From the NCBI RefSeq assembly GCF_017795885.1, contig NZ_CP059297.1, positions 1-64,000 on the forward strand: a DNA stretch of 64,000 bases, read 5' to 3'. Shown here piece after piece: positions 1 through 64,000 of the stretch. The stretch comes from Brevundimonas sp. AJA228-03 (lineage in GTDB: Bacteria > Pseudomonadota > Alphaproteobacteria > Caulobacterales > Caulobacteraceae). The stretch's first letter is position 1; each line of letters opens with the position of its first letter. The notes beneath the pieces were generated by a model. The model searched no databases. It was not told the origin of the DNA and saw only the letters and a program-made list of their open reading frames with translations. Made by a program: the position numbers and the translations under genes.

Positions 1-1119
1 ATGTCCGATCCCCGCGACCTGCTCCGCACCCAGGCGGCCGATCTCGGCTTCTCGATCTGCCGCTTCGCCTCGGCGACCGAGCCATGGTCGGCCGGCGAGC
101 GGCTCGCCCATTTCGTCGAGGCCGGCCGGCACGGCGACATGGGCTGGATGGAGACGACGCTCGAACGCCGCTCTCATCCGACGGCGATGTGGCCCGGCGC
201 GCGCACCGCCATCGTGCTGGGGATGAACTATGGTCCCGACGAAGATCCCCTGCCGGAGATGGCGGATCGCAGCGCCGGATACATTTCCGTCTATGCGCGC
301 GGCGACGACTATCACGAGGTCATCAAGGGGCGGCTGAAGACCCTGGCCGGGCAGGTCGCAGCTCGCCTCAACGCCGACGTCAAGGTCTTCGTCGACACCG
401 CGCCCCTGATGGAAAAGCCTCTGGCCCAGCGCGCAGGCCTGGGCTGGCAGGGCAAGCACACCAATCTGCTCAGCCGCGACCACGGCAACTGGCTGTTCCT
501 GGGCGTGATCCTGACGGCCGCGGAGATCACGCCCGACAACGCCGGGACGGAACACTGCGGCACCTGCACCGCCTGTCTCGACGCCTGCCCGACCAAGGCC
601 TTTCCCGCGCCCTTCCAGCTGGATGCCCGGCGCTGCCTGTCCTACCTGACCATAGAGCACGCGGGGCCGTGGCCGGTGGAGTTCCGCGCCCTGACCGGCT
701 CGCGCATCTATGGCTGCGACGACTGCCTGGCGGTCTGTCCCTGGAACAGGTTCGCGCAAGGGGCCCGCGAGACACGGCTGCTGGCCCGCGAGGCCTCGAT
801 CACCCCCCGTCTCGGGGACCTCGTTTCGCTGGACGACGCGGCGTTCCGTGCCCTGTTCCCGAAAAGCCCGATCAGGCGGATCGGCCGCGACCGGTTCGTG
901 CGCAACGTTCTCTATGCCATCGGCAACAGCGGCGACGCAGGCCTGATCAAGGTGGCTTCGACCCTGACGACCGATGCCTCGCCGCTCGTCCGGGGGGCCG
1001 CCGTCTGGGCTCTGTCGCGTCTGCTGGACGGCCCGGCCTTTGCGGCCCTGCGAGACGACAGGCAGCCCGCCGAAACCGATGCGGGGGTTCTCGCCGAATG
1101 GGCGGGGCCTGATGCATGA
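1..1119 (+). CDS. queG: Epoxyqueuosine reductase QueG
   Basis: Last step of queuosine synthesis in tRNA: cobalamin- and Fe-S-dependent reduction of epoxyqueuosine at position 34, in the cytoplasm. The 372-aa product is close to the usual QueG length (about 380). It shows the two ferredoxin-like clusters: C186, C189, C192, C196 followed by P, and C239, C242, C246 followed by P. The VDTAP segment near residue 132 carries the expected acidic residue, and the C-terminus has HEAT-like helices. The ATG is the first base of the window, so the upstream context cannot be seen. Identification is firm. Confidence 0.95.
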   Translation: MSDPRDLLRTQAADLGFSICRFASATEPWSAGERLAHFVEAGRHGDMGWMETTLERRSHPTAMWPGARTAIVLGMNYGPDEDPLPEMADRSAGYISVYARGDDYHEVIKGRLKTLAGQVAARLNADVKVFVDTAPLMEKPLAQRAGLGWQGKHTNLLSRDHGNWLFLGVILTAAEITPDNAGTEHCGTCTACLDACPTKAFPAPFQLDARRCLSYLTIEHAGPWPVEFRALTGSRIYGCDDCLAVCPWNRFAQGARETRLLAREASITPRLGDLVSLDDAAFRALFPKSPIRRIGRDRFVRNVLYAIGNSGDAGLIKVASTLTTDASPLVRGAAVWALSRLLDGPAFAALRDDRQPAETDAGVLAEWAGPDA

Positions 1120-1174
1120 TCATTTGCAACAGCAAGCGATTCCACCTCGGCCGATCAGGGTCTAGACTCGCTTC

Positions 1175-1717
1175 ATGCCTCACTACGCCCGCTTCATCGC
1201 CATGGTCGTGCTCGGACTGGTCGCCATCGGCGGCGCGGCGTGGCGTCTGGTCAAACGTGGGCCTGAGCCCCTGTATGAAGAGTCAGCCCTGCTGTCGCCG
1301 GAGATCCGGGCGCGGTTGAGAGCCCTGCGCGACGAAGCCAAGTTCGCTGCCGAAGGCGACTACCCCGGTCCGAAAGGACCAAAGACCCGGGCGAAGCTGT
1401 CGGCCGTCATCGACGACCTGCTGGACGACATCCTCGCCGAACCTGACGGGCCGGTCGAGGCCTCGGACCTGGCCGGGCGTCTGGGTCTGGCCGTGGCGGC
1501 CGTCTCCAGACGCACCGAGGCCGACGCGCGTCGCGCGCACGGCTATATGCTGGAAATCTGGTGGATCTTCGGCTTTCGCTCGGCCGCCGGCTATTTCAGG
1601 CCCGAGGATGGTGCAGGGGTCGTCGAGGGGTGGGCCGAACCCCTGCCGCCCGGCTGGACCGGCCCGGAAGGCCGACTGACCGCGGCGCATAAGGAATACT
1701 TTGCAAGAAGCCGTTAA
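1175..1717 (+). CDS. Membrane-anchored hypothetical protein
   Basis: A 180-aa protein I do not recognise. Residues about 6-24 form one hydrophobic segment followed by positive residues, so it is probably anchored to the inner membrane by its N-terminus. The rest is soluble and mixed-charge. A Trp/Gly/Pro-rich C-terminal part (around residues 128-165, with GYFRPEDG and PPGW) looks like a small folded domain. It lies 55 bp after queG on the same strand and could be co-transcribed. Codon usage matches the neighbours. No function is proposed. Confidence 0.7.
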   Translation: MPHYARFIAMVVLGLVAIGGAAWRLVKRGPEPLYEESALLSPEIRARLRALRDEAKFAAEGDYPGPKGPKTRAKLSAVIDDLLDDILAEPDGPVEASDLAGRLGLAVAAVSRRTEADARRAHGYMLEIWWIFGFRSAAGYFRPEDGAGVVEGWAEPLPPGWTGPEGRLTAAHKEYFARSR

Positions 1718-1769
1718 CCTGACAGGCGCACCTTGATCCCCTGAGAGGCCGCCCCTCACGGAGATCGGG

Positions 1770-2171
1770 ATGTCGAGCATCATGACCGCCAGCTACCGCA
1801 GCCGCCGGGACCATTTCGAGCCCAGCGACACCGACCCCCAGGAACAACGGCGTCTGCGCGGCCATCTGGAACAGATCGACTACACCACCTTCGTGTCGAA
1901 CCGCGAAGTGATCCCGCAGGTGCTCGGCCTCGGGACCAACCACGCCGAGCCCGCAGCCTTCCAGCGCCTGGCGATCTCAGCCGCCACCGCCCGCGCACGC
2001 TGGATCGCCGAGGCGCTGAGACTGACCGAAGCGGGGGTGGCCGTCGCTGACGCGGACGTACAGCGCCTGGCCGGCATGCGCGCCGCCTATGAGGAACTCT
2101 CCGAGGCCTACGAAGGTCTGCGTCGCATGGTCGAGCGCGGATATCTGCCCTATCGCAGCAGCGAACGCTGA
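1770..2171 (+). CDS. Small soluble hypothetical protein
   Basis: A 133-aa protein, probably cytoplasmic, with no signal peptide or membrane segment. Its predicted character is mostly helical: an Asp/Arg/Gln-rich N-terminal third, then Ala/Glu/Arg-rich helices (residues about 60-120). It starts at an ATG preceded by a purine-rich CACGGAGATCGGG stretch. A second ATG six codons in (residue 5 is also Met) could be used instead. I do not recognise the family. It ends 4 bp before the convergent gene at 2176. Confidence 0.6.
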   Translation: MSSIMTASYRSRRDHFEPSDTDPQEQRRLRGHLEQIDYTTFVSNREVIPQVLGLGTNHAEPAAFQRLAISAATARARWIAEALRLTEAGVAVADADVQRLAGMRAAYEELSEAYEGLRRMVERGYLPYRSSER

Positions 2172-2175
2172 GACC

Positions 2176-2730
2176 CTAGTTCAAGGACTGGGTCCGGATC
2201 GAGGCGTCGGCGTCGGTCGCTGGAGCCTCCGCCGCCGTCGGAGGCGATGAGACCGGCTCAACCGACAGCGGTGCCGTTTCGATGCCGGGCGCGGTAGCCT
2301 CGGTGTTCAAACGCGGCGTCAGCGAGGGCTCGGGCAGACGGGGTGTCTCAACGGCACCAACGACGGAATCGAGCCGGGCCGGGGCCGGGGCCGGAGGTTC
2401 GAGGGGTGGCAGAACGGACTCCGGCCCGGCCTCGGGCCGGGGCGTCGGCAGCGCTGCACTCTCGATCTGGGCACGGGCCGGCGTCGAAGGCGGGACGGCC
2501 CCTGGAGTCATGGAGCCGCTGAGAATGCCAACCCCATTCTGCCGAAGTGGAACTTGGGCGACCGGGCGCTGGCCCTGAGCCGGCAGGGGCCCTGAGCCGC
2601 GCGGCGGGGGCCCCACGCGGAATATCGGCTGGGGCGGGCGCGACCAGGTGATCCGGCCCCGCTTGAAGGGTTCAGGGCCAGGGCCTTGCGCGGGGCCGGA
2701 TTGGGGCTCGGAGGAGGGCGTATCGACCAT
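2176..2730 (-). CDS. Proline-rich low-complexity hypothetical protein
   Basis: A 184-aa product that is extremely rich in Pro, Ala, Ser and Glu, with no predicted fold, signal peptide or membrane segment. It follows the DUF427 gene on the same strand with a 42-bp gap, so it may be the last gene of the exporter/DUF427 transcript. Coding status is less certain because low-complexity frames arise easily in GC-rich DNA. In its favour are a complete frame, a normal ATG and the absence of a better frame in the stretch. Confidence 0.5.
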   Translation of the reverse strand: MVDTPSSEPQSGPAQGPGPEPFKRGRITWSRPPQPIFRVGPPPRGSGPLPAQGQRPVAQVPLRQNGVGILSGSMTPGAVPPSTPARAQIESAALPTPRPEAGPESVLPPLEPPAPAPARLDSVVGAVETPRLPEPSLTPRLNTEATAPGIETAPLSVEPVSSPPTAAEAPATDADASIRTQSLN

Positions 2731-2772
2731 GGCCCGTCCTAGACGGTCTGGATGCGGCGGTCCAATAACGGA

Positions 2773-3054
2773 TCAGCGAACCTCGACACCTTTCCAGAAG
2801 GCGATGCGATCCGCAATCTCGGCAGCGGCAGATCTGGGCGTCGGATAGAACCAGGCGGCGTCCCTGTTCTCCTTCCCGTCGACGACCAGCGAATGATACG
2901 AGGCCGTGCCCTTCCATGGACAGACCGAGGTCGTCGTGGAGGGTGTCAGATACTCGGCCCTGACCGCGTCGCGTGGAAAATAGTGGTTGTTTTCCACCAC
3001 CACCGTGTCGTCCGACTGGGCGATGATCTGGCCGTTCCAGGTCGCTATGGTCAT
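2773..3054 (-). CDS. DUF427 domain protein
   Basis: A 93-aa single-domain protein of the DUF427 (NTP_transf_9) family. It has the family's pattern: a VVVENNHYFP segment, then CPWKG with the conserved Cys-Pro-Trp, then ASYHSL and AAWFYPTP motifs. The biochemical role of DUF427 is not established. It sits 12 bp after the ABC permease gene on the same strand, so it is probably co-transcribed with the exporter. Family assignment is confident. Confidence 0.88.
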   Translation of the reverse strand: MTIATWNGQIIAQSDDTVVVENNHYFPRDAVRAEYLTPSTTTSVCPWKGTASYHSLVVDGKENRDAAWFYPTPRSAAAEIADRIAFWKGVEVR

Positions 3055-3066
3055 GGGTCTTCTCCG

Positions 3067-3834
3067 TCAGGATTTGAGACGATAGCCGGTCTTGAACATC
3101 CAGAAGACGATGCCGAGACAGACGATCAGGAAGCCGAGGGTGGCCAGCACGCTCCACACGATGCCAACGTCTCCCGAGCCGTAGAAGCTCCAGCGAAAGC
3201 CACTGATCAGATAGACCACCGGGTTGAACAGGGTGACCGTGCGCCACGCGGGCGGCAGCATGTCGATCGAATAGAAGGATCCCCCCAGGAAGGTCAGCGG
3301 CGTCACCACCAGCATCGGGATCATCTGCAACTGCTCGAACCCGTTGGCCCAGATGCCGATGATGAAGCCGAACAGGCTGAAGGTCGTCGCCGTCAGGATC
3401 AGGAATGTCAGCATCCAGATCGGATGCAGGATCTGCAGCGGCACGAAGAAGGCGGCCGTTGCCAGAATGATCAGACCCAGCACCGCCGACTTGGTCGCCG
3501 CCGCCCCGACATAGGCCATCACGATCTCCAGCGACGACACGGGGGCCGACAGAATCTCGTAGATCGTGCCGGTGAATTTCGGGAAATAGATGCCGAAGCT
3601 GGCATTGAAGATCGACTGGGTGAACAGGCTCAGCATGATCAGCCCCGGCACGATGAAGGCCCCATAGGGCACGCCGTCGATCTCTGTCATGCGCGACCCG
3701 ATGGCCGAGCCGAACACGACGAAATAGAGGGCCGTCGTGATGACCGGGGTCACGATGGACTGCCAGACGGTGCGCAGCGCCCGCGCCATCTCGAAGCGAT
3801 AGATGGCCCAGACGCCGTAGCCGTTGAAGGTCAT
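3067..3834 (-). CDS. ABC-2 type exporter, permease subunit
   Basis: Inner-membrane permease of an ABC-2 exporter (NodJ/YadH-like), 255 aa with about six hydrophobic segments. It starts MTFNGYGVW and contains the family's conserved FGSAIGSRM and [16 protein letters not shown] stretches. The ATG at 3834 overlaps the stop of the upstream ATPase gene as ATGA, which fixes this start and indicates translational coupling. The transported substrate cannot be read from the sequence; relatives export lipids, polysaccharides or drugs. Confidence 0.9.
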
Positions 3835-4814
3835 GCGGCGGCTCCCGTCTGAATGTCCTGTGCCGGTTCGCGGTGGACCAGGCTGACGAAGATGTCCTCC
3901 AGCGAGCTCTGGCGGGTGTTCAGGTCCTTGAAGGCGATGCCCTGATCGGACAGAGCGCGCAGCAGCGACGGCACACCGGTCTTGTCGGCATTGGAATCGA
4001 AGACGTATTCCAGCTCGTTGCCGTCGGCCTTCAGGGTCAGATCCCACTGCGCCAGCGTCGGCGGAATGTCGCCCAGCGGGTCCTGCAGGTTCAGGGTCAG
4101 GGTCTTCCTGCCCAGCTTCTTCATCAGCTCGGACTTGTCCTCGACCAGGATCAGCTCGCCCTTCAGGATCACGCCCACCCGATCGGCCATCTCCTCGGCC
4201 TCCTCGATATAGTGGGTGGTCAGGATGATGGTGACGCCGCCCGCGCGCAGCTCGCGCACCAGGTTCCACATGTCGCGGCGCAGCTCGACATCGACGCCCG
4301 CCGTCGGCTCGTCCAGGAACAGGATGTCCGGCTCGTGCGACAGGGCCTTTGCGATCATGACCCGGCGCTTCATGCCGCCGGACAGGGTCATGATCTTGTT
4401 GTCCTTCTTGTCCCACAGGCTCAGCGCCCGAAGGGTCTTCTCGATGAAGGCCGGGTTGGGGGCCTTGCCGAACAGGCCGCGGCTGAAGGTGACCGTCGCC
4501 AGCACCGTCTCGAACGCATCCGTCGTCAGCTCCTGCGGCACCAGACCGATCTTCATCCGCGCATTGCGATAATCAGTCTGGATGTCGTGGCCGTCGGCGA
4601 TCACCGTTCCGGTCGACGGCGTCACGATCCCGCAGACGATGGAGATCAGCGTCGTCTTGCCGGCGCCGTTCGGGCCCAGCAGGGCAAAGATCTCGCCCTT
4701 GCCGATCTGCAGATCCACGGTCTTCAGCGCCTGCAACCCGGACGCATAGGTCTTGGTCAGGCCCTTGATATCGATGACGGGTGCGGAGGTGGGCTGGGTG
4801 GAGGTCGGCGGCAT
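3831..4814 (-). CDS. ABC-2 type exporter, ATP-binding subunit
   Basis: Cytoplasmic ATPase of the exporter, 327 aa from the ATG at 4814. It carries Walker [10 protein letters not shown], a Q-loop in LVPQE, the signature LSGGMKRR, Walker B ILFLDEP and the switch His in TTHYIEEA, all in the normal order. The C-terminal extension of about 90 residues is typical of the CcmA/NodI/YadG group. A longer frame continues upstream, but its residues show no family character. This is the promoter-proximal gene of an operon running to the permease and the DUF427 gene. Confidence 0.93.
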
Positions 4815-5055
4815 TCGGCGCGTCCTGAGAAATCGGCCGAAGCGGCGTGTCCGCAATATGGCGCTTGTGGCGACAGGCTCAAGACAGCGGGGCCTTTTTC
4901 CCCCGGTCCGGACGGTGTACGGCCCCGTTGGCCAGAGTTCCCGCGCACGTCGGCCTGCCCGATGGCCCGGGCATCGGCTCCGCGCGCTTTCGTCGCGTCC
5001 GTTTCGGGAACCGGCACCGTATCTTCGGTCTTCCTGTCCTGTCCGGAGATATGTC

Positions 5056-5604
5056 ATGTCGCGCAAGTCCATTGTTCTCTCGCTGGCCGTCGTGGCCGCC
5101 CTCGGCCTGGCCGCCTGCGCGACAGCCACGCCCCCGGATCAGGTAAAGGCCCCCCAGCCGACAAGGCCCGTCGATGCCGAGCGGCTCTATACCGGGCGCT
5201 GGCTGGAGATCGCCCGCCTGCCGATGCGCCTGACGGACGGCTGTGTGGCGGGTGCCTCGTCCTACGAACTGCGCTCGCCGACGACGCTGGCGGTGCGCGA
5301 CACCTGCCAGTCGGGCACGCCGACCGGCAAGGAAAAGGCCATCGGTGCCGACGCGACCATCCTCGACCCCGGCACCAATGCCAAATTCCGGGCCCGCTAT
5401 TTCGCCGGCTTCGTGACCTGGGAATACTGGATCCTGGACCACGACGACGACTATACTTGGTTCATCTCGGCCGATCCGACCTTCGACAAGCTGTGGATCT
5501 ATACCCGCGAGGTGCCCAGTGCAGAGACGCTGGCCCAGCTTGTCGCCCGCGCCCGGGCGCTCGGCTACGATACCAGCCGCCTCGAATTCCCTCCGACTGC
5601 CTGA
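5056..5604 (+). CDS. blc: Bacterial lipocalin (Blc-like) lipoprotein
   Basis: Outer-membrane or periplasmic lipocalin lipoprotein, 182 aa. The signal peptide ends in LGLAAC, a good lipobox with the acylated Cys near residue 21. The mature part has the lipocalin signature around [13 protein letters not shown] (G-x-W) and a downstream [17 protein letters not shown] strand typical of Blc. Relatives bind lysophospholipids or fatty acids and are often stress-induced; that role is inferred. The chosen ATG lies just before the basic signal-peptide start MSRKS. An earlier in-frame start would destroy the signal peptide. Confidence 0.92.
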
Positions 5605-5621
5605 TCGACAAGGATACCGCC

Positions 5622-6950
5622 ATGGTCGCCCGTTCCACCCTCGCTGCGCCTGCGGCAGCCATGGCTCTCGTGGCCGGGCTGTCGGCCTGCGCGGCCCCGC
5701 CCCTTCTGCCCCCCGGCGCGACCTATGGGGCGAACCCCCGGATCACCGAACCGCACAGGAACCTGTTCACCCCCACGGTGAACATCGCGCCGAAAGTCGG
5801 CTGGCCTGACGGCGTCATGCCGACCCCGGCCCCGGGTTTCCGCGTCCAGGCGTTCGCCCGCGGCCTGGATCACCCACGCTGGCTGTATCGCCTGCCCAAC
5901 GGCGACATCCTGGTGGCCGAATCCAACGCACCTCCGAGGCCCGAGGACAAGAAGGGCGGCATCCGCGGCTGGGTCATGGGCCTGGTCATGACGCGCGCGG
6001 GCGCGGGCGTGCAAAGCCCGAACAGGATCGTCCTGCTGCGTGACGCGGACGGTGACGGCGTGGCCGAGGTGAAAACCGACTTCCTGACCAATCTGACCTC
6101 GCCCTTCGGCATGGCCCTGGTCGGCGACCGCCTGTTCGTGGCCAACGCCGATGCCGTCGTCGCCTTTCCCTACCAGACCGGCGCGACGCAGATCACGGCC
6201 GCACCGACCCCGATCGCCGCCCTGCCCGCCGGTCGCAACCACCACTGGACCAAGAGCCTGGTCGCCTCGGCCGATGGGACGAAGCTGTATGTCGGGGTCG
6301 GCTCCAACTCCAATGTCGGCGAGAATGGCATGGACGAAGAGGTCGGTCGCGCTGCCATCCACGAAATCGACATCGCCACGGGCCAGTCGCGGATCTACGC
6401 GTCCGGCCTGCGCAACCCGGTCGGCATGGCCTGGCAGCCGGACAGTCGCAAACTGTGGGTCGCGGTCAACGAGCGCGACGAGCTCGGCAACGATCTGGTG
6501 CCCGACTACATGACGTCTGTCACGCCGGGAGCCTTCTACGGCTGGCCCTGGAGCTACTTCGGCCAGCACGTCGACAGCCGCGTCCAGCCGCAGGACCCGG
6601 CCAGGGTCGCCTCGGCCATCGCGCCCGACTACGCCCTTGGGGCCCACACGGCCTCGCTCGGCCTGACCTTCTATGAGGGAACCCTGTTCCCGGCGACCTT
6701 CCGCCATGGGGCCTTCGTCGGTCAGCACGGATCTTGGAACCGTGAGCCCAAGGCCGGGTACAAGGTAATCTTCGTGCCCTTCACTGACGGCGTCCCCAGC
6801 GGCGCGCCGATGGACGTCCTGACCGGCTTCCTGAATGACAGGGACGAGGCCATGGGGCGTCCCGTCGGTGTCCAGACGGACCGGACCGGAGCCCTGCTCG
6901 TCGCCGACGACGTCGGCAATGTGATCTGGCGGGTTTCGCCCGCTGCGTGA
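5622..6950 (+). CDS. Glucose/sorbosone dehydrogenase-family lipoprotein
   Basis: A six-bladed beta-propeller of the sorbosone/soluble glucose dehydrogenase family, 442 aa. The signal peptide ends in a lipobox LSAC (near residue 26), placing it as an exported lipoprotein. Family features include [44 protein letters not shown] and [12 protein letters not shown] near the C-terminus. Members usually oxidise aldoses using PQQ, but PQQ binding was not verified. The gene follows the lipocalin gene by 17 bp and is probably co-transcribed. Substrate unknown. Confidence 0.9.
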
Positions 6951-7375
6951 GACCGCAAAGAACTCCCGGCGAAAACCGGGGGGATCCAATCCGCACCAGG
7001 TGACGGGGGTCTGTGTTTTCTCCCCGGTCCGGCATGAATGAAGGATCTCAAGAACACGGTCCCAGCGAATCGCGACTTGTTCGGAAGAAACACCACGCTG
7101 GCCGCAATCGTGTCCACGTCCGGGACGACCGGGGCAAAATCCTGGCAGTGCACACCCTGGTGCCCACTTGAACACAGGCGTCATGTCGGACCGCGACGAT
7201 GGAGCGGCCCGGAAACGGCGACCGATATCATCGCCTTCCGCTACGTGACCCATGCAGCGGCGCCACGACCGGACGGGAAACGCCAACGTCCACCGTTACA
7301 GATTCCCCTGCCGGTTGACCCGGACCCGACCCTTGTCCATCACGGTCGTTGAACCTTGCGCACGAAGACGGAGCG
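6951..7375. other. Intergenic stretch without a convincing gene
   Basis: 425 bp between the sorbosone-dehydrogenase-like and acyl-CoA synthetase genes. A short hairpin (CCCGG, loop CGAAAA, CCGGG at 6965-6980) right after the upstream stop may end transcription, but it lacks a T-tract. A TTGACC at 7315-7320 is a weak -35-like match without a clear -10. Short frames here have no family character. Nothing else is seen. Confidence 0.5.
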
Positions 7376-9181
7376 ATGCCGACCATGGGGCTAGCGGCGA
7401 ATATCCGACGCGATCTGACATTCGCGGCCGGTCTGCGTCGGCTGCTTCAACGCATCAAACCCATCGCGCTCGATAGCGACGTCCTGATCTGCGACGACTT
7501 CGAGGAGGCCGTCGACAGGTTCGGCGACAATATCGCGCTGGAGGATGAAACCCGCACGCTGACCTATCGCGAGCTGGACGCCATGGCGAACCGCTATGGC
7601 CACTGGGCCCGGAACCGGGGTCTGCGCCGGTCCGACGTCGTCGGCCTGGTGATGTCGAACCGGGCGGAGTATGTCGCCGCCTGGATGGGCTTCGCCAAAG
7701 TCGGCGTGGCCACGGCCCTGATCAACACCAACCTGACCGGCCAGGCCCTGGCCCACTGCCTGAACATCACCGGCGTCGCCCAGGTGGTGGCCGACGAGGA
7801 GACGTGGCGGCGCTGCGAGGAGGCCCGCCCCTTCATCACCCGCACCATGATGCTTTGGGTTCTGGGCCTGCCGGACGCCGACGAGGTGTCGGAACGGCGC
7901 GGCCTGGACAATCCGGTCCGCAGCGGCTCGTCGGTGCGACCCCAGAAGTCGGTTCGCGCCGGCCTGACCAACCGCGACACAGCGCTCTACATCTACACCT
8001 CCGGCACCACCGGCATGCCGAAGGCTGCGCGCATCCATCACGCTCGGGCCCGCACCTATATGCGCGCCTTCGCCGGCGCGACCGATGCGACGGCCCAGGA
8101 TCGCGTGTTCAACGTCCTGCCACTCTATCATTCCACCGGCGGTCTGGTCGGGCTTGGTCCGGCGTTGCTGACCGGCGGGCGGCTGATCCTGCGTCGCAAG
8201 TTCTCTGCCTCCAGCTTCTGGGCCGACGTCAACAAGACCCAGGCCACGCTTTTCGTCTATATCGGCGAACTGTGCCGCTACCTGGTCAACGGCCCCGAAC
8301 AGGAAGGCGAGCGCGGTCACAAGCTGCGGCTGGCGTTCGGCAACGGCCTGCGCCCCGATGTCTGGCCCGAGTTCCAGTCGCGATTCGCCATTCCGAAGAT
8401 TCTTGAGTTCTACGGTTCGACCGAGGGCAATGTCTCCCTGTTCAACTTCGACGGCAAACAGGGTGCGATCGGCCGGGTGCCGGGATTCCTGAAGAAGCAG
8501 ATCAACATTCGCATGGTCGCCTTCGACATCGATACGGAGCAACCCGTGCGACTGCCGAACGGTTTCTGTCAGGAAGCCCGCGTCGGAGAGATCGGCGAGG
8601 CCATCGGGGCCATCGGCGACGACATCCGCCACGATTTCTCGGGCTATGCCGACAAGGCGGCGTCGGAGAAGAAGATCCTGACCGACGTCTTCACGCGCGG
8701 CGACCGCTGGTTCCGCACCGGCGATCTGATGCGTCAGGACGCCGAGGGCTATTTCTATTTCATCGACCGGATCGGCGACACGTTCCGCTGGAAAGGCGAG
8801 AACGTCTCCACCGCCGAGGTCGAACAGCGCCTGACCGACGCGCCCGGCGTCAAGGAAGTCATCGCCTATGGCGTTCCAGTGCCAGGAGCCGAAGGCAAGG
8901 CCGGCATGGTCACCGTGATCCCGGAGGGCAAGTTCGTGGCCAGGGACTTCGGGGCCTATGTCGCCGAACAGCTGCCGCCCTATGCCCAGCCCGTGTTTGT
9001 GCGCATCGCCAGGTCTCTGGAGACGACCGGCACCTTCAAATATCGCAAGGTCGATCTGGTCGCTGACGGCTTCGACCCCGCCCTGCCGGGACAGGTCTAT
9101 GTGCGCGGCGGCAAGGCCGGCTATCAGAAACTCACCGCCGAGGGGTACGAGGCGATACAAAGCGGCACGACCCGGCTTTAG
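7376..9181 (+). CDS. Long-/very-long-chain acyl-CoA synthetase (FATP type)
   Basis: ATP-dependent activation of fatty acids to acyl-CoA, probably at the membrane. The product is 601 aa from the ATG at 7376; an in-frame TTG at 7349 would add nine residues. It shows the AMP-binding P-loop IYTSGTTGMPKA near residues 206-217, the YGSTEGN motif near 345, RTGD before a YFYFIDRIGD motif, and WKGEN with the C-terminal subdomain. The layout matches the FATP/long-chain-acyl-CoA synthetase branch rather than classical FadD. Monocistronic as far as can be seen. Confidence 0.92.
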   Translation: MPTMGLAANIRRDLTFAAGLRRLLQRIKPIALDSDVLICDDFEEAVDRFGDNIALEDETRTLTYRELDAMANRYGHWARNRGLRRSDVVGLVMSNRAEYVAAWMGFAKVGVATALINTNLTGQALAHCLNITGVAQVVADEETWRRCEEARPFITRTMMLWVLGLPDADEVSERRGLDNPVRSGSSVRPQKSVRAGLTNRDTALYIYTSGTTGMPKAARIHHARARTYMRAFAGATDATAQDRVFNVLPLYHSTGGLVGLGPALLTGGRLILRRKFSASSFWADVNKTQATLFVYIGELCRYLVNGPEQEGERGHKLRLAFGNGLRPDVWPEFQSRFAIPKILEFYGSTEGNVSLFNFDGKQGAIGRVPGFLKKQINIRMVAFDIDTEQPVRLPNGFCQEARVGEIGEAIGAIGDDIRHDFSGYADKAASEKKILTDVFTRGDRWFRTGDLMRQDAEGYFYFIDRIGDTFRWKGENVSTAEVEQRLTDAPGVKEVIAYGVPVPGAEGKAGMVTVIPEGKFVARDFGAYVAEQLPPYAQPVFVRIARSLETTGTFKYRKVDLVADGFDPALPGQVYVRGGKAGYQKLTAEGYEAIQSGTTRL

Positions 9182-9244
9182 TCGCAAGGCGACGTTAAGC
9201 AATAACCGCCATGGTTGTCGCTCCTATCGGGCGCGGACCAACTC

Positions 9245-10114
9245 ATGTTTCAGATCATCGGCATCATCATGCTGTTCGGCATGGTGTTCGGCAGCTACGC
9301 CCTCGCGGGTGGCAAGTTCGACGTAATCATCCATGCCGCGCCGCATGAACTGATGGCGATCGGTGGCTCGGCGATCGCGGCCTTCCTCATCTCGAACTCC
9401 GTCGGCGTGCTGAAGTCGGCCATGGGCGGTCTCGGCCAGGCCTTCGCCGGCCCCAAATGGAAGAAACAGGATTACAAGGACCTGTTGTCCCTGCTGTTCG
9501 CCCTGACCAAGACGATGAAATCCAAGGGCGTCATCGCCCTGGAAAGCCATATCGAAAAGCCGGGCGAGAGCACCATCTTCCAGAAATACCCCAAGGTTCT
9601 GAAGGACCATTTCGCCACGGATTTCATCTGCGACACCCTGCGGATGATGACGATGAACCTGGAGGATCCTCACCAGATCGAGGACGCCATGGAAAAGCAG
9701 CTGGAGAAGCACCATCACGAGGCCGCGGCCGCGCCCCATGCCTTGCAGGCCATGGCCGACGCCCTGCCGGCCCTCGGCATCGTGGCCGCCGTGCTGGGCG
9801 TCATCAAGACCATGGGCTCGATCACTGAGCCGCCCGAGATTCTGGGCGGCATGATCGGCGGTGCCCTGGTGGGCACCTTCATGGGCGTGTTCCTGGCCTA
9901 TGGCCTGGTCGGACCGCTGGCGGCACGGCTGCAGGCAATCGTCGACGAGGAGGCCGCCTTCTACAAGATCATCCAGTCCGTCCTGGTCGCCCATCTGCAC
10001 GGCAATGCGGCCCAGATCTCGGTCGAGATCGGCCGCGGCGATATCCCGTCGAGCGCCCAGCCGTCCTTCCTCGAAATGGAAGAGACTCTGTCGGCCGCAC
10101 CGACCGAGGCCTGA
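9245..10114 (+). CDS. motA: Flagellar motor stator protein MotA
   Basis: Stator subunit of the proton-driven flagellar motor in the inner membrane, 289 aa. Two N-terminal and two C-terminal transmembrane segments flank a long cytoplasmic part. The conserved Pro region (DALPALGIVAAVLGVI) and the charged cytoplasmic segment are present. The start MFQIIG at 9245 is typical of MotA; a TTG 30 bp upstream is less likely. motB is not adjacent, as in Caulobacter where the two genes are separate. A GTAA-tetraloop hairpin (10172-10187, CCGGGC/GCCCGG) downstream may mark the transcript end. Confidence 0.96.
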   Translation: MFQIIGIIMLFGMVFGSYALAGGKFDVIIHAAPHELMAIGGSAIAAFLISNSVGVLKSAMGGLGQAFAGPKWKKQDYKDLLSLLFALTKTMKSKGVIALESHIEKPGESTIFQKYPKVLKDHFATDFICDTLRMMTMNLEDPHQIEDAMEKQLEKHHHEAAAAPHALQAMADALPALGIVAAVLGVIKTMGSITEPPEILGGMIGGALVGTFMGVFLAYGLVGPLAARLQAIVDEEAAFYKIIQSVLVAHLHGNAAQISVEIGRGDIPSSAQPSFLEMEETLSAAPTEA

Positions 10115-10237
10115 TCGTCAACGCCGGATCGTCGCGCGGCCATCACGGGCCCGTGTAACCGACCCCCGGGACCGGGCGTAAGCCCGGGCATCGCCGATGC
10201 ATCCCTGCATGGGCGTCTCAACCGAGAGGGGTTTCCC

Positions 10238-10396
10238 ATGTCCATCCGCAACCTGATCGCCGTCGCCTGCGCCGGCACCGCCGCCCTGGCCCTGGCCGCC
10301 TGCCAGCCCGCCGCCGAAGAGAAGACCGAATCGACCGAGGGCGCGATGGCCCCGGCCGCAGAAGGTGCCATGGCACCGTCCAGGCCCGCCGCCTGA
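10238..10396 (+). CDS. Small Ala-rich lipoprotein (52 aa)
   Basis: A 52-aa product starting MSIRNLIAV with a signal peptide ending in LALAAC (acylated Cys at residue 22), so a predicted lipoprotein. The mature part is a short Glu/Thr/Ala/Met/Pro-rich tail containing EGAMAPA repeated as EGAMAPS. It starts after a GAGAGGGG ribosome-binding site. It closely resembles the N-terminus of the next gene (LALAACQPAAE in both) and its GAMAPA tail, so the two look like a tandem duplication. Function unknown. Confidence 0.65.
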   Translation: MSIRNLIAVACAGTAALALAACQPAAEEKTESTEGAMAPAAEGAMAPSRPAA

Positions 10397-10582
10397 TCCT
10401 GCGAAAGACCGGTCCGGACCTCATCCGGGCCGGTCTGTGAACGCGACGTCGCGCCGCATCTTCTCGCCTGCGGAGCATCACGAACGCGTGAGGAATTCCC
10501 TTGCGGTTTCGCTCACGATCCCGTTATCTCAGACACAGCGAGGTCCAAAAACTCGCAAAACCCCTAGGGAAGGAAATCTACA

Positions 10583-10873
10583 ATGCGCATCGTTGCCCTG
10601 ATTGCCGCTTCGGCCGCCGCTCTGGCCCTGGCCGCCTGCCAACCCGCTGCTGAAGACAAGGCTGACGCCGCCGCCGCAGACGCGACCGCCGCTGCCGACA
10701 CCGCTACGGACGCTGCCGCGACCGCTGACGCTGCCGCCACCGACGCCGCCGCTGCTGCCGGTGCCGCCACCGACGCTGCTGCCCCGGCCCCCGCTGCCGA
10801 CGCCGCCATGGCTCCGGCTCCGGCTGCCGCCGACGGCGCGATGGCTCCGGCTGAAAAGGCCGCCGCGCACTAA
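10583..10873 (+). CDS. Alanine-rich lipoprotein
   Basis: A 96-aa predicted lipoprotein: signal peptide with lipobox LAAC (Cys near residue 19), then an almost pure Ala/Asp/Thr/Pro repeat region and a GAMAPAEKAAAH end. It is preceded by GGGAAGGAAA, a strong ribosome-binding site, and followed by a good terminator at 10924-10952, so it is likely an independently and highly expressed envelope protein. It is paralogous to the 52-aa protein encoded at 10238. No enzymatic function is suggested. Confidence 0.8.
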   Translation: MRIVALIAASAAALALAACQPAAEDKADAAAADATAAADTATDAAATADAAATDAAAAAGAATDAAAPAPAADAAMAPAPAAADGAMAPAEKAAAH

Positions 10874-10923
10874 GGCCTGTCGGTCTCAAGAAAGCGTCGG
10901 GGCGGGGTGATCCTCGTCCCGGG

Positions 10924-10952
10924 AAGGGGTCGCCTACGGGCGGCCCCTTTTT
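10924..10952 (+). terminator. Rho-independent terminator after the Ala-rich lipoprotein gene
   Basis: AAGGGGTCGCC, loop TAC, then the pairing GGCGGCCCCTT arm (one G-T wobble) followed by a run of five T. It lies about 50 bp after the stop at 10873 and before mnmC. Confidence 0.85.
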
Positions 10953-10982
10953 GATTCGGGCCTCAGCGGCTAAGCCGCGCCG

Positions 10983-12761
10983 ATGCGTGTCCCCGCCGAT
11001 CGTGATCCACAGCTGGTCTGGACCGAGGCGGACGAACCGCGCTCGGGCCGGTTCGACGATGTCTACTTTTCCGCCGAAGATGGACTGGCCGAGACCCGTG
11101 CCGTCTTTCTGCGGGGGTGCGGCCTGCCGGACGCCTGGAAGGATCGACCGCATTTCACCATCGCGGAGCTCGGCTTCGGCACAGGCCTGAACATCGTCGC
11201 CGTGCTCGACCTGTGGCAGCGGACCCGGACCCCCGGCCAGCGGCTAAGCCTGTTCTCGGTGGAGGGCTTTCCCCTGGTACCGGAGGAGGCGAGGCGGGCC
11301 CTGTCACACTGGCCGGAGGTGGCATCCTCAGCCGAGGCCCTGCTGTCCGGATGGCCCGCCTCCACCCCGGGGTTTCATCGGATCGACCTGCCCGGCTTCG
11401 CCGCCACCCTGGATCTGGCGATAGGACCGGTCGACCGGGCGCTGGCGCAGTGGTCGGGCCTGGCCGACGCCTGGTTCCTCGACGGCTTCAGCCCTGCGAC
11501 CAATCCCGACATGTGGTCGGAAGCGGTCATGGACGCGATCGCGGCGCGCTCCGCCCCGGACGCCCGAATCGCGACGTTCACGGTGGCGGGCGACGTCCGC
11601 CGTCGCCTTTCGGACCGCGGCTTCGTCGTCGAGAAGATGCCGGGCCATGGGCGCAAGCGCCAGCGGCTGGAGGCCAGACTCAGGGGGACCGGCCTGCCTC
11701 ACCCTGCCCCGGCTTCCATCGCCATCGTGGGTGCGGGCATCGCGGGGGCCTCGGTCGCCCGCGCCCTGGCCGCGCAAGGCGTGTCGGCGGCGGTTTACGA
11801 ATCGTCCGGACCCGGCCACGGCGCGTCCGGATTTCCGGCCGCCCTGGTCACCCCCCGGTTCGATCTCGGCGACGGGACCATCGCGGCCCTGTTCGCCCAG
11901 GCCTTGGAGCGGGCGGGTGCCCTCTATAGAGACATTCCAGACGCCGTCCTGGCCCATGGCGTGGTGCAGAAGCCAGGCAACGAGCGTGACCGGGCGCGAC
12001 TTGCCCGGATCGTCGACCAGCCGATCTGGGATCCCGGCGCGATGCGGCTGGACGACGATGGCGATCTGGTCATGCGCGACGCCCTGACCGTCGCCCCGGC
12101 TGCGATCCTTGCCCACTGGCTGGGCCCGGCGGAGATGAAGCCGGGAAACGTGTCCTCGATCGTGCCGGACGGCTCCGGCTGGACGCTTCTGGATGCCGCG
12201 GGCCAGACCCTGGCGGAGGTCGAAACCGTCGTCCTGTGCGCGGGCGCGGGCAATGCCGACCTGATCCCGGGCATAACGCTCTCGCCCGTCCGGGGTCAGG
12301 CCGACTGGATCCTTCACGCGCGGCCCGTTGCCGCGGCCTGGGGCGGCTATGTCGCACCGACCCGCGACGGCTTCCTGTTCGGGGCGACCCACGACAGGGA
12401 CGAGACGACGAGCGAAGTTCGCGCCGCCGACACGATCCGCAACCTGGCCACCCTGGCCGCGCGCTTCCCGGACCTGGCGGCCGGTGTCGATCCGGCCACC
12501 GTCACGTCTCGCGCCGCCATCCGGGCGACGACGCGCGATCGCCTTCCGGTCTGCGGGGCCGTGCCGGTCCAACCCGGCCTGTTCGTTCTGGGCGGGCTCG
12601 GCTCACGCGGCTTCTGCCTGGCTCCCCTGCTGGCAGAGCATCTCGTCGCCCGGGCCCTGGGTCGTCCGTCGCCTTTGCCCGCCGATATCGCGAACCGCAT
12701 CGCGCTCACGCGCACCGCGCTTCAGGCCCTTGTGGAACCATCCGTCCGGCAGGATGATTGA
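10983..12761 (+). CDS. mnmC: Bifunctional tRNA mnm5s2U34 biosynthesis protein MnmC
   Basis: Two-domain enzyme that completes 5-methylaminomethyl-2-thiouridine at the tRNA wobble position. The N-terminal SAM-dependent methyltransferase (MnmD) domain has ELGFGTGLN at residues 62-70 and WFLDGFSPATNP near 164-175. The C-terminal FAD-dependent oxidoreductase (MnmC1) domain begins with IAIVGAGIAGAS near 246-257 and ends with the GLGSRGFCLAPLLAE motif. The length (592 aa) fits full two-domain MnmC, which is less common than separate MnmD in alphaproteobacteria. Confidence 0.94.
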   Translation: MRVPADRDPQLVWTEADEPRSGRFDDVYFSAEDGLAETRAVFLRGCGLPDAWKDRPHFTIAELGFGTGLNIVAVLDLWQRTRTPGQRLSLFSVEGFPLVPEEARRALSHWPEVASSAEALLSGWPASTPGFHRIDLPGFAATLDLAIGPVDRALAQWSGLADAWFLDGFSPATNPDMWSEAVMDAIAARSAPDARIATFTVAGDVRRRLSDRGFVVEKMPGHGRKRQRLEARLRGTGLPHPAPASIAIVGAGIAGASVARALAAQGVSAAVYESSGPGHGASGFPAALVTPRFDLGDGTIAALFAQALERAGALYRDIPDAVLAHGVVQKPGNERDRARLARIVDQPIWDPGAMRLDDDGDLVMRDALTVAPAAILAHWLGPAEMKPGNVSSIVPDGSGWTLLDAAGQTLAEVETVVLCAGAGNADLIPGITLSPVRGQADWILHARPVAAAWGGYVAPTRDGFLFGATHDRDETTSEVRAADTIRNLATLAARFPDLAAGVDPATVTSRAAIRATTRDRLPVCGAVPVQPGLFVLGGLGSRGFCLAPLLAEHLVARALGRPSPLPADIANRIALTRTALQALVEPSVRQDD

Positions 12762-12782
12762 TCTCCCACGGGAGATCCTCTG

Positions 12783-13190
12783 ATGCGCCATTACGCCGTC
12801 CTTCTGTGCCTCGGTGCCGTCGCCGCCTGCGCACCGACCGCGCCCGTCCATCCGGAGGCCGAGGTCGCCCGACAGACCCGGCCGCGTCAGTGCTTCGACC
12901 AATCCCAGGTCACGAACTTTCGCCAGGGCGACGCCCGGAGCCTCTACATCCGCGTGCTGAACCGCGACGTCTATCAGCTCTCGGCCGGCGGCTGCCTCGA
13001 TATCGATTTTGCCGTTACCCTCGCGATCACGCAGGATTTCGGCGGCTCGGGTCAGGTATGCGTCGGCGACACCGTTCGGCTGTATACCGCAGGTAGCCCC
13101 GGAGCGACCGACGTTCCCTGTCGCGCGCGGATCGACCGCAAGCTGACGGAGGCGGAGATCGAGGCCCTGCCGTCGCGCCAGCGCCCCTGA
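12783..13190 (+). CDS. DUF6491 family lipoprotein
   Basis: A 135-aa secreted protein with a signal peptide ending in VAAC (lipobox-like, Cys near residue 16). The mature part matches the DUF6491 pattern common in Caulobacterales and Sphingomonadales: RQCFDQSQVTNFR, LYIRVLNRDVYQL, CLDIDFA, VCVGDTVRLY, PCRARIDRKLTEAEIEALPSR. The paired Cys residues suggest disulfides. Function unknown. It lies 21 bp after mnmC. Confidence 0.85.
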   Translation: MRHYAVLLCLGAVAACAPTAPVHPEAEVARQTRPRQCFDQSQVTNFRQGDARSLYIRVLNRDVYQLSAGGCLDIDFAVTLAITQDFGGSGQVCVGDTVRLYTAGSPGATDVPCRARIDRKLTEAEIEALPSRQRP

Positions 13191-13196
13191 TACGTG

Positions 13197-15341
13197 TCAG
13201 CCCTTCTGGGCGTATCCCAGCCTCTGGTTCAGCTTCTCGATCAGGTCGATGGCCGTGTCGGCGATGACCGAGCCGGGCGGATAGACGGCTGCCGCTCCCA
13301 TATCGATCAGGGTCTGGACGTCGCCCGGCGGGATGACGCCGCCCACGGTGATCATGATGTCCGGTCGCCCCAGCTTCTCCAGCTCGGCCTTCAGCGCAGG
13401 CACCAGCGTCAGATGCCCCGCCGCCAGCGAGGAGGCCCCGACTACGTGGACGTTGTTCGCCACAGCGTCCCGGGCGGCCTCCGCCGGGGTCTGGAACAGG
13501 GGTCCCGCCACGGCGTCGAGGCCCAGGTCGCCATAGGCTGTCGCAACGACCTTCTGACCCCGGTCGTGACCGTCCTGGCCCAATTTGGCGATCAGGATAC
13601 GCGGCGGCCCCCCGTCGTTCTCGACGAAGGCAGCGACCATGTCGCGGGCGCGGCTGATCCTCGGATTGGCCCCGGCCTCCCGGGCATAGACGCCCGACAC
13701 CGTCTTCACCGTCGCGACATGGCGTCCGAAAGCGGCCTCCAGCGCGTCGGACATCTCGCCGACCGTGGCATGGGCGCGGCCGGCGCGGACGCAGAGTTCC
13801 AGCAGGTTTGCGGACCCCTTTGCCCCTTCGGTCAGGGCGGCGAGGGCGGCCTGCACCGCAGCCTCGTCCCGTTCGGCCCGCAGGCGTTTCAGCTTGTCGA
13901 TCTGGGCCGCCAGCACCGCTGCATTGTCGACCTTCAGCACCGGGATGTCGTCGGGCGTGGCGTTCAGATAACGGTTCACGCCGACCACCGTCTGCTGGCC
14001 GGTGTCGATCCGCGCCTGGGTCCGGGCTGCCGCCTCCTCGATCCGCAGCTTGGGCAGCCCGGCCTCGATCGCCGCCGCCATCCCGCCCAGGTCGCGCACC
14101 TCGGCCATGTGTGCCCGCGCCCGTTCGGCCAATTCGTGTGTGAGCCGCTCCACGAAGAAACTGCCGCCCCAGGGGTCGATGACCTTCGTCAACCCCGTCT
14201 CCAGCTGCAGCAGCAGCTGGGTGTTGCGCGCGATCCGGGCCGAGAAATCCGTCGGCAGGGCCAGGGCCTCGTCCAGCGAATTGGTGTGCAGCGACTGCGT
14301 CTGGCCGCCCGCCGCCGCCATCGCCTCGATCATCGTCCGGGGCACGTTGTTGAACACGTCCTGAGCCGCCAGCGACCAGCCCGAGGTTTGGCAGTGGGCA
14401 CGCAGGGAGAGGCTGCGCGGGTCCCTGGGCGCGAACTCGGCCTGGACCGCCTCGGCCCACAGCAGGCGTCCGGCGCGCAGCTTGGCCACCTCCATGAAAT
14501 AGTCCATGCCGATGGCCCAGAAAAAGCTCAGGCGCGGCGCGAAACGGTCCACGTCCATACCGGCCGCCACCCCGGCGCGGATGTATTCCAGCCCGTCGGA
14601 CAGGGTATAGGCCAGCTCCAGATCGGCAGAGGCCCCCGCCTCCTGCATATGATAGCCGCTGATGGAGATGGAGTTGAACTTCGGCGTCTCCTGCGCCGTC
14701 CAGGCGAAGATGTCGGCGATGATCCGCATCGAGGGTCCGGGCGGATAGATGTAGGTGTTCCGGACCATGAACTCCTTCAGGATGTCGTTCTGGATGGTCC
14801 CGGTCAGGGCCGCGTGGGCGACGCCCTGCTCCTCAGCCGCCACGACATAGAGGGCCAGGATCGGCAGGACCGCGCCGTTCATGGTCATCGACACAGACAT
14901 CTGGTCCAGCGGGATGCCGTCGAACAGGGTCCGCATGTCCAGGATGGAATCGATGGCCACCCCCGCCATGCCGACATCGCCGGCCACCCGCGGATGGTCG
15001 GAATCGTAGCCCCGGTGGGTCGCCAGGTCGAAGGCGATCGACAGCCCCTTCTGCCCGGCCGCGAGGTTCCGGCGATAGAAGGCGTTCGAAGCCTCGGCGG
15101 TGGAGAAGCCGGCGTACTGGCGGATGGTCCACGGATTGGACGCATACATGGTCGGATACGGCCCGCGCACGAACGGCGCGAACCCGGGCAGGCCGTCGGT
15201 GAAGTTCAGGTCGGCGATGGCCGCTGCGTCGTAGGCGGGCGCGATATCGATGCCTTCCGGCGTGCGGATGGGCGCGCGGTCGAGGGCGCCGCCGAGGGGC
15301 GACAGGTCGAGAGCGGTTTTGGTGAAATCGGGCATGCTCAT
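13197..15341 (-). CDS. mutB: Methylmalonyl-CoA mutase, large (catalytic) subunit
   Basis: Adenosylcobalamin-dependent interconversion of succinyl-CoA and (R)-methylmalonyl-CoA, used in propionate, branched-chain amino acid and odd-chain fatty acid metabolism. The product is 714 aa. The N-terminal TIM-barrel carries YDSDHPRV and the substrate-binding region, and the C-terminal cobalamin domain has the base-off motif DxHxxG as DGHDRG at residue 590, then GGVIPPGD. The start at 15341 overlaps the small-subunit stop as ATGA, indicating coupled synthesis of the heterodimer. Confidence 0.96.
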
Positions 15342-16735
15342 ACCGCCGCTCCCCGTTCGAACGCCTCGGCCCAGCGCAGCGGCGAGAGGGGCGGGCACCG
15401 ATCGTCGCCGCCATTCAAAGGGGGCGACGCCTCGGCTTTGGCTTCGACCACGACCGGCCGCGCCTCCGCATCCACGAACTTCGTCACCCCGACCATCTGG
15501 CCACCGCCCTCGGCCAGACGCGCCTTGCCCGCTGCCCGAGACGCCGCGACCCGCTGCTGAAACGCCCCGCCGCGCAGGGAGGCGACGATGCCCCCCTCCC
15601 GCTCGATCCGCTGGAACTCGGCCCAGCCCGCCTCGGCCAGGTCACGCGTGCGGTGGTCCAGATACCATGACCCCGCCGCCGGATCGGCGACGCGGCCGAT
15701 GTGGGCTTCTTCCATCAGGATCAGCTGGGTATTGCGGGCCGCCCGCCGCGCGAAGCCATCGGGTCGTCCGACCGCCCGGCTGAACCCGTCCAGGACCACC
15801 GCGTCGGCCCCGCCGACCGCGCCCGCGAACCCCGCCGCCGTCAGCCGCAGCAGGTTCGGCCAGGGATCCTTCGCTGCCAGCATCCGTCGCGATGACCGCG
15901 CCTCGATCCGGGCCGTCGTCTCGGACCCGAACGCCCGGCTGATCGACCGCCAGATCAGGCGCAGCGCCCGCACCCTGGCCAGACTGTCGAAATACTCCGC
16001 ATCGACGCTGACGCCCAGAACCGTGCCCGCCAGCGCCCGCTCGATCGGCAGCCCGGCCTCGACCGCCGCCTTCAGACAGGTCACGGCGGCGGCGGCGGTA
16101 AAGCCCAGTTCCTGCCCGGCCGACCCACCCGCCTCATGGGCGGCCCGGCCGGTCGCCAGAAAGAAGGTCGCGTCCGGATAGGCCCCGGCATGCCGCGCCG
16201 CCGTGTTCGCCGCCAGTTCGATATGCGCCTCGATCGGACGCGGCGATCCGCCCGCCACCGCGTAGGCGCTCAATGGGTCCATATGGAACATCAGCCTCGC
16301 ACGGGGCGCGCCCTTGGCCACGACCGCCAGGGCATTGGCCGCATCCGGCCCGTCGATCCCGGCGTCGAGTCCGACCGGGGCCAGCTCCATCGCCACGCCG
16401 TTCAACGCACCGCCCAGCGGCCCGGAATCCGCCAGCACGGCCCCCGACAGGATGACAGACGCCGCCCCCCCTTCCAGATCGGCCAGCACCGCCGTATTGG
16501 CCGCGTCAGGGTCGTCGCCCTCGACCAGGGTCCGCAGGTCCCAGGCCCGACCATCCGCATCCGATGCCCGCGGTGCGAACACGGCGTCGGTCGCATTGGC
16601 CCGGCCATACAGGGGCCGCGTGGTCAGGTGGTCGGCGTCCAGATGGACCAGTCCCTCGACCGGCCGGCCTTTCAGCGCCTTCTCAGCCTCCGCGCGCCAG
16701 TCGGCCGGCGACGGGATCGGAAAGGACTGGGACAA
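15338..16735 (-). CDS. mutA: Methylmalonyl-CoA mutase, small subunit
   Basis: Non-catalytic partner of the mutase, 465 aa. It has the mutase barrel character ([50 protein letters not shown]) but lacks the C-terminal cobalamin-binding region with DxHxxG, so it is shorter than bacterial two-domain small subunits of about 620 aa. This truncated form occurs in several proteobacteria. First gene of a two-gene operon, overlapping mutB by 4 bp. Confidence 0.93.
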
Positions 16736-16801
16736 GGCGGGCCTCCGGGCTGGGAAGCGGCTCTATTGCTACCGCCGCCCCGACCCGTCCAGCCCAAAGC
16801 C

Positions 16802-18112
16802 TCAGACCTTCGCCGGTGCGTACTTCGGCGACAGGATGTGGATGACCAGCAGCGCCACCAGATAGGCCGAGGCCGCGACCACGAAGATCGGCGTATAGCT
16901 GCCGATCTTGTCCAGCACATAGCCGGCATATTTGGCCATGGCCATGCCACCGAACCCGCCGATCATGCCGCCGATCCCGACCACCGATCCCACTGCCGAG
17001 CGCGGAAAGACATCGCCCGGCATGGCGTACAGGTTGGCCGAGAAGCCCTGGTGCGCGGCGGTGGCGACGCCGATGATCAGGACTGCGACCCACAGGTTGG
17101 CGGCCATGCCGGCGAAGGCGACCGGCAGCACGGCGATGGCGCAGATCAGCATGGTCAGCTTCCTGGCCGCATTCAGGCTCATGCCCCGCTTCAGGAACTG
17201 GCTGGACAGCCAGCCACCCCCGACGGAGCCGACGTCGCTCAGCAGATAGATGGCGATCAGGGGCGGCCCAAAGGTCAGGATGTTCAGGTCGTAGGTCTTC
17301 TGCAGGAATCCCGGGAGCCAGAACAGGAAGAACCACCAGATCGGATCGATCAGGAACTTGCCGAGCGCATAGGCCCAGGTCTCCTTGACCGTCAGCAGCT
17401 TCAGCCAGCCGATCTTGTGCACGGGGTCGGGCGCGTCCTGGGCGATCCAGTTCAGCTCGGCCGGGGTGACGCGCTTGTGCTCGCCCGGACGCTTGTAGAC
17501 CGCGAACCAGATCGGCACCCAGATGAAGCCGAGGACGCCCGTGATGATCAGCGCCATCTGCCAGTTCGGCTCTTCGACCGTCCCCAGCCAGATCGAGGCA
17601 ATGAAGGGGATGATCAGCGGCGTGATGATCGCGCCGATATTGGTGCCGGCGTTGAAGATGCCGACGGCGAAGGCGCGTTCCCTCTTGGGGAACCACTCGG
17701 TCACGGCCTTGATGCCGGCCGGGAAACCGCCGCCCTCCCCGATACCCAGGGCCACGCGCGCGAAGATGGCGGTGTTCAGGCTGCGGATTCCGGCATGGGC
17801 GATGAAGGCCAGCTGCCAGATGATGAAGGCCAGGCCGAAGCCCCAGCGCGCGCCGATCCGGTCGACCAGCCGCCCCCACAGCAGGTAGGAGACGGCATAG
17901 GAGGCCTGGAACCAGAAGACGATGTCGGCATAGTTGGTTTCGGTCCAGCCGAACTCGTCCATCAGGGTCGGCTTCAGAACGCCCAGCGCCTGACGATCAA
18001 CGTAGTTGATGACCATGGCCGCGAACAGCAACCACACGACCACCCAGCGGTACTTGCCTGCGGGCGGCTGGATCTGGATCGGTCCATCCGTCGTGGCAGT
18101 GGCGTCTGTCAT
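16802..18112 (-). CDS. MFS transporter, ACS family (hexuronate/ExuT-like)
   Basis: Inner-membrane anion:cation symporter of the MFS, 436 aa with about 12 transmembrane segments. The ExuT-like character is clear: NYVDRQALGVLKPTLMDEFGWTE at the first helix, LWGRLVDRIGARWG as loop 2-3 motif, and GIGEGGGFPAGIKAVTEWFPKRERA. Uptake of hexuronates from pectin fits its neighbours. It lies 79 bp downstream of the hydratase gene on the same strand and is probably co-transcribed from the operator-controlled promoter near 19100. Confidence 0.88.
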   Translation of the reverse strand: MTDATATTDGPIQIQPPAGKYRWVVVWLLFAAMVINYVDRQALGVLKPTLMDEFGWTETNYADIVFWFQASYAVSYLLWGRLVDRIGARWGFGLAFIIWQLAFIAHAGIRSLNTAIFARVALGIGEGGGFPAGIKAVTEWFPKRERAFAVGIFNAGTNIGAIITPLIIPFIASIWLGTVEEPNWQMALIITGVLGFIWVPIWFAVYKRPGEHKRVTPAELNWIAQDAPDPVHKIGWLKLLTVKETWAYALGKFLIDPIWWFFLFWLPGFLQKTYDLNILTFGPPLIAIYLLSDVGSVGGGWLSSQFLKRGMSLNAARKLTMLICAIAVLPVAFAGMAANLWVAVLIIGVATAAHQGFSANLYAMPGDVFPRSAVGSVVGIGGMIGGFGGMAMAKYAGYVLDKIGSYTPIFVVAASAYLVALLVIHILSPKYAPAKV

Positions 18113-18191
18113 AAACCCCGTCCTCTATGTTTCCGCGTCCTGACCCCCCTTGTCACCGCAGGCGCGGCGCGACGGGTTCCGGATGATATGT

Positions 18192-19004
18192 TCAAGTCCC
18201 GGCCGCGACGACCGTGCAATGGATTTCGCCCACGCCCGAAAAGGCGCAGACCGAGCGGGCCCCGATCTGGACCCGGTGCACGCCGGTGACCGCCCCGGTG
18301 GAGATCAGCGTGCCTTCCGACACCGGTCGTCCACGACGCGCCAGATGTTCGATCAGGAAGCGCACCGATTCCAGCACCCCCATCGGAATGGAGTTGGCCG
18401 TGCCCCGGCCGATAACAGCGCCATCCACGGTCGTCTCGACCTCGATCCCGTCCAGCCGCGCGGCCCAGTCCTCGATCTCGGGCCCCAGCACCAGTCCGCC
18501 ATTGTTGCCGAAGTCCGAGGCCACCACGGCGGAGCCCAGGTCGTTGATGGTCGAAAGGGGGCTGCCCGCCAGCTCCACGCCGACATGCAGCGCCGCGATG
18601 CAGGCGGTCGCCTCTTCCAGCGTCCAGTCCATCTTCGCCGGATCGACCGCACCGACCCGGGCCACGAACTCGGCCTCGACCGCGGCAAAACCATCGGCGA
18701 TGGCGGGCAGCAGCGTGGGCGCGGTGCCCGCGTGCCAGAGATTGCGCGCGAAGATCGGCCCGGCCAGACGCTTCGCGTTCAGGGTCGCCTGCTGGGCGGG
18801 CGGCACCATGCCGACCTTCCAGCCGATGATCCGGTCAGGAAACAGCGCAATAGCGGCATCCTGGGTCTCATAGGCCTCGGACATGCTGGTCGGTGCCTGA
18901 CCGGGATAGGTCGAAAATCCGCGGGCCTTCAGTCGTGCATCCACGAATCTGCCGGCGATCATCGATGCCGTGTCACCCTCGCGGGTCAGGTCCGTGGCGC
19001 TCAT
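18192..19004 (-). CDS. 2-keto-4-pentenoate hydratase-like (FAH superfamily) protein
   Basis: A soluble metal-dependent enzyme of the MhpD-type branch of the fumarylacetoacetate hydrolase superfamily, 270 aa from the ATG at 19004. GWKVGM, the acidic metal-binding segment AAVEAEFVARVG and GSAVVASDFGNNGGLVLG are family features. An in-frame ATG at 19073 would add 23 residues with no family character. It shares an operator region with the divergent LacI gene and precedes the uronate transporter. The substrate is not known; a keto-deoxy sugar acid from pectin breakdown is plausible. Confidence 0.82.
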   Translation of the reverse strand: MSATDLTREGDTASMIAGRFVDARLKARGFSTYPGQAPTSMSEAYETQDAAIALFPDRIIGWKVGMVPPAQQATLNAKRLAGPIFARNLWHAGTAPTLLPAIADGFAAVEAEFVARVGAVDPAKMDWTLEEATACIAALHVGVELAGSPLSTINDLGSAVVASDFGNNGGLVLGPEIEDWAARLDGIEVETTVDGAVIGRGTANSIPMGVLESVRFLIEHLARRGRPVSEGTLISTGAVTGVHRVQIGARSVCAFSGVGEIHCTVVAAGT

Positions 19005-19100
19005 GCCGCCACCCAATCTTGCCGAATGCCCGTCACGCGCCGTCCCAACATATTGCCTGTCGCCGGTCTTCATGCCGGATCGGCGAATAACTGACGGGGA

Positions 19101-19115
19101 TGGTAACCGGTGTCA
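19101..19115 (+). promoter_or_regulatory. LacI-type operator, site 1 (hydratase/lacI divergent promoter)
   Basis: TGGTAACCGGTGTCA, centred on CCGG, between the divergent hydratase and LacI genes. Its exact reverse complement occurs at 21024-21038 and a 13/15 match at 22958-22972. The central C-G dyad with outer TG/CA fits LacI-family operators. Binding by the neighbouring LacI protein is inferred. Confidence 0.75.
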
Positions 19116-19177
19116 ACGGCCTTGCGAAGGCCAGGGCCGCCATGGCATCCAACGCCGCTCGCCTGTAAGGCCATGCG

Positions 19178-20257
19178 TTGCACTCAATGAGGTCGAGCTT
19201 GTCCGACGACGACACTGCCCCGGCGCCCCCCGGATTGAAACAAGGCAAACGGCCCACGATCAACGACGTGGCTCGCATCGCCGGGGTCTCCAAGAAGACC
19301 GTTTCGCGCGTCATCAACCAGTCGCCCTTCGTGCGGGAGGAAACCCGCGTCAAGGTCACCGCCGTCATCGACGACCTGGGCTTCGTCCCGGATCTCCAGG
19401 CGCGCGGCCTGGCCTTCCGGCGCTCCTTCCTGGTCGGTCTGATCTACGACAATCCCAGCCCCAACTATATCGTCAACATGCAGCAGGGCGTGCTGGACGC
19501 CCTGAAGGGATCGGGGCTGGAACTCGTCGTCCACCCGTGCTCGCGGCAGTCCGACACCGTCGTGGCCGACATCCGCGCCTTCGTGGAACGCCAGAAGCTG
19601 TTCGGCGTGATCCTGCCGCCCTCGGTGTCGGAGGACGAACGCGTCGTCCAGACGCTGCGGGACCTCGACTGCCCCTACGTCCGCATCGCCTCCGTCGCGC
19701 TGGATGTGCCGGGAGCCATGCTGGTGACCAACGACCACCTTGGCGCGGCCGAGGCCGGGCGGCATCTGGCCGACCTGGGCCACACCCGCATCGGCTTCAT
19801 CTCCGGCCCCGCCTCCTTCCGGTCCAGCGGGGTGCGCGGCGGCGGCTTCCGTGACGCCCTGGCCGAAAGGGGCGTGGCGCTCGACGACCGCTACGTCGCA
19901 GAGGGAGCCTATACGTTCGAATCGGGGGTGGAGGCGGCGATGAGCCTGCTGGCGCTCGATCCGCGCCCGACCGCCATCTTCACCGGCAACGACGAGATGG
20001 CGCTGGGCGTCTTCAAGGCCGCACGCGACCTGGGCCTGGAGATTCCCCGGGACCTGTCCGTCGTGGGATATGACGACCTGCCCATGGCGTCGCGGGTCTG
20101 GCCGAACCTGACATCGGTCCGGCTGCCGATCCGCGACATGGGTCGGATGGCGGCGGAAAAGCTGCTGGCCCCGATGCGCGGGCTGGATCCGGCCAGGCTG
20201 GGCCAGCCCGAGGTCCGGCCATCGCTTGTGGTCCGGGATTCGGCCCGGGGATTGTAG
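19178..20257 (+). CDS. LacI-family transcriptional regulator of the pectin/uronate cluster
   Basis: DNA-binding repressor, 359 aa. The N-terminal LacI helix-turn-helix is TINDVARIAGVSKKTVSRVIN (residues 27-47), followed by the hinge and a periplasmic-binding-like effector domain with FTGNDEMALGVFKAARDLG and PRDLSVVGYDDLP. A TAAGG sequence 7 nt before the TTG at 19178 supports that start; an ATG at 19187 is the alternative. It sits among pectin-degradation genes, three of whose upstream regions share one palindrome, so local and auto-regulation is likely. The effector is probably a KDG-pathway intermediate (inference). Confidence 0.92.
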   Translation: MHSMRSSLSDDDTAPAPPGLKQGKRPTINDVARIAGVSKKTVSRVINQSPFVREETRVKVTAVIDDLGFVPDLQARGLAFRRSFLVGLIYDNPSPNYIVNMQQGVLDALKGSGLELVVHPCSRQSDTVVADIRAFVERQKLFGVILPPSVSEDERVVQTLRDLDCPYVRIASVALDVPGAMLVTNDHLGAAEAGRHLADLGHTRIGFISGPASFRSSGVRGGGFRDALAERGVALDDRYVAEGAYTFESGVEAAMSLLALDPRPTAIFTGNDEMALGVFKAARDLGLEIPRDLSVVGYDDLPMASRVWPNLTSVRLPIRDMGRMAAEKLLAPMRGLDPARLGQPEVRPSLVVRDSARGL

Positions 20258-20261
20258 GCCT

Positions 20262-20287
20262 TGTCCCTCCCCCGAAGGGCAGGGACA
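20262..20287. terminator. Hairpin between convergent lacI and rpiB-like genes
   Basis: TGTCCCT (20262-20268) pairs with AGGGACA (20281-20287), with an inner CCC-GAA-GGG stem. It fills the 34-bp gap between two convergent genes, the right place for a bidirectional terminator, though it has no T-tract. Confidence 0.55.
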
Positions 20288-20291
20288 TCCC

Positions 20292-20951
20292 TTACGCCGT
20301 CTCGAGCACCTTCGCGCCGACCAGGCCCTTGATGTAGTCGCGGATGCCTTCGTCGGTGGCGTTGGCGAAGAAATATTCCTGGAATTTCTCGCCGGCGATC
20401 GTGGCCTTGAGCAGGTCCTGATCGACGGTCTTCAGCACCGTCAGCATATCGTGGCAGGTCACGGCCTTCAGCGATTTCAGGATGCCCCGGTTCGTGGCCA
20501 TGATCTGGGCCCGCTCACGCGGATAGCCGAGGCCGCGCTCGCCCTCGAACAGCTTGCGATACACGTCCTGCAGGTTCAGTTCGGCGGCCCAGCCGAAGCC
20601 CTTGGCATAGGGCATGGAGATGGCGTTGCCGTCGTTGATCTGGCCGAACAGGAAGGCGTCCGTGGGGTCGATGATCAGGCCGCAAAAGACGCCCGGCATG
20701 GCGTTGCAGGCCAGCATGGAGCCCGTGCCCGTGCCGCAGCCGGTGACGACGAAATCGGCCGCGCCGGAGTTCAGCAGGATGCCGGTCAACAGGCCGTTCA
20801 TGACATAGGTCAGCGAGGCCTTATCCTCGGGCGCATACATGCCGTAGTGGAACACGTCATGACCCAGCGGCACGGCGACGGCGTTCAGCGCGTCGTGAAC
20901 GGTGGTGCTCTTGGCGGCCTGGCTGTTCTCGATGATCAGCGCGATTTTCAT
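20292..20951 (-). CDS. RpiB/LacA/LacB-family sugar-phosphate isomerase (candidate deoxyuronate isomerase)
   Basis: A 219-aa protein of the RpiB/LacAB isomerase family. The N-terminus has the family's nucleotide-like fold (MKIALIIENSQAAK) and the VVTGCGTGTGSMLACNAMPG segment carrying the catalytic Cys position. It is longer than ordinary RpiB (about 150 aa), with a helical C-terminal extension. It is divergent from kduD and shares its operator region, and no kduI is seen in the cluster. RpiB-family DhuI of streptococci isomerises 4-deoxy-5-keto-uronate, so that activity is a good candidate here. Ribose-5-phosphate isomerase is the alternative. Confidence 0.85.
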   Translation of the reverse strand: MKIALIIENSQAAKSTTVHDALNAVAVPLGHDVFHYGMYAPEDKASLTYVMNGLLTGILLNSGAADFVVTGCGTGTGSMLACNAMPGVFCGLIIDPTDAFLFGQINDGNAISMPYAKGFGWAAELNLQDVYRKLFEGERGLGYPRERAQIMATNRGILKSLKAVTCHDMLTVLKTVDQDLLKATIAGEKFQEYFFANATDEGIRDYIKGLVGAKVLETA

Positions 20952-21023
20952 GGGTATCCTCTCGGCAGGTCTGTGGAGTTGCCGATGGCTTTACCCCGTC
21001 GCGCGATCATTTGCATCTGGTTT

Positions 21024-21038
21024 TGACACCGGTTACCA
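21024..21038 (-). promoter_or_regulatory. LacI-type operator, site 2 (rpiB-like/kduD divergent promoter)
   Basis: TGACACCGGTTACCA, the exact reverse complement of the site at 19101-19115. It lies midway between the divergent rpiB-like and kduD starts, where one repressor could block both promoters. Confidence 0.78.
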
Positions 21039-21108
21039 CCGACCGGAAATGCCGGTCAGTGGACCGGCGCATTCAGATGGGACACGCATCCCGTCGCGCA
21101 GCTGAGTG

Positions 21109-21873
21109 ATGAGCATGGCCAATCCATTCAACCTGACCGGCAAGGTCGCCCTCGTCACCGGCGGCAACACCGGAATCGGCCAGGGGATCGCCCTGGCTCT
21201 GGCCGACGCGGGGGCTTCCATCGCCTCGGTCGCCCGCCGTGCGTCCGACGACACGGTCGGACAGTGCCTCGCCAGGGGCGTCGAGGCCCTCTCCATACAG
21301 GCAGACCTCGGCTCCATGGAGCCGATCCAGCGAATCGTCGATGAAGCGACCGCCGGGCTCGGGCCCATCGACATTCTGGTCAACAACGCGGGCATCATCC
21401 GCCGGGCCGACGCCGTCGACTTCACCGAGGAAGACTGGGACGCAGTGCTGAACGTCAATCTGAAGTCGGTCTTCTTCCTGTCCCAGGCGGTGGTGCGCGA
21501 CATGATCGCGGGTGGGCGCGGCGGCAAGATCATCAACACCGCCTCCATGCTGTCCTATCAGGGCGGCATCCGCGTGCCGTCCTATACGGCCTCCAAGTCC
21601 GGGGTCGCGGGCCTGACCAAGCTGATGGCGAACGAGTGGGCGAAGCACGGTATCAATGCCAATGCCATCGCCCCCGGCTATTTCGCCACCGACAACACCC
21701 AGGCGCTCCAGGACGATCCGGTTCGCTCGAAGGAAATCCTTGGCCGCATCCCGGCCGGTCGCTGGGGCCAGCCGTCCGACATCGGCGGCGCAGCCGTCTT
21801 CCTGGCGTCGCCCGCCTCCGATTATGTCCAGGGCATCACCCTGCCGGTCGACGGCGGCTGGCTCGCGCGCTGA
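21109..21873 (+). CDS. kduD: 2-dehydro-3-deoxy-D-gluconate 5-dehydrogenase KduD
   Basis: Short-chain dehydrogenase that reduces 2,5-diketo-3-deoxygluconate to KDG in pectin breakdown. The product is 254 aa from the ATG at 21109; an ATG at 21115 and a GTG at 21106 are alternatives. It shows the cofactor loop TGGNTGIG (residues 17-24), NNAG (92-95), the catalytic Ser in INTAS (146) and YxxxK (159-163). The opening NPFNLTGKVALVTG is typical of KduD. It lies 20 bp before the KDG kinase gene and is probably one operon with it. Confidence 0.9.
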   Translation: MSMANPFNLTGKVALVTGGNTGIGQGIALALADAGASIASVARRASDDTVGQCLARGVEALSIQADLGSMEPIQRIVDEATAGLGPIDILVNNAGIIRRADAVDFTEEDWDAVLNVNLKSVFFLSQAVVRDMIAGGRGGKIINTASMLSYQGGIRVPSYTASKSGVAGLTKLMANEWAKHGINANAIAPGYFATDNTQALQDDPVRSKEILGRIPAGRWGQPSDIGGAAVFLASPASDYVQGITLPVDGGWLAR

Positions 21874-21893
21874 TCGCGGGCTAGCGTGACGGC

Positions 21894-22925
21894 ATGACCC
21901 AATCGACCTCCGGCGGCCGCATCCTCTGCTTCGGCGAGATGCTGCTGCGTCTCACGCCCAACGACGGCGAACTTCTGCTGCAGTCGCCCGGCCTGACCGC
22001 ACGTCCGGGCGGGGCAGAGGCCAATGTCGCAGTATCGCTGGCGCGGTTCGGGGCCCCCGCCGCCCTCGCCACCGTCCTGCCCGACAATGCGCTCGGCCAC
22101 GCCGCCCGTGACGAGGTCAGAAAGCACGGGGTGGACACCGCCGGGGTGCTGTTCCTTCCGGGACGGATGGGGCTGTACTTCCTGACGCCGGGGGCCGTCC
22201 GCCGCCCGTCCGAAGTCCTCTATGACCGCGCCGGATCGGCCTTCGTCCAGCATGTGGACGGCGCGATGGACTGGGCGAAGCTGCTGGATGGCGTGGCGTG
22301 GCTGCACCTGTCCGGCGTCACCCCGGCCACCGGGCCGACCGGATCGGCCGCCGCCCTGGCCGCCATCGCCGCCGCGACCGCCGCCGGGGTCAAGGTCAGC
22401 TTCGACGGCAACTTCCGGGGCAAGCTGTGGGCCGAGTGGGCGGGCGACCCGCCCCGTGTCCTGGGCCAGATGCTGGCGGGATCAAGCCTCGCCTTCGCCG
22501 ACGACCGCGACTTCGCCCTCGTGCTGGGCCGCAGCTTCGACGACGCAGACCCCGCCCTGCGCCGCCGCGCCGCCGCCCGCGCCGCCTTCGAGACCTGGCC
22601 GTCGCTGGAGCGCATCTGCTGCACCCTGCGCGTCAATGACAGCGTCCAGGACCAGACCCTGTCGGCGGTCATGATCACCCGCGACGGCGAGCACCATGCC
22701 GCGCCCATCGCCCTGACCGGCGTCGTCGACCGCGTCGGCGGCGGCGACGCCTTCGCCTCGGGCGTCCTGTTCGGCGTCTGGAGCGGCTGGTCCAACGACG
22801 AAGCCCTGGCGTTCGGTCTGGCCGCAGCGGGCTTGAAACACTCCGTCCCGGGCGATTTCAACCTGTTCGGCCAGGCCCAGGTCCGTGCCGCCATGACCGC
22901 CGAAGGCTTCGACATCCGGCGCTGA
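21894..22925 (+). CDS. kdgK: 2-keto-3-deoxygluconate kinase KdgK (PfkB family)
   Basis: Phosphorylates KDG to KDPG for Entner-Doudoroff cleavage. The 343-aa PfkB-family product has an N-terminal RILCFGEMLLRLTP strand, RPGGAEANVAVSLARFG substrate loop, FDGNFRGKLW (the usual FDxNxR) and the catalytic GGGDAFASG near residue 282. No KDPG aldolase gene is seen in the window. It follows kduD closely and fits the pathway order isomerase, KduD, KdgK. Confidence 0.93.
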   Translation: MTQSTSGGRILCFGEMLLRLTPNDGELLLQSPGLTARPGGAEANVAVSLARFGAPAALATVLPDNALGHAARDEVRKHGVDTAGVLFLPGRMGLYFLTPGAVRRPSEVLYDRAGSAFVQHVDGAMDWAKLLDGVAWLHLSGVTPATGPTGSAAALAAIAAATAAGVKVSFDGNFRGKLWAEWAGDPPRVLGQMLAGSSLAFADDRDFALVLGRSFDDADPALRRRAAARAAFETWPSLERICCTLRVNDSVQDQTLSAVMITRDGEHHAAPIALTGVVDRVGGGDAFASGVLFGVWSGWSNDEALAFGLAAAGLKHSVPGDFNLFGQAQVRAAMTAEGFDIRR

Positions 22926-22932
22926 TCCGACC

Positions 22933-22948
22933 CCTCCCCTAGGGGAGG
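22933..22948. terminator. Perfect 16-bp palindrome after kdgK
   Basis: CCTCCCCTAGGGGAGG is a perfect dyad seven bases after the kdgK stop, followed by ATT only. It could help end the kduD-kdgK transcript before the pectate lyase promoter, but it lacks a T-tract and a loop of normal size. Confidence 0.4.
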
Positions 22949-22957
22949 ATTGCCGCT

Positions 22958-22972
22958 AGGAAACCGGTGTCA
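22958..22972 (+). promoter_or_regulatory. LacI-type operator, site 3 (pectate lyase promoter)
   Basis: AGGAAACCGGTGTCA matches the site at 19101 in 13 of 15 positions, including the whole core and right half. It lies 66 bp before the pectate lyase ATG. Confidence 0.65.
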
Positions 22973-23037
22973 TCGGTGTATCTTGCGGCCCGGCGGTCGT
23001 TAGAACCGCCCCCCAGGAAACGACCGGAGCTCTACCC

Positions 23038-24675
23038 ATGTCTGCGTCCCTGTCGCGCCGAGCCGTCCTGGCCTCGGGTGCCGCTCTCGCCAGCTTCGCC
23101 GCAGCGGGCCCCGTTTTCGCGCAGACGACCCCGGACCGTTCCACCATTCTCGCCACCATGAAGCGCGCCACCGCCTTCATGACGGACGAGGTCGCCGTGG
23201 GCGGCGGCTATGTCTGGCAGGTCCTGCCCGACTTCTCGCGTCGCTGGGGCGAGCTGGAGGCCAAACCGACGATGATCTGGGTCCAGCCTCCCGGCACAGC
23301 CACGGTCGGCCATGTCTATCTGGACGCCTATCACGCCACGGGTGACGAGCAGTTCTACGACGCGGCGAAGGCCTGCGCCGACGCGCTGATCGCGGGCCAG
23401 CATCCGCGTGGTGGCTGGAACTACGTCATCGATACGGCGGGCGAGGAGAGCCTGAAGGACTGGTACGAGACGATCGGCGGCAACGCCTGGCGGCTGGAGG
23501 AATTCCAGCGCTACTACGGCAATGCCACCTTCGACGACGCCGGCACGGCCGAGGCGTCCCAGCTGCTGCTGCGCATCTATCTGGAAAAGCGCGAGCGCCG
23601 GTATCGCGCGCCGCTCGACAAGGCAATCCAGTTCGTCCTGGACGCCCAGTATCCCAACGGCGGCTGGCCCCAGCGCTTCCCGTTCGTCGAGAACGGCGGC
23701 CTGCACGGCCACGCCGACTATACCCCCTACATCACCTTCAACGACGACGTGGCGGGCGAGAACATCGAGTTCCTGCTCTATGTCCACCAGGCGCTCGGCT
23801 CCAATGACCCCCGTCTGGTCGATGCCATCCAGCGCGGGATGGACATCTTCGTCGCCACCCAGCAGCCCCTGCCCCAGCCCGCCTGGGGCCTGCAGCATTT
23901 CCCCGACACGCTGAAGCCCGCCCCGGCCCGCACCATCGAGCCCCAGGCCTTCGCCACCCACACCACGGCGACGAACATCCGCTCCATGATCGGATTCTAC
24001 AGGCTGACCGGCGACCGCAAATTCCTGGCCCGCCTGCCCGAGGCCCTGGACTGGCTGGATCAGGTGAAGACGCCCCAGGCCCTGATCGCACCCGGCCGCA
24101 CCCATCCGACCTTCATCCTCGAAGGCTCCAACACCCCGGTCTACATCCACCGTCGGGGGTCCAACATTCGCAACGGCCACTATTACGCCGACGACAATCC
24201 CAACAATCTGGTCATCCACTACGGCTCGTTCCGGAACCTCGACACCGCGGCCCTGCGCGCCGAGTACGAGGCCGCCGCCGCCCTGACGCCCGAGGCCGTG
24301 ATCGCGACCTCGCCGCTGAAGGCCCGGCCCGGCACCCGCGCCCTGCCGAAGTATTTCACCCTGAAGGACGTCAGCATCTGGGACATGGGCACCGAGGGCC
24401 GCCGTCCCCGCCCCGTCGCCCCGACCCGGGCCGCGGAACTGGCCGGTGCCCTGAACGCACGCGGATACTGGCCCAGCCGGCTGACCACGACCTCCAATCC
24501 CTACAACGGCCCCTCGCCCGAGGCGGTCACGGGTGGGGAGTATCAGACGACACGCGTCGGCGACCTGTGGGACACTTCGCCCTACACCACCGACTTCCCG
24601 GTCGAAGGCATCTCGACCCAGACCTTCATCAACAACATGGGCGACCTGATCGAGGCGCTGCAGGCCGCGTCGTGA
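23038..24675 (+). CDS. pelA: Pectate lyase, polysaccharide lyase family 10
   Basis: Secreted lyase that cleaves polygalacturonate by beta-elimination. The product is 545 aa. The N-terminus LSRRAVLASGAALASF has a twin-Arg pattern ending near AQT, so Tat export is likely. The mature protein has PL10 hallmarks: YPNGGWPQRFP, an HADYTPYITFNDDV segment, a TATNIRSMIGFYRLTG helix and IHRRGSNIRNGHYYADD. It is preceded by an operator-like site and followed, with a GTGA overlap, by the LamG lipoprotein gene. It supplies the unsaturated oligomers that feed the neighbouring KduD/KdgK pathway. Confidence 0.88.
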   Translation: MSASLSRRAVLASGAALASFAAAGPVFAQTTPDRSTILATMKRATAFMTDEVAVGGGYVWQVLPDFSRRWGELEAKPTMIWVQPPGTATVGHVYLDAYHATGDEQFYDAAKACADALIAGQHPRGGWNYVIDTAGEESLKDWYETIGGNAWRLEEFQRYYGNATFDDAGTAEASQLLLRIYLEKRERRYRAPLDKAIQFVLDAQYPNGGWPQRFPFVENGGLHGHADYTPYITFNDDVAGENIEFLLYVHQALGSNDPRLVDAIQRGMDIFVATQQPLPQPAWGLQHFPDTLKPAPARTIEPQAFATHTTATNIRSMIGFYRLTGDRKFLARLPEALDWLDQVKTPQALIAPGRTHPTFILEGSNTPVYIHRRGSNIRNGHYYADDNPNNLVIHYGSFRNLDTAALRAEYEAAAALTPEAVIATSPLKARPGTRALPKYFTLKDVSIWDMGTEGRRPRPVAPTRAAELAGALNARGYWPSRLTTTSNPYNGPSPEAVTGGEYQTTRVGDLWDTSPYTTDFPVEGISTQTFINNMGDLIEALQAAS

Positions 24676-25385
24676 ACCCGCTGGATCGACGCCGTGTCCT
24701 GGCCGGGCTGGGTGCCACGCCCCTGGCGGGCTGCGCGACCTTTCCCGGCTCGGGTCGGCCCGAATCGATCGTCTGGCGCTTTGGCGACCTCGCCAGCATC
24801 GGCGCGCCGCTGACGATCGAGGGCGCGCCCCGACCGGTGGCGGGTCCGGCCTCCCTGCCGGGCGGAGCCCTGCTATTCGACGGGGTCGACGACGCCCTGT
24901 TCATCGGCCAGCACCCGCTGGCCGGGGCCGCGACCTTCGCCTTCGAGGCCGTCTTTCGTCCCGACGGCGGTGCCACCGAACAGCGCTGGCTGCATCTGCA
25001 GGCCGACGAGGACGCCGTCCCTGGCCAGGCCCCCGTCGGCACCCGCTTCCTGTTCGAGATCCGCGTCTATGGCGACGAATGGGCGCTGGACGCCTTCGTC
25101 AAGGGCCCGACCTACAACCAGACCCTGGTGTTTCCCGATCGACGCCACCCCGTCGGCCGCTGGCACCATGTCGCCCAGACGTATGACGGCACGACCTACC
25201 GGTCCTTCGTCAACGGCGAACTCCAGGGCGAGGCCGTCGTCGCCTTCACGCCCCAAGGCCCCGGCCGCGCCTCGGTGGGCACGCGGATCAACCGCGTCAG
25301 CTACTTCAATGGCGCGATCGCGGAGGCCCGCTTCACCCGCCGCTTCCTGCGACCCGATCAGTTCACCGGCGGAAACCCCGCGTGA
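24672..25385 (+). CDS. LamG/concanavalin-like jelly-roll lipoprotein
   Basis: A 237-aa exported lipoprotein whose GTG start overlaps the pectate lyase stop (GTGA at 24672-24675), so it is translated together with it. The N-terminus has an RRRVLAGLG twin-Arg-like start and a TPLAGC lipobox. The rest is a LamG-type sandwich: LLFDGVDDALFIGQH, FAFEAVFRPDG, GRWHHVAQTYDGTTYRSFVNGE and RASVGTRINR near the end. Such domains bind or cleave carbohydrate (PL7, PL18 and GH16 relatives share the fold). No catalytic residues are identified here, and a surface pectin-binding partner is one possibility. Confidence 0.85.
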   Translation: MNPLDRRRVLAGLGATPLAGCATFPGSGRPESIVWRFGDLASIGAPLTIEGAPRPVAGPASLPGGALLFDGVDDALFIGQHPLAGAATFAFEAVFRPDGGATEQRWLHLQADEDAVPGQAPVGTRFLFEIRVYGDEWALDAFVKGPTYNQTLVFPDRRHPVGRWHHVAQTYDGTTYRSFVNGELQGEAVVAFTPQGPGRASVGTRINRVSYFNGAIAEARFTRRFLRPDQFTGGNPA

Positions 25386-25417
25386 AAAAGGCCCCGGCGT
25401 TTCCGCCGGGGCCTTTT
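25386..25417. terminator. Bidirectional terminator between the LamG gene and rplS
   Basis: A perfect 10-bp stem GGCCCCGGCG/CGCCGGGGCC with a TTTC loop, flanked by AAAA and TTTT, so it reads as a terminator on both strands. It directly follows the LamG stop and precedes the convergent rplS end. Confidence 0.92.
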
Positions 25418-25461
25418 CATCGACCGGGCTCAAGTCGCCCGAAGGGCGGCAGCCCCAAGGA

Positions 25462-25890
25462 TCATGCCTCGTCGGTCGGCTTCTCGGCCGAACCGGTGAC
25501 CGGCACCACCGCGCCCTTGGCCGGGCGGACGGTCTGGCGCTCGGCGATCCGGGCGGACTTGCCGCGCCGGTCACGCAGGTAATACAGCTTGGCGCGCCGC
25601 ACGACGCCGCGACGCTTCACCTCGATCGACTCGATGTTGGGCGACAGGATCGGGAAGACGCGCTCGACGCCCTCGCCGAAGCTGATTTTGCGCACGGTGA
25701 AGTTCTCGTTCACGCCGCCGCCGGCGCGGGCGATGCAGACGCCTTCGAAGGCCTGGACGCGCTCGCGCTCGCCTTCCTTGATCTTGACGTTGACGCGAAG
25801 GGTGTCGCCGGGCTGGAAGTCCGGGATCGCGCGCACGGCGATCAGACGGGCTTTTTCTTCCGCTTCGAGCGTCTGAAGGATGTTGGCCAT
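25462..25890 (-). CDS. rplS: 50S ribosomal protein L19
   Basis: Structural protein of the large ribosomal subunit at the 30S-50S interface, 142 aa. [22 protein letters not shown], the [23 protein letters not shown] core and [23 protein letters not shown] are classical L19 sequence. A short Glu/Ala/Thr-rich C-terminal tail extends beyond E. coli L19, as is common in alphaproteobacteria. It follows trmD by 5 bp and ends at a strong bidirectional terminator. Confidence 0.98.
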
Positions 25891-25895
25891 AGTCT

Positions 25896-26648
25896 CTATT
25901 CTCCTCGGGCTTTTGCGCCCTTTAGCTGTGATTTGGCGGAGGCGGGCTCCGCAGGTTTAGCGTCCAGATGCGCCGCCCAGAGGTCCGGCCGTCGCACCTT
26001 CGTCGTCTCTTCCCGCTGCGCCTGACGCCACGCGGCCATCCTGCGATGGTCGCCCGACAGCAGCACCTCGGGTATGTCGATCCCCTCGAACGTCCGCGGT
26101 CGCGTGTACTGCGGATGCTCCAGAAGACCGTCCTCGAAGCTCTCGGAACTCAGGCTTTCGGCCTGGCCCAGAACGCCGGGGATCAGTCGTACGCACGCCT
26201 CGATCACCACCATCGCCGCTGCCTCGCCACCGGCCAGGACCGCGTCTCCGACGGAGACCTCCTCGAACCCCCGGGCGTCGAGCACCCGCTGGTCCACCCC
26301 CTCGAACCGGCCGCACAGGACGGTGATCCCGTCCGCCCTGGCCCATTCCTTGACTCGCGCCTGCGTCAGGGGTCGACCGCGTGCGCTCATGTACAAAAGC
26401 GGCCGGGGCGGGCCCTCCACACTGTCCAGTGCGCGAGCCACCACGTCCGCCTTCAGAACCTGTCCGGGACCGCCACCCGCAGGGGTGTCGTCCAGGAAGC
26501 CGCGCTTATCTTCGGAAAAGTCCCGAATGTCCACCGTTTCCAGCGCCCACAGCCCCTTCTCGCGCCAGGCCGTGCCGATCAGCGACACGCCGAGCGGCCC
26601 CGGAAACGCCTCGGGGAACATGGTCAGGACGGTCGCGGTGAAGGGCAT
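25896..26648 (-). CDS. trmD: tRNA (guanine-N1)-methyltransferase TrmD
   Basis: Forms m1G37 in tRNAs reading CNN and GGN codons, preventing frameshifts. The product is 250 aa of the SPOUT knot class. Family features include [15 protein letters not shown] at the start, [26 protein letters not shown] and [16 protein letters not shown] forming the SAM knot, then a basic C-terminal domain. It is co-transcribed with rplS. rpsP and rimM are not adjacent upstream; a palindromic repeat and trxA are there instead. Confidence 0.97.
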
Positions 26649-26670
26649 CGGGGGCGTTTAGCCGAAACAA

Positions 26671-26817
26671 TCCTCCCCCGCGAGCGCAGCGAACGGGGGA
26701 GGGGGACCGCCCGAAGGGTGGTGGAGGGGGCGGAAGCACGCACCGTGTCCGGGGGTCGCCCCCTCCACCCCCGCGCAAGCGCGCGGCGGTCCCCCTCCCC
26801 CGCTGCGCGGGTGAGGA
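26671..26817. repeat. 147-bp nested palindromic intergenic element
   Basis: Lies between trmD and the trxA stop. Perfect inverted arms nest: GGGGGAGGGGGACCGCC (26695-26711) with its complement at 26785-26801, and GGTGGAGGGGGCG (26720-26732) with 26757-26769. The outer ends (TCCTCCCCCGCG and CGCGGGTGAGGA) also pair imperfectly. A second short fold pairs 26672-26680 with 26694-26702. It looks like a REP/MITE-type dispersed repeat. Confidence 0.8.
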
Positions 26818-27153
26818 TCAAGCCTTCGCCGCGATCCCCGTCTCGGCCAGCCATTCCAGGATCTTGCCCTTGGGCATGGCCCCGACCTTCAGCGAGGTCA
26901 TCTGGCCGTCCTTGAACAGCATCAGGGTCGGAATGCCCTTCACGCCCAGCTTCGACGGGGTCATGGGGCTGTCATCGATATTGATCTTGGCGATCGTCAC
27001 CTGACCGGCCAGTTCATCGGAAATCTGCTCCAGCGCCGGACCGATCTGCTTGCACGGCCCGCACCACTCCGCCCAGAAGTCCACCAGCACCGGCGTGGAG
27101 GCCTTCAGCACGTCGGCATCGAAGCTGTCGTCGGTGACCTTCATCGTGGCCAT
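26818..27153 (-). CDS. trxA: Thioredoxin
   Basis: Cytosolic disulfide reductase, 111 aa. Active site WCGPCK with the preceding VDFWAE strand, the buried Asp, the cis-Pro segment GIPTLMLF and the GAMPKGKILEWL C-terminal helix are all in place. An AAGGAGAT ribosome-binding site precedes the ATG at 27153. In relatives trxA follows the addBA genes; here a DUF7684 gene lies between. Confidence 0.97.
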   Translation of the reverse strand: MATMKVTDDSFDADVLKASTPVLVDFWAEWCGPCKQIGPALEQISDELAGQVTIAKINIDDSPMTPSKLGVKGIPTLMLFKDGQMTSLKVGAMPKGKILEWLAETGIAAKA

Positions 27154-27308
27154 GGGGGATCTCCTTGGGGGCAGCGCGGGCGCACCCGGTGTCTCTTGTT
27201 CGGGTGAGATGTGGGGCGATTCTGGGGGAAATCAACGGAGGCCTTTCCGCATCCGCCGATCCACTTCCGGCAACTCACCGATGTCCGTTGACGACCGTTA
27301 GCACCAGT

Positions 27309-27743
27309 TCATTCTACCAGCGTCTGCGCTGCTGCGTAGGCTTCGAGCATTTCGACCTCCCGGTTCGTCGGGCCGATGTCGATAATGGCGACATGTTCCA
27401 AGGAAACCATTGGGTGGTGTGCAGTGAAGCCCGCATACCAAAACACCTCTGCGAGTGGTTCGTCGTCATGCCATGTCGTCATGACGAACTGGTCGTCCGG
27501 AACGTCGTCGAGGCCCGTGACGATATGATTTGCCCAATCAACACTATCGTCCCACGAACTGCACTCGACGCCCCATGCCATCATGTAGAGGCAACCTGAC
27601 CGGACTAGCCATTCGCTGACCTGATCCTGCCAATCGTTGGCAACGGCCTGTTGCAGCACGAGAACCGCTTTAAACGGTTCGACTTCACCAATCGCGGGAG
27701 GCTGTGAGCCCGCTGGCAAATGAACATAGCTTAGGGTCATCAA
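27309..27743 (-). CDS. DUF7684 family protein
   Basis: A 144-aa cytoplasmic protein resembling the DUF7684 family, with the characteristic SGCLYMMAWGVECSSWDDSVDWAN and DDQFVMTTWHDDEPLAEVFWYA segments. No signal peptide or membrane helix. Its DNA is visibly less GC-rich than the flanking genes, which suggests later acquisition between addA and trxA. The biochemical role of the family is not known to me. Confidence 0.8.
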   Translation of the reverse strand: MMTLSYVHLPAGSQPPAIGEVEPFKAVLVLQQAVANDWQDQVSEWLVRSGCLYMMAWGVECSSWDDSVDWANHIVTGLDDVPDDQFVMTTWHDDEPLAEVFWYAGFTAHHPMVSLEHVAIIDIGPTNREVEMLEAYAAAQTLVE

Positions 27744-27817
27744 GCGACTCCATTGCTGGCTTCACAATCGGGTCTACTAACTGCCATTACGCCCAAGTCG
27801 TTGAGCTTTTTCGCGGT

Positions 27818-30800
27818 TCAACGCAGTCCCGCCAACGCCTCATCCATCATCCCCTGCGGCACGGCCATCAGCTTCGGCCCGTCCGTCCACACCAGGGCCG
27901 CCTCGACCGGGCGATCCGGATACAGCCGCTTCAGCACCGCCACATAGACCGCCATCTGGGCCACATAGGCGGGGTCGGCGTCCTCGATCCGGTCCGGGGC
28001 GGGGCGGTTGGTCTTGTAGTCGACGACCAGGACCCGATCGGGCGTCACCACCAGCCGGTCGATCCGGCCACTGATCGACACGCCCGCCGGCAGCCCCGGT
28101 GCCGACCCGGTCAGCGCCACCTCCGCCCGCGATCCGGCCCCGAACACGGCCGAGAACCGGGCGTCCTCCAGCACCGCGAACGCAGCCGCGATCATCTCGT
28201 CGCGCTGATCGTCCGACAGGTCCCGCTCGCGCGCCAGCATCCGCCGCGCCGCGTCCGGACGTGCCGCCGGTTCGATCTCGGGCAGCCGCTCCAGTAGCCG
28301 GTGGATCAGGTCGCCGCGCCGGAACCGGCCCAGCGATACGCCCCCATCCGCCCCCGCGACCGCCAGCGGCGAGGGGGCCGACACCCGTTTGACCGCCTTC
28401 GCCTGCGACGGCGAGACATAGCGGGCCGACGGATCGACCGGTGGCATCGCCCGCGCCCAGTCCGGCACGACCGTCGCGGCCACCTCCGCCTCGCCCGCCC
28501 CCCGCTCGACCGCCACCGGATGGGCCCCGAACCGGCGGATCGGCTCGGAAACGCCCGGCTGGATCACCGCCTCGACCTGGCCCCGGTCCTCCAGCCGCCC
28601 GAAGGTCTCGCAGATCACGTCCCACCAGCTGCGCGCCTCCGGCTCGCGCGTCGCCGAGCGCCGCCCCATGACCACGATCCGGTCGCGCGCCCGCGTCAGG
28701 GCGACATAGAGCAGCCGCAGCGTCTCCTCGTCCGTCCGCTGGACCCGTGCCGCCCGCGCCAGGCTCGAGGCCTCGCAGTCGTCCTCCTTGCGCCCCGGAC
28801 ACATCAGCCAGGCCTCCGATCCGTCCGGCAGGGCGACCGGCATCAGACCGGGCCCTTGCGGCGTGGCCCGCTGGGTCGTGTCCGGCAGGATCACGATCGG
28901 TGCCTCCAGCCCCTTGGCCCCGTGCACGGTCATGACCCGCACCTCCGCCCGCGCGCCCTCCATCTCGCGCTTGACCTCCACGTCCGCCGCTTCCAGCAGG
29001 GATACGCAGGTCTCCAGATCCGACCCGCCCCGTTCCTCGGCCGACAGCACCTGGGCCAGGGTCTCGTCCAGCGCCTCGGCGGCCTCGGCCCCCAGCCGCG
29101 CCAGCACCCGCGCCCGCCCCGACCGCCCGGTCTCGTCCACCCGGTTCAGCACCCCGGCGAAGAAGGCGAACGGATCGCGGTCCCGCGCCTCGATCGCGAA
29201 TTGCAGAAAGGCCCTTGCCCGCGCCCAGGCCGGATGTTCGCCCGCCCGGTCGCACAGCGTGCGCCACAGGCCCGGGCGCTTCGGATCGGCACCGGCGAGT
29301 TCATAAAGACTGTCGGCGGGCCCGAAGTCCGGCACATCGCAGAACGGGCTGCGCAGCACCTCGGCAAGGCTCAGGTCGTCGTCCGGGTACAGGGCGAACC
29401 GCGCCACCGCGATCAGGTCATCGAACACGATATGGCTGGACAGCTTCAGCCGGTCCGCCCCGGCCACGGGCACGCCCGCAGTCTTCAGCGCCCGGATGAT
29501 CTCCTCGAACGTCGCGTCCCGCCGGCGCACCAGCACCAGGAAGTCACCATAGTGGCAGGGCCGCAGGACCCCGTCCTTCTTGTCATGGACGCCGACGCCC
29601 GCCTCGACCTGACGCCTGATGTCCGCCGCCAGCGCCCGCGCCAGCCGCTTTCGTCCACTGACCTCGCTCTCCAGATCGACCGGCTGGGTCCAGGCCTCGC
29701 GCTCGACCTTTGGCGGATCGACGAAGACGGGCCACAGATCCACGCAACCCGCCTGCCCCTGCCGGATCGCCGTATGCCGCGCGATCTCGCCCGTTTCCCC
29801 GACCAGGGCCCGCGCCCGCTCCGGGGTCACCTGGGCCTCGACATCGAAGAAGGCCGCATCGACGAATTCCAGCACCTCCGGCGTCGACCGGAAGGATGTC
29901 GCCAGCGGCACCGCCTGAAACGTCCGCCCGGCCCCGCGCGTCAGCCGTTCGAAATACTGGGCCTCCTCCAGCAGCCGTTCGGGCCGCGCCCCCTGGAAGG
30001 AATAGATCGACTGCTTCTGGTCGCCCACTGCGAACACGGTGCGCGGGATCTTCGGCTCCGATCCCCGCCGGGGCGCGCCGTCGCCGGAGAAGAATTCTCC
30101 CGTCAGGGCACGGACGATGTCCCACTGGTCCGGCGCAGTGTCCTGGGCCTCGTCGATCAGGACATGCTCGATGCCGCCGTCCAGCTTGAACAGCACCCAG
30201 GCCGCGGCCCCCGCCTCGGTCAGCAGCGCCCGCGTCCGGTCGACCAGGTCCGAAAAATCCAGCGCGCCCCTGGCTCGCTTCGCCGCCTCGTAGAGCGCCG
30301 CATGCGCCCCGGCCAGGGTCAGCACCTTGACCGTATCGTCCGCCACCCGCGCGGCCCGCAACGCCCCCTGGGTGGCCGTATATTTCGCCTGCATGTCCAC
30401 CAGCCAGGCCACGGCGGCCGGCGGGGCCTGCTTCGTTCCCATGGACGCGCGCGGCGTGCCCGATCCCGTCAGGAACACCGGCCCCAGCCCGGCGAAGGTC
30501 CAGTCCGGATACGCCACCGCCCGCATCCGCGCGGCGCAATCCTGATCCGTCTTCGACCCCGTCGCCATCGCATCGGCCGTCACGGTCCAGCGCACCGGAT
30601 CGACGAAACGCAGAAATTCCGCCTCGATCTCGCCCGGCGTCCGGTCCGGATCGGCCAATGCCAGAACGTGCGGCCCCGGGGCCTCTCCCGCTTCCCAACG
30701 GTCGATATAGGCGGTCAGCTTCAACCGCTCGCTCTCGATCATGGCCAGCAGGTTCTGGAACGCCCCCCAGTCCAGCTCGACCGCGAAATGGGAATAGGCC

Positions 30801-31348
30801 TCGGCCACCGGCCCGTCCGGATCGTCGTGCGCCACCCGCGCCAATGCCTGTCGCGCCTCGTGCGACAGGACGCGCGCCGCCTCGTTCTCCAGCACGGTGA
30901 AGCGCGGCGACACCCCGGCCTCCAGCGGAAACCGGCGCAACAGCTTCTCGCAGAAGGCGTGGATGGTCTGGATCTTCAGCCCGCCCGGCGTCTCCAGCGC
31001 CTGGGCGAACAGCTTTCGCGCCACCGACAGATCGGCCCCCGACAACGCCGCCGGATCGCGCCCGTCCAGCTTGGCCAGTTCGCCGGCCAGCACCCGGTCG
31101 TCGGCCACCGCCCAGTCGCCCAGCTTCTCGAACAGGCGGGCCTGCATCTCGGCCGCCGCCGCCTTGGTATAGGTCACGCACAGGATCTCGCCCGGCCCGA
31201 CGCCGGCCAGCAGCAATCGCGCCACCCGGTCGACCAGGGTCGTGGTCTTGCCCGATCCGGCATTGGCGGTGACGAAGACCGACAGGTCGGGATCGGCCGC
31301 CTTCCTCTGAGCGTCGTTCGCGCGGACGTCTGAATGAGGCACGCTCAT
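27818..31348 (-). CDS. addA: Double-strand break repair helicase AddA
   Basis: Helicase-nuclease subunit of the AddAB complex that resects double-strand breaks for RecA. The product is 1176 aa. It has a UvrD-type Walker A (ANAGSGKTTTLVDRV), DEAQDTAPDQWDI motif II, an LLYVALTRARDRIVVMG motif VI and a C-terminal PD-(D/E)xK nuclease (GRIDRLVVTPDRVLVVDYKTNRP). The ATG at 31348 overlaps the addB stop as ATGA; an upstream ATG at 31390 would lie inside addB. Last gene of the tsaE-amgK-murU-addB-addA chain. Confidence 0.96.
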   Translation of the reverse strand: MSVPHSDVRANDAQRKAADPDLSVFVTANAGSGKTTTLVDRVARLLLAGVGPGEILCVTYTKAAAAEMQARLFEKLGDWAVADDRVLAGELAKLDGRDPAALSGADLSVARKLFAQALETPGGLKIQTIHAFCEKLLRRFPLEAGVSPRFTVLENEAARVLSHEARQALARVAHDDPDGPVAEAYSHFAVELDWGAFQNLLAMIESERLKLTAYIDRWEAGEAPGPHVLALADPDRTPGEIEAEFLRFVDPVRWTVTADAMATGSKTDQDCAARMRAVAYPDWTFAGLGPVFLTGSGTPRASMGTKQAPPAAVAWLVDMQAKYTATQGALRAARVADDTVKVLTLAGAHAALYEAAKRARGALDFSDLVDRTRALLTEAGAAAWVLFKLDGGIEHVLIDEAQDTAPDQWDIVRALTGEFFSGDGAPRRGSEPKIPRTVFAVGDQKQSIYSFQGARPERLLEEAQYFERLTRGAGRTFQAVPLATSFRSTPEVLEFVDAAFFDVEAQVTPERARALVGETGEIARHTAIRQGQAGCVDLWPVFVDPPKVEREAWTQPVDLESEVSGRKRLARALAADIRRQVEAGVGVHDKKDGVLRPCHYGDFLVLVRRRDATFEEIIRALKTAGVPVAGADRLKLSSHIVFDDLIAVARFALYPDDDLSLAEVLRSPFCDVPDFGPADSLYELAGADPKRPGLWRTLCDRAGEHPAWARARAFLQFAIEARDRDPFAFFAGVLNRVDETGRSGRARVLARLGAEAAEALDETLAQVLSAEERGGSDLETCVSLLEAADVEVKREMEGARAEVRVMTVHGAKGLEAPIVILPDTTQRATPQGPGLMPVALPDGSEAWLMCPGRKEDDCEASSLARAARVQRTDEETLRLLYVALTRARDRIVVMGRRSATREPEARSWWDVICETFGRLEDRGQVEAVIQPGVSEPIRRFGAHPVAVERGAGEAEVAATVVPDWARAMPPVDPSARYVSPSQAKAVKRVSAPSPLAVAGADGGVSLGRFRRGDLIHRLLERLPEIEPAARPDAARRMLARERDLSDDQRDEMIAAAFAVLEDARFSAVFGAGSRAEVALTGSAPGLPAGVSISGRIDRLVVTPDRVLVVDYKTNRPAPDRIEDADPAYVAQMAVYVAVLKRLYPDRPVEAALVWTDGPKLMAVPQGMMDEALAGLR

Positions 31349-34300
31349 GCGTCGGCCTCCTCGTCCGCGCCGGCGACATGCCATTCCCAAAGACGCGCAA
31401 GATGGTCGTAGTTGCCGCCGAAATTGCCCATGAACTGCGGGGCCGCCCAGCTGACATAGGGGGTGTCGGGGTTGTCGAACGCGGCGATCCGGCGATTCAG
31501 GCCCTCCAGGGCCGCCTCCGCCATCTCTGCCGCGCCCGCCGGGTCATTTTTCGTCGGCACCGAGATGTCCGTGACCTTTCCTGGCTCTTTTCGACCGACG
31601 ATCTTCACATAAATGAGTTCGGACGCGTCGGTGGGCGGAGCGTGCGGCGCAAATCCACCATTGGCCAAGATTGCTGCCGTAAGGGTCAACTGAGGGGCAA
31701 AGCCCGCGCGAACCACTTTCGACTTGGCATGGTCTCCAGTCTTGAAGTCGATCACCGCGGCACCGTCGGCGTCCAGCTCGATCCGGTCGGCCCGCGCCGT
31801 CACCAAGAACGCTCCGCCCACGGACGGCACGGTCATCCGGCCTTCCACCTCGATCAGCAGGGTCGCGCCCCGCGCCCGCCTTTGCCGCTCGAAATCCGCC
31901 AGCCAGCGCGCGCTGTTTCGCGCCAGCGGCCGCTCGCGCGCCATCGCTGCCGCATCGAAGCCGCGATCGGTCATGGCCTCGTGCAGGAAACGCTCGATCT
32001 CGACGGCGCAGTCGTCCGGGATTTCGGCCGGCCAGGTCTCGAACACCCGCTGCAGGGACGCGTGTACCGCATCGCCCCGCGCCATCGCCTCGGCCGCGGC
32101 CCCCGGCCGGTCCATGACCCGCAGGCCGAGGATCCGCTGGGCATAGACCGCATAAGGATCGCGCACCCATCGCTCCACGCCCGTGACCGGCAGCTCTCGC
32201 GGCCGCCGATCCACCGGCGGCGTCGGTGCGGGGCGTCGGGCATAGGCCGGACGCGGATCGGCCGGAGCGTCCAGCACCCGCGCGACCTCCAGCGCCGGAC
32301 TCCGCCGCTCGATCTCGACGCGCGTGTCTTTGGAATTGGCCCCCCTGGTCAGCATCTCCAGCCGCCACAGCCAGCGCGAGCGGACCGCCGGCTGCCCGCC
32401 ACGCCGCTCGGTGTGGACCAGGATGGCCTCGGGCGCGCAGGCCGCCTGGACGAAATCCTGTGCCGTCTGCCCGACCCGCCGCTCGGGCGAGGGCAGGCCC
32501 AGGGCCGTCCGCATCGGTCGCGACAGGAAGGGATCGGTCGGCGCCGGTCCCGGCCAGACGCCCTCCTCCAGCCCCGCCAGGATCATCCGGTCGGCCCGCA
32601 CCAGCCGCGCCTCGATCGCCCCCAGGATGCGCAGCGACGGATGGGTCGCCCCGCCGGTCCGCACCGTCTGCTGGCGTAACAGGCTTCGGACCATTTCCGC
32701 GAAGTCGTCGGCCGATACCGCCCCCAGCGATGCCCCGGCCTCGATCAGCTGCGACAGCAGCGACGCCGCCGCCTCGCCGTCCGGCCCGGACCAGACGTCG
32801 ACCCCCGCCAGGGTCTCGACCAGCCCGGTCAGGCTCCGCGCCGCCGCGTCCAGCGACGCCTCCGGTCCAAAGGCCTCGGTCGCCGTCCCGCTCACCGTCT
32901 CCAGCCGATCCGCCAGCACCCGCGCCGTGCCCAGCCGCGCCAGCAAGGCCTCCGACGCCACCTTGCCGTCCCGCCGGGGCAGGGCCGCCTCGTCCAGCCG
33001 CCGCGCGACCCGCTTCCAGGCCTCCGCCGCTGCGCCCCGGAAGGCGACCTTCTCCAGCGTCCGCACGGCCTCACCCGTCGCCTCGGCCAGGGTCGTCAGC
33101 TCATGCTTCAGCACCGCCAGCACCGTCTGCGGCACCATCGGCCCGGCCATCCAGCGGGCGCACAGATCGACCAGCACCCCGACCGGCATCCGGTCCAGGG
33201 TCGCGCCGGACGAAGTGTCCGCCGTCACCCCCCACCGCTCCAGCCGCGCCGCGACCCGCCGCCCCAGCGCCAGATCCGGCGTGACAAGGGCGCAGGTCCG
33301 CCCGGGGACGTCCAGCGTCTCGCGCATCATCAGGGCGATGGCCCCGGCGGCCTCCTCCTCCGTCCGCGCCGAAACGACCGACAGACCTTCCAGCCCCGCC
33401 GCAATCGGATCGGCCGCCTGCCCCGCCGCCGCCGCCTCGGCCCGCAGCCGCGAAATCTCGGTGCGCCAGTCCGCCGTCGCATCCGCGGGTCGCAGCGCCT
33501 CGTGGATCAGCCGCTGACGGGCCAGGCCCCTGGCCTCCACCCGCGCCTCTATCGGCCGCCGGAACCAGGGCCGCACCGCGCCCCGCTCGACCCCGTGATC
33601 GTCCAGCAGCCGCTTCAATGCGCTCTGCGGATGCGGTTCGTCGATCGCTGCCCAGGCCGCCGCGTCCAGATCGGCGTCCAGCCCCGGCAGGACGACACAT
33701 CCCATGGGAGCCTTCGCCACCGCTGCCAGCACGGCCGCCGCCGCCTTGACCGTGCCCGTCGATCCGGCCGCGATCACGGGCCCCTGTGGCGGATGGCTGT
33801 CCCATCGCGCGGCCAGCATCCGCAGCAGCTTCGTCCGTCGCCAGGACGCATCGACCAGCCCCATCACCTCCAGCCGCTTGGGCCAGGCATGGACCGCCAG
33901 CCCCAGGAAGGTCGCCGACGCCTGCCAGTGTTCGGCCATGTCCTCGGGGGCCAGGGCGGCGACCCGTTCGGGCTCGACCACCTCCTCGATGTGGCAGGAA
34001 TCGAGGAAGGCTCCCAGGCTGTCGGCCAGCTCCAGCGCCCGCATCGGCGGCATGCCCGACGCGAACTCCTCCACGATCATCCGCGCCATCTCGAACCGGC
34101 GCGTCAGGGGCGCGATGGCCGGCGGCAGGTCCAGACCCAGTTCCCCCGGCGAGAACGGCGGCTCGTCCTCCTCCAGATCGCCCAGCGGCCGCGCCTGGGG
34201 CAGCAGCACCGGCCGGTCACCCGCTTGAGTGGCCAACGCCGCCCCGAACGCCCGCGCCGCGCGCCGGTTGGGCAGCAGGAGGGTCGCGTCCGACAGGGCC

Positions 34301-34422
34301 TCCGGCGGATGGTCCCCCAGCCAGTCCAGCACGCCCGCCGCCAGATCGTCGAGGAAGGGCCGATGCGCGGGGATCGCGAACCAGCGCGGCGTGTCGCCGG
34401 CAAAGGGATCGAAGGCGGTCAC
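31345..34422 (-). CDS. addB: Double-strand break repair protein AddB
   Basis: Partner of AddA, 1025 aa, alphaproteobacterial type. The N-terminal inactive-helicase part includes TLLLPNRRAARAFGAAL and FSPGELGLDLPP. The C-terminal nuclease domain carries VERWVRDPYAVYAQRILGL, RADRIELDADGAAVIDFKTGD (the D-x-K catalytic motif) and a Tyr/Gln-rich end. Overlaps both murU (ATGA at 34419) and addA (ATGA at 31345), so its translation is coupled to both. Confidence 0.94.
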   Translation of the reverse strand: MTAFDPFAGDTPRWFAIPAHRPFLDDLAAGVLDWLGDHPPEALSDATLLLPNRRAARAFGAALATQAGDRPVLLPQARPLGDLEEDEPPFSPGELGLDLPPAIAPLTRRFEMARMIVEEFASGMPPMRALELADSLGAFLDSCHIEEVVEPERVAALAPEDMAEHWQASATFLGLAVHAWPKRLEVMGLVDASWRRTKLLRMLAARWDSHPPQGPVIAAGSTGTVKAAAAVLAAVAKAPMGCVVLPGLDADLDAAAWAAIDEPHPQSALKRLLDDHGVERGAVRPWFRRPIEARVEARGLARQRLIHEALRPADATADWRTEISRLRAEAAAAGQAADPIAAGLEGLSVVSARTEEEAAGAIALMMRETLDVPGRTCALVTPDLALGRRVAARLERWGVTADTSSGATLDRMPVGVLVDLCARWMAGPMVPQTVLAVLKHELTTLAEATGEAVRTLEKVAFRGAAAEAWKRVARRLDEAALPRRDGKVASEALLARLGTARVLADRLETVSGTATEAFGPEASLDAAARSLTGLVETLAGVDVWSGPDGEAAASLLSQLIEAGASLGAVSADDFAEMVRSLLRQQTVRTGGATHPSLRILGAIEARLVRADRMILAGLEEGVWPGPAPTDPFLSRPMRTALGLPSPERRVGQTAQDFVQAACAPEAILVHTERRGGQPAVRSRWLWRLEMLTRGANSKDTRVEIERRSPALEVARVLDAPADPRPAYARRPAPTPPVDRRPRELPVTGVERWVRDPYAVYAQRILGLRVMDRPGAAAEAMARGDAVHASLQRVFETWPAEIPDDCAVEIERFLHEAMTDRGFDAAAMARERPLARNSARWLADFERQRRARGATLLIEVEGRMTVPSVGGAFLVTARADRIELDADGAAVIDFKTGDHAKSKVVRAGFAPQLTLTAAILANGGFAPHAPPTDASELIYVKIVGRKEPGKVTDISVPTKNDPAGAAEMAEAALEGLNRRIAAFDNPDTPYVSWAAPQFMGNFGGNYDHLARLWEWHVAGADEEADA

Positions 34423-35141
34423 GCGCTCCCTAACCGGACTTCGGCCTCGTCTCTGGCCTGCGGATCACCGACGTGCATCCAGTCGCCGTCCAGAACACAG
34501 CCGTACAGCCGCCCCGCCGCCGCCGACGCGCGCCACAGCGGGCTCAGCGAGAATGCGCCGTCCGGCCCACCGTCCGCATAGTCCGACCGCGTGATGTGGA
34601 CGCCCATATAGGCGAAAGGGGCCGAGGCCGCCTCGCCCCGGAAGGTCAGCCGCCCATCGCTGCCGAGGAAGAAGTCTCCGTCCCCCTCGAAGCCGATCGA
34701 TCCCTCGCGCCGCGCCAGCAACAGACAGGCGTCCATCGCCGCCGGGTCCCACAGCCGCGCCAGTTCATCGGCCCAGCCCGCCCCGGACGCGCCGTCGGTC
34801 CAGACACTGTCGATATTGGCCACGAACACGGCCCCGTCACCGAGCAGGGGTCTGGCCTTCTTCAGCCCGCCGCCCGTCTCCAGCAGCGCCTCGCGTTCAT
34901 CAGAAATCGCGATCTCCGGCCCCCGTCCCCGCGCCGCCAGATGCGCCTCCAGCCGGTCCGCGTACCAGTGGACGTTGACCACGGCCCGCTCGACCCCCGC
35001 CTCGACCAGCCGGTCCAGCACATGGTCGATCAGTGCCCGCCCCCCGACCTCGACCAGGGCCTTGGGCCGGTCATCCGTCAGCGGCCGCATCCGCGTGCCC
35101 AACCCGGCGGCCAGCACCATCGCCGTCTTCGGAGCGGTCAT
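34419..35141 (-). CDS. murU: N-acetylmuramate-1-phosphate uridylyltransferase MurU
   Basis: Converts MurNAc-1-phosphate and UTP to UDP-MurNAc in the peptidoglycan recycling shortcut that bypasses MurA. The product is 240 aa. The nucleotidyltransferase motif AMVLAAGLGTRMRPLTDDRPKALVEVGG is at the N-terminus, followed by LETGGGLKKARPLLG and NIDSVWTDG. The ATG at 35141 overlaps the amgK stop, giving the kinase-uridylyltransferase pair known from Pseudomonas and Caulobacter. A general sugar-1-phosphate nucleotidyltransferase is the only alternative. Confidence 0.92.
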   Translation of the reverse strand: MTAPKTAMVLAAGLGTRMRPLTDDRPKALVEVGGRALIDHVLDRLVEAGVERAVVNVHWYADRLEAHLAARGRGPEIAISDEREALLETGGGLKKARPLLGDGAVFVANIDSVWTDGASGAGWADELARLWDPAAMDACLLLARREGSIGFEGDGDFFLGSDGRLTFRGEAASAPFAYMGVHITRSDYADGGPDGAFSLSPLWRASAAAGRLYGCVLDGDWMHVGDPQARDEAEVRLGSA

Positions 35142-36238
35142 GCCCGCACTCCGTCCGGCACATACCGGTCGAACCAGCGCGCCACGCCTTCCAGACCGGG
35201 CTTCTTCAGATTGGCATTCAGGTGTCGCCACATCCTCGGCATGAAGCCCGCATAGCGTGGCTTGCCGTCGCGCACGATCAGGCGCGCGAAGATACCCAGG
35301 ATCCGCGCCTCGTTCAGCGCCGCCAGCCCGGCATAGGACCGCAGGAAGGCTGCGCGGTCATCCACTGCCGCCAGGGCGAAATACCGCTCCAGCGCCTCGG
35401 CCTCCAGCGCGCCAGACACATCGCGCCGCGCGTCCTGCAGCAGCGAATGCAGGTCCCAGCCGGGGTGCGCCCGCACCGCATCCTGGAAATCGATCATCCC
35501 CACCCGCGCCGCGCCCTGCCGCTCGGGCAGCCAGATCAGGTTCTCGGCGTGATAGTCGCGGTGGGCCACGACGCTGGCCCCCGCCGCGCCCTCGGCCACC
35601 ACCGGGGCCCAGGCTGCGTGCCAGTCCGCGCGGGCCGTCTCGTCGAACACCAGCTCGGGCTTCAGCTTCGGCAACCACTCGACGAACAGATCGGCCCCAC
35701 CCTGCAGGGCCGTCTCGTCATAGACCTGAAGGGGCCAGTCGCCCGCCGCCCCGCTCAGGACGTCCGGCGTCGGCGCGGCATGCAGGGTCGCCAGCGCCTC
35801 GACCGCCGCCAGATACAGGGGCACCTCGTCGGTCCCGGCCTCGATCACCCGCGCGAACAGGTCGTCCCCGAAATCCTCCAGCACGGCCAGCCCGGCCGGC
35901 GCATCCACCGCCCCGATATCCGGGGCCGACAGCCCCACTGAGCGCAAATGCGCCGCCACGGCCGCGAAGGCCTCGATCCGACCGGCCGACAGCCGCGCGA
36001 TCGCGTTCCAGCCCTCGGCCTTCCTCCGCTCCGGCGACCACGACGGATCGGCCGGCGGGCTTTCGGCCGCCGCGACCTGATCCATCAGCATCAGGGAGGT
36101 CCCCGACGCCGTCGTCAGCCGCTCGTACCGCCGCGTCGAGGCATCCCCCGGCAGCGGCATGCGCGCGGCCTCGCCCAGCCCCGCCTGGTTCAGGAAGGCG
36201 ACCCGTTGGGCCTCTCGCTCGTGTTCGACCTCAGCCAT
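35138..36238 (-). CDS. amgK: N-acetylmuramate/N-acetylglucosamine anomeric kinase AmgK
   Basis: Phosphorylates the anomeric position of MurNAc and GlcNAc during cell-wall recycling. The 366-aa aminoglycoside-phosphotransferase fold shows LPGDASTRRYERL near the start, VVAHRDYHAENLIWLPE (the HxDxxxxN-type catalytic loop with Asp) and MIDFQDAVRAHPGWDL for metal binding. The gene overlaps tsaE by 8 bp and murU by 4 bp. This pathway confers intrinsic fosfomycin tolerance in relatives. Confidence 0.92.
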   Translation of the reverse strand: MAEVEHEREAQRVAFLNQAGLGEAARMPLPGDASTRRYERLTTASGTSLMLMDQVAAAESPPADPSWSPERRKAEGWNAIARLSAGRIEAFAAVAAHLRSVGLSAPDIGAVDAPAGLAVLEDFGDDLFARVIEAGTDEVPLYLAAVEALATLHAAPTPDVLSGAAGDWPLQVYDETALQGGADLFVEWLPKLKPELVFDETARADWHAAWAPVVAEGAAGASVVAHRDYHAENLIWLPERQGAARVGMIDFQDAVRAHPGWDLHSLLQDARRDVSGALEAEALERYFALAAVDDRAAFLRSYAGLAALNEARILGIFARLIVRDGKPRYAGFMPRMWRHLNANLKKPGLEGVARWFDRYVPDGVRA

Positions 36239-36713
36239 TCAGTCCTTCGATCCCCGCATCGATCTTCCCTGCCCATGCCCCTACGCCAGAAACGGTCGCA
36301 ACGCGGCCGTCGCCGTCTTCCGACAATACGATCGACAGCCGGTCCGGCCCCAGCGCCCGCTCCAGATCGTCCCCCAGCCGCTCGGGCCACTCGATCAGGG
36401 CACATCCCACATCCAGCGCCTCGTCCAGACCGATCTCGAACGCCTCTTCCGACCGGGTCAGGCGATAGAGGTCGAAATGGGCGACGGGCGGATCGGTCTC
36501 GTAGAACTGCACCAGGGTGAAGGTCGGCGACGGAACGTCCTCGTCCGGCCCGGTCAGCGCCCGGATCAGCCCGCGCGCCAGCGTCGACTTGCCCATGCCC
36601 AGCGGCCCCTGCAGCAGGATCGCCTCGCCGACGCCCAGCGATCCGGCCAGCGCCGCTCCCAGCGCCGTCGTCGCCGCCTCATCGGCCAGGGTCACCGCGA
36701 CCACACCGCTCAT
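36231..36713 (-). CDS. tsaE: tRNA threonylcarbamoyladenosine biosynthesis ATPase TsaE
   Basis: ATPase of the TsaBDE complex that makes t6A37 in tRNAs reading ANN codons. The product is 160 aa. It has the P-loop GPLGMGKST (residues about 35-43), SPTFTLVQFYET and HFDLYRLTRSEEAFEIGLDEAL, all typical of TsaE. Its start lies within the stop region of the upstream acyltransferase gene (overlap at 36710-36713), so it belongs to the same transcript. Confidence 0.95.
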   Translation of the reverse strand: MSGVVAVTLADEAATTALGAALAGSLGVGEAILLQGPLGMGKSTLARGLIRALTGPDEDVPSPTFTLVQFYETDPPVAHFDLYRLTRSEEAFEIGLDEALDVGCALIEWPERLGDDLERALGPDRLSIVLSEDGDGRVATVSGVGAWAGKIDAGIEGLNG

Positions 36714-37594
36714 GCGAAGTCCGCATCGGGCTGGGAAGCCAGGACCCGCTCCGTAAAGGCCTTCAGCGCATAGGTCGCCCGCGACGCGTCGATATCCAGT
36801 CGCGACGGCGGGATCGCCTTGCCGACGCTCAGCCGGAACGGCTTCTTTCGCTTGTTCAACAGCTCGTGGAACAGGGTGATGTCCCGCAGTTCCTGCGACA
36901 CACGGTTAAACAGATGGAACAGGGTCGAGTTCGGACCCGTCACATGGATCGGGATGATCGGGGCCCCGTATTTCCGCGCCATCGAGGCGGCTGTCGGGGC
37001 CCATTCCGGATCGGTCAGGGTCCCGTCCTTGCCCGCCCGCGCCAGCCGACCCGCCGGGAACATGACGATGCAGCGCTCGGCCTCGAACGCCGCCCTGGCG
37101 GCTTCCAGCGTGGCGCGGGTCTTCTCGCGCGTCCGCTTCTCGATCACCCACTCGACCGGGATCAGCACCTCGGACAGCCGCGGCGAGACGCGCAGCGCAT
37201 CGGCATTTGCGAACCAGATCGCGTCGGGCCGGCGCGTGCGGAGGGCGTCATAAACGGCAATCCCGTCGGCGATCCCGGTCGGATGGTTGCACACCACCAC
37301 GCACCGCCCCGTCGTCGGCACCCGCTCCAGGTTCAACGACGAGACCTTTAGGTCCAGCAGGTTGGACACATGCTCAAGCGTCCCCTGCCCCGAAAGATGG
37401 GCGATGGCGTCGGCCATCCGCCGCGCCTTGCCGTAGCCGAGCAGCGCATACAGCCCCGGCCGCACCAGGGGCCAGAACGGCGAACCCGTCAGCCCCGGCG
37501 CCCGCTCGGCGATCAGCACATCGACGATATGGTCTTGCCCGCGCGCGGTCGGCGTCGGCACAGGGTCGGCAGGGGTCGGAAGCGAAGCAGCCAT
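36710..37594 (-). CDS. Lysophospholipid acyltransferase (PlsC-like)
   Basis: Predicted membrane-associated glycerolipid acyltransferase, 294 aa. The acceptor/catalytic block is VVVCNHPTGIADGIAVYD: His and Asp are spaced HX5D instead of the usual HX4D. IVMFPAGRLARAGKDG is the FPxG-type glycerol-phosphate motif, and APIIPIHVTGPNS follows. The subgroup resembles LPLATs of the ornithine-lipid/unknown-substrate type rather than canonical PlsC. Overlaps tsaE by 4 bp. Substrate is not known. Confidence 0.82.
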   Translation of the reverse strand: MAASLPTPADPVPTPTARGQDHIVDVLIAERAPGLTGSPFWPLVRPGLYALLGYGKARRMADAIAHLSGQGTLEHVSNLLDLKVSSLNLERVPTTGRCVVVCNHPTGIADGIAVYDALRTRRPDAIWFANADALRVSPRLSEVLIPVEWVIEKRTREKTRATLEAARAAFEAERCIVMFPAGRLARAGKDGTLTDPEWAPTAASMARKYGAPIIPIHVTGPNSTLFHLFNRVSQELRDITLFHELLNKRKKPFRLSVGKAIPPSRLDIDASRATYALKAFTERVLASQPDADFA

Positions 37595-37642
37595 TCGCGA
37601 CCCTTGTCGCCTCTGGCGGGAAGGCAGGCAAGCGGGTGGCTG

Positions 37643-38026
37643 CTACCAGATGCGCGCCACACCAAAGTCGTCGAACAGCTTTTCGTTTGAGACCAGTGTC
37701 AAATGGTTCAGGAGGGCTTGAGCGATCAGCAGGCGATCGAACGGATCCTTGTGCTCGCCTTTCATCCTGCCAGCGAGACCGCCTTCGGAGACAGAAATCG
37801 GTAGTTCGAGGAAGCCCAACCTTTTGATGGTTGGCTGGAAATGGTTCGCCAAAGACGCGGCCCGGGGCAGTTTGCCAATCCGGTGCTTGGTCGTGATCTC
37901 CATCGCCGACACGGCGCTGACGTAAACCGGCCGCGAAATGTTGTTGACCTCATCTCGCAAATGCACCGGAAAGCGTTCGTCCCCGTAGACCCACCAGATC
38001 AGCGCGTGGGTATCCAGCAACAGCAT
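37643..38026 (-). CDS. vapC: VapC-type PIN-domain toxin
   Basis: A 127-aa PIN-domain RNase toxin. The acidic residues expected for metal binding are in place: LLLDTHALIWW at the N-terminus, SAMEITTKHRIGKL in the middle and KDPFDRLLIAQAL with a terminal Asp. It starts one base after the antitoxin stop begins, on the same strand, giving the usual antitoxin-toxin order. RNA target unknown. Confidence 0.92.
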   Translation of the reverse strand: MLLLDTHALIWWVYGDERFPVHLRDEVNNISRPVYVSAVSAMEITTKHRIGKLPRAASLANHFQPTIKRLGFLELPISVSEGGLAGRMKGEHKDPFDRLLIAQALLNHLTLVSNEKLFDDFGVARIW

Positions 38027-38271
38027 CAGTCACCCTCACCATTCCACAACCGGAGCTCTTCGTCCGGCAACGGATCGAAAAATGAGTCGTCGAAAGCCCC
38101 CTGGCCCTTGAGCGCTCCGAATTGGCGCTCGACCAGGACCGGCGCGTCATAACGGATCAGCCGGACCGCGGCCTTGGTGCCTCGCGCAATAACCACGTCT
38201 TCGCCCCGCTCGGCAGCCGCGATCAGTTTGGACAAATGCGTTTTGGCTTCGTGGACCGTGACGATCGTCAT
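38026..38271 (-). CDS. vapB: Phd/VapB-family antitoxin
   Basis: An 81-aa Phd/YefM-type antitoxin with the N-terminal dimer/DNA-binding motif VTVHEAKTHLSKLIAAAERGEDVVIARG and an acidic, aromatic C-terminal tail (FDDSFFDPLPDEELRLW) that would block the toxin. It shares a base with the vapC start, so the pair is co-translated and probably autoregulated. Confidence 0.9.
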   Translation of the reverse strand: MTIVTVHEAKTHLSKLIAAAERGEDVVIARGTKAAVRLIRYDAPVLVERQFGALKGQGAFDDSFFDPLPDEELRLWNGEGD

Positions 38272-38382
38272 TGCGACTTCTCCCTGGTCCCACCAGCTTA
38301 GCTAACCTGACGTCAATCCGCAACTTCCGCCCCGTCCCGCACGGTGCTACGCCAGCGCCCAGTCATCCCAAGGAGCCGCCCG

Positions 38383-40485
<2,103 letters not shown>

Positions 40486-40492
40486 GCCCGAC

Positions 40493-40888
40493 GTGACCCA
40501 TCCCTCCCCGGAAACGCCCGACGGCATGCTGGTCGGGCGGGTCATCGCCATGCCCGCCGACACCAATCCCGAAGGCGACATCTTCGGCGGCTGGCTGCTG
40601 GCCCAGATGGACCTGGCGGGTTCGACACCCGCCTTCGACCTGGCCCAGGGCCGGTGTGCCACCATCGCCGTCGACGGCATGGTGTTCCACCAGCCCGTCT
40701 CCGTCGGCGACGAGGTGTCCCTGTATGCCACGGTGCTGAAGACCGGTCGCACCTCGATCCGCGTCCGCGTCGAGGCCTGGAAGCGTCCCCGCTCGACCCA
40801 GGCCGTCTCCCGCGTGACCGAGGGCGTCTTCACCTATGTCGCCATCGACGCCGACCGGAAGCCGAGGCCTTTGCCGGGCATGACTTGA
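40493..40888 (+). CDS. Acyl-CoA thioesterase (YciA-like hotdog)
   Basis: Cytosolic acyl-CoA thioesterase, 131 aa, single hotdog domain. PADTNPEGDIFGGWLLAQMDLAG carries the catalytic Asp region and ATIAVDGMVFHQPVSVGDEVSLYA is typical of YciA/BACH. It starts at a GTG 7 bp after the S9 peptidase stop, so the two may be co-transcribed. Chain-length preference unknown. Confidence 0.9.
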   Translation: MTHPSPETPDGMLVGRVIAMPADTNPEGDIFGGWLLAQMDLAGSTPAFDLAQGRCATIAVDGMVFHQPVSVGDEVSLYATVLKTGRTSIRVRVEAWKRPRSTQAVSRVTEGVFTYVAIDADRKPRPLPGMT

Positions 40889-40988
40889 TACAAGGGTAGG
40901 GCGGCACCCCTGATTGCCGGAGCGGGCAATGCTCAGAAGGCATGCCGGACTATAGATCCGTGCTCTGGCACCAGATCCGGGCTGAACG

Positions 40989-41261
40989 TCAGGCGGCGCG
41001 ACGAGCCTTGGCGGCCTGATCGAGCGCGGCGGCCATCCGCTCTTTCCAGTCTTCGCCATCTTCAGCGAAGGCCGCGATGGTGGCGGGCGAGACGCTCAGG
41101 ATCACTTGTTCGGAGCCCGGCTCGGCCACGAACTCTGGAAAGACCTCCAGAAAGGGTCGGGCCGCTGCGAAGTCCCGTTCCGTCCACTCGGGGTTGTCCA
41201 CATCATCGATGTCGACGTCGTCATAATCCGCTGGATCAACCTTCGACTTCGGGTCCGCCAT
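40989..41261 (-). CDS. brnA: BrnA-type antitoxin
   Basis: A 90-aa BrnA antitoxin: an acidic N-terminus ([29 protein letters not shown]) and a ribbon-helix-helix-like C-terminal part (SEQVILSVSPATIAAFAEDGEDWKERMAAALDQA). The chosen start MADPKSK at 41261 gives a 26-bp overlap with brnT; a longer frame to 41282 is possible. It forms a toxin-antitoxin pair with BrnT and probably represses the pair. Confidence 0.87.
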   Translation of the reverse strand: MADPKSKVDPADYDDVDIDDVDNPEWTERDFAAARPFLEVFPEFVAEPGSEQVILSVSPATIAAFAEDGEDWKERMAAALDQAAKARRAA

Positions 41262-41514
41262 AGCGTCGCGCCTCCTTCGCATTGGCCTTTCGCAGGCTGA
41301 TGGGCCTCAGCACCCCGGCCCTCATCGTAAAGGCCAGCATATACATTCGATCGTCGATCATACCATAGGCGCGCCATCGCGGCTCCCCATAGTCGCGCCG
41401 CTGGTCCGGCCGGATGAAGGCAGTCTGAAAGTCGAGGTCCCCAGCCCGCGCCAGCGATACTCCATGCTTGGCAAGATTGGCCGCGTTCTTGGCCGGGTCG
41501 AATTCGACGCTCAC
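41236..41514 (-). CDS. brnT: BrnT-type toxin
   Basis: A 92-aa BrnT RNase toxin with [46 protein letters not shown] and a [17 protein letters not shown]-terminal motif typical of the family. The GTG at 41514 overlaps the ruvB stop codon as GTGA and gives the normal family length, so ruvB and brnTA are probably translationally coupled. A longer frame to 41592 would lie inside ruvB. Confidence 0.88.
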
Positions 41515-42545
41515 TCGAACAGGCCTGCCTGTCCCGCTCCCGCCGGCTTCGGTGGTTCGCTCAACCCCAGATGCGCATAGGCCCTGGCGCACGCCATCCG
41601 CCCGCGCGGCGTCCGCTGGATGAAGCCCTGTTGCAGCAGATAGGGCTCGATTACGTCCTCGACCGCATCGCGCGCCTCCGCGATCGCGGCGGCCAGGGTG
41701 TCCATGCCGACCGGTCCGCCGCCATAGTTCTCGATCAGGGCCTTCAGGAACCGGCGGTCGTTGGCGTCCAGCCCCGCCTCGTCGATCTCCAGCCGCGACA
41801 GGGCGCGCGCCGCGACGATCCGGTCGATCATGGCCGCGCCCTCGGCCTCGGCGAAATCCCGCACCCGCCGCAGCAGCCGCCCGGCCACGCGCGGCGTCCC
41901 GCGCGAGCGCGAGGCGATCTCGCCCGCCCCCTCGTCGTTGATCGGCGCCCCCATCTTGCGCGCCGCGCCCGTGATGACCCGCACCAGTTCGGCCGGCGTA
42001 TAGAACTCCAGCCTCAGCGGGATCCCGAACCGGTCCCGCAGCGGCGTGGCCAGAAGCCCGGCCCGTGTCGTCGCCCCGACCAGGGTGAACGGCGCCAGAT
42101 CGATCCGCACCGACCGCGCCGACGGCCCCTCGCCGATGATCAGGTCCAGCACATGGTCCTCCATGGCGGGATACAGGATCTCCTCCACCGTCGGGGCCAG
42201 CCGGTGGATCTCGTCGATGAACAGGACGTCGCGCGGCTCCAGATTGGTCAGGATCGCCGCAAGGTCCCCGGCCTTGGCCAGGATCGGCCCCGAGGTCGCC
42301 CGGAAGCCCACGCCCAGCTCGCGCGCCACGATCTGCGCCAGGGTCGTCTTGCCCAGCCCCGGCGGCCCGAACAGCAGCACATGGTCCAGCGCCTCGCCCC
42401 GTCCGCGCGCGGCATCGATGAAGACCTTCAGATTGCCCTTGGCCGCCTCCTGCCCGACGAACTCCGACAGGGTCTGGGGACGCAGCGCCCGGTCATAGGC
42501 CTCGCCGGGGGCGGGTTCCGGGGAGATGATGCGGTCGTCGGTCAT
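41511..42545 (-). CDS. ruvB: Holliday junction branch migration ATPase RuvB
   Basis: Hexameric AAA+ motor that, with RuvA, drives Holliday-junction branch migration. The product is 344 aa from the ATG at 42545. It has [23 protein letters not shown], Walker [11 protein letters not shown], Walker [10 protein letters not shown], and the [25 protein letters not shown]-terminal DNA-binding domain. An upstream in-frame extension encodes repeat-derived peptide and is excluded. Downstream gene brnT overlaps its stop. Confidence 0.96.
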
Positions 42546-42562
42546 GTCGTAACCGGGTCGCG

Positions 42563-42696
42563 AGTGGCGAGTGGCGCGTGGCGAGTGGCGAGTGAACGAA
42601 GACGTGAGCGGTCTTGAACGACGGCCCCCAACGTCGGGTTCACCCGTTGCTCCCGGGTGCTCTTCACGCGCCACTCGCCACGCGCCACGCGCCACT
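42563..42696. repeat. GTGGCG-heptad palindromic element, copy A (ruvA-ruvB spacer)
   Basis: Two 32-bp inverted arms (42563-42594 and 42665-42696) match at 29 of 32 positions when one is reverse-complemented, with a loop of about 70 nt. Each arm is built from 7-nt units (A/C)GTGGCG. It fills the gap between ruvA and ruvB, so their common transcript would form a long hairpin. A second copy lies inside thiC at 59476-59598. Confidence 0.88.
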
Positions 42697-42705
42697 GCCT
42701 TTCGC

Positions 42706-43323
42706 TCACCGTCCCAGCTCCTGCAGCGCCGCCCGGATGACCGCCGACAGCTCGGCGGCGTCTCCCAGCCGGATCAGCGCCTGATCGACCGCCCGGCGCG
42801 CATTGACCTCGGCCACGCCCAGCCCCAGCAGGGCCGAGACCGCCTCGCCCGTCACGCTCGGTACCGGCGGCGCGACCCCGGCATGGACGCCCGCGGCCGA
42901 CGGCGTGAACGAGACGTCGCCCAGCGGCTTGCCCTTCAGCTCGGTCACGATCCGCAGGGCCAGTTTCGGCCCCACCCCATTGGCCCGGCCGATCGCCGCC
43001 TTGTCGTCGCGCGCCACGGCTCCCGCCAGCTCACCCGGCGGCAGGACGTCCAGCACCGACAGGGCGGCCTTGGGACCGACCCCCTGAATCCCGGTCAGCG
43101 TCGTGAACGCCCGCCGCTCGTCCCGCGTCAGAAAGCCATAGAGCCGCGGCCCGTTCTCCGCCGACCAACTGCTTTCGATATGCAGCGTCGCCTCATCCCC
43201 CGGCGCCGGCAGCCGCTGCAGCGTCCGCGCCCCGCACGCCACCACATAGCCCACGCCCGCGCAGTCGATCAGGCAATGCGCCTCCTCGACCTCGGCCAGA
43301 ACGCCCCGCAGCCGACCGATCAT
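42706..43323 (-). CDS. ruvA: Holliday junction branch migration complex subunit RuvA
   Basis: Tetrameric junction-binding protein, 205 aa. It starts [28 protein letters not shown] (domain I, OB fold), with helix-hairpin-helix segments [17 protein letters not shown] and [18 protein letters not shown], and a C-terminal domain III that contacts RuvB. It overlaps ruvC by 4 bp (ATGA at 43320) and is separated from ruvB by the repeat element. Confidence 0.96.
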
Positions 43324-43826
43324 GATGCCACCGCCATCAGCGCCCGCTTCCGCATCTGCGCATGGGTGATCGCCACGGCCAGGGCATCGGCCGCGTCCGC
43401 CTTTACATCCCCGGCCGAGGGCAGCAGCCGCTTCACCATGAAGGCGATCTGCGTCTTGTCGGCATGACCGGCCCCCACCACCGCCTTCTTGATCAGGTTC
43501 GGTGAGTACTCGGCCACGGACAGGCCGGCGCGCGCCGGGGCCAGCATGACGGCCGCCCGCGCATGGCCCAGCTTCAGCGTCGAGGCCGGATTGACGTTGA
43601 CGAACACCTCCTCGATCGCCGCCTCGTCACAGGCATGGGCGGCGCAGACCTCGCCCACCTTGTCCAGCAGCCACAGCAGCCGCTCGGACAGGGGCAGGGT
43701 CTCGGGCGGTGCGACCACCCCGTGCGCGACCCAGCGCAGGCGCGCCCCCTCGGCCACGACCACACCCCAGCCGGTGCGGCGCAGGCCGGGGTCCAGTCCC
43801 AGAATTCGACTCGGCGCGTTCGTCAT
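43320..43826 (-). CDS. ruvC: Holliday junction resolvase RuvC
   Basis: Dimeric endonuclease that resolves Holliday junctions, 168 aa. Catalytic acids are in [14 protein letters not shown] (first Asp), AAIEEVFVN (Glu) and [13 protein letters not shown] (terminal Asp/His region). First gene of ruvC-ruvA-ruvB. Start [10 protein letters not shown] at 43826 is normal length. Confidence 0.97.
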
Positions 43827-43905
43827 TCGTTCCTGTCATGCCGCAAACGGGGTTGACGAGCAATGAAGGCCGTCGCCAGATCGCGGCTCCACGGAGAGCA
43901 AACAC

Positions 43906-45579
43906 ATGTCCACCACCGGTGCCGTCGTCGCCGCCATGCGCCAGCGCGCCGAGCGCCAGATGATCGAGGCCCTGCGCGCTGCCCGCGCGTTCGACCCCGA
44001 CCACGCCATTTCCCTGGCTCCCGACCGCAATATGGGCCGACTGGCCCTGCGCGGCCTGTTGCGCCAGAACGCCATCCGCCAGACCGCGCCCGGCCTCTAC
44101 TGGCTGGACGAACCGGTGTACGCGGCGGTTCGGGAATCGCGTCGCAGGATGATGGTCGCCGTCGCCGTCATCGCCGTGCTTGTGGGCGTCGCGGTCGTCT
44201 TCGCGGGCACCAGCAAGGCCCAGACGCCCGCGCCCCGCCCGGACCAGCAGGCCTTCCGCGCCCTGTACGAGGAACTGGTGGAGACCAACACCACCCTGTC
44301 GGTCGGCAGCTGCACCCTGGCGGCCGAGCGCATGGCCGCCCGCCTGACCGCCGCCGGTTATCCCGCGGCCGACGTCCGCATCCTGATCCCCGAGGATCGT
44401 CCCAGGGACGGCAATCTGTCGGCCACCCTGCACGGCTCGGACCCGTCCGCCCCCGCCCTGCTGCTGCTGGCCCACATCGATGTGGTCGAGGCCAATGCCG
44501 CCGACTGGACGCGCGATCCCTTCACCCTGGTGGAGGAAGGCGGCTATTTCTATGCGCGGGGCGCGAGCGACGACAAGGCGCAGGCCGCCGTCTGGGTCGA
44601 CACCCTGATCCGCCTGAAACAGGACGGCTTTGCTCCCGTTCGAGACATCAAGCTGGCCCTGACCTGCGGCGAGGAGACCGCCGACACCTTTAACGGCGTC
44701 GAGTGGCTGCTGGCGAACCACCCCGGGACGCTCCAGGCCGGGTTCGCCCTCAACGAGGGGGCGGGCGGTCTGCTGGATGCCGAGGGCAACCGCGTGGCCC
44801 TGGCCGTCCAGGCGGGAGAGAAACTGTATCAGGACTTCCGCCTGGATCTCACCAATCCGGGCGGTCACTCGGCCCGGCCGAGGAAGGACAATGCCATCGT
44901 CGCCATGGCCAACGGCCTGGCGCGCATCGGGGCCTATGACTTCCCGCTACAGCTCAACCCCGTCACCCGCGCCTATTTCGGATCCCTCGCCGGGACGCAG
45001 CTGCAATATGCTGCGGACCTGCGCGCCCTGGTGGCCGAAAGCGGCCCGGACGCCGCCGCCGCCGCCCGCATCTCGGCGGTCAATCCGATCTGGAATGCGA
45101 CCCTGCGCACGACCTGTATTCCCACCCTGATCGAGGGCGGTCACGCCCCGAACGCCCAGCCCCAGCACGTCAGCGCCAACATCAACTGCCGCATCTTCCC
45201 CGGCAACACGATCGCGGACACGCAGGCACAGCTCGCCATCCTGATCGACAACCCCGCCATCACCATCGCCACGGTCGGCGCGCCCGACCCTTCGACGCCA
45301 CCCCCGCCCCTGTCCGACGCCATCATGGGCCCGATCCGACAGGTCGCGGGCGCGATGTGGCCGGACGTGCCGATCCTGCCGACCATGTCCACGGGGGCCA
45401 CAGACGGGCGCTTCACCAATGCGGCGGGCATTCCGACCTATGGCCTGACCGGCATGTTCGGCGACCCCGACGGCGGCGGTGCCCACGGCCTGAACGAACG
45501 CATCCGCGTCCGCAGCCTCTACGAAGGCCGCGACTTCCTGTTCGAGGTGGTCAAGCTGTATGCGATGCAGGGCGGCTGA
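43906..45579 (+). CDS. M20-family peptidase with N-terminal winged-helix-like/TM extension
   Basis: A 557-aa protein with two parts. Residues about 1-80 (AERQMIEALRAARAF, GLLRQNAIRQTAPGLYWLDEPVYAA) look like a small winged-helix domain. A membrane segment (MMVAVAVIAVLVGVAVVF) follows near residues 81-100. The rest is an M20 metallopeptidase: LAHIDVVEA, GASDDKA, CGEETAD and GGHSARP carry the metal and substrate ligands. M20 relatives in this clade usually begin at the signal peptide. The fusion would put the N-terminal domain in the cytoplasm and the peptidase in the periplasm. Confidence 0.88.
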   Translation: MSTTGAVVAAMRQRAERQMIEALRAARAFDPDHAISLAPDRNMGRLALRGLLRQNAIRQTAPGLYWLDEPVYAAVRESRRRMMVAVAVIAVLVGVAVVFAGTSKAQTPAPRPDQQAFRALYEELVETNTTLSVGSCTLAAERMAARLTAAGYPAADVRILIPEDRPRDGNLSATLHGSDPSAPALLLLAHIDVVEANAADWTRDPFTLVEEGGYFYARGASDDKAQAAVWVDTLIRLKQDGFAPVRDIKLALTCGEETADTFNGVEWLLANHPGTLQAGFALNEGAGGLLDAEGNRVALAVQAGEKLYQDFRLDLTNPGGHSARPRKDNAIVAMANGLARIGAYDFPLQLNPVTRAYFGSLAGTQLQYAADLRALVAESGPDAAAAARISAVNPIWNATLRTTCIPTLIEGGHAPNAQPQHVSANINCRIFPGNTIADTQAQLAILIDNPAITIATVGAPDPSTPPPPLSDAIMGPIRQVAGAMWPDVPILPTMSTGATDGRFTNAAGIPTYGLTGMFGDPDGGGAHGLNERIRVRSLYEGRDFLFEVVKLYAMQGG

Positions 45580-45603
45580 CGCCCCATGCGTTACTATCTA
45601 AGA

Positions 45604-45632
45604 TTGTATTTTATCAGTTCACAATAAATAAT
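45604..45632 (+). promoter_or_regulatory. Putative sigma-70 promoter of the HNH nuclease gene
   Basis: TTGTAT (45604-45609), 17-bp spacer, AATAAT (45627-45632), in an AT-rich stretch unlike the rest of the window. It lies about 110 bp before the chosen start. Confidence 0.4.
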
Positions 45633-45743
45633 AGATCTACGCGTTCTCATTTCTTGTGAATCTTCATCGGAGTCACTGTAGAAAGGAGAGATTGATGGCT
45701 CTCCGTATTGATTGGCGGTCAGGTCGCTGCCACTCTAAATCCC

Positions 45744-46559
45744 ATGGAAAATGACTCGACGAGCGAAGATATTGACCTCTCGCTAAATCATATCGCTCTT
45801 TTAATACTGCAACTATTGAAGGCGCATTCGACTGGTCTCGACATTGATGAAATAAAATCACTGCTGCCTAATGGGGCCGATCAGATGCACTTAGATCGCC
45901 GTCTCCGAAGTCTCCGAAAATACTACCATCTCCCAGGCAAGCAGGAGGGAAGCCGCTACGTCTACACGCTAGGAGCCCGCAAGACCGCAGTTACAGACTC
46001 GGGTGCGATATCGGGAAAGCTGCGAGCTGAAGCACTCAATTTGGCGAAGGGTCGATGCCAAATGTGCGGAAAGACAGTGTCAGAAGACGGTGTCAAACTT
46101 CAGATTGACCATAAAATTCCTCAAGACTGGGGCGGCCTTACGCTGATTGAGAATCTTTGGGCGATTTGCGAGCAGTGCAACAACGGCAAGCGCAATCATT
46201 TCAAGTCATTTGACGCTGAGAAAATGGCATCGATTCTTAAATTTGATACAGTCCATCAGCGCATTGCTCATCTCCTTAAGATGCATATGGGCGAGCCGGT
46301 AGATTCGAATATCATTGAGTTTGTGGCTAATGCCACGGAGCGACAGGAAGATTGGCACAAAAGGCTTCGCGACCTGCGTTATCCTGTGATCGGTCTGCAG
46401 ATTACATCAGGCCGCTACAAGACAGAGCAAGGGTTCACGCGTAGCACATACACACTCCACAATTGGCGTGATCTCCCCCCTGACCACCAAAAACTAATCA
46501 GGGACTGGGAAAAACCTGCAAAGCGGGCTGCGCTTAAGCGACTGCTTGGAATCGTCTGA
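45744..46559 (+). CDS. HNH restriction-type endonuclease
   Basis: A 271-aa protein from the ATG at 45744. The N-terminal part (residues about 12-78) resembles a winged helix (GLDIDEIKSLLPNGADQ, LDRRLRSLRKYY). The HNH domain (about 104-152) has C105-x2-C108, D122-H123, N137, C142-x2-C145, N147 and H152, a zinc-bound HNH nuclease pattern. The next gene is a C5 methyltransferase on the opposite strand, so this is probably its cognate restriction enzyme. Base composition is much AT-richer than the neighbours, a sign of horizontal acquisition. Target sequence unknown. Confidence 0.82.
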   Translation: MENDSTSEDIDLSLNHIALLILQLLKAHSTGLDIDEIKSLLPNGADQMHLDRRLRSLRKYYHLPGKQEGSRYVYTLGARKTAVTDSGAISGKLRAEALNLAKGRCQMCGKTVSEDGVKLQIDHKIPQDWGGLTLIENLWAICEQCNNGKRNHFKSFDAEKMASILKFDTVHQRIAHLLKMHMGEPVDSNIIEFVANATERQEDWHKRLRDLRYPVIGLQITSGRYKTEQGFTRSTYTLHNWRDLPPDHQKLIRDWEKPAKRAALKRLLGIV

Positions 46560-47484
46560 CGCCAATTGCCTTCTTAAGTTCTTTTGCAATGGCTGCAGCA
46601 ACAAGCGGAGGAAAGGCATTGCCGATCTGTCGATAAGCTGTCGTCTTCCTGCCGTGAAACGCCCAACTGTCAGGGAAACTCTGTATACGTGCCGCCATGC
46701 GGGGCGTCAGTCTCGGCATCCCCACGAAATCCGGTTCGGGCGCATTTTCGGCGAGGCTCTTTCCATTAACGCCCAAAGCCGCCCACGCGGCCCTGGCTCG
46801 CGTTGGGCCGAGGTCAGGCCCCCCGTGCTTCTTCGACCCCCCGACTAAAGTCGGCGCAATTTCATTTGCCCGGGCCTTCCATGCATCCAGCCCTCGCCAG
46901 CCATTCTTACCCATCAAGTCGCCCAACGCAGCACTGACCGTCACGGGGTCGGAGTTCAGCGGCACAGGCCAATCGAAGGCATCCTCAAGCCCCTTAGCCA
47001 AAGCTACAAAGGCAACACGTGGACGAAGCTGCGGAACCCCATAGTCTGACGCATTCAACAGACGCCAACCCGTCCAATAACCCATCTTGCCGACATCGCG
47101 TGCAATGTGGTTGCGATAGTCCTGAAACACCGCCCCCATAAGACCACGAACGTTTTCCAACAAAACGGCGCGTGGGCGGATCTCGTCGATAAGCCGAACC
47201 GCCTCTGGAAACAGATCGCGTTCATCCGCCTGCCCCAACTGCTTACCGGCCATCGAGAATGGCGGACAGGGTACCCCTCCGGCGAACAAGTCAGCCCCAC
47301 GATATGGTCGCCCGTCGAACTTGCGAACGTCAGCTTCAATGACGTTCCAATGGGGCCGGTTCAGTCTCAGAGTCTTGCAGCAGTCGGCATCAATTTCGAC
47401 CAGAGCGGAATGAGCGAAGCCAGCCTCCTCGAGACCGAGGGCTTGCCCTCCGGCTCCTGCACAGATTTCTACCGACGACAGCAT
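46534..47484 (-). CDS. DNA (cytosine-5-)-methyltransferase
   Basis: C5-methyltransferase of a restriction-modification pair, 316 aa from the ATG at 47484 (an ATG at 47526 is possible). It has motif I EICAGAGGQ (residues 6-14), the catalytic Cys73 in PCPPFS (motif IV, with P where Q is usual), ENV at 110-112 (motif VI), QLRPR (motif VIII) and QIGNAFPPLVA (motif X). The target-recognition region between VIII and IX is short. Its 3' end overlaps the convergent HNH nuclease gene by 26 bp. Confidence 0.93.
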   Translation of the reverse strand: MLSSVEICAGAGGQALGLEEAGFAHSALVEIDADCCKTLRLNRPHWNVIEADVRKFDGRPYRGADLFAGGVPCPPFSMAGKQLGQADERDLFPEAVRLIDEIRPRAVLLENVRGLMGAVFQDYRNHIARDVGKMGYWTGWRLLNASDYGVPQLRPRVAFVALAKGLEDAFDWPVPLNSDPVTVSAALGDLMGKNGWRGLDAWKARANEIAPTLVGGSKKHGGPDLGPTRARAAWAALGVNGKSLAENAPEPDFVGMPRLTPRMAARIQSFPDSWAFHGRKTTAYRQIGNAFPPLVAAAIAKELKKAIGVRRFQAVA

Positions 47485-47881
47485 GTTCCGCTTCTGTTCC
47501 AATTCGTGTCGCAGATCAAGCAACATGCGGACGCTGGGGCGATTCTGAAACAGACGCGAGCCTCACCCGTGCGCCGCAAAACAGGCCTCCGGCGCCCTGG
47601 TCACCGGCTTTACACCCGTGATGTGCCCGGCCTCGAAGACCGCGAATGACACCGCCAGCGCGTGCCCGCCTTGCGACCGGCGCAGGGCGGCGGACGCCCG
47701 TCAGGTGCCGGTCCCGACCGGGTGATCGTTCACCGCCCTGGCCGCATCGCGCAGCGCGTTGTGATCCCCGATGGCGTCCCCGGTCTCGCCTTCGACCGTG
47801 CCGTCGCGGGCCTCACTGGCCCCTTCGCCCGGCTTCAGCAGATCGGGACAGACGAACCGTTCCCCGGTTCCACGGACCGCG
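47485..47881. other. Gene-poor stretch between the R-M island and the crescentin-like gene
   Basis: About 400 bp of GC-rich DNA with no frame of recognisable family. On the minus strand a 62-codon open stretch follows the coiled-coil gene in another frame (ending in HPVGTGT before a TGA), but it has no start codon. It may be a decayed remnant at the island edge. Otherwise nothing is seen. Confidence 0.45.
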
Positions 47882-49231
47882 TCAGCCCACCAGGGACGTC
47901 ACCGCGCCCTGGCCCTCGACAGGGCCGTACCGCCCGCTCCGCTCGCGTCGCGCGGACTCCAGCGCCGCGGCCGTCATGGCCCCTTCGGCGCGCGCCCGTT
48001 CCAGCTCGGCCCTCAGCGCGGCGGCCTGCTGCATCAGGGTCTGGGCCTTGGCGTGGTGATCGTCCTGGGCGGCCGCCAGCTTGGCCTGCAGCTTCAGCAT
48101 GCGGTCTTCGGCGCGGGCAATGGCCTTGTCATGGGTCGCGGCGGCCTTGGTCAGGGTCTCGGCGCGATCGACGGCCGCCAGACGGGCGACCTCCATCCCG
48201 GCCTGACGCTGACGGGCATCCTCGGCCTCGGCTTCCAGACCTTTCACACGCTCCATGGCACGATCGAGAGCGACCTGCAGGCCTTCGGCCTTGCGTTCGG
48301 CCGCATGCTGCCCGGCCTGAAGCTCGCTCAGACGGGCGGCCTGTTCGGTGTTCAGCACCTCCAGCCCGTTGGCGCGGGCGGTCGCCGTGTCCAGCCGGGA
48401 GGCCTGGGCCGCGATCTCGGCGCGGGCCGTCTCGACCTGGGTTTCCAGCGCCCGCATCGCCCGGGCCGTCTCGCTCTGTTCGGAGGCGGCGCGGGCCCGT
48501 TCGGTGGCCAGCAGCCCCTCGTTGGCCGCCGACGTGCGCGCCAGGGCGGCGATCTCGGCACCGACCTCGTCCATGCGGCGACGCAGAATGGTGTTCTCTT
48601 CGGCGACAAGGGCATGGTCGCGCTGCAGCTGGGTCCGGGCCCCTTCGGATTCGTTTCGCAGACCCTCCGCCTGCTTCAGCTGGTTGCGCAGGGCGTCCTG
48701 ATCCTGCTCCATCTCACGGATGCGCTGGTCGGCCGCGCGCTGGCCGGTCTCCAGCGTCTCGGCCCGGGCCAGCGTCTGGGACAGTTCGCTGCGCAGGCGG
48801 TCGGTCTCCAGACGCGCGTCCTGAAGCGCGGCCATATGCTCGCCGTTCCGCGCCATCAGCTCCTCGACCCGGCCTTCGGCCTCGGCCAGGGCATCGGCCA
48901 GGGCGCGGGCTTCGGCGCTCAGGGCCTCCAGACGCCCTTCGATCTCGATGTTGGCGGCGCGCAGGTTGATCAGTTCGACATGACTGTCGCGCCGCGACTG
49001 AAACTCCGCATCGAGCGGATCGCGCAGCTGGCCCAGCAGGGCCTCGAAGGTGCCGAAGTGGCGCGCCAGCTCGCCCATCTGGTCCAGGCTGCCCTGAATG
49101 GTCTCGAACCGCTCGCCGATCACGCCCGAGCTGTCGAAGTTCGCGCCGATCGTTGCCGCCGCGGCCGACGGCGCGGCGCGCTCGCCCTTGCCGTTTCGCG
49201 ACAGAACCCGGTCGATCCTGGACAACATCAT
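47882..49231 (-). CDS. creS: Crescentin-like coiled-coil protein
   Basis: A 449-aa protein, nearly all coiled coil, close to crescentin (about 457 aa), the intermediate-filament-like curvature protein of Caulobacter. Shared features are the basic unstructured N-terminus, then IGANFDSSGVIGERFETI, LRDPLDAEFQSRR and long Ala/Glu/Arg heptads broken by short stutters up to a basic tail. AGGAG precedes the double Met at 49231. The main alternative is an unrelated long coiled-coil protein. Membrane/cytoskeletal role in cell shape is inferred. Confidence 0.72.
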   Translation of the reverse strand: MMLSRIDRVLSRNGKGERAAPSAAAATIGANFDSSGVIGERFETIQGSLDQMGELARHFGTFEALLGQLRDPLDAEFQSRRDSHVELINLRAANIEIEGRLEALSAEARALADALAEAEGRVEELMARNGEHMAALQDARLETDRLRSELSQTLARAETLETGQRAADQRIREMEQDQDALRNQLKQAEGLRNESEGARTQLQRDHALVAEENTILRRRMDEVGAEIAALARTSAANEGLLATERARAASEQSETARAMRALETQVETARAEIAAQASRLDTATARANGLEVLNTEQAARLSELQAGQHAAERKAEGLQVALDRAMERVKGLEAEAEDARQRQAGMEVARLAAVDRAETLTKAAATHDKAIARAEDRMLKLQAKLAAAQDDHHAKAQTLMQQAAALRAELERARAEGAMTAAALESARRERSGRYGPVEGQGAVTSLVG

Positions 49232-49373
49232 GATCTTGCTCCTGCCATTTGGGTGGAGATGACGCCTGACATGGGCGGCCTCGAATCGAGCCTGTCATTC
49301 TCCCCTTGGGCGGAAGATTAACCGCGCTTGACCGGGCTGTCGATACAGTCGTTCCTGTACGAACGCGAACCCG

Positions 49374-50147
49374 TCAGCCCGCGTACCGGGCCATGTCCTC
49401 GTCGGAGATGTCCTCGTTGGAATAGACCATCGAGACGTCGTCCTCCGCGTCCAGGGCGTCCAGCAGCTTCATCAGCGTGCCGACGGCCTCGCCGGTCACG
49501 GGAACTTCGGACTGGGGCCTCCAGACGATGGCGGTGGACCTGGGATCGCCCAGCACCCTGGACATGGCCTCGGCCACCTCGTTCAGGTCCTCGAACGCGG
49601 TCCAGATGGTGTGGCCCGGCGCGTCCTCATAGATGTCGGGCTTGACCAGGTCGCTCTCGACGTCCTGGGCACCCGCCTCGATGGCGGCCTCCATGATGGC
49701 GTCCTCGCTGCCCGCCTCGGCGGGATAGACGATCTTGCCGACCCGGTCCCACATGAAAGCGACCGAGTTCATCTCGCCCAGCGCCCCGCCGTTCTTCTTG
49801 AACGCCGTGCCGATGTTGGACGCGGCGCGGTTCCGGTTGTCGGTCAGGGCCTCGACGATGATGCCCACGCCGCCGGGGCCGCGCCCCTCGTAGCGGACCT
49901 CCTCCATCGTATCGACGTCACCCCCGGCCGCCTTGTTGATGGCGCGCTGGATCACGTCCTTGGGCAGGCTCTCGGCCTTGGCGTTATTGACGGCCAGGCG
50001 CAGGCGCGGGTTCAGGGCCGGGTCCGGCATCCCCGACTTGGCTGCGACCGTGATGTCGCGCGACAGCTTGGAGAACAGTTTGGAGCGCTGGGCGTCGGCG
50101 CGGCCCTTGCGGTGCATGATGTTCTTGAACTTGGAATGGCCGGCCAT
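49374..50147 (-). CDS. yebC: YebC/PmpR-family protein
   Basis: Conserved cytoplasmic protein, 257 aa, opening [25 protein letters not shown], the strict family signature. [28 protein letters not shown] and [25 protein letters not shown] follow. Members act as transcription regulators, and some relieve ribosome stalling at proline stretches. The DNA upstream contains a strong GATC-centred hairpin (50171-50201). Confidence 0.96.
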
Positions 50148-50170
50148 GAAAGTCTCTTGAAGGGCGCTGA

Positions 50171-50201
50171 CGCTCGCCCCGGATCCGATCCGGGGCGAGC
50201 G
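50171..50201. repeat. 14-bp-armed GC-rich hairpin upstream of yebC
   Basis: CGCTCGCCCCGGAT (50171-50184), loop CCG, then ATCCGGGGCGAGCG (50188-50201): a perfect inverted repeat 24 bp before the yebC start. It resembles the CCCCGGATC-type dyads seen between genes in related genomes. Confidence 0.7.
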
Positions 50202-50325
50202 GCCTGAATGCGGTCAGGTCTGTTGGGGTGACGCCTCTAACCCATGGTCGGGCGGCTGTCACGGCGTGCGGAACCGCAGCCGTTGGCGGGGGTTTCAGGC
50301 ATCGAACCCAGCCCGGAGCCGAGCC

Positions 50326-50511
50326 ATGCAAGCCGAAGACGTCTATTACGACGACGAGACTCCGGACGAGGCCGACATCGTCGAATGGTATGCCAGACGC
50401 CCGGTCACCGTATCGACCGCCGTGGCGACGGGCTCCATCGTCGGTGCCTTCGCCCTGGGCGTCCTGACCGCGGTCGGTGCCCTGGCCCTGCTCGGCTATA
50501 TGGACGACTGA
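50326..50511 (+). CDS. Small single-pass membrane protein
   Basis: A 61-aa product with an acidic N-terminus (MQAEDVYYDDETPDEADIVEWY) and one transmembrane helix (residues about 30-57, TVSTAVATGSIVGAFALGVL). CGGAG lies a few bases upstream of the ATG at 50326. An earlier in-frame start at 50266 would add 20 residues lacking coding character. Family not recognised. Confidence 0.65.
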   Translation: MQAEDVYYDDETPDEADIVEWYARRPVTVSTAVATGSIVGAFALGVLTAVGALALLGYMDD

Positions 50512-50531
50512 CGCCCTCGATCCCGCCTGTA

Positions 50532-50864
50532 TCAGACTTGCGGCGCCGGGGTCTGAGCCTCATCCCCGGTCTCGTCCGACCCAGCCTGATCCGGCTCGGC
50601 GGCAGGGGACGCGGTCGTGGCCTGCGCCTCGGCCCGGGCGCGACGGGCGGCTTCGGCCTGTGCCTCTGCGGCCATGCGGGCCTCTTCCTCGGCAAAGCGC
50701 CGGTCTTCGGCCAGTCGGGCCTGGCGACGCCGCGAGCGGTCCATCAGATCCTGCGCGCGCGACTGGACGATCATGGGCGATGCCGCGACGGGTGTCGGCA
50801 CCACGACATCCAGACCCAGCAGCGTGACGGCACTCAGGACAGCGATCTTGATGGCGGGCGACAT
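50532..50864 (-). CDS. Exported charged helical protein
   Basis: A 110-aa product from the ATG at 50864. The N-terminus has a signal peptide (IKIAVLSAVTLLGLDVVVPTPVAAS) and the rest is a highly charged Arg/Ala/Glu helix ending in an acidic, Thr/Ala-rich tail (TTASPAAEPDQAG). Probably periplasmic. Family not recognised. It is convergent with the small membrane protein gene. Confidence 0.6.
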   Translation of the reverse strand: MSPAIKIAVLSAVTLLGLDVVVPTPVAASPMIVQSRAQDLMDRSRRRQARLAEDRRFAEEEARMAAEAQAEAARRARAEAQATTASPAAEPDQAGSDETGDEAQTPAPQV

Positions 50865-50986
50865 GAACGGGCACTCGGGCAAGAGAACGGGGTCCCACTA
50901 CCCTTGAGCATTATTACAGGATTGCAATATGTCTTTTCGCGCACTCGCGAAAGCGTGACGGTTTTGCATCAGACCCGGGCGCGAGG

Positions 50987-51418
50987 TCAGGCCTTCAGGT
51001 TTTCCACCACGCGTCGCAGACCTTCGGGCAGCGGTTTGGGACGTCGGGTCCCGGCGTCGACATAGACGTGCACGAAATGGCCGATCGCGGCGGGCTGGTT
51101 CGACGCCCTGCGGAAGACGGCGAAGCCATAGGTCACGCTGGACGTACCGATATGGTCGACCTTGATTCCCACTTCGATGACGTCGGGAAAGGCCAGGGAC
51201 GAGGTGTAGCGACAGCCGCTGTCGACGACCAGACCGATCGATTCATTGAGGACGCCGGCGATGATCAGATGAGCGTTCACGGCCGAGTCGACGAACTCGT
51301 AGAATTTCGCATTGTTGATATGGCCGTATTGATCGTTGTCCGCCCAGCGCGTCGAGACGGTGTGAAAGGCCCTGTAGGTCGAGCGGTGGGCCAGGGCCCC
51401 TTCGTCGCGTTTCGGCAT
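50987..51418 (-). CDS. Acyl-CoA thioesterase (YbgC/4HBT-like)
   Basis: A 143-aa hotdog-fold thioesterase. STRWADNDQYGHINNAKFYEFVDSAVN carries the active-site Asp of the 4-hydroxybenzoyl-CoA thioesterase type, followed by VVDSGCRYTSSLAFPDVIEVGIKVDHIG. Substrate not known; it may act on acyl-CoA or ACP of short chains. Stands alone, with a short hairpin (TTTCGCG/CGCGAAA at 50935-50952) after its stop. Confidence 0.88.
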   Translation of the reverse strand: MPKRDEGALAHRSTYRAFHTVSTRWADNDQYGHINNAKFYEFVDSAVNAHLIIAGVLNESIGLVVDSGCRYTSSLAFPDVIEVGIKVDHIGTSSVTYGFAVFRRASNQPAAIGHFVHVYVDAGTRRPKPLPEGLRRVVENLKA

Positions 51419-51543
51419 CGGTGTTTCGTCCTTCGTCCGGTCGGCGTTTGATCCGACCCTTTTCCCCGCAGAACGCTCGGGCTTGGCCTTCGTCCCGTCA
51501 AGCGCCTATCGAGCCGTAACCGTGCGTTTTCACCCGACAGGCC

Positions 51544-52683
51544 ATGACCCAGATCACCACCCGCGCCGCCGTCCTTCGCAGCCTGGGGGCCACCCGCCCC
51601 TATGCCGACAGCCGCCCCCTGTCGATCGAGACCGTGACCCTTGATCCGCCCGGCCCCGGAGAGGTCCTGGTCGCCGTCAAGGCGGCAGGCCTGTGCCATT
51701 CGGACCTCAGCGTCATCAACGGCGACCGCCCGCGGCCCCTGCCCATGGCCCTGGGGCACGAGGCGGCGGGCGTGGTGGAGGCTCTGGGCGAAGGCGTCGC
51801 CGACCTCCACATCGGCGATCACGTCGCCATGGTCTTCATGCCGTCCTGCGGCCACTGCGACCCCTGCGCCGGTGGCCGCCCTGCCCTGTGCGAGCCCGGT
51901 GCCGCCGCCAATGGCCGCGGCGAGCTTCTGGCCGGCGGCAGACGTATCCACCACGAACACGAGAGTCTGAACCACCACCTGGGCTGCTCGGCCTTCGCGG
52001 ACCGCGCGGTCGTATCCCGCCGCTCGCTGGTCAGGATCGACCCCGCCCTGTCGTTCGAGGAGGCAGCCTTGTTCGGCTGTGCGGTCCTGACGGGGGTCGG
52101 GGCGGTGGTGAACACGGCCGGCGTCACGGCGGGCCAGAGCGTCGTCGTCGTCGGCCTGGGCGGCGTGGGCCTCGCCAGCGTCCTGGGCGCGCTCGCCTGC
52201 GGAGCCTCGCCCGTCATCGCCGTCGATCTGTCGGAGGACAAGCTGGCCCTGGCCCGCACCCTGGGGGCCGTCCAGACCGTCAATGCCGCCGATCCGGACG
52301 CGGTCGAACAGGTCCGCGCCCTGACCCGGGGCGGGGCCGATGTCGCCGTCGAGATGGCCGGCTCGGTCCGCGCGCTGGAAGCCGCCTGGAAGATGACCCG
52401 GCGCGGCGGCACCACCGTCACCGCCGGACTGCCGCCGGCCGACGCGACGCTGGCGCTCAACGTCGTCTCCCTGGTGGGCGAGGAGCGCACCCTGAAGGGC
52501 TCCTATATCGGCACCTGCGTGCCCGGCCGCGACATCCCCCGCTACGTCGCCCTCTATCGCCAGGGACGGTTACCGGTCGACCGGCTGATGAGCGGCACCA
52601 TCGGGCTGGACGACATCAATGCCGGGTTCGACCGGCTTGACGCCGGGGAGGTCGTCCGTCTGGTCGTCACCTTCGGACGGTAA
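51544..52683 (+). CDS. Zinc-dependent alcohol dehydrogenase
   Basis: Medium-chain dehydrogenase, 379 aa. Catalytic-zinc ligands are in GLCHSD and LGHEAAG, and the structural-zinc Cys cluster in CGHCDPCAGGRPALC. The Rossmann motif is VVGLGGVGLASV near residue 205. The shape (long loop after the structural zinc, GSYIGTCVPGRDIP near the end) fits the class III/AdhC-like branch. Substrate not known. Its last 114 bp are antisense to the lipoprotein gene at 52570. Confidence 0.92.
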   Translation: MTQITTRAAVLRSLGATRPYADSRPLSIETVTLDPPGPGEVLVAVKAAGLCHSDLSVINGDRPRPLPMALGHEAAGVVEALGEGVADLHIGDHVAMVFMPSCGHCDPCAGGRPALCEPGAAANGRGELLAGGRRIHHEHESLNHHLGCSAFADRAVVSRRSLVRIDPALSFEEAALFGCAVLTGVGAVVNTAGVTAGQSVVVVGLGGVGLASVLGALACGASPVIAVDLSEDKLALARTLGAVQTVNAADPDAVEQVRALTRGGADVAVEMAGSVRALEAAWKMTRRGGTTVTAGLPPADATLALNVVSLVGEERTLKGSYIGTCVPGRDIPRYVALYRQGRLPVDRLMSGTIGLDDINAGFDRLDAGEVVRLVVTFGR

Positions 52684-53190
52684 CGGCATCTGTTCCGTCG
52701 GAGGGATCGGTTCCGGTGGCGGCAGGGGGTGGGTGCAATAGTTGAAAAAGGCTTCGACCTGCCCGCGTCCGGCGGGCCTCGCCACCAGTGTCAGATCGGC
52801 GTCGTCCAGCCCCACGGCCAGCGCGTTTCCATCGCGCAGCGCGTTGAACACCGGATGGTCGGCGGCCGTGTCGCGGTCGCGGCGAAAGGTACCCGTGGCC
52901 GTGCCGCTGGTCAGCACGGCCTCTCCAGCCCCGTCCCAGCTCGTGCTGACCTTCCGGCTGTCGGGCAGGCAGCTCATATGGAACAGGCTGATCCCCTCGG
53001 ACCAGTCCCCGTCGCCGAAATCCAGATCGGCCGAGCCGCCATGGGTCACGAAATGCCAGTCATATCCCGGTGGCACGGGATCTCCGCCGACGCTGGCGGC
53101 CGGATCGCCTTGCGCGCCCCCGGGGTCAGCGACCGGCTGGCAGGCCCCCAGGCCCAGCAGGCATCCCGCGACGATCAGGGATCGGATCAT
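52570..53190 (-). CDS. Lipoprotein of unknown function
   Basis: A 206-aa predicted lipoprotein: signal peptide MIRSLIVAGCLLGLGAC with a lipobox. The mature domain has GYDWHFVTHGGSADLDFGDGD and ISLFHMSCLPDSRKVS segments, suggesting a beta-rich fold, and a Pro/Glu/Asp-rich tail. The tail codons overlap the 3' end of the alcohol dehydrogenase gene on the other strand by 114 bp. The overlap makes the true C-terminus less certain, but the signal peptide and main domain look real. Confidence 0.7.
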   Translation of the reverse strand: MIRSLIVAGCLLGLGACQPVADPGGAQGDPAASVGGDPVPPGYDWHFVTHGGSADLDFGDGDWSEGISLFHMSCLPDSRKVSTSWDGAGEAVLTSGTATGTFRRDRDTAADHPVFNALRDGNALAVGLDDADLTLVARPAGRGQVEAFFNYCTHPLPPPEPIPPTEQMPLPSEGDDQTDDLPGVKPVEPGIDVVQPDGAAHQPVDR

Positions 53191-53333
53191 ACACTCACCG
53201 GCGAACGCACCGTCCCCCCGACGGCCGGGCGACCCTAGAACCAATCCTGCCCCGTCGCCAAGCTGTCGCCATCAGGTGACAGGAAGATGCGTCCGCGCTA
53301 CAGCCTCAACAAAGTCTACAAAGGAAACGCACG

Positions 53334-53843
53334 ATGGCCACCGAACTCTACGATCTGACCGTGCCGGGATTCACGCGCGGCCTGCGCGCCCTGTCGGCCA
53401 TCCTCGACAAGGCCGTGGCTCATGCGGCCAGCACGGGCGTCGATGCCAATGACTGGCTGTCCCTGCGCCTGATCGAAGACATGAATCCGCTGATCAAACA
53501 GGTTCAGACCGCCTGCGACAGCCCCAAGCTCTGCGTCGCCCGCCTGTCCGACGTCGTTGCCCCGGTCCATGACGACTCCGAAAAGACCATCGCCGATCTC
53601 CAGGTCCGCATCGCCGACACCCTGGCCTATCTGCAGTCCGTGCCACGCGAGGCCATCGACGGCCAGGAGGGCAAGGAAGTGACCCTGACCTTCCCGGGCG
53701 GAGAGATGAAGTTTCTCGGCCAGCCCTATGTCACCGGCTTCGCCGTGCCGAACTTCTATTTCCACCTGACCACAGCCTATGCCCTGCTGCGTCAGGCGGG
53801 CGTGCCGCTGGGCAAGCGCGACTATATGGGCGCGCCAGGCTGA
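53334..53843 (+). CDS. DUF1993 family protein
   Basis: A 169-aa DUF1993 protein (DinB/YfiT-like four-helix fold expected). LYDLTVPGFTRGLRALSAILDKAVAHA opens the domain and LTFPGGEMKFLGQPYVTGFAVPNFYFHLTTAYALLR closes it with the conserved HLTTAYALLR. An AAAGGAAACG site precedes the ATG. A thiol- or DNA-damage-related role is sometimes suggested for the fold but is unproven here. Confidence 0.9.
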   Translation: MATELYDLTVPGFTRGLRALSAILDKAVAHAASTGVDANDWLSLRLIEDMNPLIKQVQTACDSPKLCVARLSDVVAPVHDDSEKTIADLQVRIADTLAYLQSVPREAIDGQEGKEVTLTFPGGEMKFLGQPYVTGFAVPNFYFHLTTAYALLRQAGVPLGKRDYMGAPG

Positions 53844-53871
53844 GGATATCTACGGAAACGTACAGTTTTCG

Positions 53872-53897
53872 GGAACCTTTCCGCGAATAGCGCCGTT
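53872..53897 (+). promoter_or_regulatory. EcfG/SigT-type general stress promoter
   Basis: GGAAC (53872-53876), 17-bp spacer, CGTT (53894-53897): exact match to the alphaproteobacterial general stress ECF sigma promoter. It lies 30 bp before the small ORF at 53928. Confidence 0.65.
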
Positions 53898-53927
53898 ACC
53901 CGGCGGTTCGTGGGAGGTTGGATTCAC

Positions 53928-54050
53928 TTGGTCATCAGGCAATTCAAGCGGCGGGGACGCTCTGCCGTCACACGTGAGAACGGAAAACAGGGCAGCTGGC
54001 TGTTTCGCCTGTTCATGGCCTGGTTCACCCGCAGCGGCGGTCGACGTTGA
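53928..54050 (+). CDS. Candidate small basic protein (40 aa)
   Basis: A TTG at 53928 follows GGGAGG by 10 nt and opens a 40-codon frame; an in-frame GTG at 53910 is the alternative. The product is very basic (VIRQFKRRGRSAVTR, ending GGRR) with an aromatic stretch WLFRLFMAWF. A match to the general stress sigma consensus lies just upstream. It is not recognised as a known family, and the evidence is positional only. The rest of the 54051-54167 gap holds nothing visible. Confidence 0.4.
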   Translation: MVIRQFKRRGRSAVTRENGKQGSWLFRLFMAWFTRSGGRR

Positions 54051-54167
54051 CGTCTGACCGCCTCTGACCCGCGCCTCGCGGCCCTTCCCAAATCCCGCAC
54101 CTGCGCCCGGACCCCTGAGGCTTTCCACGCATCCACCCCGTCGCCCCGGTGGATGCGGGCGCTCGGC

Positions 54168-55013
54168 TCAGGCGCTTTGCAGGGCGTCCACCGCGTCGCG
54201 TGACGGCAGCGACGGCTGGGCCCCCGCCCGCGTCGCTGCCAGCGCCCCGGCGGTACAGGCGAACCTCAGCGCCGCCTCCGGCTCCATTCCCTCCAGCATT
54301 GCCACCACGATCGCGCCCACGAAGGCATCGCCGGCTCCGGTCGCGTCCACAGCCGTGACCGTCGGAGGCACGGCCCGCGCCACTTCCTCGCCGCGCTGGA
54401 ACATCGTCGCCCCGCCCGCGCCACAGGTCACGACCACCCGGCCCCCGCCCCGGTGCAGCAGGTCGCCATAGAAGGCGGCCTCGATCTCATTGACCACGAT
54501 CAGGTCGCACCGCCGCAGCAGCTGTTCCGACACCGGCTGCGCGGGTGCCAGGTTGGCGCAGACGAACGCCGTCGCCCGCCCGACGGCCGCCTCGACCATG
54601 GCGATCGGCAGCTCCAGCTGGACGATCAGCGGGCTTTCGATCCGGGCCGGCAGTTGCGCATTGGTGATCGTGTGGTTGGCCCCCGCCGCGACGACGATCT
54701 GGTTCTCGCCGGACGGGTCCACGGCAATCAGGGCCACGCCGGTGGGCGCGTCGACGTCGGTCTCGACGCCCGACAGCTCGACCCCGAACGCGTCCAGCAG
54801 GGCCAGCGCCTCGTCCGCCATGACATCGTCACCGACCCGCCCGATCAGCAGCACCTCCGCCCCCAGCTTGCGGGCCGCCAGGGCCTGATTGGCCCCCTTG
54901 CCGCCGGGATGCCGCGCCAGGGTCGCCCCCGTCACCGTCTCCCCGGGTTCAGGCAGGCTCGGCGCGCTGGCGACCAGGTCCAGGTTGATCGAGCCGACGA
55001 CGGTGATGTTCAT
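54168..55013 (-). CDS. rbsK: Ribokinase
   Basis: PfkB-family kinase, 281 aa from the ATG at 55013. It starts ITVVGSINLDLVASAPSLP with GETVTG and RHPGGKGANQALAARKLGAEV, all diagnostic for ribokinase. The catalytic DATGAGDAFVGAIV motif is near residue 235. The ATG overlaps the nucleoside hydrolase stop as ATGA, so it is made with that enzyme and probably phosphorylates the ribose it releases. Confidence 0.93.
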   Translation of the reverse strand: MNITVVGSINLDLVASAPSLPEPGETVTGATLARHPGGKGANQALAARKLGAEVLLIGRVGDDVMADEALALLDAFGVELSGVETDVDAPTGVALIAVDPSGENQIVVAAGANHTITNAQLPARIESPLIVQLELPIAMVEAAVGRATAFVCANLAPAQPVSEQLLRRCDLIVVNEIEAAFYGDLLHRGGGRVVVTCGAGGATMFQRGEEVARAVPPTVTAVDATGAGDAFVGAIVVAMLEGMEPEAALRFACTAGALAATRAGAQPSLPSRDAVDALQSA

Positions 55014-55948
55014 GCTCCACCCCCCAACCGCCCGGTCAGCAGATCGAACACCCCCTGCCCGTCTGCCCAGGTCGCCCAGTGATGCCGCGCGGTCGCTCCA
55101 TCGACCCGGAACTCGACCGCCGTATGGCCACGCGTCAGTTCGCTCCCGGTCTCGACCTCGATCCGGCACGGCGCCAGCCGGAACAGTTCGGGCCGCAACA
55201 GCCACGCCACCGTACACGGATCATGCAGCGGGGCCGCGTCCCAGCCGACGATCTCCCGCTCGATGCTCTGCGAGAACCGCAGCAGCTTCGCCGCCGTCGT
55301 CGCCCGAGCATCGCCGACCGCCTCCAGCGCCGCGATCCGGTCCTCCGTCGCCCGCACCTGATGCGTCGCGTCCAGCCCGAGGACGACCATCTTGCAGCCC
55401 GAGGCAAACACCTCGGCCGCCGCATCCGGGTCAGCCCAGATGTTGAACTCGGCGGACGCGGTGACGTTACCGCCTTCGGACCGCGCCCCGCCCATGGCCA
55501 CGACCGGCCCCAGCCGGGCCGCCAGCCGGGGCTCGCCCTTCATCGCCAGCGCCAGATTGGTCATTGGCCCCATCAGGGCCAGCGCGACCGACCCCTCCGG
55601 CTCGTCCATCACGATCCGCGTCAGGGCGTCCGCCACGTGACCGTCCGCCAGCGGAGCATCCGGCTCGAACACCTCGAGCCAGCCCAGCCCCTCGGCCCCG
55701 TGGAACTCGCTCGCCCCCGCCGGTTCGCGTCCCAGCGGCACGCCCGCGCCGGCAAAGACAGGCACATCCTCGCGTCCGGCGATCTGGCGGATGATCCGGG
55801 CATTGCGGCTGGTCCGCGCGACCGGCACGTTTCCGCCCACGGTCATGATCGCCCTGATGTCCAGCTCGGGCGAGGCGAAGGCCAGCAACAGGCCGATAGC
55901 GTCGTCCACCCCGGGGTCGCAGTCGATGATCAAACTCTGTGGTTTCAT
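55010..55948 (-). CDS. Ribonucleoside hydrolase (IunH type)
   Basis: Cleaves nucleosides to base and ribose, 312 aa from the ATG at 55948. The calcium-binding signature IIDCDPGVDDAIGLLLAF is at the N-terminus. AEFNIWADPDAAAEVFASG and LHDPCTVAWLL (the His-Asp-Pro active-site region) follow. MDRRMKPQ at 55960 is an alternative start. Operon: racemase, hydrolase, ribokinase. Purine or pyrimidine preference is not predictable here. Confidence 0.93.
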   Translation of the reverse strand: MKPQSLIIDCDPGVDDAIGLLLAFASPELDIRAIMTVGGNVPVARTSRNARIIRQIAGREDVPVFAGAGVPLGREPAGASEFHGAEGLGWLEVFEPDAPLADGHVADALTRIVMDEPEGSVALALMGPMTNLALAMKGEPRLAARLGPVVAMGGARSEGGNVTASAEFNIWADPDAAAEVFASGCKMVVLGLDATHQVRATEDRIAALEAVGDARATTAAKLLRFSQSIEREIVGWDAAPLHDPCTVAWLLRPELFRLAPCRIEVETGSELTRGHTAVEFRVDGATARHHWATWADGQGVFDLLTGRLGGGA

Positions 55949-55988
55949 CCGCCGATCCATGCCGATGACGACCGGATCGGGCAAGCCG

Positions 55989-56654
55989 TCAGCGCAGGCA
56001 CGCGTCCACGCAGGCACGCGCCAGGACCTCGGCCGAATCCACCAGCGGCACCGAGACCTCCTCGGCGCCCAGCAACAGCGGCACCTCCGTGCATCCGGCG
56101 ATGATCGCATCGGCCCCGGCCATGACCAGCACCCGCGCCAGGCCTGCCATCTCCGCCCGGTTCGCAGGCCCCGTATCGCCCCGCTTCACCCCGTAGACGC
56201 AGGCCATGAAAACCTCCCGGTCCGCCCCCGTCAGCAGGACGGGCCTTACCCCCGCCGCCTCCAGCGCCGCCCGATACAGCCCCTCGCCGCCCGGCGTCGC
56301 CAGGATGCCGATGGACCTCGCATGGTATCCCCCGGCCACCGCCACCGTCGTCGCGATCATGTCGATGAAGGGCAGGCCGGCCGCCAGAATCCCCGCCTTC
56401 TGCGCATGGGCGGTGTTGCATGGCATGGCCAGGACTTCGGCACCCGCCGCCTTGAGACGCGACGCCATCGCCGCCAGTTCGGCCTCCGCCTCGCCCGGCC
56501 GCGTATTCCGGTCCGGCACCTGGGGGTTCATGTCCATGACCACCCGGATGTGATCGGCGTCGCCCTGTGCGGGCGTCAGCGCCTGCACCCGCGCCAGGAA
56601 CGCGACGGTCGCCGCCGGCCCCATCCCGCCCAGGACACCCAGTATCTTGCTCAT
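55989..56654 (-). CDS. Aspartate/glutamate racemase family protein
   Basis: A 221-aa Asp/Glu racemase of the RacX/aspartate-racemase group. ILGVLGGMGPAATVAFL opens the protein; the two catalytic Cys sit in MPCNTAHAQ and AGCTEVPLLL. It ends 41 bp before the nucleoside hydrolase start on the same strand, so it is the first gene of that operon. The link between a racemase and nucleoside salvage is not obvious, and substrate is unassigned. Confidence 0.9.
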   Translation of the reverse strand: MSKILGVLGGMGPAATVAFLARVQALTPAQGDADHIRVVMDMNPQVPDRNTRPGEAEAELAAMASRLKAAGAEVLAMPCNTAHAQKAGILAAGLPFIDMIATTVAVAGGYHARSIGILATPGGEGLYRAALEAAGVRPVLLTGADREVFMACVYGVKRGDTGPANRAEMAGLARVLVMAGADAIIAGCTEVPLLLGAEEVSVPLVDSAEVLARACVDACLR

Positions 56655-56845
56655 CGCATCCGCCCGATCATTGGAAACAGGATCTTTTGCACGGCGCGCG
56701 GCCCATCGGGGCAACGCACCTTCAGATTCTGAACACCTGCAACCATGGTCGCACGGGCCCGGAATGAACAGCGGGCCCACATCACGCCGATTTGCGGTTT
56801 TGACGTCCGACACATCCGGCCCTAGGCTGGGAACCTCATCGGGGG

Positions 56846-57646
56846 ATGGTTATGACCACATCGAACGTCACGCAGGCTGGCACCCGGGACGGCAAGCGCT
56901 TTTTCCTGATCAGCGCGATCGCCATGGTGCTGGTGATCTTCGCCGGGTTCTCGCTGCAGCTGGCCATGGGTCGGTCCAGCTTCCAGGCGCCGCCCCTCGT
57001 TCACGCCCACGCCATCGTCTTCATGGGCTGGGTCGTCATCTTCCTTCTCCAGAACCTCCTGATCGCGACGGGCCAGGTCCGGCTGCATCGGCCGCTGGGA
57101 TGGATCGCCGCCGCCTGGCTGGTGCCGATGCTGGTTCTGGGCTGCCTCGTCACCGTGAATATGATCCGCGAGGCTGATGTACCCTTCTTCTTCAGGCCGC
57201 TGCATTTCCTGGTCTTCGATCCGGTTTCCCTGATCGCGTTCATCGCCCTGACCATCGCAGCCATCGCCTTGCGGCGCGCAACACCCTGGCATCAGCGCTT
57301 GCACTACTGTGCCATGGCCATCCTGATGGGACCGGCGCTCGGGCGACTGCTGCCCATGCCCCTGCTGATCCCCTGGGGCTGGGAAGCGACCTTCGTCGCC
57401 ACCCTCGTCTTCCCGCTGATCGGCGTCCTTGCCGACCTGATGCGGAATGGACGCGTCCACCCCGCCTGGATCTGGGGCATCGGGGCCATGTTCGCGATGT
57501 TCGCGGCGGTCGAGGCGATCACCTATACGCCCGTCGGAACCGCCCTCTACGATGCGGTCGCCGCCGGTTCGCCGGGCGCAGCCGTAGACCCCCTGGCCTT
57601 CCCGCCCTTCCCCGGTCCGCCGCCGGGGGCCGCGCCGGTCCCCTGA
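56846..57646 (+). CDS. Polytopic membrane protein of unknown function
   Basis: A 266-aa integral membrane protein with about seven hydrophobic segments (FFLISAIAMVLVIFAGFSL, AIVFMGWVVIFLLQNLLIA and others). His in HAHAIVF, HRPLGW and HQRLHYCAM might bind heme or metal. The C-terminus is a Pro-rich tail. It may start at 56846 (MVMTT) or 56852. No family function is recognised. Confidence 0.8.
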   Translation: MVMTTSNVTQAGTRDGKRFFLISAIAMVLVIFAGFSLQLAMGRSSFQAPPLVHAHAIVFMGWVVIFLLQNLLIATGQVRLHRPLGWIAAAWLVPMLVLGCLVTVNMIREADVPFFFRPLHFLVFDPVSLIAFIALTIAAIALRRATPWHQRLHYCAMAILMGPALGRLLPMPLLIPWGWEATFVATLVFPLIGVLADLMRNGRVHPAWIWGIGAMFAMFAAVEAITYTPVGTALYDAVAAGSPGAAVDPLAFPPFPGPPPGAAPVP

Positions 57647-57659
57647 TACGGCACGCGGT

Positions 57660-58664
57660 CTAGGCTCCGAACATCGCGTCCAGTTCGCCCTGATAGCCGA
57701 ACAGGCCCTGGGCCCCGCCGGTGTGCAGGAACACCACCCGCTCGCCCTCGAACCGTCCGGCCCGGGCCAGGGCGATCAGCCCCTTCATCGCCTTGCCGGT
57801 ATAGACGGGGTCCAGCACGATCCCGTCGGTCCGCGCGGCCAGCACCAGGGCATCCACCACCGCCTGGTCGATCAGGCCATAGCCGGCGCCGACATAGTCG
57901 CAATCGGCCACCACCATTGAATCCTTCACCCGGTCCGCATGGCCCAGCAGCATGGCGGTCTCTTTCGCCAGCTTCAGCACATTGGCTTCCTGCTTTTCTT
58001 TCGGTGCCCGCACCCCGATGCCCAGCACCGGAATGTCGGCTCCCAGCACCGCCAGACCGGCGACCAGGCCCGCATGGGTCCCCGCACTGCCCGTCGCCGT
58101 CACGATCCGGTCGATGGCCAGGTCCAGTTCATCGGCCTGCACCACGATCTCGCGTGCGCAGTCGACATAGCCCAGCGCCCCGATCGCGTTCGACCCGCCG
58201 CCCGGGATCACATAGGGCCGCCCGCCGCGCGCCCGGACCTCCTCGGCCGTCTTCTCCAGCTCGGCCGGCATGTCCGATCCTCCGGGCACGGAGCGGATCG
58301 TCGCCCCGAACAGCCGGTCCATCAGGACATTGCCGTTATGGACATAGTCGACCGCCTTCGACCCCGTCCGCTCCTCCAGGATGACCTCGCACTTCAGGCC
58401 GGTCGCCGCCGCTGCCGCCGCCGTCTGGCGCACATGGTTGGACTGCACCGCGCCCTGGGTGATCAGGGTGTCGGCATCCTGCTCGATGGCATCGCCCAGC
58501 AGGAACTCCAGCTTGCGCGTCTTGTTGCCGCCGCCCGCCAGACCCGTGCAGTCGTCCCGCTTGATCCACAGGTCGATGCCCAGCGCCTCCGACAGCCGGG
58601 GCAGGGGCTCCAGCGGCGTGGGCAGGTGCGCCAGGCGCAGACGGGGAAAGCGGGCGAGGTGCAT
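57660..58664 (-). CDS. dcyD: D-cysteine desulfhydrase / PLP-dependent deaminase
   Basis: PLP enzyme of the ACC deaminase/D-cysteine desulfhydrase family, 334 aa from the ATG at 58664. [28 protein letters not shown] carries the PLP Lys, with [13 protein letters not shown] and the glycine-rich [16 protein letters not shown] phosphate loop. Releases H2S and pyruvate from D-cysteine in relatives. It is divergent from the riboswitch-thiC unit. Confidence 0.9.
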
Positions 58665-58751
58665 GGATCGGGCTCCGGTTGTCCCCTTCCCTAACACCCG
58701 GTGCCCCGCCCCGGGAATGGACACCCGCCGCCGCCGGGCCTATCGTCGCCG

Positions 58752-60964
<2,213 letters not shown>

Positions 60965-61030
60965 GGGGTCAAGCCGCTTGCTCCACCGCAGTTAGTTCCC
61001 ACCACATGCACACTTTTAAGAGGGCATGGA

Positions 61031-62296
61031 TTGCCTAAGCTTAGCGATGACATCGAAGGAATGCTCGCGACCGCAGCCCTGATGCTGACCGCCGAAGGAA
61101 TGGCTGAATCGGCCGAAATTCTCCGTACGGCTGAACCCGCAATTGAAGAGACCGGATTCGACAACTGGAACGGCGGAACCACGATTTGGACGATTTACCT
61201 TTATGTAGAACCCGAGCGTTTCGTTAAGCTAGGAGACAGGCGAGAGCTGCTCGAAGATCAGATCGACACGCGCTTTAAGTCCATCGTCGGTAGCGACTCC
61301 CGAGATTGGTACGGTGCCAAGATACGTCCGCAGCTTCAGAAATCAGCCAACTGGCGCGAGTCCGCAGCGGAAATTCCTGAGCACACGCGACGTAACATTT
61401 TCGACGGGTTTCGGATCGAGAATGTCGCCTGGGCAGGACGCATAGACGAGGTCGCGTTCTTGGCTCGGATATTCGACTTGGCCAAGCTTCCGTCGACCGA
61501 TTCCCGTTTCGGCGACGCAGCGGGAGATATTTGGCAGCACCGCGTTAACAATCCCGAGGATTGGAGTGACGACTGGATTTACGGCGACGTTCGATTTCGC
61601 CTGCTCAACGGCCCAAGCGATATTTTTATCCGGTTCCTGTGCGAAATGGTTCACCCGGTGGTGCGCCCTGATCGCAACGAAGCACTTCAGCTAGTTCAAC
61701 ACATCAACGACCAGCTTCGACCTGTTGGTTGGACCCTCGCTGAGGAAGAGAAAATCGCGGGTCGCCCCCGCTTCATCGGCAGGAAGCTAAGCGGCCAAGG
61801 ACAACGCCACGTTTCCAGAGCCCGGTCAGTAGCTGACGCTCTCGACGCGGGCTGGATGCAAAAGGAGATCGAACGGCTGGAAAACGCGGTCGATCGCGAC
61901 CCGGCATTAGCGATTGGGACGGCAAAAGAGCTTGTCGAGTCATGCTGCAAGTCGATCCTGACGAAACGGAACATCCCGTATTCGACTGGAGCCACGCTCC
62001 CCGACCTTACCAAGGCATTGGCCAAAGAACTCAAGCTGGTCCCCGAGGGGATTCCCGATCAAGCACGAGGAGCTGAGACCGTCCGGTTGATCCTTCGAAA
62101 TTTGTCGTCGCTGACTTCGTATCTTGCGGAACTGCGGGGCCTCTACGGCACCGGGCATGGCCGAGACGGAAAACACCGCGGCTTGGAGCCGAGGCACGCA
62201 AGGCTGGCCGTAGCTTCAGCCGTCGCCTTCATCGACTTTGCGACGGAAACCCACCAAGCGCGCCAGACAGGAAGCGAAAAGGTGGAGCCCGGGTGA
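61031..62296 (+). CDS. Abortive infection family protein (Abi_C/HEPN-like)
   Basis: A 421-aa protein starting at a TTG with AAGAGGG seven bases before; the first in-frame ATG is at 61061. The C-terminal part (residues about 300-410) fits the Abi_C domain: AIGTAKELVESCCKSILTKR and LRNLSSLTSYLAELRGLYGTGHG. This contains a HEPN RNase-like R369-x6-H376. The N-terminal 280 residues are unrecognised, with conserved-looking Trp/Asp patches. Less GC-rich than neighbouring genes. A phage-defence role is inferred from the domain and island setting. Confidence 0.78.
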   Translation: MPKLSDDIEGMLATAALMLTAEGMAESAEILRTAEPAIEETGFDNWNGGTTIWTIYLYVEPERFVKLGDRRELLEDQIDTRFKSIVGSDSRDWYGAKIRPQLQKSANWRESAAEIPEHTRRNIFDGFRIENVAWAGRIDEVAFLARIFDLAKLPSTDSRFGDAAGDIWQHRVNNPEDWSDDWIYGDVRFRLLNGPSDIFIRFLCEMVHPVVRPDRNEALQLVQHINDQLRPVGWTLAEEEKIAGRPRFIGRKLSGQGQRHVSRARSVADALDAGWMQKEIERLENAVDRDPALAIGTAKELVESCCKSILTKRNIPYSTGATLPDLTKALAKELKLVPEGIPDQARGAETVRLILRNLSSLTSYLAELRGLYGTGHGRDGKHRGLEPRHARLAVASAVAFIDFATETHQARQTGSEKVEPG

Positions 62297-62376
62297 ACGG
62301 GGGGTCGCCCGGTTGGTTATCCTATTGCTCTGACGTGTTGTACTGTAGCCGGTCGTCCTAATGGTGCGTCCTATTT

Positions 62377-62421
62377 TGGGTGAACCAGGCGACGCCCACT
62401 CCCCGGCCCACGGTTCACCCA
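62377..62421. repeat. Inverted repeat upstream of the HTH gene
   Basis: TGGGTGAACC (62377-62386) and GGTTCACCCA (62412-62421) form a perfect 10-bp inverted repeat with a 25-nt gap. A third GGGTGAAC lies at 62291-62298. They may be sites for the HTH protein encoded at 62525. The rest of this 228-bp gap shows no gene. Confidence 0.55.
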
Positions 62422-62524
62422 ACCCCCGTCCCGAGAGTCGCCCCCCGGCGAACCGAAAGACGCCCCCCAAGCTCTTGATCTCCAAGTCGGTACGGCACAT
62501 CTCTGTCGGCGAAAGGGGTCACAC

Positions 62525-63010
62525 ATGACCAAATCATTGCCAAAGAGCGCGGAGTCAGAAGCGCTCCGTCGTAACGAGGCTAAGTGGACCAAGCCGCTGA
62601 TGGAAGCGGGTTGGAACGCAATCCCGAGCATCATCATAGAGAAACAGGAGGCCCTTGGGCTCGATGCCATAGATATGAACATCATTCTGCACCTCTCGAA
62701 CTATTGGTGGCACGCGGATAATCTTCCATGCCCGTCAGTAGAGACGGTTGCGCGTGCGGTCGGCGTCTCAGGCCGGACCGTCCAAAAGCGAGTCAAAGCC
62801 CTGCAGGAACTAGGTCTGCTCACCCGGACCGAAAGGCGCAACACCCGCTTCGGCAGCGACACCAATCTCTACAGCTTCGAGGGACTGATCGCTGCCTCGT
62901 TGCCATTCGCTAAGGAGAAGCTCGCTGATCGAGCGAAGCGCGATCAGGAAGAACGTGACCGTGTCGCCCGGAAGAAGCCAAAGCTGAAACTGGTCGCTGC
63001 AAATACTTGA
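62525..63010 (+). CDS. Helix-turn-helix (winged-helix) DNA-binding protein
   Basis: A 161-aa protein. The middle has a replication-initiator/wHTH-like domain: IDMNIILHLSNYWWHADNLP then PSVETVARAVGVSGRTVQKRVKALQELGLLTRTERRN (residues about 70-105). A basic Arg/Lys-rich C-terminus ends the protein. Members of this type are common on plasmids and integrative elements as replication or transfer regulators. It lies beside the Abi gene and just before a tRNA gene. Confidence 0.78.
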   Translation: MTKSLPKSAESEALRRNEAKWTKPLMEAGWNAIPSIIIEKQEALGLDAIDMNIILHLSNYWWHADNLPCPSVETVARAVGVSGRTVQKRVKALQELGLLTRTERRNTRFGSDTNLYSFEGLIAASLPFAKEKLADRAKRDQEERDRVARKKPKLKLVAANT

Positions 63011-63017
63011 GAATTAT

Positions 63018-63121
63018 GGCGGCGTAGCTCAGCCGGATAGAGCTCTCGTTTTCTACATACTTCATGGTTCGCGCCTCTAGTATGGACGAGAAGGTCGCGG
63101 GTTCAAGTCCCGCCGCCGCCT
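63018..63121 (+). tRNA. tRNA-Arg(TCT)-like gene with a 29-nt anticodon-loop insertion
   Basis: Cloverleaf: acceptor GGCGGCG/CGCCGCC, D-arm GCTC-AGCCGGATA-GAGC, T-arm GCGGG-TTCAAGT-CCCGC, anticodon stem CTCGT (63045-63049)/ACGAG (63086-63090). The loop reads TTTCTA then CATAC (63056-63060), 19 nt, GTATG (63080-63084), G. Removing 63056-63084 leaves TTTCTAG: U33, anticodon TCT, A37. The variable region is 6 nt and position 73 is T, both unusual for tRNA-Arg, so a defective gene is possible. Confidence 0.75.
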
Positions 63122-63133
63122 ACCACTCTCACA

Positions 63134-63796
63134 TCACCCCTCCCCCGCCATTTTCCGCAACGCCTCCTCAAACACCCCCGCCGGCTGGCCGCCGGAGATC
63201 AGCCATTTCCCCTCCACCACCACGGCCGGCACCGCGTTGATCCCCCGCGACCGCCACAGTTCCTCCGCCTCGCGCACCTCGGCGGCATAGAGGTCGTCGG
63301 CCAGGACCTCGACGGCCTTGGCCCGGTCCAGCCCGGCGGTCGCCGCCGCATCGGCCAGCACCACCGGATCGGCCAGCGACCGTCCGTCGGTGAAATGGGT
63401 GCGGAACAGGGCTTCCTTCAGCGCCCGCTGCCGGGCCGGTCCAACGGTGGCCGCCCAGTGCAGCAGCCGGTGGGCGTCGAAGGTGTTCCAGATGCGGCTG
63501 TCCGGCCCCATCCGCATCTCGAAACCGTCCCAGGCCTCGGCCGCGCGTTCGGTGATCATGGCCCGGTTGGCGGCCGACTGTTCGGGGGTCGAGCCATACT
63601 TCCGGGCGATGTGCTCAGCCGTATTCTCCCCCTCGGCCGCCATGCCGGGGTTCAGCTCGAACGGCTGGAAATGGATGTCCGCCTCGATGCCTTCGGCCTT
63701 GAGGGTCACGAGCGCCGCCTCCAGCCCGCCCAGCCCCACCACGCACCAGGGGCAGACGACGTCCGAGACGAAATCGATGTGCAGGGTCTTTGTCAT
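63134..63796 (-). CDS. DsbA-family oxidoreductase (FrnE-like)
   Basis: Cytosolic DsbA/FrnE-type thiol oxidoreductase or isomerase, about 220 aa. The redox motif VVCPWCVVGL sits near the N-terminus. HFQPFELNPGMAAEGEN, MGPDSRIWNTFDAHRLLHWA and GINAVPAVVVEGKWLISGGQP (with cis-Pro) are family features. The ATG at 63796 is chosen over 63805 as the more typical start. No signal peptide. Stands alone. Confidence 0.9.
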   Translation of the reverse strand: MTKTLHIDFVSDVVCPWCVVGLGGLEAALVTLKAEGIEADIHFQPFELNPGMAAEGENTAEHIARKYGSTPEQSAANRAMITERAAEAWDGFEMRMGPDSRIWNTFDAHRLLHWAATVGPARQRALKEALFRTHFTDGRSLADPVVLADAAATAGLDRAKAVEVLADDLYAAEVREAEELWRSRGINAVPAVVVEGKWLISGGQPAGVFEEALRKMAGEG

Positions 63797-63841
63797 GGGG
63801 GGCATATAGCCATCCTTCTCCCCTTGCGGGTCGAGAATGAT

Positions 63842-64000
63842 ATGGTGACCCCTTCCGCCCGCCTGGAACGTTCGACCGCCATGATCGAGACCGCACCCAC
63901 CGATACGCCCGAGGCCGAGACCCCGCCCGTCGTCGCACCACCGGCCGCACCGGGTGCCGGGTCCGGCGGGGCGCTGGCGATCGGGGCCTTCGCGCTCGGG
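63842..64000 (+). CDS. Partial gene cut by the window end
   Basis: A frame open from the ATG at 63842 to the window end, 53 codons. ETAPTDTPEAETPPVVAPP is a Pro/Ala/Thr-rich start, then GALAIGAFALG, which may begin a transmembrane helix. An ATG at 63881 is an alternative start. Family not identifiable from this fragment. Confidence 0.5.
   Translation, partial: MVTPSARLERSTAMIETAPTDTPEAETPPVVAPPAAPGAGSGGALAIGAFALG

Follow-up and report, generated by a model that had tools for sequence, protein, structure and literature searches.

A candidate family of tRNA-Arg-like RNAs with a lengthened, hairpin-bearing anticodon arm in proteobacterial plasmids and genomes

tRNA-like structures that are recognised by aminoacyl-tRNA synthetases are best known from plant RNA viruses. 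Some of these viral structures keep identity bases of the anticodon type for the synthetase, according to the available text of PMC9976931. The same text ranks A20 first among the determinants for E. coli ArgRS and gives A20, C35, U/G36 and A/G73 as the bacterial arginine identity set; it is internally uneven, one row of its Table 1 reading 'A/G73, U73' and position 36 being given once as U/C36 in the text and as U/G36 in the table. Bacillus cereus tRNA-Other is a pseudo-tRNA within a larger RNA, which its authors regard as acting outside translation and as poorly aminoacylated (PMC3399842, in the part available). tRNA look-alikes with non-translation roles on acquired bacterial DNA are few in the literature searched.

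Here we describe an element of Brevundimonas sp. AJA228-03, located in a stretch of 64,000 nt that was analysed as a whole (contig NZ_CP059297.1, positions 1 to 64,000; hereafter the window). To judge from sequence comparison, it very probably belongs to a single RNA family with a tRNA body and a lengthened anticodon arm, rather than being an intron-bearing tRNA. No paper describing this family was recognised by title or abstract in the literature searched, which consisted of openly available journal papers.

A tRNA-like element with a structured anticodon arm

The original prediction had placed here a tRNA-Arg(TCT)-like gene with 29 extra nucleotides at position 37/38. Such a gene was indeed found by Rfam, whose tRNA model RF00005 matched positions 63018-63121 exactly on the plus strand (52.2 bits against a gathering score of 29; E 2.4e-8), and by ARAGORN, which called a tRNA-Arg(tct) with a 29-nt intron at 37/38 when introns were allowed and no tRNA anywhere in the window when they were not. 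The size and site of the extra nucleotides were thus confirmed, but the ARAGORN borders lie one base off the predicted 63056-63084. Pairing was perfect in the acceptor (7/7), D (4/4) and T (5/5) stems by eye, as predicted, and the two oddities that had been pointed out, T73 and a 6-nt variable loop, were also seen by eye, T73 differing from the G of the genome's Arg tRNAs. Model R1 scored the element at 111.3 bits, the element being part of this model's own training set.

The anticodon stem had been thought to pair across an open 36-nt loop. This was not borne out by the predicted fold (minimum free energy −43.5 kcal/mol; z −2.81; 2 of 200 shuffles equally or more stable), in which a 7-bp anticodon stem is followed by a one-sided bulge and a 6-bp apical stem (63056-63061 with 63079-63084; Table 1). 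A 7-nt anticodon loop with U33 is therefore not kept, being replaced by bulge and hairpin, and U33 itself is absent in 4 of the 15 aligned members of the family described below. With a hairpin behind position 37, the RNA would be unfit to decode.

Table 1. Coordinates of the element, its parts and the gene in front of it
Feature	Position	Strand	Basis or remark
Winged-helix (HTH_36, DnaD-N-like) protein gene	62525..63010	+	Stop 7 nt before the RNA
tRNA-Arg-like RNA with extended anticodon arm	63018..63121	+	RF00005, 52.2 bits; row of the 15-row family alignment
D loop AGCCGGATA	63031..63039	+	A20 = 63037; within the genome, A20 in Arg tRNAs only
Lengthened anticodon stem, 5' side	63044..63050	+	Partner 63085-63091; compensatory changes across the family
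One-sided 5-nt bulge UUCUA, positions 33-37	63051..63055	+	Predicted fold; family consensus N-N-C-K-A
29-nt 'insert', an apical hairpin with outer stem CATACT/AGTATG	63056..63084	+	Predicted fold; changes on both sides in 3/5 hairpin pairs
T arm	63097..63113	+	T loop TTCAAGT identical across 15 aligned members
Discriminator T73	63121..63121	+	C/T in 17/18 members; G in the genome's own Arg tRNAs

We considered the possibility that the element is a working tRNA-Arg(UCU) from which a short intron at 37/38 is excised, precise removal being one of the fates that the original prediction had proposed. The site, the plausible anticodon and an arginine reading in 13 of 15 members agree with this. Yet neither the tRNA-splicing endonuclease (PF01974) nor the RtcB ligase (PF01139) was found in the host genome, the control genomes being positive in 4 of 14 and 9 of 14 cases, respectively. 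A group I core was not found either: the Rfam scan of the window at gathering scores returned the TPP riboswitch and the tRNA only. The predicted fold contains no bulge-helix-bulge, as the one-sided 5-nt bulge faces no opposed 3-nt bulge, and the Paraburkholderia member, like those that have lost U33, argues against decoding, having no recognisable anticodon by eye. Finally, the search for other tRNA-Arg(TCT) genes that had been suggested turned up an intact copy at G000:C1:1959758-1959831, a finding that had been named beforehand among the grounds for refutation. AGA decoding thus need not depend on the element. The list from which this copy comes (3.04 Mb genome in one contig; 42 tRNA matches, the other 41 called as ordinary tRNAs) holds no tRNA-Ile(GAT) and no tRNA-Ala(TGC), and is therefore probably incomplete. 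Taken together, these findings led us to reject a protein-spliced intron as well as a decoding tRNA, and make the working, spliced tRNA very improbable.

Related loci and covariation

Relatives were found in several ways. A distant blastn of 72,556 plasmid records gave matches spanning the insert in Caulobacter, Xanthobacter, Acidisoma and Methylocaldum and a weaker one in Sinorhizobium pRm1132f, which is listed among rolling-circle plasmids in the available part of PMC10194956. Other members were recovered 3' of homologues of the neighbouring protein (Spongiibacter, Bradyrhizobium, Paraburkholderia), by further blastn (Methylosinus), by pattern searches (G394, G438, G219, Rhodosalinus and the IMG/VR contig L401) and with a covariance model (G677, G632, G193). 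Eighteen loci were tabulated, namely the window, nine plasmid records, one contig of a viral collection and seven genome contigs, with hosts among the alpha-, beta- and gammaproteobacteria; another Bradyrhizobium plasmid that gave this match is not included in the counts. The 15-row alignments leave out Bradyrhizobium (L337), Paraburkholderia (L338) and G219 (L394), all three being within the 18. The contigs L283 and L412, which carry an identical RNA sequence, are in neither set; their RNA scores 76.3 bits with model R2, above L394 (70.2), and has A20, but its bulge reads C35-U36 with U37 by eye, so that its omission favours the A37 count given below.

The element is rare in genomes, being found in 4 of 398 proteobacterial genomes at E ≤ 1e-13 (model R2), the host's own included. 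The search for the insert in related genomes that had been proposed found it at full length in the host genome only, among 61 genomes (own, same genus, same order).

Comparison of the members gave a common architecture: a stem of about 6-7 bp, a bulge N-N-C-K-A and an apical hairpin, directly behind an open reading frame (ORF) in most loci. Compensatory changes occur in the acceptor, anticodon, T and inserted stems. Among 9 rows, 16 of 27 pairs had changed on both sides, compared with 6.5 in shuffles, and among 15 rows (MAFFT) 18 had done so, compared with 9.6; the inserted hairpin contributed 3 of its 5 pairs in both cases, and its cells were paired in 67% of the 15-row MAFFT alignment. A model-fitted alignment, which is biased towards structure, gave 20 pairs and 5/5 for the hairpin. 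By eye, the single-sequence folds of 9 of the 18 members contain the one-sided 5-nt bulge, and those of the rest differ in detail. In four loci (L084, L337, L342, L392) the apical hairpin has GAAATC facing GAGAGTA or GAAAGTA, which looks like a loop-E (bulged-G) motif by eye.

This covariation bears on two further fates that had been envisaged for the locus, the scar of a mobile element and a dead tRNA with an accidental insertion. The restriction of the full-length match to one of the 61 genomes would suit a dead tRNA. Its stems are perfect, however, and relatives on plasmids of three proteobacterial classes share its architecture and show compensatory changes in the stems, the inserted one included, which rules against both fates; we therefore rejected the dead tRNA, which is scarcely credible, and dropped the scar.

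A phage origin was also considered and rejected. The 50,697 phage records gave partial RNA matches only, as far as the 20 listed of 45 matching records go, and a single distant protein match. Scans of viral contigs gave at least one member (L401), at least one near relative (L283/L412) and many other tRNA-like elements, while a strict pattern had no match on the viral contigs; a scan of genome contigs gave, among the matches listed, mostly archaeal ones. Some of the viral elements (IMG/VR contigs L225, L277, L312, L325 and others) have long inserts between the D and T arms. In one recurrent kind the insert contains ACAGCAA; in another, Ile- or Gly-type tRNAs bear a hairpin within their anticodon loop (L259, L311, L405). 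Other recurrent tRNA-like genes with long inserts were also seen on genome contigs of Flavobacterium (L099, L131, L144) and Lachnospiraceae (L107, L142).

The upstream gene and the edge of acquired DNA

In the window, the gene order is thiC, an AbiJ-like gene, a winged-helix gene and the RNA, followed by dsbA on the opposite strand. None of thiC, the abortive-infection gene, the winged-helix gene and the tRNA was found at 21 dsbA loci of the same genus (flanks of up to 1.5 kb). When five such loci were compared by eye, two shared the dsbA end of the window and diverged about 10-12 nt past the RNA, which places the RNA near the edge of acquired DNA. The thiC gene (58889-60964) is apparently broken, its ThiC domain being spread over two ORFs (58889-60169 and 60326-60964) with part of the profile in neither; a full TPP riboswitch lies upstream (58749-58857). 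The abortive-infection gene (AbiJ_NTD3 plus Abi_C; 61031-62296) precedes the winged-helix gene. On an Agrobacterium Ti plasmid (L327:1671-2705), a gene of the abortive-infection family likewise stands before a winged-helix homologue, and the RNA is absent.

The winged-helix protein contains HTH_36 (34.3 bits, cut-off 25) and scores just below the cut-off of 27 for DnaD_N (26.1). It matches PHROG replication-initiation families and resembles DnaD-N and phage O-like replication proteins; modest-scoring matches of its structure model (mean pLDDT 76.6) were DnaD and winged helices of the MarR type. The protein was also considered as the replicase of the plasmids; an array of repeated sites was not found in any of 5 regions scanned. 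At 15 of the 18 loci, the stop codon of an upstream ORF lies at most 12 nt ahead of the RNA or at most 2 nt within it, a count that leaves out a 61-aa ORF called by script before L341 and taken as spurious. At these 15 loci the ORF encodes a winged-helix homologue in 12, a weak homologue in G193 (27% identity) and something else in Acidisoma and G219. In the latter, an alphaproteobacterium, the RNA (L394:1494-1600) follows a 376-aa ORF by 6 nt, and a DGQHR motif was seen in this ORF by eye. Among the 14 members that were recovered through the RNA alone, 9 had a winged-helix partner, G193 included, whereas the protein at E ≤ 1e-25 was present in 3 of 367 genomes of the class, own included. A terminator search behind the RNA was positive at 2 of 18 loci, compared with 11 of 360 control windows, which is not a firm difference.

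The relatedness of the RNAs follows that of the proteins only weakly. The RNA was absent from 26 of the 38 winged-helix loci in the protein tree. RNA presence required 9 changes on this tree, scarcely less than in shuffles (108 of 500 were as low), and RNA identity correlated with protein identity at r 0.06 (12 members), 0.17 (11 members) or 0.32 (10 members, p 0.03). The RNA therefore seems to have been gained, lost or exchanged often beside winged-helix genes. This weak link, the 9 changes and the position at the edge of acquired DNA in the window could also mean that the element works as DNA, as a site of recombination or integration, tRNA-like in form, at which a set of exchangeable genes ends. 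Against this, the tertiary bases of tRNA, which are single-stranded, are kept together with G-U pairs, and no integrase is constantly linked in the neighbourhoods examined, so that we regard a DNA site as quite improbable.

Arginine identity bases and a possible role

The unpaired columns kept in at least 13 of 15 rows comprise tRNA tertiary bases, one hairpin base, G38, A20, C35 and A37. All 18 tabulated loci have A20, which a script found in 17 and inspection by eye in one; in one of the 15 alignment rows it is out of register. Of the 41 other tRNAs of the host genome, the four Arg tRNAs carry A20, Arg-CCT as judged by eye and the other three by script, and the remaining 37 lack it. All 15 aligned members have C35 and U/G36, position 36 being T in 9 and G in 6, never C or A. 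On the RNA tree, position 36 changed 4 times, always between T and G, position 34 5 times and position 33 3 times, while 35 and 37 were invariant. This pattern is only suggestive, because the tree is weakly supported, with no starred branch, and because some of the conserved bases were already present in the models and patterns used to collect part of the rows. The anticodons of the 15 rows would read UCU (7), UCG (3), GCG (2), ACG (1) and GCU (2). By eye, the encoded sequence continues with CCA immediately behind position 73 in 11 of 18 members, the window not being among them.

Several observations speak against recognition by ArgRS. Position 73 is C or T in 17 of 18 members and G in one, compared with A/G73 in the text of PMC9976931 as available, and the family thus does not conform to this element of the arginine set. 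Two of the 15 readings, GCU, correspond to a serine anticodon, and N-N-C-K-A is not clear by eye in Bradyrhizobium (ambiguous) and Paraburkholderia (unreadable). A20 also occurs, by script, in 13 of 39 other distinct tRNA-like sequences with inserts, several of the 39 resembling, by eye, archaeal genes of the Arg(UCU) type. From the conserved bases, with position 73 counting against it, we have moderate confidence in arginine mimicry as such; participation of ArgRS is more tentative, somewhat short of an even chance.

The RNA might instead be a stable tRNA-like cap or regulator that makes no use of ArgRS and owes its arginine bases to inheritance from a tRNA-Arg ancestor. As a cap, the tRNA body would provide an RNase P site and a 3'-end shield for the upstream mRNA; as a regulator, its hairpin would bind the winged-helix protein or another target. 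The fixed site behind an ORF, the variable hairpin, a pyrimidine at 73 and the upstream genes of another type in Acidisoma and, as the DGQHR-type protein, in G219 are all compatible with this. The invariance of C35 and A37 and the restriction of position 36 to T or G, whereas 33 and 34 change, are not readily explained in this way, and we consider a cap or regulator somewhat unlikely.

Some nucleases cut tRNA-Arg in the anticodon loop, as illustrated by the targets of colicin D-type toxins. We also considered a decoy or antidote against such nucleases, protecting the carrier or the element itself, for which the Arg-like bases kept in a loop turned into bulge and hairpin, the mobile setting and the abortive-infection gene upstream in the window would be suitable. 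Yet no nuclease or immunity gene was linked across the member neighbourhoods examined, and a decoy appears distinctly unlikely.

The explanation that we favour, at close to an even chance, is that plasmid-type mRNAs carry the element at their 3' end as a mimic of tRNA-Arg, which ArgRS recognises but which is unfit to decode. The arginine-recognition bases are kept and a structured arm replaces the codon-reading loop, so that these RNAs probably act outside protein synthesis. Their processing, their binding or charging by ArgRS and their purpose we infer as follows. The RNA would be co-transcribed with the upstream ORF, be cut out by RNase P and tRNA 3'-end enzymes or be left as the 3' end of the mRNA, and fold into an L shape. 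ArgRS would bind it, and perhaps charge it, via A20, C35 and U/G36. Such an RNA would probably serve to make the stability or the expression of the upstream gene depend on ArgRS or on arginine status, on the model of the 3' tRNA-like structures of plant viruses and of synthetase-binding mimics in mRNAs. By analogy, the plasmids might even possess their own class of 3' tRNA-like structures, arginylatable or ArgRS-binding, linking the mRNA of a plasmid gene to the host synthetase, with the decoding-dead lengthened arm as a second binding domain; this extension is doubtful. With its covariation, its nearly fixed site behind an ORF and its conserved arginine bases, such a family would open synthetase-linked control of mobile genes to direct tests in vitro. 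It also calls for caution, since a plasmid element called as a 'tRNA with intron' may be of another nature.

Among known systems, group I intron-bearing bacterial tRNAs also have extra sequence at 37/38, but theirs contains a catalytic core of about 100 nt, whereas the 29 nt of the element have no such core (PMC4033280, in the part available). Allo-tRNAs and other non-canonical tRNAs are natural bacterial RNAs of odd structure and varied anticodons; they differ in the acceptor branch (8/4 or 9/3), unlike the element, which is 7/5 with a changed anticodon arm (PMC7609411, part of the text). The E. coli thrS operator is a synthetase-recognised tRNA mimic in a bacterial mRNA, but is located in the 5' untranslated region of a synthetase gene and, in the available description, has no acceptor arm (PMC9976931). 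The structures of plant RNA viruses, as covered in that same part, are tRNA mimics located at a message's 3' end or close to it; they have been aminoacylated by experiment and often contain pseudoknots, whereas the present RNAs are full cloverleaves, bacterial and known from their sequence. Closest in kind is B. cereus tRNA-Other. It differs by its Trp anticodon, its flanks of about 0.5 kb and its occurrence in Bacilli, and no extended arm is described in the available part of PMC3399842; like the present element, it is a tRNA look-alike on acquired DNA, behind an ORF.
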